Below are positions 1 through 24,644 of a DNA stretch of 24,644 nt, piece by piece. The stretch's first letter is position 1. Every line of letters starts with the position of its first letter. The notes under the pieces are model-generated. The model was given only the letters and a program-made list of their open reading frames with translations. It did not search any database and was not told the origin of the DNA. A program made the position numbers and the translations under genes. Source of the DNA: a virus; IMG/VR virus record IMGVR_UViG_3300004806_000093, positions 1 through 24,644 of that record; one strand, written 5' to 3'.

Positions 1-295
1 CATTTTTCATAAATTCATAGTTTGGTGCTAAATTAGATTTTAAATCTTGAGCAGTAAATTGTTGATTAAAGTAAGGATTATTTGCAGTTAAACTGGATAA
101 AGGAGTAGCTCCATAATTTGCATATGGGGTAAATTGTTGCGATGCAGTTTGACCAGCAGCAAGTAAATTGCTTTGTTGTTGTGAAGCAGCATTAGCTTGA
201 GTATTGGCAGCATTTTGCGCCCCTTGCGAACTCATATAAGCACCGCCTAAAACGGCTGCGCCTCCAATTACTGCTGCTGTTATTCCTCCTGCCAT
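1..295 (-). CDS. Virion/DNA-ejection type protein, N-terminal part
   Basis: The frame starts at the ATG at 295 and runs off the left edge after 98 codons, so the C-terminus is missing. A purine-rich ribosome site (GGGAG) lies 7 bases before the ATG. The start has a small-residue Ala/Gly-rich segment (residues 1-20) that could be a short hydrophobic helix. A Gln/Asn/Ala-rich stretch follows, then an aromatic segment ending in LAPNYEFMKN. That pattern is familiar from podovirus proteins encoded just after the tail accessory genes and often annotated as internal virion or DNA-transfer proteins. Its position downstream of gp10, where P22 keeps its ejection proteins, agrees. The role is inferred from pattern and position; no catalytic motif is visible. 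Confidence 0.6.
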   Translation of the reverse strand, partial: MAGGITAAVIGGAAVLGGAYMSSQGAQNAANTQANAASQQQSNLLAAGQTASQQFTPYANYGATPLSSLTANNPYFNQQFTAQDLKSNLAPNYEFMKN

Positions 296-306
296 AATGC
301 TTCTCC

Positions 307-831
307 CTAATCACTAAAACCGAGATTATTAGCTAATAGCATTTTAATGCCATTAGAAAGCTTTTCGGTATCTTTTTGTTCAGTTTTATGTTCTAAAATT
401 CGATTAGACATTAATCCACATTCAGGAATAATGTATAACCTATCCTCTATTGTTGCTATATCCGTACAATTATCTGGATTTTCGTAAATATCAATCCAAA
501 TAAGTTCTTCATCAAATACACGACCAACACGTTTGATTCCTGCTGGAGCATCAAATTCCATAGGAGCTGTCAAAGTCTTTATTTCATCATCAATATTGAC
601 CGCTATTGTTCCCTTTTTAAGAATTACTTTATAAGGGGTTTTATGTTCAGCACCAACAATAACTGACCAAGGAGGAGCAATCATTGTGCGAATATATTTG
701 CCAGGTTCAAAATCATGCAAAAACTTTACATCAGCTTGAGGCATTTGCAAAAGAGCCTCTTGAAGCCGTTCAACTTTTTCTTTTAGCTGAACTGCTGGAA
801 GAGTTTGTTTTTCAACTAATTGAGTATTCAA
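307..831 (-). CDS. Cupin-like conserved phage protein
   Basis: This 174-residue protein lies in the virion cluster. The start is a TTG at 831 that overlaps the stop of the upstream gene (TTGA). A strong GGAGG ribosome site about 10 bases upstream supports this unusual start, and no ATG is available until well into the conserved part. Residues about 45-120 read as alternating short beta strands with a proline/glycine turn pattern (TMIAPPWSVIVG, then a strand-rich middle and the aromatic WIDIYENPDN). This fits a small cupin or jelly-roll fold. It has no signal peptide or membrane segment. Proteins of this type occur beside tail genes of other podoviruses, but their role is unknown. It is probably a minor virion or assembly protein. 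Confidence 0.6.
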   Translation of the reverse strand: MNTQLVEKQTLPAVQLKEKVERLQEALLQMPQADVKFLHDFEPGKYIRTMIAPPWSVIVGAEHKTPYKVILKKGTIAVNIDDEIKTLTAPMEFDAPAGIKRVGRVFDEELIWIDIYENPDNCTDIATIEDRLYIIPECGLMSNRILEHKTEQKDTEKLSNGIKMLLANNLGFSD

Positions 832-1076
832 AACTGACCCCCTCCGATTCCTAATAAGGCAGTTAAACTTGTAAATACGCCTGTTGATGGGGTTATATTT
901 CCAATAACAGTATTGTTAATAGAACCACCATTAATGACCATATAGTTTACTGTTTGACTTACAACATCAGGATTTTGAAGCCAAATAAGCCATTCTCTTG
1001 CTGGCCTTTGGGTTAAAGGATCAAGAAATTGGCTTTGAGGATAGCGAATATTGCTATTAATTGGCGCAGTTGCCAT
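828..1076 (-). CDS. Small fibre-repeat virion protein
   Basis: This 82-residue protein starts at the ATG at 1076, sharing one base with the gp10-like gene's stop (TAATG). It ends in a TGA that overlaps the next gene's TTG start. The N-terminal half carries the compact motif LDPLTQRPAREWLIWLQNP. The C-terminal half carries GGSINNTVIGNITPSTGVFT, a repeat unit also seen in the long fibre encoded at 7921-10062. It ends in GIGGGQF, like that fibre's GGMGGGAF. This points to a small trimeric, beta-structured virion part, perhaps a plug or tip linked to the tail. The function is inferred only from repeat similarity and position. Confidence 0.7.
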   Translation of the reverse strand: MATAPINSNIRYPQSQFLDPLTQRPAREWLIWLQNPDVVSQTVNYMVINGGSINNTVIGNITPSTGVFTSLTALLGIGGGQF

Positions 1077-2548
1077 TAATTTTCCCCACCTTCGGCTTTC
1101 AAATTGGCTGAAACAATAACGGCTTTAATTGAATCTGTTACGGCTACTTCATAGATTCTATCTCTTGACCAGCCCAATCTGCGCCAAATAGCACGATTAT
1201 TGTATTTTCCGACCTTACCAATGCTTACCCAATGCTCATTAGACCATGTAGAACCGCCATCAGATGACCAACGGAGCATTGCTTGAGGATCATATCCTTG
1301 ACCAGTTTGCAAGCCTACACCAGGCTGAAATTGAATCTGCATTTCTGCAAAAAATTGACGTTGAAGATCTGTAACTAAATGAGGGCATCTACGCAATCTA
1401 CGAATTAAATTTCCATCTTCTGTATAGACTTCATTATTTAATTGATAAAGTTTGCCATTTTCATAGTCACCAACTATGTAATAGTTTCCAAAGAAAGCAC
1501 CGCAATTTGAACGATGACGATGATAACCAGTTACAGAATCCCAAGAAAGCCATTTATGCCAAACTTTAGTAGTTAAGTCATATACCCAAGTTAAATCAAT
1601 AGAAGGAAATGTAATTACATACATTTCATGGCCTTCTAAACGATAGGTATAGGCAACAGCATCATCAATCTTTTGATTCATTAAAGACTGTTCTACGGCA
1701 TGATTAGATAGCCTTACAAAGGTATAACCTTGAACCGCACCAATAATTCCTTGCCCACGAGCATCTTGAGAAACAAACATAATTTGTTCTTCAAATTGCC
1801 AAACGCTATTTGGTGCAGCGCAACCATGTTGCATCATAGTTCCTGAAACACGAGCAAATGGAAAAGTAGTTAATCCAGTTATTTGACTTCCAACATCAAC
1901 CCAAACTTCAGTAGTTTGCTCGCCAAGCAAATAAACTTGTCTATGATCTGCAATAACCGCAACTATAGGATCAGGCTCACCATCTTTTGTGCCGTAATAA
2001 GCATTAGTTGAATAAACCGATGAAAGATCTGTACAAGCCCAATTATTAGTTCCAGGCTCGTTATATACGTTGTAATTATCAATTACGTCAACTGTAGATG
2101 CTCCAACCCAAGGGCCGTCTGATGGAGGCAAAACACTAAAAGTATTTGTAGAAACTACATAATAATAACGATTTGAGCCATCAACAATATAGGCAATTAA
2201 TCCATCAGAAGTAGTTCTGTTATAAGAAACTTGGCAAACACCAGCAGTTGTACTTATTGCTCCAACTTGAGTTGCTTTGTAAGATTCATCTATTGTGTAA
2301 ACATATTGATTGCAAATAGCAATCATTACAAAAGGGTTTGTTCCATGCAAAGGAAATAATGCCCTTACTTCTCCTGCTGGCAACTGACAAACTTCAACAA
2401 GTCCAGGTGTAGGATATAAAGCTATTGCTCCTCTAGTTCCTTGACCTTTATTAGGATCAATTTCTAGATAAAAGTTAATACATTCCTGATCATCTTGATA
2501 GATGGAAGGAGCTTCGTAAGATGGGCCAACAAAGCCAAAATCAGCCAT
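1076..2548 (-). CDS. P22 gp10-like tail accessory factor (packaged-DNA stabilisation)
   Basis: This 490-residue protein resembles P22 gp10, which binds below the gp4 ring in the portal-tail stack and helps keep the packaged DNA in the head. P22 gp10 is about 472 residues. Visible signs are the early segment with ECINFYLEIDP and LYPTPGLVEV, followed by many short beta strands typical of the gp10 beta-propeller-like fold, including EQIMFVSQDARGQGIIG and the C-terminal RWSSDGGSTWSNEHWVS. The start is taken at the ATG at 2548, which shares a base with the upstream stop (TAATG). A longer in-frame start at 2578 would add ten residues inside the gp4-like gene and is less likely. The neighbour gp4 homologue is directly upstream, as in P22. 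Confidence 0.85.
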   Translation of the reverse strand: MADFGFVGPSYEAPSIYQDDQECINFYLEIDPNKGQGTRGAIALYPTPGLVEVCQLPAGEVRALFPLHGTNPFVMIAICNQYVYTIDESYKATQVGAISTTAGVCQVSYNRTTSDGLIAYIVDGSNRYYYVVSTNTFSVLPPSDGPWVGASTVDVIDNYNVYNEPGTNNWACTDLSSVYSTNAYYGTKDGEPDPIVAVIADHRQVYLLGEQTTEVWVDVGSQITGLTTFPFARVSGTMMQHGCAAPNSVWQFEEQIMFVSQDARGQGIIGAVQGYTFVRLSNHAVEQSLMNQKIDDAVAYTYRLEGHEMYVITFPSIDLTWVYDLTTKVWHKWLSWDSVTGYHRHRSNCGAFFGNYYIVGDYENGKLYQLNNEVYTEDGNLIRRLRRCPHLVTDLQRQFFAEMQIQFQPGVGLQTGQGYDPQAMLRWSSDGGSTWSNEHWVSIGKVGKYNNRAIWRRLGWSRDRIYEVAVTDSIKAVIVSANLKAEGGEN

Positions 2549-3537
2549 TATCGGAAGAACCCACCAGAAAGAATCCAACCAGCATCTTTAGCTCTGCCAA
2601 CAAGCATAGAGTCTGGATAACCAGCAGCAGCAATAGGCCTCATATTATTTCGTTTAATAGTCGATTTAGATTGAGCTGCATAAGCATTAATCATGCCAAT
2701 TTGCGTTGCAGAAGCTTTGCCATACATCGGCATCAATCGTTCAGCTAAATTCCATCTAAGAGCCATTGAATAGCCTTGTGGAAGCACAATATCGTCATAC
2801 AAAGTTTCATAATTGCTAAAAATGGTAGATGAGAACATATGCATCTCACCTTGACTTGGATTAGGCCATACAAATACATTACCAGTATCCGCATTAGGAT
2901 TGTAATAAAGAGCTTTAGGCCAAGGACCATTTAAAGTTTTTAAACCAATTTGATTGTAATTATCCAAAGACAATACTGCTACTTGGTAATCTAAGCCACC
3001 ATTAGGAACAGCTTGTCCATTAGACTGAGTATTTACCCTTACATAAGCTTGGTCAATAAATAATGGTTTTTGATAGTAAGCAGTAATAAGTTGAGAAGCT
3101 ACTGGAGATGGGTAAGTAATATTTAAACGATAAGTGCCAGTTTCATTAACTTGACCTCCAGCACCAGTAATAAACTCAACAATCTTAGTACCAGCAATAA
3201 TTCCTGTGCCTTTTAGGGTTTGCCCTTGAGCTACTGCGCCAGTTGTAAGACCAGTAACAGTCAAAACATTGCCTGTAATTGATCCTGTAAAAGATGCACC
3301 AATGTAATTTGCCGTTGATGGATTAGGACCAATAGTGTATTGAACCTGACCAGAAATTAAAGGAAATATGATTTCTGTAGTGTTAAATACCATCATATCT
3401 TCGTTTGACCATTGATCAATCAGGTCATTAAGCATATCAAAAGCATCTTGAGCTGCATCAGCCGTTGGAACTTCACCAGCTTCTAATGCGCCAATATCTT
3501 TTAATGCTCTGCTAATAATATCAATAGGTTTTGTCAT
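2548..3537 (-). CDS. P22 gp4-like head-completion/tail accessory protein with inserted domain
   Basis: The N-terminus (residues 1-65) has helices with MTKPIDIISRALKDIGALEA and DAFDMLNDLIDQWSNE, the signature of the gp4 family that binds the portal first after packaging. P22 gp4 is about 166 residues; this one is 329. Much of the extra length is an insert at about residues 80-154. It has the Gly/Thr-rich pattern GSITGNVLTVTGLTTG and GTGIIAGTKIVEFITGAGG, a mobile beta domain seen inside many unrelated phage virion proteins. The gp4-like fold resumes around PLFIDQAYVR and ends with the long helix containing MALRWNLAERLMP. The next gene encodes gp10, its structural partner, with a TAATG overlap. 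Confidence 0.83.
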   Translation of the reverse strand: MTKPIDIISRALKDIGALEAGEVPTADAAQDAFDMLNDLIDQWSNEDMMVFNTTEIIFPLISGQVQYTIGPNPSTANYIGASFTGSITGNVLTVTGLTTGAVAQGQTLKGTGIIAGTKIVEFITGAGGQVNETGTYRLNITYPSPVASQLITAYYQKPLFIDQAYVRVNTQSNGQAVPNGGLDYQVAVLSLDNYNQIGLKTLNGPWPKALYYNPNADTGNVFVWPNPSQGEMHMFSSTIFSNYETLYDDIVLPQGYSMALRWNLAERLMPMYGKASATQIGMINAYAAQSKSTIKRNNMRPIAAAGYPDSMLVGRAKDAGWILSGGFFR

Positions 3538-3545
3538 AGCAGTCC

Positions 3546-5579
3546 TTAATATGTATTCCAGTTAGCTTTTCTAACCTTCATTCCAACAATAGCTATTTTT
3601 GATACGATTCCATATACGCCAAATCCAACATAACAAGCATTTGCTGGCATTGTTACAACTTGACGCAAATAAGACCAAGAAGTTGTAACACCTTGAGATT
3701 GATCAACAATATTAGTAAAGTCGCTTAACAATGTTCCTGTGTTGTCAAATATAGCGCAACCTAAAGAAGCTGTTGATCCAGATAAAATCTTTACCCAACC
3801 TTCAACCAAAAAACTATCATTTTGTTTGGTTCTAATGGCAGTTGATTTAACTGTTGACAAAGAAGTTCTATCAACAGTAAATACACCAGCTTTTCCTGTA
3901 GCATCTACATAAACTGAATTAGTATAATAATATCCAGAAGGAACGTCTGTTGATAATCCTATTGTTGTTCCAGCACCATATTCATTGTATAAATAATATC
4001 CATCAGTAGTAATTCCTTCTGTATCTACAGCAAGAATACTGTCATAAATACTTTGCTCAACAGTATCTAATTTGTAAGTAGCAAAATATGGATCGGCATA
4101 TCCATTTGGATACCAACGACAACCATTAAATTCAACACTTTGTGCATTTCCGCTTAACAATGGAACAAATTGAGCCCATTCTTGAATATCACAATTATTG
4201 AAGGTGATTTCAATATTTCTTGAAGAACCAGTATTGTTTACTAAAGATTTAGCACTAAAAGATCCTGTTCCAGGAGGTCTAAAAATCTGACAATCGCTAA
4301 CCTTGAGAACAGATGCAGCACTAGCACTTGAAGGAATATAAAATTGATTAGTTAACGACTGAGTATTTAAAATGCGACCACCAGTAATTTTTAACTCTCC
4401 GCTAATAGAAAATGGAACATCCACTTCTGTCATACATTGATTTAAAAATACATTACCGCCATTTACAATACTTCCATTAGTTGTTACATCGGCTACGCTA
4501 TTTTGAATTTCGCTATTGCTAATCACTAATTGACCAGCATCACAAGTAAATGCTCTATTGTCTTGATAGTTAAAATTACCTGGTGATCCAGTTGACCAGC
4601 CCTCATCTTGAACAGCTACCATGCTTCCAGTTAAAAATATAAATCCATTGCTATGATTTACATAAATAGACTTTTGCATACCTTTGGTCATGTAACCAAA
4701 AATACTATTTTCTGATTGAGCATAATTAGTGCTTGAATTGCCAGGCAAAGCACCAAAAACCAATCCAAGCAATCCATATTCAATTTGCAAACCAAAGAAA
4801 TTGTTATATTGTGAAGAAAGACTTGCGTTATACCACCATAAAGCACAAGTGTAATTTCTCTTAAAGTTCATATTGATCTTTAAGCCATAAATATTGGTGC
4901 TATATCCTTGAAATCTTAATAAACAATCTTGATTTGCCGTTGATCCAGCAACCAAATAAGCATTGTCGCAATACCAAGTTGTATAACAAGCACCAGTATC
5001 TAAAGTGGTTACTTTATAGTTTCCAGAAGGAAAATAAAGGCTACCACCAGCAGCAGTAGCGTTAATAGCAGCCTGAATGGATGCTGTATCGTCTGTTGTG
5101 CCATCGCCAACAGCACCAAAATCTTTAACTGAAACCCATTCTTGAAGCTTTGAAAATACTGTTCTTCCAACTGCTGCTGAGTAAAAACCGCTTGAATTAG
5201 CCTGTTTAAAGCCTACTAATGCGCTTCCTTTTGTAAGGCTAGAGGTATTAGCTAAATCTGCATAAACTTGAGCAATTTCTTGAGCAGTAGCTATTCCGCT
5301 TAAATTGTCATAAGAGCCAATTTGATTTGCTGAAGCATCTTGCAATATAAATTTATAAGATAAAGAAGTATCAAGCCAAACTTCACTAGGAGTTCTTCCT
5401 GTTGAAGTTAAAACAATAGGATTTGCATTTGCAACATTTCCTGCGCTAGTTGTATAAGTAGCAGCAAGAGTTGAAGTTCCAGCCTGATAAGTGTAAAGAA
5501 GGCCACCAGCCAAAGGAACGCCATCATTGCTAAAAAACTGCCATCCTGCGCCAGCTAAAGGGGAAAGGTTAACTGCCAT
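3546..5579 (-). CDS. Tailspike with right-handed beta-helix
   Basis: This 677-residue protein has three parts. Residues 1-110 form a virion-attachment domain (MAVNLSPLAGAGWQFF, GGLLYTYQAGTSTLAATYT), a form very common at the start of podovirus spikes. Residues 149-172 carry the classic entry to a pectate-lyase-like beta helix, VSVKDFGAVGDGTTDDTASI, and the following 300 residues are repetitive short strands fitting the helix rungs. The last part, from about residue 540, looks like a jelly-roll or carbohydrate-binding cap. Such spikes bind and often cleave surface polysaccharide of the host. Catalytic residues cannot be named from sequence alone. The gene sits between the fibres and gp4, where receptor-binding proteins are grouped. 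Confidence 0.85.
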   Translation of the reverse strand: MAVNLSPLAGAGWQFFSNDGVPLAGGLLYTYQAGTSTLAATYTTSAGNVANANPIVLTSTGRTPSEVWLDTSLSYKFILQDASANQIGSYDNLSGIATAQEIAQVYADLANTSSLTKGSALVGFKQANSSGFYSAAVGRTVFSKLQEWVSVKDFGAVGDGTTDDTASIQAAINATAAGGSLYFPSGNYKVTTLDTGACYTTWYCDNAYLVAGSTANQDCLLRFQGYSTNIYGLKINMNFKRNYTCALWWYNASLSSQYNNFFGLQIEYGLLGLVFGALPGNSSTNYAQSENSIFGYMTKGMQKSIYVNHSNGFIFLTGSMVAVQDEGWSTGSPGNFNYQDNRAFTCDAGQLVISNSEIQNSVADVTTNGSIVNGGNVFLNQCMTEVDVPFSISGELKITGGRILNTQSLTNQFYIPSSASAASVLKVSDCQIFRPPGTGSFSAKSLVNNTGSSRNIEITFNNCDIQEWAQFVPLLSGNAQSVEFNGCRWYPNGYADPYFATYKLDTVEQSIYDSILAVDTEGITTDGYYLYNEYGAGTTIGLSTDVPSGYYYTNSVYVDATGKAGVFTVDRTSLSTVKSTAIRTKQNDSFLVEGWVKILSGSTASLGCAIFDNTGTLLSDFTNIVDQSQGVTTSWSYLRQVVTMPANACYVGFGVYGIVSKIAIVGMKVRKANWNTY

Positions 5580-5588
5580 TTATAGCTC

Positions 5589-5906
5589 CTAATTGTTTGG
5601 CGTAAATACTTGGGGCAACCAAGGTGCAACAACAGTTTTATTGTTTTTCAATAAATTTAACTGTTCTTCTAACCTAGATTTTATGAGATTTATGCCGTCT
5701 TTCATAGTTTCTTTCTCTATCCAAGAGGCAACCATTTCTTCTGTTATTTGATTAAATGGAATATCTGTTACAAGATTAGAGAACCACCAATTTCCTTCTG
5801 TTTCTACAAATTGTTCATCATCTTTTGCTATAACTCTATATTTAGCATGAGTAATGACTTCGTTTTCAGCAGAAATTTCTAATATATTCCATTGATAATT
5901 GATCAT
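5589..5906 (-). CDS. Conserved small phage protein beside fibres
   Basis: This 105-residue protein starts at the ATG at 5906, two bases after the stop of the 54-residue gene upstream. It is acidic and soluble. It has a beta-rich N-terminal half (ITHAKYRVIAKDD, GNWWFSNL) and a helical C-terminal half (MVASWIEKETMKDGINLIKS), ending in a proline-rich tail (APWLPQVFTPNN). There is no transmembrane segment. Lying between fibre and spike genes, it may be a fibre chaperone or a small structural partner. I recognise the style from other phages but cannot name the function. Confidence 0.65.
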   Translation of the reverse strand: MINYQWNILEISAENEVITHAKYRVIAKDDEQFVETEGNWWFSNLVTDIPFNQITEEMVASWIEKETMKDGINLIKSRLEEQLNLLKNNKTVVAPWLPQVFTPNN

Positions 5907-5908
5907 AA

Positions 5909-6073
5909 TTATTCACGAACTGTTGGTTCGTTTCCTTGTGCAAGCCAATCAAGATATTCAGCATACTGTCTATTATCTGGATCAAACGGAATAAAAGTAT
6001 TGTCAGATCTATAAATAATGTTTTCGCAAACAGTACCATCAGGATTTTTAATTTTTTCGTATGTATAGTTCAT
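5909..6073 (-). CDS. 54-residue fibre-associated protein
   Basis: A short gene of 55 codons from the ATG at 6073 to the TAA at 5909-5911. The ATG overlaps the stop of the upstream fibre gene as ATGA, a strong sign of translational coupling. The protein ends in DPDNRQYAEYLDWLAQGNEP followed by TVRE. The pattern of Asn/Tyr, then YL.WLA.GN.P, is very common in tiny proteins or C-terminal tails encoded after phage fibre genes. It is probably a fibre-assembly helper or a fibre fragment expressed separately. The function is inferred from motif and linkage. Confidence 0.75.
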   Translation of the reverse strand: MNYTYEKIKNPDGTVCENIIYRSDNTFIPFDPDNRQYAEYLDWLAQGNEPTVRE

Positions 6074-7920
6074 AGTTCAGCATCAGCAGCATAATGACCA
6101 GAAACTGCATTAAAACCACCAGCTCCTTGTTGTTGAGGGTTAAAACCATTGACACCAATGTTATAAATATATCCTGCATATTGGTTAAAACTTCCGTTTA
6201 AAAGCCAATATCCACTACTATTTCCATATAAAGTTAAGGCTGGAGTTCCTCTTTTTGTTACTTTAAAAGCTCCATAAGCACCTACATAAAGGTTATTTGA
6301 AGCAGCTCCAAATTGACCTACACCAGTAGATAAAGAGCCAGATCCACCATTTGCAGGAGCAGTTCCATAATCAAAAGTGGTTTCATAGTACCTTTGGCAC
6401 ATATCAAACTCACGCTGGAAATTCCTAATTTCAAAAGGAGTAGCTTGAGTTCCTGTTTCAAACTGTGTGCCAGTTATACGGAAAATAGCTCCATTTGTAC
6501 CAGTTACGTTTACTTGTCCTGTAACGCCTCTTAAATAAGTGCCACTCCAAGAACCAGCACTACCAACTACTGAAGATCCAGCACCTAAAGACCAAGATAC
6601 AGAAACTCCAATTCTGTTATCTGTAGTCCATGTTCCTGTGGTATCTCCAGCAATAGTAATGGTTTTGTATTCCCATGTATTTGCAGAATTTACTGTGTAA
6701 GAAGCAAGATAACAACGAGTACCATTAATATTTCCAAGAACTACAGAATATGTTCCAGTAATGCTTGCATATACCCAAAAAGAAATAGTAATGGTTTTTG
6801 CGCTTGCAGTTCCCCATCCTAAATCAATGACGTTATAACCTTCGATTGATTGATAGCATGAAAAATAATCAGAAGCACCAATAGAAAATGCTGAATTTGA
6901 GCTAAATCCTAAATAGTTAGAAAATCCAGCAGGAAGCGTACCGCCTCCATTATTTTGCTGCCAAGTTAATTTTCCAGCTTGAGTAGCATAATATCCAAAA
7001 CGATCTACTGTGTAAGTTAAACCAGTTCCTGCTGCTCCAGCATTTCTTTGATCAATAACCATGTAGCCATTGATAAATCTATTTTTATATCCAAAGCTAC
7101 TTGCCGTTTTAACAGTACCAGTTACAGAAGCGTTTGTTGCGCCTGGATCTGTAGTATTTCCAAGAGAAAGACCGCCTGAAGCAAATAAACGCATTTGCTC
7201 CGTATTATTTGTAGCAAATCTAATAGGCTGATTATCAATATGATAAACAAGGCCTTCTCCTGCTGTACTTACACCTACAACAAAACCATTAGTTGCAGAT
7301 CCATTTTGGTATTTTGTTGCTACTTCTGTAGATCCTGCTTTATAAAGACTTAAAACTGAAGTTGGATTGTTATTTCCAATGCCTAAATAACCAGAACTTG
7401 TAAGCCTCATTAGCTCTGTTCCTGCTACTCCAGCATTAAACCATTGATAGCCATCACCAGTAAAAGTGCTAAAACGACCCCATCCAGTTGAATAATCAAC
7501 AACTATTCCGTCTGATGGTGGAGTTCCTGTAAATGTTCCAGTTGAAACTAAACCAGCAGCAGCAGTAACGCTTCCAGCTAATGAAAGGCTTGTTGACCAT
7601 TGCGGAGCAGATCCGCTTGAGGTCATTACAGTATTCGATGATCCAATGCCAAGCTTAGTAAAGGCAGTTCCTGAAGCCCAATAAACCATATCACCAGCCG
7701 TATAGTTAGTAAGTCCAGTACCGCCAGCAGTTGTAGGAACAGTTTTCCAGCCAATAACTTGAACAGAACCGCCAGAATCTTTATAGAAAAGTTTGCCATC
7801 AGCGATATTGATCGCTAATTCAGAGCCTGTGGCGTTATTTAATAGATTTGCAGCACTAGGAGTATTTCCTCCTGTAGAGCTTGAATATATTAATAAGGGG
7901 GTAAATCCTGTTTGCGCCAT
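6070..7920 (-). CDS. Tail fibre protein with receptor-binding type C-terminus
   Basis: This 616-residue fibre starts at the ATG at 7920, immediately after the previous stop (TAG ATG). The N-terminal 100 residues carry the motif GSELAINIADGKLFYKDSGG, a common beta module at the start of phage fibres. A Gly/Ser/Thr-rich shaft follows, with segments such as ELMRLTSSGYLGIGNNNP that resemble chaperoned fibre shafts. From about residue 278 a separate module begins (FGYKNRFINGYMVIDQRN), and around residue 500 it contains the block RNFQREFDMCQRYYET. This C-terminal module is widespread in phages as the tip that contacts the host. There is no sign of truncation. Confidence 0.83.
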   Translation of the reverse strand: MAQTGFTPLLIYSSSTGGNTPSAANLLNNATGSELAINIADGKLFYKDSGGSVQVIGWKTVPTTAGGTGLTNYTAGDMVYWASGTAFTKLGIGSSNTVMTSSGSAPQWSTSLSLAGSVTAAAGLVSTGTFTGTPPSDGIVVDYSTGWGRFSTFTGDGYQWFNAGVAGTELMRLTSSGYLGIGNNNPTSVLSLYKAGSTEVATKYQNGSATNGFVVGVSTAGEGLVYHIDNQPIRFATNNTEQMRLFASGGLSLGNTTDPGATNASVTGTVKTASSFGYKNRFINGYMVIDQRNAGAAGTGLTYTVDRFGYYATQAGKLTWQQNNGGGTLPAGFSNYLGFSSNSAFSIGASDYFSCYQSIEGYNVIDLGWGTASAKTITISFWVYASITGTYSVVLGNINGTRCYLASYTVNSANTWEYKTITIAGDTTGTWTTDNRIGVSVSWSLGAGSSVVGSAGSWSGTYLRGVTGQVNVTGTNGAIFRITGTQFETGTQATPFEIRNFQREFDMCQRYYETTFDYGTAPANGGSGSLSTGVGQFGAASNNLYVGAYGAFKVTKRGTPALTLYGNSSGYWLLNGSFNQYAGYIYNIGVNGFNPQQQGAGGFNAVSGHYAADAEL

Positions 7921-10062
7921 CTAGAAAGCTCCTCCACCCATACCGCCAGTAGAAGTAAGAACTCCTGTCGATGGGTTAAATTGAAGTTTAGTTGAAGAAG
8001 TATTTACAGGCAAATTTCCTGTAGTCGTACTTACAATCGTTGGATAATAAGTAGCATTGGTACTGGTGTTATCAGTAATCGCTACGTTATTTGCGTTTGT
8101 TGCAGTTGTAGCCGTTGTTGCGCTTGCAGCAGAACCGCTAATATTGACTGCTAAAGAAGTAATTGATCCGCTTACAGCATTCAAAGCTACGGCAGTTGTG
8201 CCAATATAAAGAGTTGAATTGCCCAAAACTCCACTAGGAATAGTTCCTGACAAATTGCCAGCAGTAAGGCTAGTTAGACTTGCTCCTGATCCGCTAAATC
8301 CTGTGGCTGTAAGAACGCCAGTAGAAGGATTGAACTGGTATTTAGTAGAGCTTGTATATTCTGTTGTAAGGTTTCCAGTTGTTTGATTAGCGAACAAAGG
8401 ATAACGAGTTGCATTTGTAGTGGTGTCATCGGTTACAGTCGCATAGGATGTTGGAGTAGTCCACGCAAAGCCACCGCCAGTTGTATAGCTTAAAACTGTG
8501 TTATTTGTGGGAGCAGTAATAAATGAAGTTGCTCCTGCGCCTGTTTGATAAGCAATCTGATAAGCCAATCCACCAGCTAAATTAGTCGCAGTTGTCGCTG
8601 TTGTGGCAGATCCTACCGATAAAGTCGATTGAGCTACATATTGAGGTGCAGATGCGCCAGCCGTCAATACATAGTTTGTAGTGCCTAAAGCTAAAAATGT
8701 AGTCGTTCCTGAAGCAGATTGATAAGGCAATGAGCCAGCAGCTCCACCAGCAATATTTGTAGCACTTGCAGCCAAAGTAGCTGAAGCAACTGCACCGCTA
8801 ACAATAGAACCTAAAATTGAGGTAATCCAAGAAGGATTTGAGTAGCTTCCAGTTGTATATACGCCATTGGTTACAGTTGCAGCATTTCCTGAGATATTGA
8901 TACCCCAAGTGCCAGATGCGCCTGTTCCATCAGCTTTAGGTGCGCCAATAGTATTGTAGGAAACAGTTAAGGTAGATCCACCATTAAAAGTAGATCCTGA
9001 AGCACCGCCTGTACCGCTATTGTTAAAAGTAAGGCTATTAGTTACGCTTCCTGCGCTTGTCGCAGTAGCAGCATTTCCACCAATATTGAGGCTAGTTGCT
9101 GTGCCAGTTAATCCTGTGCCAGGGCCACTAAACTGCGTTGTCGCAGTAATTGTTGTGCCTCTTACAGTCGTTGCCGTTGTTGCGCCTACAGTAGCTCCAT
9201 CAATAGAACCTCCTGTAATGGCTACAGAACTGGCATTTTGCGTTGACATTGTGCCAAGACCGCTAACTTGAGTATTGGCAATAGCGATTGAGGTATTAGT
9301 AACGCTAGTTACTTGACCGCTTGCATTAGTTACGAATACAGGAACGCTAGATGCAGATCCGTATGTTCCAGCAGTTCCAACTGGAGTAATGCTAAAAGTA
9401 TTAGAAGCTAGGGTTAACCCTGTGCCAGCGTAATAAGTATTTACATTTGAAAATTGAACAAAAGTAATTGGAGTTACATTAATTGTTCCAGTATCAGCAG
9501 AAGTAGATACCCAAGCAGTATTAGCTTGAGAGCCATTTAAAAGGACTGTGTAAGCCCCTGGAACTTCAGCCCATACATCCATGTCAACCGCACGAGTCCA
9601 AGCTCCTGACGAGGCTATATAGATGCCGTTTTCAGATGATGTTCCTTGGTTTTTTACAAGAACTCGATTGCCAGATAAAACAGAATATCCATCAATCGTT
9701 TGCAATCCTGACAAAGTAATATTTGTCAAAGTGCCTACTTTACAGGCAGCTTTAGGATTTAAGCCTTGAGTGACTGTATCAACATAAAGCTTATTAACAA
9801 TATCATTATTGGCAACTGGAGCTGTAGAAATTTGACCAGTTGCAGTTTTAATATCAGTAAAAACCCCAGTAGAAGGCACTAAAGCACCGATTGTGGTGCT
9901 ATTAATAGTGCTATTGGTAATGGTTAACCCTGATTGAATAGGATTAACTGATGCGTAAAACGGCTGACCCTGACCTATAAATGTTTGAAAATTGCCATAA
10001 ACATCAAAATAAGCCTGAACTGGCAGTAGATTTTGATCTACTGTTGAAGAAGGGCCAGTCAT
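7921..10062 (-). CDS. Long repetitive tail fibre protein
   Basis: This 713-residue fibre is encoded by low-complexity DNA rich in Gly, Ser, Thr, Ala and Asn codons. Residues 11-40 (LLPVQAYFDVYGNFQTFIGQ) match in pattern the N-terminus of the 162-residue protein encoded upstream, suggesting a shared virion-docking motif. Residues about 100-205 form a known fibre module, with AACKVGTLTNITLSGLQTID, ENGIYIASSGAWTRAVDMD and EVPGAYTVLL. The rest is repeat shaft: several copies of an ISGNAATVT-like unit and two longer copies of a unit ending TSSTK.QFNPSTGVLT. It ends in GGMGGGAF. It probably forms a trimeric side or central fibre. Confidence 0.83.
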   Translation of the reverse strand: MTGPSSTVDQNLLPVQAYFDVYGNFQTFIGQGQPFYASVNPIQSGLTITNSTINSTTIGALVPSTGVFTDIKTATGQISTAPVANNDIVNKLYVDTVTQGLNPKAACKVGTLTNITLSGLQTIDGYSVLSGNRVLVKNQGTSSENGIYIASSGAWTRAVDMDVWAEVPGAYTVLLNGSQANTAWVSTSADTGTINVTPITFVQFSNVNTYYAGTGLTLASNTFSITPVGTAGTYGSASSVPVFVTNASGQVTSVTNTSIAIANTQVSGLGTMSTQNASSVAITGGSIDGATVGATTATTVRGTTITATTQFSGPGTGLTGTATSLNIGGNAATATSAGSVTNSLTFNNSGTGGASGSTFNGGSTLTVSYNTIGAPKADGTGASGTWGINISGNAATVTNGVYTTGSYSNPSWITSILGSIVSGAVASATLAASATNIAGGAAGSLPYQSASGTTTFLALGTTNYVLTAGASAPQYVAQSTLSVGSATTATTATNLAGGLAYQIAYQTGAGATSFITAPTNNTVLSYTTGGGFAWTTPTSYATVTDDTTTNATRYPLFANQTTGNLTTEYTSSTKYQFNPSTGVLTATGFSGSGASLTSLTAGNLSGTIPSGVLGNSTLYIGTTAVALNAVSGSITSLAVNISGSAASATTATTATNANNVAITDNTSTNATYYPTIVSTTTGNLPVNTSSTKLQFNPSTGVLTSTGGMGGGAF
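7957..8446 (-). repeat. Two diverged copies of a ~45-codon fibre repeat
   Basis: Near the C-terminus of the long fibre, a unit that reads D.(T)TNAT.YP, then TTGNL, then TSSTK.QFNPSTGVLT occurs twice, at about 8310-8446 and 7957-8095. The copies differ at many bases, so this is an old duplication of a shaft segment and not a recent tandem repeat. The GSGASLTSL linker and a further fibre stretch lie between them. Confidence 0.7.
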
Positions 10063-10070
10063 AATGCTCC

Positions 10071-10559
10071 TTAATAAGCTATTGCATTAACTAAAACAAT
10101 ATCACCAGCAGACATTGGAGCAGCAGCTCCAGTTGTTACAGAATAGCTAGTAAATGTTACTGATGTTGCTGAACTTGCAGTTAATTGCAAAAACAAAGTG
10201 CTACCACTTGTTACATCTGCTGCAAAAGCTAACCAGCCATTTACCGCAGTTGGCAAGGTAATTGAACCAGCAGAAGAACCACCAGTTCCCACTACAACTT
10301 TAAATACAAATGTAGAAACAGCAGTAATGGTTGCACCAGTACCCCATCCTGAACCTAAAGTAGGCAAAGTAGAAGAAGTGGCAATTAAGTTACCGCCCAT
10401 TTGAAATACAGCAGGGTTGATAGTATCGCCTGTTAAAGGTGGGCTAAAAAATGCCCCACCAGGGCCTACTAAACCTAAACATACACCAGCATTATTGAAC
10501 TGCGCTTGAACTGGAACTGTTTGAACTGTTACTGTTGAAGCTACTTGATTTGAACTCAT
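10071..10559 (-). CDS. Small virion protein with fibre-type docking motif
   Basis: This 162-residue protein starts at the ATG at 10559, overlapping the upstream stop by one base. Residues 15-41 (TVPVQAQFNNAGVCLGLVGP) share the spacing PVQA.F...G followed by a Gly-rich turn with the N-terminus of the long fibre encoded next. The rest is a beta-rich Gly/Ser/Thr domain with VVVGTGGSSAGSITLPTAVN. That pattern recurs in phage decoration proteins and fibre tips and probably forms an Ig-like or jelly-roll fold. No membrane or enzyme motif is present. It may be a head or collar fibre, or an adaptor for the long fibre. Confidence 0.7.
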   Translation of the reverse strand: MSSNQVASTVTVQTVPVQAQFNNAGVCLGLVGPGGAFFSPPLTGDTINPAVFQMGGNLIATSSTLPTLGSGWGTGATITAVSTFVFKVVVGTGGSSAGSITLPTAVNGWLAFAADVTSGSTLFLQLTASSATSVTFTSYSVTTGAAAPMSAGDIVLVNAIAY

Positions 10560-10897
10560 TATGCAATTCCTTCACCAGGTGTAATTTCTGCACTAGAAGC
10601 TGCACTAGATAAGAACCAAGCATTAGGTGGAATACCGCTAAATACTTGCACACCATTAGCAGGAATGTAAAAAGTATTATAAGAAGGTACAGTCAAAGCA
10701 GGAGCTGTAACGACAGGAGTTGAAGTTCCATCGTTAGGCTCTTGTGGTTGCCAAGATACTCGAATAGCACTAGAAGTAATGTTTACAATTCGATAACCTG
10801 AAGGGTACACATTGTTGCTAGACTTTACTTGAACAGCAGCCAAGCTACCAACCAAGTATGTTGGCCCAAAAGGGGCAAAAGCTGAATTGTAAGCCAT
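10559..10897 (-). CDS. Small decoration-type virion protein
   Basis: This 112-residue protein is beta-rich, with AVQVKSSNNVYPSGYRIVNI, an aromatic RVSWQP segment, and a C-terminal block NAWFLSSAASSAEITPGEGI. The final TPGEG-type ending is recurrent in small phage proteins that bind the capsid or tail surface. It lies among similar short beta-rich genes and shares their codon use. Decoration or minor virion function is inferred from composition and context. Confidence 0.65.
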   Translation of the reverse strand: MAYNSAFAPFGPTYLVGSLAAVQVKSSNNVYPSGYRIVNITSSAIRVSWQPQEPNDGTSTPVVTAPALTVPSYNTFYIPANGVQVFSGIPPNAWFLSSAASSAEITPGEGIA

Positions 10898-10908
10898 TAT
10901 TTAACTCC

Positions 10909-11232
10909 TTAAACTACATTAGCTGGAATTGGACTATCTTCGCAAGTTGAAACTTTAATCAACAAAGTACCAGCAGTTTGAGTAGCTGAAGAACCAGTAG
11001 AGTTTACTAAGCGAACAATAACTTGATTTGCAGTATTTGTATAAGCATTTCCAATAGAAATACCTGTTACCAATCCAGCATCAAATTGAGCTTGAATAAA
11101 GTCATTAGGCTGAACACCAGGAACAGTCAAAGTAACATCAGAAGTTGTGCCTGAAATAGTTGTTGATGGAAGGGTTACTTGAACAATAGATTGGGCAATA
11201 ATATTGCCACGACAGACAGTAGTCTTAGACAT
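10909..11232 (-). CDS. Small decoration-type virion protein
   Basis: This 107-residue, Thr/Val/Ser-rich protein contains the alternating-strand segment SGTTSDVTLTVPGVQPNDFI, followed by NQVIVRLVNSTG. That is the usual look of a small beta-sandwich that sits on a phage capsid or tail. It is the first gene after the terminator at 11274-11308, so it begins the spike/fibre gene block. A ribosome site (GAGG) lies before the ATG. I do not recognise a named family. Confidence 0.6.
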   Translation of the reverse strand: MSKTTVCRGNIIAQSIVQVTLPSTTISGTTSDVTLTVPGVQPNDFIQAQFDAGLVTGISIGNAYTNTANQVIVRLVNSTGSSATQTAGTLLIKVSTCEDSPIPANVV

Positions 11233-11273
11233 AGTTTTTCCTCTAAAAAAGGTAATTCAATTATAGGTTAAAT

Positions 11274-11308
11274 AAGAAAAAAAGCCATACTTTTTGGGCA
11301 TGGCTTTC
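11274..11308 (-). terminator. Intrinsic terminator after the coat/decoration genes
   Basis: A perfect 8-base-pair stem (AAAGCCAT with ATGGCTTT at 11281-11288 and 11300-11307) encloses an 11-base loop. Read leftward it is followed by a run of T, so it should stop transcripts coming from the coat and 147-residue genes. The other side is also T-rich, so it may work in both directions. It separates head genes from fibre genes. Confidence 0.8.
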
Positions 11309-11329
11309 TTTCTTTTACTTCATGGATTT

Positions 11330-11773
11330 TTAATAGAAGCCTGGGCTTAAATCATATCCGTAAATATACACGTCAACAGTCGCAGTAGCGAAAGCTGTAG
11401 AGATATTTACATATACAGTTTGAGCTGACTGAGCTGTATTAGGGTTGGATGCAGCAGAAATAGTTACATAAGATGGTGTAGTTTGACCAGTTAATGCTGC
11501 TGCTGTCAAAATGCTTGTAGTACCGCCTTTATTAACTGCTGTGTAAACACCTAAGTTAACAGAAGCTACAGATTGTGTTGCTCCAGCGTTGTTTGCGTTA
11601 GCTACAACTACTGAAACAGGAACATAAAGTGCGCTGTTGTTAATTTGAACAGCAAAATCTGCTGCTGCTGCTGTTGAAACACCTTTCAACACACCTAGAA
11701 CACGCAAAGCTTGTTGGCTATTGAGGTTCGAGGGATGAGTGGTATTAGTTACTGCTGGTCCTGGATTGCTCAT
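11330..11773 (-). CDS. Head decoration-type protein downstream of coat
   Basis: This 147-residue, Ala/Thr/Asn-rich protein has no Cys and carries segments such as LRVLGVLKGVSTAAAADFAVQ and VASVNLGVYTAV. The C-terminal ATVDVYIYGYDLSPGFY reads as a closing beta strand. It lies directly after the coat gene and directly before a terminator, so it is made with the coat protein. High-copy capsid decoration proteins are usually placed this way. The family is not recognised; the role is inferred from place and composition. Confidence 0.65.
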   Translation of the reverse strand: MSNPGPAVTNTTHPSNLNSQQALRVLGVLKGVSTAAAADFAVQINNSALYVPVSVVVANANNAGATQSVASVNLGVYTAVNKGGTTSILTAAALTGQTTPSYVTISAASNPNTAQSAQTVYVNISTAFATATVDVYIYGYDLSPGFY

Positions 11774-11799
11774 GATAGTTTTCCTTTATCCGTTAATAA

Positions 11800-13337
11800 T
11801 TAAGCTGCAACTCGGCAAGCGAGTTCTGGATACAAAGGAGCCCAGCCGTACAGTACGTCAACACGAGTTGGAATAGAGTCATTGTTAATGGTGTATTGAC
11901 GAACTACACGCATTGACAGACCAATTTCCTTGTCGGAAGCACGACCAGCGAAATGAACACCTTCAGGCAACTCTAAGTCAGCCATAGCCATTGTGAACGC
12001 ATTGCGATGCATTACGATGTTTTGTGGAGAAACTACGCCATTACCGCTTGCATTGTATTGTGATGCAAAGAATGTCACAGCAGCAGTTGCTGATGGGCTA
12101 GGGATGCTTACGTTTTGGAACTGACCGCCAGAGATAACTGCTGGAGATACTGTTACTGAAACGCTTGAACCTGAAGCAACTGAAACAGCAGACTTAACTA
12201 CGAATGAACGCAATTTGTTTGTGCCGTAAGCTTGACGATTTTGTGGGTTAACTGCATACACACCAGCAATTTGGAATGTATCACCAGCGTTCAAGTTGAT
12301 TGTGCCTGTATTAGCAGCAGTCAAAGTGATTGTGGATTGTGAAGCCCAACCAGAAGTCAAGAAACCAGTAGCAGTAGTTGTAGCTACAGAAGCAGTTACT
12401 GTAGAGCTAGAAAAGTTACCAAAAGTCTGTGACACGATGTTTTGGTCAAGTTTCCAGTTCATACCGCCTGAATCACGACCCATCAAGCCTTTTTCGTATT
12501 GCATACCAATCTTGTCGTTAGGAACGAAAAGACCTTTTAAGCTGTCTACGATAGTTGCTGAAGTGAACGGCTCAACGATACATGATCTACGACCATCACG
12601 AGGAGCACCTTCGGAATCGAGGTAAGCCTGAGCTGACAAGTATGTATACAAGCCAGTTGGAGGAGTACCAGCAGTACCAACAATGTTAGCTGTGTTCAAA
12701 GCAGCAGTAGTTGTGCCATCAAAGTCAATTTTGTTGGCAATAGCAGCTACGGCTGGTTTCAGGATGCGATCCGAGAACATATCCAATGACAATGCCAAAT
12801 CCTGTGTTGTGAACTGAGTGTCCACGTGGAATTGGGTTGACAAAGTAACTGGAACGCTAGTTTCGTTCAAGTCTTCTACGTTCAGGGCTGGCCCTGTAGT
12901 TCCAATAAAGCGTCCAGGCCTCATTCTGTTACTTTCACCTTTCGGCTACTGACCATCTTTCAATGGCGGTTCGAGTTCTTCGACTCAAACTCAGCGACTT
13001 CTTTAGTTATATCGCTGTTCAGACTATCGCATCTCCTTTCGGAGGCTTCTCACTTAGTCGTTCAGGCTGCTTTCGCTTGCCCCCTGTCGCCCACCTCTGG
13101 GCTTCCAAGTCAATCAGAGAAACTTTTACGTCCGCACACCTGTTCTATTTACGGACGTTAACTGTAGCGCCAATCTTGGCTCCTCAATACTACAGTTAAA
13201 CTGAGGCAGGATTAATTTACCACAGCAAATTGGTCATCATAGTTGCGGTCAACTTCTGATGTAAATGTTAATTCGTTTTCTAAAACCATCAACGCTTCGT
13301 TGGTGATTTTAGAGATAGTTAATAGCGTATTTGCCAT
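11800..13337 (-). CDS. P22-like major coat protein, split gene (three exons)
   Basis: The coat protein forms the icosahedral shell around the scaffold and portal. The gene starts at the ATG at 13337 with a GGAG ribosome site. Exon 1 (13219-13337) gives MANTLLTISK to QFAV, the typical N-terminus of P22-like coat proteins. Exon 2 (13151-13184, 34 nt) gives GAKIGATVNVR, a conserved segment. Exon 3 (11800-12921) gives RPGRFIGTTG through the C-terminus (RVDVLYGWAPLYPELA). Joining these in frame gives 424 residues, close to the 430 of P22 gp5. Between exons 2 and 3 is a group I intron. Between exons 1 and 2 is an unexplained 34-nt insert with a stop. The homology and exon 2/3 junction are well supported; removal of the small insert is inferred. 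An annotation beginning at the ATG at 12924 would miss the N-terminal 51 residues. Confidence 0.85.
12922..13150 (-). ncRNA. Group I self-splicing intron in the coat gene
   Basis: A 229-nt intron without an ORF, read on the minus strand. P1 pairs the exon end ACGTCCGT (13158-13151) with GCGGACGT (13135-13128), giving a U.G at the 5' splice site. P3 is GTTTCTC (13123-13117) with GAGAAGC (13051-13045). P4 is CTTG with CAGG, joined by GAA and GA to P5 (GCCC/GGGC). P6 is GGGC/GCCT with a GCGAAAGC cap. P7, the guanosine site, is GACTA (13059-13055) with TAGTC (13026-13022). P8 is CTCC-GAAA-GGAG. Three P9-type hairpins and a GCC-GAAA-GGT hairpin follow, and the last base is G. The guide AGGTGT (13141-13136) can pair with exon AGGCCT as P10 with one mismatch. 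Removing it joins VNVR to RPGR in frame. The size is like the compact bacterial tRNA introns. Confidence 0.9.
13158..13199. repeat. 10-base perfect inverted repeat across insert and mini-exon
   Basis: TTAACTGTAG at 13158-13167 and CTACAGTTAA at 13190-13199 are exact inverted copies with a 22-base loop. One arm lies in the 34-nt insert, the other in the coding mini-exon right beside the P1 helix of the group I intron. In RNA this would form a stable hairpin that stacks next to P1. Confidence 0.85.
13185..13218 (-). other. 34-nt second intervening sequence in the coat gene
   Basis: On the minus strand the coat frame reads FAVV and then reaches TAA at 13212-13214. A second in-frame stop (TGA, 13184-13186) sits just before GGA GCC AAG, where the coat reading resumes in another frame as GAKIG. 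Deleting exactly 34 nt restores FAVVGAKIG, matching the spacing expected of this coat family. The insert starts T|AAAT and ends TG|AGG, the same edge bases as the group I intron. It has no room for a ribozyme core. It could be a relic, an unknown splicing unit, a bypassed segment or a sequence error. Confidence 0.6.
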
Positions 13338-13361
13338 TTTAATTCTCCAAAAAAATTAGGT

Positions 13362-14273
13362 TTATCTGACCCTACCAGCTTGTCTTGCAGCTTTCCATTG
13401 AGCATATGTTCCATGAAATTCACCATTGGTGTCTAACAGAACATCATTCCCAACTTTGCCACCACTTAACGGCTTGATAGGTTCAGGTGCTTTACTACTT
13501 GAAACAGTTTCCCTGACTTTTTCGGCTTTCCGAGGCTTTTCCTCTTTGGCTTCAAACTTAGCTTCTAACTTGCCTATTTCTCTAAGAGCTTTAACAACTG
13601 GCATTTCTGTCAATCGTTTAGCAAAATCTTCATCTGATGCCAAGAAATATAGGAGTTGTGGCCCTACATCACTCTCTAAAATGCTATCTCGTATTTCGTC
13701 ACCAACGACTATCGTACTAGACTGCACCATTGCATCAAAATCAGGCAAATCCGCTTTCGCTTTGGCTATTTTCTCATTCCAAGACTGTAAAACCTTTTCT
13801 TGAGCTTCTTTAGCCCTACGACCAGCTTCCTCTGCATCCCTTTGCTTTAAAGCATTTTCCGCACTCCATTCCGCTAATGCTTCTGCATATTCAAAAGCAT
13901 CATTAAACTGGCTCGCTTGGGGTTTACCCTCGGCTTTAACAGTTTCCTGTTGAGGCTTTTGAATATTCCCTGCTTCATAACTCTTTAGCCGTTCTTCTAG
14001 GTCACGAGCTTTGGCTTCAGCTTCCTGCGCCCTTTTCGTTACCTTGTCAAACCGCTTATTAAGCTTGTCTTTCTGCTTCTCAGGTTCTTGCTTCTTAGCT
14101 TCTTCCTTTGCTTCTGGTTCACTCTGTTCAACGTCACCTTCTGGCTCTGAATCTTCCTTTACAGATTCAGCCTCAGTAGAGGCTTGTTCGTCAGCTAAAC
14201 CTAATCTTTCTGCATAAAAGGTTGTTGCATTATCACTTGTTACTACACTACTAGCTTCTCTTACTTCGGCCAT
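13362..14273 (-). CDS. Scaffolding protein
   Basis: This 303-residue, highly charged protein lies between portal and coat, the scaffold position in P22-like phages; P22 gp8 has 303 residues. Residues about 30-110 are Glu/Lys/Gln-rich (EPEAKEEAKKQEPEKQKDKL, then RAQEAEAKARDLEERLKSYE) and should be a long helix or coiled coil. The middle, about residues 130-240, is helical with less charge. The C-terminal tail is basic (YAQWKAARQAGRVR), as needed for binding the coat protein inner surface in P22. It guides shell assembly and leaves before DNA fills the head. An AAGGAG ribosome site precedes the ATG at 14273. Confidence 0.85.
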   Translation of the reverse strand: MAEVREASSVVTSDNATTFYAERLGLADEQASTEAESVKEDSEPEGDVEQSEPEAKEEAKKQEPEKQKDKLNKRFDKVTKRAQEAEAKARDLEERLKSYEAGNIQKPQQETVKAEGKPQASQFNDAFEYAEALAEWSAENALKQRDAEEAGRRAKEAQEKVLQSWNEKIAKAKADLPDFDAMVQSSTIVVGDEIRDSILESDVGPQLLYFLASDEDFAKRLTEMPVVKALREIGKLEAKFEAKEEKPRKAEKVRETVSSSKAPEPIKPLSGGKVGNDVLLDTNGEFHGTYAQWKAARQAGRVR

Positions 14274-14303
14274 GATTTCTCAAGCTCCTTGGTTATTAAT
14301 ACA

Positions 14304-14332
14304 TATATACAACTAAAAATAATTCTTGTCTA
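14304..14332 (-). promoter_or_regulatory. Possible leftward promoter for scaffold/coat genes
   Basis: Read leftward, TAGACA (14332-14327) resembles a -35 box. After a 17-base spacer, TATATA (14309-14304) resembles a -10 box. It lies in an AT-rich gap just upstream of the scaffold gene. The match is moderate and AT richness makes chance hits likely. Confidence 0.35.
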
Positions 14333-14509
14333 TTTTTGTTTAGCTTCTTTTTTAGCTTGTTTAATTAAAGTTTTTTGTTCCTTTAATTGATCTTTATCCA
14401 TACCAGCATAAGGATTGGCTTTGCCTTCAGGCTCGTACTTTACACCAGCTCTACGAGCCATTTCCTTCATTTTCCATTCTGTTACGTTTGCTCCAGTTAC
14501 TGTTGGCAT
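14330..14509 (-). CDS. Small basic protein between portal and scaffold
   Basis: A 59-residue protein from the ATG at 14509 to the TAG at 14330-14332, with a clear GGAG ribosome site 8 bases before the start. It begins MPTVTGANVTEWKMKEMARR, contains the short motif GKANPYAGMDKDQL, and ends in a Lys/Gln-rich helix. It has no Cys and no membrane segment. The position suggests a minor head-assembly or scaffold-associated factor. The family is not recognised. Confidence 0.7.
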   Translation of the reverse strand: MPTVTGANVTEWKMKEMARRAGVKYEPEGKANPYAGMDKDQLKEQKTLIKQAKKEAKQK

Positions 14510-14521
14510 AATTTTCTCCGA

Positions 14522-16627
14522 TTAAATACCACGTTCAATTGCTTCGTCTAGTGCTGCTCTTTCACTACGCACATCTAATTGAGCCATAACCAAGGCTAAT
14601 TGCGCCTTCATTTGTTCAATTTCTAGCTGAGTCTGAGTCTTGATAACTGTGTCATGCGCCTGAGTATCGGTACGCATCCGAGTATCTTCTCTACGAACTT
14701 CCAGCTCCATTTGAGTTTTCTGCAACATAGCTTTATCTTTTTGCTCTGCAACACTAGCACCATACTGAATATCCATTTGCATAGCTTGTAACTGCTGTTG
14801 CAACTGCTGAATAGTCTGTTGAGATTGAGCCAACTGCATTTGAACTTGAGGAGGAATATCTGATTTCTCATCAATTTGAGCCAATGGATTAGCAGCAGCC
14901 AAACGATCAGCAATGATTTCAGCACCTGGGAAGTCCATATTTCTAAAGACCAAATCTCCTGCTTGTTGCATGAGAGCTGGATCAACTTGAAGCATTTGCA
15001 CCATAGATTCGACTGCTTCTTGACGTTTAGAGGAGTAGCCAGGGCCTGTTTCCATCACCACGTCATATTGTCCAACAGTCACATTGTTTAAGATTTCCTC
15101 AACACCTTGATCATTCATAGCTCTTTGGTTAAGGGTTATTAATTCACCTTTGCCATCTGCACCAATGATCCGCAATACTCTTTCTTTGTCATAAATATGA
15201 GGAATCAAGTCAAGAATGATGCGCCCAGTTTGACGAATAGAACGAGTTAAATTGTCGTAATAATGGAAATTAGTCATATCGGTTTGCTGTTGCATACCAT
15301 TTATGGCTTTTCCTGACTGATTTCCATTAGGAAGTTGGCTTGGATCGTAGATTCCTACTACTGCTTTTAAGTCACCATCTAGACCTTGCAAAGCTGTAAC
15401 CATTCCAGCAGGAGGAGGTTCAGGCTGAATCCTTGTCGGAACAGGGGCAATTCTACCTTCAGAATCAGTTTGCTTGTAACGCAATACAGGCATTGACTTG
15501 ATGTTGGCTGTATTCCATTCCATTTCATGACCTTCATCCTGACCTTCTGCAAGGAGGAATTTAGCCTTTGGAGCAAGAGCAACAGACTCAGTAAGAGCAG
15601 TTGACCAAAAGTTATACATACGCTGTGGATCTTTAGCCATACGAGTAAGGCCAAATTTTTTCTTTTTGCTATCCACGATAAGCTGCTGACCATAAACAGG
15701 AACAACTGGGATATAGCTACCAGCCCAATTCCTTTGTTCAAGGATCTGCATACCAGTTAGCTTGCACCATTTAATTTGTTTTTTGATGGTTTCACGCTTA
15801 GAAACGACATAAATTCTAGCATCTTGCATGACTACTTCAGATGGCTTTTCATCTTCGTAACAAGTAGTTCCATCCGATAACAGAAGAAGTTTCATGCGTT
15901 TGCGTTCTGTATAGAAGTATTCAGCTACACGAATATCTTCCCTAGTAATCCATTCGGACTGTGAATCGCCTGTGCCACGAGGGGTAAAACCACCGCCATC
16001 ATCTGCGCCAGGGTACATCTTACGGAAAGCTTCTTTGCTAATCACTTCAGTAATCAAGCATTTTTCTGCATCTGAGCCATCAGGTTCATTGGAATTAGGA
16101 TCGAAATACACCATAAATGGGTTTTCAATACGCTTAATGTAGATTTCCTGATCAAAGCTATCTGGTCTTGGATAGTCATGGGTAATTCGCCAATAGCCCC
16201 ATCCCATACGAACTGCAAAGTCAAAAGCATTATCGTAGGCTGCATCTGCATCAGATTGGTTCTCAATATGTCGGCAAATGCCAGTAATGATTTCAGCAAC
16301 TTTCTCATCTGATTGATCATTCATGCCATGCGCTTTAATGCGAGGCCGTTGCTGTCTTTGCTGATTGGTAATCTGTCGGCAATACGCATCAATCTTGTTG
16401 ATGGTCAAATAAGGTCTAGATTCTAATAATCGGCTGTTTTGAATTTCTACAGGCCATTGATCACCGCCAGCAAACTTTAGATCGTCTAAAGCCTCTACTC
16501 GGTTGTTTGAATCATTGTCAGAACAAAATCGCAGAAACTCTTTAGCTTCTTCGATTACTCCTGATTCATAATCATCGCCATATTCGCCTGAATATATACC
16601 GCCATTGCCTGAGTCATAGACCGCCAT
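14522..16627 (-). CDS. P22-type portal protein
   Basis: The portal is a twelve-fold ring at one capsid vertex through which DNA is packed and released. At 701 residues this protein is close to P22 gp1 (725). Typical features are the N-terminal helices with EEAKEFLRFCSDNDSNNR, and ITNQQRQQRPRIKAHGMNDQ around residue 90. The central clip/wing region has DPNSNEPDGSDAEKCLITEV. The C-terminal region (about residues 610-690) is Gln-rich and helical (QLAQSQQTIQQLQQQLQAM) and is probably the long barrel seen in P22 that senses a full head. The terminase gene is directly upstream, as in P22. Confidence 0.92.
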   Translation of the reverse strand: MAVYDSGNGGIYSGEYGDDYESGVIEEAKEFLRFCSDNDSNNRVEALDDLKFAGGDQWPVEIQNSRLLESRPYLTINKIDAYCRQITNQQRQQRPRIKAHGMNDQSDEKVAEIITGICRHIENQSDADAAYDNAFDFAVRMGWGYWRITHDYPRPDSFDQEIYIKRIENPFMVYFDPNSNEPDGSDAEKCLITEVISKEAFRKMYPGADDGGGFTPRGTGDSQSEWITREDIRVAEYFYTERKRMKLLLLSDGTTCYEDEKPSEVVMQDARIYVVSKRETIKKQIKWCKLTGMQILEQRNWAGSYIPVVPVYGQQLIVDSKKKKFGLTRMAKDPQRMYNFWSTALTESVALAPKAKFLLAEGQDEGHEMEWNTANIKSMPVLRYKQTDSEGRIAPVPTRIQPEPPPAGMVTALQGLDGDLKAVVGIYDPSQLPNGNQSGKAINGMQQQTDMTNFHYYDNLTRSIRQTGRIILDLIPHIYDKERVLRIIGADGKGELITLNQRAMNDQGVEEILNNVTVGQYDVVMETGPGYSSKRQEAVESMVQMLQVDPALMQQAGDLVFRNMDFPGAEIIADRLAAANPLAQIDEKSDIPPQVQMQLAQSQQTIQQLQQQLQAMQMDIQYGASVAEQKDKAMLQKTQMELEVRREDTRMRTDTQAHDTVIKTQTQLEIEQMKAQLALVMAQLDVRSERAALDEAIERGI

Positions 16628-16639
16628 ATTAGTTCCTTG

Positions 16640-17926
16640 TTAGCTCATCCAGCTTGACACATCATAATTCATCGGCTTACGTTTCACAACTTTCTTCTCT
16701 TGAATCATAAGCCCAATATACCTAAAAGCATCTGCTCCATGCGAATAATTGTCATGAAGTGGCTTTTGACTAAAAGCTTTGGTGTCTGGATCTACATCGT
16801 ACCGATAATGTCGCAAACAATCTAGCCCTGCTGCCGTATTATTTTTGTCAAAATAACATGATCCAAATATGGTTCTTGCAGCATTAATTGAGTCAGCAAT
16901 AGGAACTTTTCCAATAATTCTGACGTTATACCCTGAGTTGCGAACAATATCTTCTAAGCTTCTACCATTGGCAGCCAAAGTCTTATTTTGAGCATCATGA
17001 GGCAAATACAAGGTGTCATAGACATAACCAAATGTCTGCATCCTAGCCAATATCTCGCTAATCGTTGTCTGAGTTGTTTCAAAATAACGAATTAACCTGG
17101 TTTCCATGCCTACAAACTGGACAAACCAAACTGCAGTTGCATCAGCCCACCCAATATCGAATACCGCCATTACTGGCTTGGTAGCATCGTAAGGCACATT
17201 GGTTATTCGCTGATCCTGTTCTGCTCTAGCCATTTCTTTAGCAAATACAGCACCATCAATGGTTGACCTTGTAAAGCCTTCCCATACGTTCTGATAAGCT
17301 TCAAAATCCCTTGTTCTAAGGGTATTTCTTTCAATATCCAATACTTCAGGAAACCAAGGGTTATCGTTCCAGTTGACCTTTTGAACTACTGCGTTCTCAG
17401 GTGGATAGATTACAAACCGCTTATAGGTTTCATCAGTTGGCAGCTCTGGATTAAAAGTAATCCAAATTTCGCTATTTTCTTTACGGATTGTAGGGATCAA
17501 AATATCCCAAGATACGGCTGTTACGTTGTTTGCCTCCTCCACCCAGCAATAATCTATGCCTTCGATGGATTTCAAGCCATTTATGTTGTTTTTGATACCA
17601 GCAAAAATAAACTCTGTGCCATTTATCCCACGAATTGAGGTTTGAGTTATTTCATATAGGCTTTCAAGCTTTAAATTGTAGATTTGATCTACCAAAAGCT
17701 TGTGAACTGAATCTTTAATGGAAGTCTGAAATTCCCTGGCGCATAAGATTCTGACTGTTCTTGATGCACCTATGCAAAGTAATGCTCTAGCTACAGAATG
17801 AGATTTACCAGCTCCACGCCCACCATAAAGAACACGATAACGGCTGTTTTTTGGTTCAAATAGGCATTTAAGTTTGGCAGGAAATTGGGGCCAAATGACC
17901 CCTTTTTCGTCAATCTTTGTTTCCAT
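16640..17926 (-). CDS. Terminase large subunit
   Basis: This is the motor ATPase and nuclease that fills the head and cuts the concatemer. In this 428-residue protein, residues 35-42 are the Walker A loop GGRGAGKS. Residues 125-131 (DYCWVEE) are Walker B with its catalytic Glu, and ITFNP near 156-160 is the coupling motif. The nuclease half has FDIGWADATA around 256-265 as the first metal-binding acid, PHDA in the middle and SHGADAFRY near the C-terminus with the last acids. These are the features of the PBSX/P22-type terminase family. The gene overlaps the small-subunit gene by 17 bases. Confidence 0.95.
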   Translation of the reverse strand: METKIDEKGVIWPQFPAKLKCLFEPKNSRYRVLYGGRGAGKSHSVARALLCIGASRTVRILCAREFQTSIKDSVHKLLVDQIYNLKLESLYEITQTSIRGINGTEFIFAGIKNNINGLKSIEGIDYCWVEEANNVTAVSWDILIPTIRKENSEIWITFNPELPTDETYKRFVIYPPENAVVQKVNWNDNPWFPEVLDIERNTLRTRDFEAYQNVWEGFTRSTIDGAVFAKEMARAEQDQRITNVPYDATKPVMAVFDIGWADATAVWFVQFVGMETRLIRYFETTQTTISEILARMQTFGYVYDTLYLPHDAQNKTLAANGRSLEDIVRNSGYNVRIIGKVPIADSINAARTIFGSCYFDKNNTAAGLDCLRHYRYDVDPDTKAFSQKPLHDNYSHGADAFRYIGLMIQEKKVVKRKPMNYDVSSWMS

Positions 17927-18224
17927 CAGGCTCTACAAAGCTCATAGCTATTGCGCTAATGACTGTTCCATCAGATGAAGTAATGTCGGTAGCCTGTATT
18001 GGCTTTCCTTCTACTCTATCCATAATGATGCTTAATGCAGCAAGACTTCCATCTTCAGCTTCTTTAAAAATGCCTTCAATGATCCTCTCCATCTTCTGAG
18101 GATTGGCAAGGATGAAACGCTTCATCTGTTCAGTAAAAGGCTTCTTACGAGCATTTTGGTTTCCCCTCATGCTTTCAGAAATCTTTTCTTCACGAGTTTT
18201 CTCTGTTTCCTGTTCCATGTCCAT
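17910..18224 (-). CDS. Probable terminase small subunit
   Basis: This 104-residue protein is directly upstream of the large terminase and overlaps it, the usual place for the DNA-recognising small subunit. It is charged and helical, with MRGNQNARKKPFTEQMKRFI (residues about 20-40) and LAALSIIMDRVEGKPIQAT in the middle, the latter resembling other phage small-terminase-like proteins. There are two possible starts, the ATGs at 18224 and 18218, and neither has a clear ribosome site. It may have to act as an oligomer, as other small subunits do. The assignment rests mainly on position and pattern. Confidence 0.7.
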   Translation of the reverse strand: MDMEQETEKTREEKISESMRGNQNARKKPFTEQMKRFILANPQKMERIIEGIFKEAEDGSLAALSIIMDRVEGKPIQATDITSSDGTVISAIAMSFVEPDGNKD

Positions 18225-18255
18225 GATTTAATTGATATTTATTTTTAAAAATCAG

Positions 18256-18468
18256 TTATTCGTTAGCCATTGAATCGCTATTAGCTTCAACTTGATTAAT
18301 CTCATCCTGTACTTGAGGATTAGCAGCACCTTCAGTTTGTACTTGTTGGATCTGTGGAGCAGCAATAGCCTGAATTTGGTCAATTAGGGGTTTAGCGAAT
18401 CTATACGGCATTTGGTCGCAATAAGCCAAAATAGCGTTTAGTTGTTCAATAGTGAATGTTACGTTCAT
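18256..18468 (-). CDS. Small acidic protein, function unknown
   Basis: This 70-residue protein starts at the ATG at 18468, overlapping the upstream stop as ATGA. The first half is a helical segment (FTIEQLNAILAYCDQMPYRF) and the second is Gln/Asn/Glu-rich and probably flexible. It sits between the basic small protein and the small terminase, so it is likely co-translated with the packaging genes. No family recognised. Confidence 0.65.
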   Translation of the reverse strand: MNVTFTIEQLNAILAYCDQMPYRFAKPLIDQIQAIAAPQIQQVQTEGAANPQVQDEINQVEANSDSMANE

Positions 18469-18803
18469 TTTTTACCTTTCGTTGTTTTCTTGGCTGCTTC
18501 TTTTTTAACTGCGTAACTAATAGCAACAGCTTGTTTTACTGGTTTACCAGCCTTTACTTCAGTTTTAATGTTTTCTTTAAATGCTTTAGGGCTTGCTGAT
18601 TTCTTGAGTGGCATGGTCTTGCTCCGAGTTGTAGCCTTTTTAAGGGCTGGTTTACGAGGTTTATCTTCATCTAACAACTGCTGAAGTCTTGTTTCTCTAA
18701 ATTTAGCTGATTCGTTGTTAAATGCTGCCCAAGAAGTGATGATTTGTTCTGTGGTCATAGACTTTGATTTCCAAGGCCATGCGTTTTTTAACCATTTAAG
18801 CAT
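18465..18803 (-). CDS. Basic phage protein with nested in-frame start
   Basis: This 112-residue protein is very Lys-rich. The start at 18803 has a strong AAGAGGAG ribosome site. An internal ATG at 18614 also has a good CGGAG site. From it the protein would be 49 residues, beginning MPLKKSASPKAFKENIKTEV, which matches the whole of a small basic phage protein type (pattern of MPLKK, then GKP.KQAVAI). The longer form adds a 63-residue N-terminus with SMTTEQIITSWAAFNN. Two products from one gene, or a fusion of two short genes, are both possible. A nucleic-acid-binding role fits the charge but is not shown. Confidence 0.7.
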   Translation of the reverse strand: MLKWLKNAWPWKSKSMTTEQIITSWAAFNNESAKFRETRLQQLLDEDKPRKPALKKATTRSKTMPLKKSASPKAFKENIKTEVKAGKPVKQAVAISYAVKKEAAKKTTKGKK

Positions 18804-19110
18804 TTTCAGGCTCCTCTTGAAAGCAAATATCTTGCCAGCTCATGACTAAGTATTTAACGCCATCTTCAACATAAGGGAAATATTTAAGATATTCCTCGCC
18901 CTTATCATCGTTCATAGTGCCAAAGCGAACTCTAGCTCCTATTTGAACAGGCATATCTTCTCTGCGACCACCTGATAATTTCTTGCCAGGGCCTACAGCT
19001 ATGACTGTACCCATGTTTTCTACTTCTTTGTTATCAACAAAAATAATGCTAGAGAGTTCACGAACATCAGGTTTTACTACAATTTTGTCTGCTAATGGCT
19101 TGAGTTTCAT
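18796..19110 (-). CDS. GroES-like co-chaperonin
   Basis: This 104-residue protein has the layout of the GroES/Cpn10 family. It opens with MKLKPLADKIVVKPD, like the standard first strand. A loop follows with the hydrophobic trio IIF (residues 22-24), where GroES has IVL for gripping GroEL. Then come MGTVIAVGPGKK, a turn with VQIGARVRFG, and a final strand EDGVKYLVMSWQDICF. Phages such as T4 (gp31) use their own GroES partner to let the host GroEL fold the capsid protein. By analogy this one may help fold the coat protein encoded downstream. The ATG overlaps the upstream stop as ATGA. Confidence 0.88.
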   Translation of the reverse strand: MKLKPLADKIVVKPDVRELSSIIFVDNKEVENMGTVIAVGPGKKLSGGRREDMPVQIGARVRFGTMNDDKGEEYLKYFPYVEDGVKYLVMSWQDICFQEEPENA

Positions 19111-19340
19111 GCTTTTCTAGGCCTTCCTGGTTTCTTTTTTGGTTCAGAAATCAATACTGGTTCAGTCATCATTTGAACTATTTGCTCTAAAGCTAGACTT
19201 TCAGTCAGTTGCCATTCGCCACACCAATCATCATTTGATTTGTTTTGCACAATAGGAAAACGCTTGCAAATGCCCATTCTTTCCCCAAAAGAAAAAAATC
19301 GACATAAATTACAAGTGTCTTTATGCTCTTTTATAGCCAC
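19107..19340 (-). CDS. Zinc-ribbon protein with C-terminal AT-hook
   Basis: This 77-residue protein starts at a GTG at 19340 with a CGGAG ribosome site 6 bases away. Residues 10-41 contain four cysteines in the order CNLC, GIC, WCGEW with aromatic residues between them, a likely zinc site found in many small phage proteins. The end, KKKPGRPRKA, is a textbook AT-hook that binds the minor groove of AT-rich DNA. The combination suggests a DNA-binding regulator or nucleoid-like factor. It precedes the GroES-like gene with an ATGA overlap. Confidence 0.72.
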   Translation of the reverse strand: MAIKEHKDTCNLCRFFSFGERMGICKRFPIVQNKSNDDWCGEWQLTESLALEQIVQMMTEPVLISEPKKKPGRPRKA

Positions 19341-19367
19341 AGTTTCTCCGATTAATTGTGGTTAGAG

Positions 19368-19399
19368 AACCCCTAGTTTACCTTCACGTGCTAGGGGTT
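19368..19399 (-). terminator. Strong hairpin between small genes, possible terminator
   Basis: AACCCCTAG (19368-19376) and CTAGGGGTT (19391-19399) form a perfect 9-base stem with a 14-base loop. It lies just after the stop of the 86-residue gene. In the leftward direction the following bases are not T-rich, while in the rightward direction they are (TTCGTTTT). It may slow or process the leftward message, or stop rightward transcription. Confidence 0.55.
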
Positions 19400-19405
19400 T
19401 TCGTT

Positions 19406-19666
19406 TTACATTGGGTCTTTTTCGTATTTATCTTCTACGCCATAAGCTGTACGCTTATGTTCGTAGCAAATGCCAGAAGTACGACCAGTATTGAACTCTT
19501 TGTCAGAGCCAATAGCATCTTCTTTGCCCATTGCTACACCGCCACGAACTGCTTTAGCATGACGTTCGCCTTTAGTATCGGCTGCATCAGCACCTTTTGG
19601 AACTACTACACCCTTGGCTGGTACGCCTTTAGTGCTGTTTGGATTAGTTGTTTTGCCCATTGCCAT
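19406..19666 (-). CDS. Small Gly/Lys-rich protein, function unknown
   Basis: This 86-residue protein has an AAAGGA ribosome site before the ATG at 19666; a second ATG lies two codons later. The composition is low-complexity (Gly, Lys, Ala), with VPAKGVVVPKGADAADTKGE early and SGICYEHKRTAYGVEDKYEK near the end. It has no membrane segment. It stands between two hairpins, so it may be expressed on its own. No family recognised. Confidence 0.6.
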   Translation of the reverse strand: MAMGKTTNPNSTKGVPAKGVVVPKGADAADTKGERHAKAVRGGVAMGKEDAIGSDKEFNTGRTSGICYEHKRTAYGVEDKYEKDPM

Positions 19667-19682
19667 TTCAATTTTCCTTTTG

Positions 19683-19710
19683 CAAAAGAAGCTACAAATC
19701 GTAGCTTTTC
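19683..19710 (-). terminator. Intrinsic terminator after the nuclease gene
   Basis: AAGCTAC and GTAGCTT (19689-19695, 19701-19707) form a 7-base stem with a 5-base loop. Read leftward it is followed by CTTTT. It is a few bases after the stop of the VRR-NUC-like gene and should end the leftward nuclease/methylase transcript. Confidence 0.7.
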
Positions 19711-19720
19711 TTATTTTGCC

Positions 19721-20014
19721 TTATCCATTACCCATGTCAAGCATTTTAATTAATCGTATAGCAGCATCAACTGAATCTATTCTGCTAACTGGGCCACCTC
19801 GCCAATTTTGCATAAATTTGACCTGAGATTCGGTATAAAGGGCCTTGTTATCTCTTTTTATTTCACAAAGAACGCTGTGCTTTTTGTATCCAATCAAAAT
19901 ATCTGGGCAGCCTTCGCCGACTCTAGAAAGATTTAAAACAGAAGCTCCCAATGCAATAAATGTATGGATTATCTGTTTTTGATTGTCATCAACTCTTTTC
20001 TTGTAATAAGTCAT
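19721..20014 (-). CDS. VRR-NUC-like PD-(D/E)XK nuclease
   Basis: This 97-residue protein has the core of a small VRR-NUC-type or Holliday-junction-type nuclease. It has NQKQIIHTFIALGASVLNLS, then GCPDILIGYKKHSVLCEIKR, which supplies the PD...(E)xK metal site, then ESQVKFMQNWRG and a closing helix. Proteins of this size are common in phages near replication genes and probably trim or resolve DNA. It overlaps the HNH gene by 26 bases, so the two are made together. Confidence 0.82.
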   Translation of the reverse strand: MTYYKKRVDDNQKQIIHTFIALGASVLNLSRVGEGCPDILIGYKKHSVLCEIKRDNKALYTESQVKFMQNWRGGPVSRIDSVDAAIRLIKMLDMGNG

Positions 20015-20282
20015 TTAATCTTTCTAGCAAATCCATTTCAGAGAAACCCCAATATTTAATAAATCCTTTATGTCCAAGTTGGTGAATACTGGAATCTCCA
20101 AGTCTATGATGGTAAGCGCATAAGGGGATGACTGGGGCATTTTTTCGTTTTCCACCAAATCTTCGTATATGGTGCATTTCTGTTGGGGAATCTTCAAGGT
20201 TTCTGACTTCTTGTTGTTTGCATAAAATACAACCATATCTCGCCAAGCGAGCATAAACATCCCTTTCTGACTTAGTTGTCAT
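19989..20282 (-). CDS. HNH nuclease, Ref-like
   Basis: This 97-residue protein carries paired cysteines at 18 and 21 (YGCILC), then EMHHIRRFGGKRKNAPVIPL (35-54) and CAYHH (55-59). It ends with FIKYWGFSEMDLLERLNDLL. This arrangement of HH-I-R, a basic linker and C..HH is that of HNH nucleases related to phage P1 Ref, which aids RecA-dependent recombination by cutting DNA. The ATG overlaps the methyltransferase stop as ATGA. Confidence 0.82.
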   Translation of the reverse strand: MTTKSERDVYARLARYGCILCKQQEVRNLEDSPTEMHHIRRFGGKRKNAPVIPLCAYHHRLGDSSIHQLGHKGFIKYWGFSEMDLLERLNDLLQEKS

Positions 20283-20893
20283 ATAAACATATCGCCTTGA
20301 GCATAAGCCAAATCTATTCTTTTACAGGCTATTTCAAAATATTTAGGATCTTTTTCTATACCAATAAATGATTTTCCCATTTTGGCGCAAGCTACTCCTG
20401 TACTTCCAGATCCCATAAAAGGATCAAATATTAAATTTCCATCAATTTTATCAATGCACCATTGCATTAATGCTATTGGTTTTTGTGTTGGATGTTCTTT
20501 ACCGCCATCCATATTCATAGGCCTCATACGAAATATTCTGGCAACTTTGTTTAAATTAGTCCAAGCCATTTCTAAATCTGCAAAATCACGACCTTCGTTT
20601 TGTTTGTCCCAAGCCAAAAAACAACGAGTTGGTGGTAAATCAAAATAATTTCCACCCCATAAAATTGCTTGATTGCCTTTAGAAACAATGGCATCAATTA
20701 ATTCTTTAGATGGTGGCTTATCATCCCAGCCAGTATCTTTAAAACCCCTGCTTTTAGATAATCTATGGCTTTTTGTTATAGAAATTCCATAAGGAGGATC
20801 TGTAATAACAGCATCAAATTGACCTAATTTAGGCAAAATATCAGCACAATCACCTAAATAAAGAGTTGCATTACCTATTGTTTTTATTATCAA
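20279..20893 (-). CDS. DNA N6-adenine or N4-cytosine methyltransferase
   Basis: This 204-residue enzyme has the catalytic motif DPPY (32-35) first and the AdoMet motif FDPFMGSGSTG (156-166) after it, the order of beta-class methyltransferases. HPTQKP (134-139) precedes the latter, as expected. DPPY fits adenine methylation best. The start is a TTG at 20893 with a GGAG ribosome site 5 bases away, and it overlaps the upstream stop as TTGA. It may protect phage DNA from host restriction, or be the partner of the gene just upstream. Confidence 0.9.
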   Translation of the reverse strand: MIIKTIGNATLYLGDCADILPKLGQFDAVITDPPYGISITKSHRLSKSRGFKDTGWDDKPPSKELIDAIVSKGNQAILWGGNYFDLPPTRCFLAWDKQNEGRDFADLEMAWTNLNKVARIFRMRPMNMDGGKEHPTQKPIALMQWCIDKIDGNLIFDPFMGSGSTGVACAKMGKSFIGIEKDPKYFEIACKRIDLAYAQGDMFI

Positions 20894-21318
20894 AATAACT
20901 CCGTTAAATCCACATATTTAAACAATGTTTTAGGAACATCATAATAAGCTTCATGCTTAGTTTCATCACGCATTTCTATGGTCGGAAAGCTTAAAGCTTT
21001 TGTTCCTGTGATCCAGTAAGCATGAGTCATATCTTGGTTTAATGCAAAAAACAGCGTTTTAGGTATTTCTAGCATATGTTTTTTTCTTACAGGCACATGG
21101 ATTGTAGGAAAAGGACAATGGGGATTCCAAGATCTAACCTCAACTTCAGCAAACCCTACAGGAACAGAGCCCCTATGAATAATTAAGTCTGTTCCATAAA
21201 TATCAGGATTATCTAAAGCTGTAAACCCCCATTTCATAGAAATCCATTCAGCTACCGCAGCTCTAGCTGGTGGATCGTACTTATCATGAAGGGCTTGATC
21301 AAACTTTTTAATCCGCAT
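20890..21318 (-). CDS. Possible restriction-like nuclease paired with methyltransferase
   Basis: The start at the ATG at 21318 (142 residues) is preferred; a TTG two codons earlier is less likely. The segment IYGTDLIIHRG followed by VGFAEVEVRSWN has an Asp and then a Glu-x-Glu on neighbouring strands, a plausible variant PD-(D/E)XK metal site. Other strands follow, including THAYWITGTKALSFPTIEMR. Linkage by TTGA overlap to the DPPY methyltransferase suggests a small modification-restriction pair. The nuclease idea is inferred; it might instead be a DNA-end or packaging-related protein. Confidence 0.6.
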   Translation of the reverse strand: MRIKKFDQALHDKYDPPARAAVAEWISMKWGFTALDNPDIYGTDLIIHRGSVPVGFAEVEVRSWNPHCPFPTIHVPVRKKHMLEIPKTLFFALNQDMTHAYWITGTKALSFPTIEMRDETKHEAYYDVPKTLFKYVDLTELF

Positions 21319-21463
21319 GAGCAATATCTTCTAGCTTTAAAGCAGTTTCTACAAAAGAATTGGCAATTTGATAAGCTGTGGCCCTATCTTGAGCAATCAT
21401 AGCTTTGTAATATTCATCTAAAAGACGTTTTGCATCTAAAAATGGTTGGCTAAAATCTTTCAT
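21308..21463 (-). CDS. 51-residue helical protein
   Basis: A short gene from the ATG at 21463 to the TAA at 21308-21310. It starts right after the stop of the upstream gene (TAA ATG) and overlaps the next gene by 11 bases. It is helical, starts MKDFSQPFLDAKRLLDEYYK and ends in ETALKLEDIAHAD. Linkage supports a real gene; its function is unknown. Confidence 0.6.
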   Translation of the reverse strand: MKDFSQPFLDAKRLLDEYYKAMIAQDRATAYQIANSFVETALKLEDIAHAD

Positions 21464-21796
21464 TTACATATTTCCTTGTCTGCGATTAGAAGATAAAGTG
21501 CGCCAAATATCAATAATCCGCATTTCATGATTGCGTTCATTGTCTATTTTCTTAAATTGCTTTAAAGCTTCAGTCCAAGCTTGTACCGCCTGTGCGTATT
21601 TATCGCTTGATAGAGCCTTTGCTTCTCTTTCGGCTACTGTGCCATCAGCTAGTAGAAAAGAATGGCTCTTGGCTTGTTTTAAGCCTTCCTCAAGGTATTT
21701 AACTTGACCAGCCCAGGCTGCATGAGATTCATCTGTAGAGGAAAGTTTAATTAAAGCTTCTTCTACCCTGTTTTCTGTTAATTGTTCAAGATTCAT
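21464..21796 (-). CDS. Conserved phage helical protein
   Basis: This 110-residue protein starts at the ATG at 21796, chosen because it overlaps the preceding stop as ATGA and has AAAGGA 8 bases before it. It begins MNLEQLTENRVEEALIKLSS and continues with AGQVKYLEEGLKQAK, GTVAEREAKALSS and a long C-terminal helix. The pattern of a helical protein with DGTVAEREAKA is common in phage early regions, but no role is established that I can name. Confidence 0.7.
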   Translation of the reverse strand: MNLEQLTENRVEEALIKLSSTDESHAAWAGQVKYLEEGLKQAKSHSFLLADGTVAEREAKALSSDKYAQAVQAWTEALKQFKKIDNERNHEMRIIDIWRTLSSNRRQGNM

Positions 21797-21993
21797 AACC
21801 ATTGTCCTTTGATTGTTCCTCTATTGCCTTTTCGCCATTGCTCTGCCATGTCGAACTGGATTCTATGTAGCCTAGGGGCAAACCCTGAATGAGATAAAAG
21901 TCTGCGGATTGCGCCAAGACCTTCCTTATGTCTGATGGATAGCAAATATCTAACTTCACATTGGTGTCGGTATTTTTCACTAGATTTGTCCAT
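21793..21993 (-). CDS. Small conserved phage protein (CEVRYLL type)
   Basis: This 66-residue protein starts at the ATG at 21993; a TTG at 22020 would give 75. It has RHQCEVRYLLSIRHKEGLGA, then RRLLSH, and near the end AEQWRKGNRGTIKGQW. This pattern of RH.CEVRYLL and QW.RGNRG is shared by many small phage proteins of unknown function. It overlaps the cytosine methyltransferase C-terminus by 14 bases and the next gene by 4. A competing frame (MDWEK start at 22025) has no such pattern. Confidence 0.72.
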   Translation of the reverse strand: MDKSSEKYRHQCEVRYLLSIRHKEGLGAIRRLLSHSGFAPRLHRIQFDMAEQWRKGNRGTIKGQWL

Positions 21994-23151
21994 TTTGAAC
22001 TTGTTGGATTCTTTTCCCAATCCATTTCATTACTGGAACTGCCATTGAATTTCCTAATGCTTTGTATCTTGGGCCATCAGCAGCTTTTGGGATATTGGTA
22101 TATTCGTCTGGGAAACCTTGCAATCTTTCACATTCAACTGGGGTTAATCTGCGAACTGCCATGTTTTGCATAACTTTTGGACCGCTATTTGTTGAGCTAT
22201 TTCCAGAAGCTGTCAAAGTAACCGCAATATCACCACTTTCAGATGCATTGTATGTATCAATTCCAACAGTTTTGTAGGCAATATAAGTTTGATGTTCAGT
22301 AACCGCATTACCTGGCCTACTAACTCCAGCAGTAGAAGATAGTAAAGTTGGAAAAGTATCAACACAATGAATTGGTTGCAAAACGCAATTTCCACCATTT
22401 TGTGCGCCTTGTTGCAATAACTCAGCCCCTTTAGAAAATTTAGCAGTTACTGTGTCTGCTATGTTTTTTCCAAATGCTCCAGTTGCAATCATATTGAATC
22501 CATCTGCTCTGGAATAGTCGTTACAAGTTGTTTGGATACAGTTAGCAATGCTTGGTATAGCTGATTCGGAAGTTTCTTCCCTCGTTTTTCTGCCCTTCTT
22601 AATATCCCCTGACAGGCTTTCGGACTCAAATAATACTTTTGCTGAATGTTCCCATCCTGAAGAACATCCGACAAGAAACACTCTTTTACGTCTTTGGGCC
22701 ACACCGAAGTATTGAGCATCAAGCACCCTGTAGCTCCACCCATAGCCGAGTTGGCCCAACGCTGTGAGGAAGGAAGCAAAATCTCGCCCCCCCCAGAACT
22801 AAGGACACCTGGCACGTTTTCCCAAATGCACCACTTGGGTCTAAGTTTGTCAAGAATTGCAACATAGGTAAGAGCAAGGTTTCCTCTGGGGTCATCAAGC
22901 CCTTTTCTGAGCCCTGCAATGCTGAAGGATTGGCAAGGGGTTCCCCCAACGAGTAAATCCAATCTATTTGTTCCAAAATCCCACTCCTTAAATTTAGTCA
23001 TATCCCCTAAATTTGGGGTATTTGGATAATGATGAGCAAGCACTTGACTAGGAAACTTTTCAATTTCACTAAAAGCTAATGGATTCCACCCCATTTCATG
23101 CCAGGCAACTGTTGCAGCTTCTATACCGCTACAAACGGATAAATAATTCAT
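21980..23151 (-). pseudogene. C5-cytosine DNA methyltransferase, frameshifted at a G8 run
   Basis: The N-terminal part (from the ATG at 23151) has motif I (SVCSGIEAATVAWHEMGW), the catalytic Cys in GGTPCQSFS (C73) and ENV (111-113). At eight G (22787-22794) the frame departs to a non-homologous tail. The second frame, ending at 21980, has QYFGVAQRRKRVFLVG (motif VIII), a target-recognition region, TPVECERLQGFPDEYT (IX) and RYKALGNSMAVPVMKWI (X). One extra G would join them as VLSSGGGRDFASFLTALGQL, giving about 390 residues. It may be an active phase-variable gene, a frameshifting gene or an error in the read. If active it would make 5-methylcytosine on phage or host DNA. Confidence 0.88.
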
Positions 23152-23915
23152 GCAAACTTCCTTTTTTTATCACGCTGATCCTGAATAAACTTTTTCATTT
23201 CAAAATAGCTATTAAATCGAGCCTGTGCAGGATCTTTTCCTAGCTCTTGGCGATAAGCTGCTTCAATCTGCTCATTAGTTCCCAAAGGCATTTCTTTGGC
23301 TTTTTGAGCTGCTTGAGTAATCCATGTAGCATCAAAAGATCTCCAGCCTTTAAAAATGATTGTTTCAAGAACTTGATCTAATGGCATTTTGGCTAAATCA
23401 GCTTCTTTAATAAGCCTTGCAAGAACTCTGTCAGTTACTGGAGCTTTAAGCCTTTTTCTGTAAACCAAAAAATCATTCCATAAATCAATAGAAACACCTT
23501 CAGGTGTATTTATTTGTTTGTTGTTTGTTGTTTGTTGTTTGTTGTTTAGGGTTATTTTGGGTTCAGCTTGGGTTATCGCTGGGTTACCAATGGGTTTTTT
23601 ACCCTTCTTAGGCCTACCGCCAAGCCTTCCATTAGCTTTTTGTTTTTCCAAAAACTTGTGATAATCAGCAATTTCACCATCAGCTCTATAGTTTTTATAA
23701 CCTTCTTCTGTAAGATCAAAAAACTCATTTAGAACAGATTCCACTATTTTTGAATCCATGCGTAACCTACGGCTTACCAATGGGATATTGCTGGGTATTG
23801 CAGATTCTGTATCGTAATACATATCCAAAATCCGCCTGTAAGCCAAATCTTCTTCAGGTGTCAAATGAAGCGTATGCTTCATATAATCCCCAATATTGAA
23901 GTTGTAATAGTGCAT
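23148..23915 (-). CDS. DUF1376/YdaU-type replication protein
   Basis: This 255-residue protein begins MHYYNFNIGDYMKHTLHLTP, followed by DLAYRRILDMYYDTESAIPS and VSRRLRM, the signature of DUF1376 proteins. Those usually act as phage replication initiators or helicase loaders and have a winged-helix-like front. A short linker with GGRPKKGKK and a Gln/Asn/Thr stretch (residues about 122-136) comes from a heptamer DNA repeat. The C-terminal domain has LWNDFLVYRKRLKAPVTDRV, like phage replisome organisers. It overlaps the methyltransferase gene as ATGA and follows the HTH gene by one base. Confidence 0.85.
   Translation of the reverse strand: MHYYNFNIGDYMKHTLHLTPEEDLAYRRILDMYYDTESAIPSNIPLVSRRLRMDSKIVESVLNEFFDLTEEGYKNYRADGEIADYHKFLEKQKANGRLGGRPKKGKKPIGNPAITQAEPKITLNNKQQTTNNKQINTPEGVSIDLWNDFLVYRKRLKAPVTDRVLARLIKEADLAKMPLDQVLETIIFKGWRSFDATWITQAAQKAKEMPLGTNEQIEAAYRQELGKDPAQARFNSYFEMKKFIQDQRDKKRKFA
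23514..23547. repeat. Heptanucleotide tandem repeat in a coding region
   Basis: TTGTTTG repeats four full times plus six bases of a fifth. On the coding strand it is CAAACAA and encodes part of a Lys/Gln/Asn/Thr-rich linker. Because seven is not a multiple of three, a change of one copy would shift the frame and cut off the C-terminal domain. Confidence 0.9.
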
Positions 23916-23916
23916 T

Positions 23917-24114
23917 TCAGCCCTTCTTAAAAAGATCAGGTCTTAACATTTCTCTTGTTAAACGCAGCTCTGAAAGCTCCTCAATTTGTCGTAAATATTT
24001 AAATGGAACCTTAGTAGAGTTCCATAAATAGATTGTCTGGGGCTTAATTCCTAGCTTTTCAGCCAAGTTCACAAGGCTTCCAAATTCAATCTTTAATAAA
24101 TCTGATGGGTTCAT
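23917..24114 (-). CDS. HTH regulator, YdaS/Cro-like
   Basis: This 65-residue protein starts at the ATG at 24114, with AAGGAG 7 bases upstream; an upstream ATG at 24138 lacks a good site. It contains a helix-turn-helix (SLVNLAEKLGIKPQTIYLWN), then KVPFKYLRQIEELS and TREMLRPDLF. This is the usual form of YdaS/Cro-like proteins that bind an operator beside their own gene. It is the first leftward gene and faces the divergent early genes. Confidence 0.82.
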   Translation of the reverse strand: MNPSDLLKIEFGSLVNLAEKLGIKPQTIYLWNSTKVPFKYLRQIEELSELRLTREMLRPDLFKKG

Positions 24115-24142
24115 GTATTGCTCCTTTTTCTCTATCATATAG

Positions 24143-24223
24143 CAAAAATATAGGAAAATGCGAGCATTAGGGAATCCCCCTATAAAAATAATTGAAAAAA
24201 TCTATTGCAAACCTATATTTTGG
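24143..24223. promoter_or_regulatory. Control region with operator-like inverted repeats
   Basis: CAAAAATATAGG (24143-24154) and CCTATATTTTGG (24212-24223) are inverted copies with one mismatch. A weaker related CCTATAAAAAT lies at 24179-24189. They flank the gap between divergent genes and probably bind the HTH regulator. For leftward transcription TATGAT (24139-24134) could be a -10, but no good -35 is seen. Confidence 0.6.
24192..24219 (+). promoter_or_regulatory. Probable rightward promoter
   Basis: TTGAAA (24192-24197), a 16-base spacer and TATATT (24214-24219) form a good promoter just upstream of the rightward genes. The -10 box lies inside the right operator-like repeat, so a bound repressor would block it. 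TTGCAA at 24205 with TATACT at 24226 is a second, less ideal option. Confidence 0.6.
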
Positions 24224-24266
24224 TCTATACTGAATCCAGTTTAACAAGTGATGAAGGGAAATCAAA

Positions 24267-24440
24267 ATGAAAACAGCAATTAAAGTATTTGAGCAAAACA
24301 ATTTTTGGGTTAGTGAAATTCTTAATTTAAATGGTTTAAAAAATCAACTTGGACAAATTCCAACAAGTTTTAAGTTTTATGGAGTTTCTTCATCATCGGT
24401 TTATAACCAAGCTTTAAAAACATTGAAAGCTCAAAAATGA
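24267..24440 (+). CDS. 57-residue early protein
   Basis: This is the first rightward gene, from the ATG at 24267 (an AAGGG ribosome site lies upstream) to the TGA at 24438-24440. It is small and basic, with MKTAIKVFEQNNFWVSEILN and SSSSVYNQALKTLKAQK. No known HTH or catalytic motif can be named. Its place behind the operator resembles an early regulator such as Cro or an anti-host protein. Confidence 0.65.
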   Translation: MKTAIKVFEQNNFWVSEILNLNGLKNQLGQIPTSFKFYGVSSSSVYNQALKTLKAQK

Positions 24441-24517
24441 AAACCAAAATTATTGAATGGGTAGGAGTAATTCTTTTAGGTATTCTTTTAGGCGCAATGT
24501 TCGCCTTGGGAGTTTAA
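24437..24517 (+). CDS. 26-residue single-span membrane peptide
   Basis: The ATG overlaps the previous stop (ATGA). The product is MKTKIIEWVGVILLGILLGA followed by MFALGV, a short basic start and one hydrophobic helix. It might be an early membrane-acting peptide. The small size lowers certainty, but the tight coupling supports it. Confidence 0.55.
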   Translation: MKTKIIEWVGVILLGILLGAMFALGV

Positions 24518-24519
24518 TC

Positions 24520-24644
24520 ATGGGAATGAATAGAGCTGATGCTTACTACGAGCCTGATGATTACGATGATCGTTCTGATGAGATTGAAGAACGTACCTGG
24601 CAACTCTTAAAAGTTGGTGGCAAATTTGACTATAGAACTTCAGG
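24520..24644 (+). CDS. Acidic early protein, partial
   Basis: This starts at the ATG at 24520, two bases after the previous stop, and runs off the right edge after 41 codons. It is very acidic, with ADAYYEPDDYDDRSDEIEER. Acidic small phage proteins of this kind are found in early regions of other phages; a DNA-mimic role is only a guess. No family can be named from the partial sequence. Confidence 0.6.
   Translation, partial: MGMNRADAYYEPDDYDDRSDEIEERTWQLLKVGGKFDYRTS

Follow-up and report, generated by a model that had tools for sequence, protein, structure and literature searches.

How does a virus make its coat protein from a gene that is interrupted twice, and what could remove an interruption that is itself too short to hold a catalyst? 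These questions are raised by a 24,644-base virus record, the whole of which we refer to as the window, in which the terminase (Pfam Terminase_3), the P22-like portal and the coat gene all lie on the minus strand, as does an ORF in the scaffold position, between portal and coat gene. From its start at 13337 (minus strand), the coat gene runs into two intervening segments, a 34-nt insert and then, 34 nt on, a 229-nt intron (Table 1; below, the mini-intron and the main intron, separated by a mini-exon). A preliminary description, which missed the frame-breaking 34-nt insert at 13218-13185, had reported that removal of the 229-nt intron joins VNVR to RPGRF in the coat frame. The joint is as it said, but exon 1 still ends FAVVN-stop unless the 34-nt element is removed as well. 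Specifically, excision of the main intron alone gives MANTLLTISK...DQFAVVN-stop, with a TAA met at the insert, so that restoration of the frame also requires removal of the insert. With both segments removed, the product has 424 aa and matches Pfam P22_CoatProtein over residues 1-421 (E 8.4e-34). No second coat copy was found in the records searched, where the interrupted gene is the sole copy.

Table 1. Coordinates of the exons, intervening segments and pairing elements of the coat gene in the window (^ marks a junction here and in the text).
Feature	Position	Strand	Basis
Coat exon 1 (MANTLLTISK...DQFAV + GT of next Val codon)	13219..13337	-	Alignment to uninterrupted homologue MW202520
Core-less mini-intron, 34 nt, AAATTAATCCTGCCTCAGTTTAACTGTAGTATTG, after U, ends G, frame-breaking	13185..13218	-	19 distinct alleles
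P10-like CCU, complementary to mini-exon start AGG (13184-13182)	13208..13210	-	Invariant, 19/19 alleles
Mini-intron IGS GCCUCAG, partner exon 1 CUGUGGU (13225-13219)	13201..13207	-	Compensatory changes, pairs 2 and 6
Stem B 5' arm UUAACUGUAG, partner mini-exon CUACAGUUAA (13167-13158)	13190..13199	-	Covariation, pairs 3, 6, 9
Mini-exon, 34 nt, codes (A)GAKIGATVNVR	13151..13184	-	Allele differences synonymous or equal to protein variants of uninterrupted homologues
Main group I intron, 229 nt, no ORF for homing endonuclease	12922..13150	-	Core covariation (68 relatives); empty site in homologues
Main intron IGS GCGGACGU, partner exon ACGUCCGU at 13158-13151	13128..13135	-	Sequence
P3 5' strand; 3' strand 13051-13045	13117..13123	-	Covariation
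P7 5' strand GACUA; 3' strand UAGUC 13026-13022	13055..13059	-	Paired in 68/68 relatives, invariant
Coat exon 2 (RPGRF...CRVAA stop)	11800..12921	-	Pfam match of joined product

The longer segment is well supported, by sequence comparison, as a compact group I intron without a homing gene in a P22-like coat gene. The case for this assignment combines the covariation of its core, the site-matched P1 helices of its relatives at different sites, and homologues in which the site is empty. The preliminary description had placed such an intron at 12922-13150, and on the minus strand these limits, which enclose 229 nt, are exact. The homologue MW202520 has the empty site and reads TVNVRRPGRF where the exon joint here reads ...GTCCGT^AGGCCT... 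(VNVR^RPGRF). The 5' splice site lies directly after ACGTCCGT, which pairs with GCGGACGT (13135-13128). This 8-bp P1 (ACGUCCGU/GCGGACGU) carries the U-G at the 5' splice site that had been reported, and its pattern occurs once in the window and in none of 100 shuffles. The 3' end, ...AACAGAATG (also given as ...AACAGAAUG), has the final G that had been noted, and we likewise find no ORF for a homing endonuclease. That splicing could time or limit capsid production, as that description suggested, is a conjecture apart from these results. The P10 described earlier can be drawn, as GCCU with AGGU, but it is weak, with a 2-nt offset. The claim that all core helices can be drawn gains covariation behind it. 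Across 68 non-redundant introns of the family, 94.4% of the cells pair when P3, P4, P5, P6, P7, P8, P9, P9.1 and P9.2 are placed as drawn in the window, and these helices hold 628 two-sided changes against a shuffle mean of 185 (max 221), the shuffles pairing at 72%. Sliding one partner by 1-3 columns lowers core pairing to 37-49% in the same introns. P7 (GACUA/UAGUC) is invariant and hence adds no covariation signal.

The covariance search that the preliminary description proposed as a check, with Rfam RF00028, went the other way and gave no match to the main intron. Rfam had no match at the gathering score in the window and no RF00028 match at E<=10 for the intron stretch, and the loci of 20 relatives gave no RF00028 match, which indicates that RF00028 misses the whole family. 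The main intron shares with known group I introns the U-G in P1, covarying P3-P9, the invariant P7 and the terminal G, but the model does not detect it, and we take this to reflect what the model can recognize, not a biological feature that defines the group. Our verdict is that the main intron is of a known kind, group I, in a family that Rfam misses, and that the mini-intron, which has splice-site elements only and no core, is the more unusual of the two.

The family is large. A 17-base motif from the core is present in more than 120 viral stretches, often in two or three copies per contig. Family introns occupy many different sites in coat genes (contigs L001, L033, L084, L089, L091, L094, L125, L202, L243, L253 and L307), with up to three in one coat gene and a site-matched P1 for each where one can be drawn; the automated P1 finder is noisy, its shuffled control having stems of at least 6 bp in 35 of 68 cases, and is illustrative only. 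In MW202674, a homologous insert lies elsewhere in this gene (HVD^TQF), and a P1 matched to that site, AUGUGGAU/GUCCACAU, can be drawn for it. L033 and L137 have a full family intron at GCCGT^TGTTGG, just 3 nt from the mini-intron site; the L033 intron was considered as an occupant of that site and ruled out by the 3-nt offset, the true occupants being those of L307 and L309 (see below). Unrelated introns also invade this gene, as L175 shows: the group I-like intron at DDQ of its coat gene (minus strand, near 3896) has a different core. Outside coat genes, the annotation of Roseobacter phage CRP-118 splits the ribonucleotide reductase gene into two ORFs, and the roughly 400 nt that separate them (L231 1493-1892) match the intron core. 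This gap is probably an unannotated family intron, and since CRP-118 is a cultured phage it would be useful for experiments.

The mini-intron is bounded in the window by GTGGT^AAAT...ATTG^AGG. We recognize 19 distinct alleles, of 32, 33, 34, 40 or 41 nt, which cover every length class modulo 3, and removal at the same boundaries restores DQFAV(V/I)G(A/G)KIG(N/A)TVNVR in all of them. Each allele ends in G and has CCU followed by G(C/U)CUCNG, the latter forming a helix with the 7 nt that end exon 1. This helix, P1m, is short; in all 19 alleles it has the splice-site U-G, and position 4 is always a U-U mismatch. Its changes are always compensated, pair 2 being G-C or A-U and pair 6 being U-A, A-U or G-C. 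From P1m the mini-intron IGS runs into the CCU, which complements the 3 nt that open the next exon, an arrangement like that of the canonical P1/P10 guide of group I introns. This P10-like pairing never varies and thus gives no evidence from covariation. A second helix, stem B, joins the 3' half of the mini-intron to the mini-exon; its pair 3 is found as all four Watson-Crick types, and pairs 6 and 9 likewise covary across the 19 alleles, for which pairing was counted per allele as a MAFFT alignment of the 19 misplaces stem B in the short ones. In the first 12 alleles 99.2% of the cells pair, with a covariation score of 0.153 against 0.080 +/- 0.010 in shuffles. Four alleles folded singly give mini-intron hairpins with z of -2.9 to -3.9. 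There is no room in 32-41 nt for a P3-P9 core, and without a catalytic core (P3-P8) we do not class the element as an autonomous group I intron. The best reading of these features is that it acts like the splice sites of a group I intron minus the core.

The mini-intron and the main intron go together. Among 167 distinct coat 5' regions, 25 have both, 140 have neither and 2 have a full intron at the mini-intron site and no main intron, while either element alone was found in none; part of this set was fetched by mini-intron or main-intron patterns, and the coat-protein and core-motif searches, which were not, agree. When the main P1 was scanned for, every coat-site match came with the mini-intron, the remaining matches being unrelated palindromes (L253 was flagged only since its IGS is GTCTCAG). 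The anatomy of the mini-intron, its covariation, the restored frame and this obligate co-occurrence can all be read off the sequences themselves. Coat genes were also searched, with no site specified, for short insertions that break the frame; none was found away from the mini-intron site except one 11-nt case, GACGAT^CTATAAACCTG^CAGTTC, in two near-identical contigs (L125 5927-5945, plus strand; L254 564-582, minus strand). It lies 38 nt upstream of another coat-gene family intron, with a U before it, a G at its end and no clear IGS, and is possibly a second, still shorter core-less case.

The two regions with a full intron and no main intron point to an origin. In L307 and L309 the exact mini-intron position is occupied by a full-length family intron whose ends match those of the mini-intron; this full-length intron starts AAAC..CCTGCC and finishes AAATTG^AGG. 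The mini-intron probably arose when a full-length intron, such as still occupies the site in L307 and L309, lost its interior. Comparison of the window at 12850-13340 with L009 and L010 shows about 480 nt that are identical, spanning exon 1, the mini-intron, the main intron and the start of exon 2, in phages that are otherwise about 85% identical, which argues that the two elements move together. This joint transfer is perhaps recent and by co-conversion as in homing, although neither element has a homing gene.

What, then, removes the mini-intron? We consider it likely, from comparison of these genes, that both segments of the coat gene are removed at the RNA level and that the core-less one is excised by the neighbouring ribozyme. 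With slightly less assurance, we favor the fuller statement that a complete group I ribozyme excises the conserved, non-autonomous natural element of 32-41 nt adjacent to it, an element made of P1, P10 and terminal G signals and a helix shared with the mini-exon. The choice of catalyst follows from the coat gene being single and from exact-pattern scans, in which the core of the main intron is the only one found, both in the window and in near-complete relatives (35.7 and 36.4 kb; genomes possibly incomplete). We propose that the main ribozyme, 34 nt downstream, would dock P1m while stem B would present the 3' splice site of the mini-intron, which would then leave by the usual two group I steps. 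This could take place in cis before the main intron splices itself, or in trans after it.

Excision of the mini-intron as RNA is what we infer, and one contig fits it. The first 1,125 nt of L255 (IMGVR_UViG_3300012703_000219) equal those of the intron-bearing L157, minus exactly both segments, here a 40-nt mini-intron and the main intron. L255 would be a spliced mRNA if its sample is a metatranscriptome, and is otherwise an intronless allele; the 33000127xx samples may include Wisconsin lake metatranscriptomes. The reading of L255 as an intronless DNA allele, and hence as no evidence for splicing, is unlikely but deserves real weight. Downstream of position 1125, L255 differs from L157 by about 3%, and its downstream allele is in no other contig, a scan for an intron-bearing contig with that allele having found none. 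This reading has to contend with flanks that otherwise match L157 for the 1,125 nt and with the junction GTGGT^AGG (GTGGTAGG), which is in no other viral contig of the collection and is lacking at every other intron-free coat site that fits the main-junction pattern. It bears on the contig only.

Three other explanations concern the mini-intron itself. The one that survives best, though we hold it improbable, keeps excision and changes the catalyst, with the mini-intron removed by another enzyme (another phage group I intron or a host factor) and not by the adjacent intron. Several phages with the mini-intron do have a second family intron (G009, G011, G012 and G019), but the near-complete G008 and G010 show the adjacent core only, by exact pattern, and the mini-intron strictly co-occurs with the adjacent intron.

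Less probable still is that the RNA keeps the short insert and the ribosome skips it. In gene 60 of phage T4 and in byp elements, a short non-coding gap with a stop codon and a hairpin lies inside a coding frame and is bypassed in translation, and the mini-intron is alike in being a gap with a stop and hairpins inside a frame; the in-frame stop comes right after the presumed take-off codon, and variation in gap length is tolerated. It is unlike them in having no matched landing codon, as in every allele TGA stands immediately ahead of the first mini-exon codon, and in that its IGS-like guide pairs with the flanking exons. Only GTA matches frequently, and landing there would lose 7 conserved residues; it is absent in the window (WIN), L241, L243, L251 and L253. 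Programmed bypassing was rejected on these landing codons, and it would also leave unexplained why P1/P10 complement both exons, why a full intron is found at this site in relatives and why the insert is obligately paired with a ribozyme.

That the insert is a dead remnant or an assembly artefact in broken coat genes, as its breaking of the frame and the resemblance of the first copy to an isolated scar might suggest, is scarcely credible given 19 alleles in many assemblies with compensatory changes, no second coat copy, and an identical tract of about 480 nt with both elements in phages about 85% identical elsewhere, and this reading was dropped since the insert is present in diverged phages.

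To our knowledge, removal of a core-less intron by a separately supplied group I core is established only for engineered ribozymes, and a search of the literature for a natural precedent of a core-less element excised by its neighbour found nothing usable. Group III introns of Euglena chloroplasts are short and degenerate, have lost their core and need one supplied elsewhere; the mini-intron resembles them in its shortness and lack of a core and, if our proposal holds, in dependence, the difference being that group III introns derive from group II introns. Trans excision-splicing ribozymes (Bell, Johnson and Testa 2002; cited in PMC4094466 and PMC6155759) are, as these citing papers describe them, group I ribozymes that excise a short internal segment through P1 and P10 recognition. 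Going by those descriptions, that system is engineered, acts in trans and carries the IGS on the ribozyme, whereas the arrangement proposed here is natural and cis-adjacent, with the IGS on the excised segment. The group I spliceozyme (Amini, Olson and Muller 2014, PMC4094466) was designed from the Tetrahymena ribozyme and works in trans on an intron of 100 nt; it is similar to the arrangement proposed here in that a group I core removes a core-less intron between two splice sites. A natural layout of two intervening sequences with a small exon between them is found in a gene of phage phiNIT1 (Bastillevirinae, PMC11878797), and the passage on it reports no core-less intron.

If our proposal is correct, a group I core carries out natural excision-splicing on a segment other than itself, and the coat genes of these phages would display a first step in the parting of splicing signals from a shared catalyst. 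The relatives show the full intron and its probable core-less derivative at one coat-gene site, and together they would form a compact, testable model for how introns grow dependent on a shared catalyst, a separation that has been suggested both for group III introns and for the spliceosome. The main intron is one of a large family of phage group I introns that Rfam misses. Short frame-breaking segments in phage genes, which are easily called pseudogenes or assembly errors, may likewise be spliced elements.

Follow-up and report, generated by a model that had tools for sequence, protein, structure and literature searches.

Group III introns of euglenid plastids are abbreviated, group II-derived introns of about 100 nt, whose splicing machinery is located elsewhere, without an adjacent donor ribozyme. 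The element described here would resemble them in being shortened from a self-splicing class and in using machinery outside itself, whereas their group II origin, their length and the lack of a ribozyme donor next to them set them apart. Bypass elements, i.e. the hop of phage T4 gene 60 and the mitochondrial byp elements, are short inserts interrupting a frame. The present insert also breaks a frame, but its codons are unmatched and a group I guide is present. Twin-ribozyme introns and twintrons also bring two splicing-related units close together; they are nested with a ribozyme in each part, whereas here two tandem introns appear to have one core.

The group I introns in capsid and tail genes of mycobacteriophages, e.g. 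the LittleE capsid gene, are ordinary long introns of 265–819 nt (PMC3706429). These introns share with the present insert the U at the end of exon 1, the G at the end of the intron and the location in a structural gene, while the insert and its relatives have only 29–43 nt and no core. Trans-excision-splicing ribozymes recognize their substrates by P1, P9.0 and P10, with an in vitro limit of 28 nt, and the available part of PMC4094466 mentions no natural case. In these ribozymes and in spliceozymes a group I core removes a foreign segment using P1 and P10, and the 28-nt limit is near the sizes found here; they are, however, engineered and carry the guide within the ribozyme (PMC4094466), whereas the present arrangement would be natural, with the guide in the excised segment and the core located downstream in the same transcript and itself later removed.

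Here we analysed an insert of 34 nt that interrupts a coat gene of the P22 type. With good confidence it is considered a core-less, non-autonomous group-I-type mini-intron, which would borrow the core of the complete group I intron located 34 nt further on in its transcript.

Results

The window (the whole stretch of DNA that was analysed, 24,644 bases) is an IMG/VR virus record whose minus strand carries the structural genes for terminase, P22-like portal, scaffold and P22-type coat protein. The coat gene starts with ATG at 13337 and its 5' exon ends in GTG GT; on the minus strand the edges of the insert are GTG GT/AAATTAATCC...TATTG/AGGAGCC, with slashes at the boundaries (Table 1). The first-pass annotation had stated that deleting these 34 nt restores FAVVGAKIG and that the edges (U/AAAU...UG/AGG) are those of the adjacent group I intron, and both statements held. 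Intact relatives read FAVVGAKIG across the site, namely 72 zero-insert loci, MW202520 and the 5' half of MW202674. The latter two are phage records from Manatee Spring with an insert-free coat gene, MW202520 being intron-free and MW202674 carrying a related intron at a different site.

Table 1. Coordinates of the coat gene parts and of the proposed splicing elements in the window
Feature	Position	Strand	Support
Coat 5' exon (MANTLLTISK...DDQFAV-GT)	13219..13337	-	
Putative core-less mini-intron, 34 nt	13185..13218	-	
P1 5' strand: exon GCTGTGGT, ends in U of the U.G pair	13219..13226	-	
Internal guide sequence GCCTCAGT, pairs with 5' exon, one U x U mismatch	13200..13207	-	covariation
P10 guide TCCT, pairs with first 4 nt of mini-exon (AGGA, 13184-13181)	13208..13211	-	
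Px 5' strand TTAACTGTAGT, in mini-intron tail	13189..13199	-	
Px 3' strand GCTACAGTTAA, in mini-exon, directly abutting main intron P1'	13158..13168	-	
Mini-exon, 34 nt, codes (V)GAKIGATVNVR	13151..13184	-	
Main group I intron, 229 nt, predicted sole catalytic core	12922..13150	-	
Main intron helices	P1' 13157-13151/13135-13129; P3 13123-13117/13051-13045; P7 13059-13055/13026-13022	-	
Coat 3' exon (RPGRFIGTTG...), P22 coat protein family	11800..12921	-	

At the 3' end of the main intron, window positions 12945-12922 (minus strand) read GGTGAAAGTAACAGAATG, a possible ribosome-binding site and an ATG that shares the frame of the 3' exon; unspliced RNA could thus yield an N-terminally truncated coat protein. 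The DNA methyltransferase gene of the window (21980-23151, minus strand) shows a frame change near a run of eight G (~22794-22787), possibly an indel in the homopolymer.

A 25-nt piece of the insert matched seven further IMG/VR contigs with an identical insert region. The locus set was enlarged by scans for the insert edges, the main intron 3' end and a relaxed guide, and diverged forms were found in at least 43 more contigs. Inserts of 32–41 nt were thus present at the same nucleotide in at least 50 further contigs, giving 51 loci with the window, which represent 22 variants defined by flank and insert. The names of the 50 contigs other than the window contain, as counted by eye, 45 IMG dataset numbers; the contigs are not independent samples and are in many cases probably related. 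In locus L007 the upstream flank differs while the insert region is identical, which suggests recombination. The catalogue of 125 coat sites with both flanks recognised comprised 72 with zero insert, 51 with the 32–41-nt insert and two with an intron of 226/228 nt. When insert and intron were omitted, the coat frame was intact in all 45 of the 51 loci that reach the 3' exon, and the 14 nucleotide variants of the mini-exon encoded only three peptides. No mini-intron of the coat or the second family (see below) was found in cultured phages among the phage records searched, and the 10 loci from a scan of bacterial genome contigs contained ordinary introns or unrelated matches, among which inspection revealed no evident mini-intron. 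Two or three group I introns per structural gene were observed in the coat genes of L271, L267, L287, L282, L292 and L237.

The main intron started directly downstream in 51/51 mini-intron loci, 34 nt past the insert, and a complete main intron of 224–230 nt with the resumed coat frame was present in all 45 loci running far enough. Coat loci selected only by the main intron 3' end and reaching upstream carried the mini-intron in 18 of 18 cases; L277 and L291, which start inside the main intron, are outside this count. This co-occurrence could in part reflect joint inheritance of two sites only 34 nt apart. The 21 distinct main introns were aligned and folded as a group I intron using RNAalifold. 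P3 had G-C in 17 and C-G in 4 sequences, further stems covaried, and two-sided changes were detected in 19 of 54 pairs, while the P7 strands GACUA and UAGUC were invariant. P1, P3, P5/P6, P7 and the final G of group I introns were all present. The main intron of the window was unmatched by Rfam RF00028 at E up to 10, and Rfam searches with the window gave no group I match.

In L235 and L237 the mini-intron nucleotide is occupied by an intron of 226/228 nt and the downstream site is intron-free. Both introns carry the guide CCUGCC as in the mini-intron and end in AUUG/AGG; that of L235, the one tested, matched group I in Rfam with E = 0.0054, below the gathering score. The simplest history would be that the mini-intron was a full intron which lost its core.

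The 22 coat variants were then compared by their predicted pairings, which were counted by anchoring on the guide and the mini-exon because the MAFFT alignment misaligned the Px 5' strand. In all 22 variants, P1 has a U.G pair at the 5' splice site and extends to position 8 with a U x U mismatch at position 4, P10 forms between the mini-exon's first four bases and those just 5' of the guide, and the final base of the insert is G. No P9.0 pairing was identified. A further helix, Px, joins the insert tail to mini-exon positions 18–26 in the same register in 22/22 variants, with one mismatched cell (L306). The pairing stretch of the tail lies 1–2 nt after the guide, Px ends exactly where P1' of the main intron starts, and the 3' splice site is placed in its loop. 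This helix had been noticed before as a 10-base hairpin between insert and mini-exon; it exists, and is slightly longer, with 11 bp in the window.

Because most coat loci were retrieved with patterns that prescribe GTGGT..CCTGCC, the invariant pairs carry no independent weight. The covariation test was confined to three positions left free by the searches: position 6 of P1, position 4 of P10 and position 24 of Px. In each, the exon side is the third base of a codon, and the exon changes with which P1 and P10 covary are synonymous. P1 position 6 was paired in 22/22 variants (T-A 15, A-T 6, G-C 1) and is C-G in both full introns; P10 position 4 was paired in 22/22 (A-T 5, T-A 3, G-C 3, T-G 11); and Px position 24 was paired in 22/22 with all four Watson-Crick types present. 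Permuting the partners gave a mean of 12.2, 11.1 and 11.6 paired variants, respectively, and 22 was reached in 0/5000 permutations for each position, fractions which are not probabilities since the permutation ignores relatedness. L271 and L308 have three differences in the compared stretch, two of which form a compensated pair. In single coat sequences the match of P1 and P10 was marginal (shuffle fraction 0.03–0.07), and the smallest native coat Px was equalled by shuffled tails in 12% of cases. The strength of the case for the putative P1 and P10 is their covariation, not the single-sequence match. P1-Px-P1' was the minimum free energy (MFE) fold in the five variants folded (of 22), with z from -2.2 to -4.0; for the window, the MFE fold, which contains the hairpin, had z = -4.0 and 0/200 shuffles were as stable. 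In the fold of L297, a 40-nt coat variant, an extra helix was seen inside Px, in which the Lys and Ile codons of the mini-exon pair with the insert, and this helix of the 40-nt variants seems by eye to covary between variants.

The predicted mini-intron layout recurs in two major head protein families and in a portal gene, and it follows the main intron when that intron is at another site. The second family was reached by a scan for the main-intron core motif (81 loci). In this major head protein gene (phrog_1357), an insert of 29–38 nt splits FYG/TYV, and a group I intron follows 51 nt downstream. Scanning with P1' only of its main intron gave 14 loci, 13 of them in this gene and all 13 with the mini-intron, while the 14th (L421) was unrelated. 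The U.G pair of P1, the final G and at least three P10 pairs were present in 8/8 variants, and at least three P10 pairs also in 22/22 coat variants. P1 position 7 was T-A in four and C-G in four of the eight variants, and the smallest native Px was equalled by shuffled tails in 0.8% of cases. P7 of these main introns was GACUU with AAGUC (by inspection). The main introns of this gene (L341, L364, L420 and others) occur in short (~220–240 nt) and long (~750–825 nt) forms, the latter with extra sequence. In L371 the mini-intron is at the FYG/TYV site with the main intron 27 nt downstream, not 51; Px is shifted along (by eye), and P10 is ACA with UGU, a change from ACC with GGU.

The portal-gene family consists of L393, detected by the layout scan described below, and L400, detected by tblastn; no interruption is present there in the homologues L369 and L407, and the portal peptide had no match in phage records. 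The layout scan also gave an additional site in a head protein gene (L379 and L398); L344 has another one in the same gene, with a shorter Px of ~6 bp (by eye). P1 with the U.G pair was also present in L371, L400, L393, L344 and L398. In L344 the head protein gene combines one mini-intron with two introns of the ordinary kind. The cultured Tunturiibacter phage Tunturi_3 is insert-free at the L379/L398 site and codes the joined protein, with 33/33 residues; its nucleotide alignment had 82/110 matches gap-free with the insert omitted, and 12/50 downstream with the insert kept.

A blind scan for the whole layout was performed on both strands of 425 loci (6.70 Mb). It gave 62 matches at most 120 nt upstream of a core motif and 58 elsewhere, and from the rate elsewhere ~0.25 matches would be expected near the 242 motif sites; since open-frame conditions were used and the loci were enriched in coat genes, this result reflects specificity, not frequency. 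L371, L400 and L344 were missed by the scan. Among other loci, L428 and L432 (Omnitrophota MAG contigs) have a tRNA-like sequence that apparently contains a group I intron with this type of core, and in L343, L345 and L383 a group I intron is located directly at an apparent intein C-terminal end (VANNILIHNC in L383).

Discussion

Across the families the inserts have 29–43 nt, a length without room for P3 and P7, and an own core (P3–P8 with the G site of P7) is absent, so by definition the insert is not a group I intron. As judged from the pairings, the mini-intron keeps the 5' splice site with its guide (P1), the guide for the 3' exon (P10) and the terminal G, without a catalytic core, and very probably it works like a group I intron with a borrowed core. 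A core was present beside the insert in all checkable loci. The excision chemistry, the cis action of the neighbouring core and the order of the steps are what we infer from the sequence, as follows. Firstly, P1 of the mini-intron, joined through Px (a P2-like helix from the mini-intron tail to the mini-exon) stacked on P1' of the main intron, would dock in the neighbouring core. Exogenous G would attack after the U, the final G would enter the G site with P10 aligning AGGA, exon 1 would be ligated to the mini-exon and the mini-intron released; the ligated exons would read FAVVGAKIGATVNVRRPGRF. Secondly, the loss of the mini-intron would destroy Px, P1' would dock, and the main intron would excise itself.

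As the main alternative, the mini-intron might be excised in trans, by the free excised main intron or by another phage group I intron. Neither Px strand is part of the main intron, so the substrate keeps its structure once that intron has been removed and a trans reaction may occur; engineered group I ribozymes are able to excise segments in trans (PMC4094466). We regard this as unlikely, however, since Px lies 0–2 nt from the adjacent P1' in the coat and head-protein families and moves along with the main intron in L371, and the mini-intron has its own guide, which would be needless for a trans-acting ribozyme.

That the ribosome skips the insert, as in translational bypass of the phage T4 gene 60 or mitochondrial byp type, is highly improbable. 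The size range, the early in-frame stop in coat variants and the nearby hairpin are all reminiscent of bypass elements. However, the first-pass annotation had already noted that the codons do not match as in gene 60, and this was confirmed, the in-frame codon before the resumed GGN being TGA in 22/22 coat variants and never the take-off codon. Take-off and landing codons also mismatch in seven of the eight head-protein variants; in L420, the remaining one, AAG occurs at both places, yet the first stop in frame comes only after 63 nt, past the insert. Nor would bypass give a role to the covarying P1 and P10 and the final G, or account for full group I introns at the same site.

Very unlikely, and less probable even than bypass, are an assembly artefact and a relic or non-functional insertion in a phage whose coat protein comes from a second gene copy or from a variant missed by sampling. 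Many contigs are short, but identical or diverged inserts recur in 50 contigs besides the window, spread over 45 IMG dataset numbers, the frame is intact in 45/45 loci, the 14 mini-exon variants keep to three peptides, and the helices covary. Among the options of a removed, a skipped or a relic element, which had been left side by side before, removal is therefore the one supported; the mismatched landing codons argue against skipping, and the intact frame and covariation against a relic. A single long intron that uses the outermost splice sites and so skips the coat mini-exon was also considered and rejected, because phase 2 would be joined to phase 0 and GAKIGxTVNVR, kept in 72 intact loci, would be lost.

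Returning to the core-less mini-intron, we lean, with less assurance than for the single insert, towards a natural relay of two introns with one core: core-less group-I-type introns of 29–43 nt in phage structural genes, each excised by the core of the next intron, would be removed in an order set by Px, which is present only until the mini-intron leaves. They would have originated independently in several genes and, for the coat gene at least, by core loss from full introns, as the group I counterpart of group III introns. The reactions themselves would be of a known type. In the open-access papers searched, no natural core-less group I intron was found.

If this reading is true, these would be, to our knowledge, by far the smallest known group-I-type introns. 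Self-splicing introns could then shed their catalytic core and depend on a neighbour. Such a step has long been postulated on the way from self-splicing introns to a common splicing apparatus, and phages would provide the example for the group I class. A reaction of engineered ribozymes would also gain its natural form, and the structural genes of many environmental phages would be misread by gene callers.
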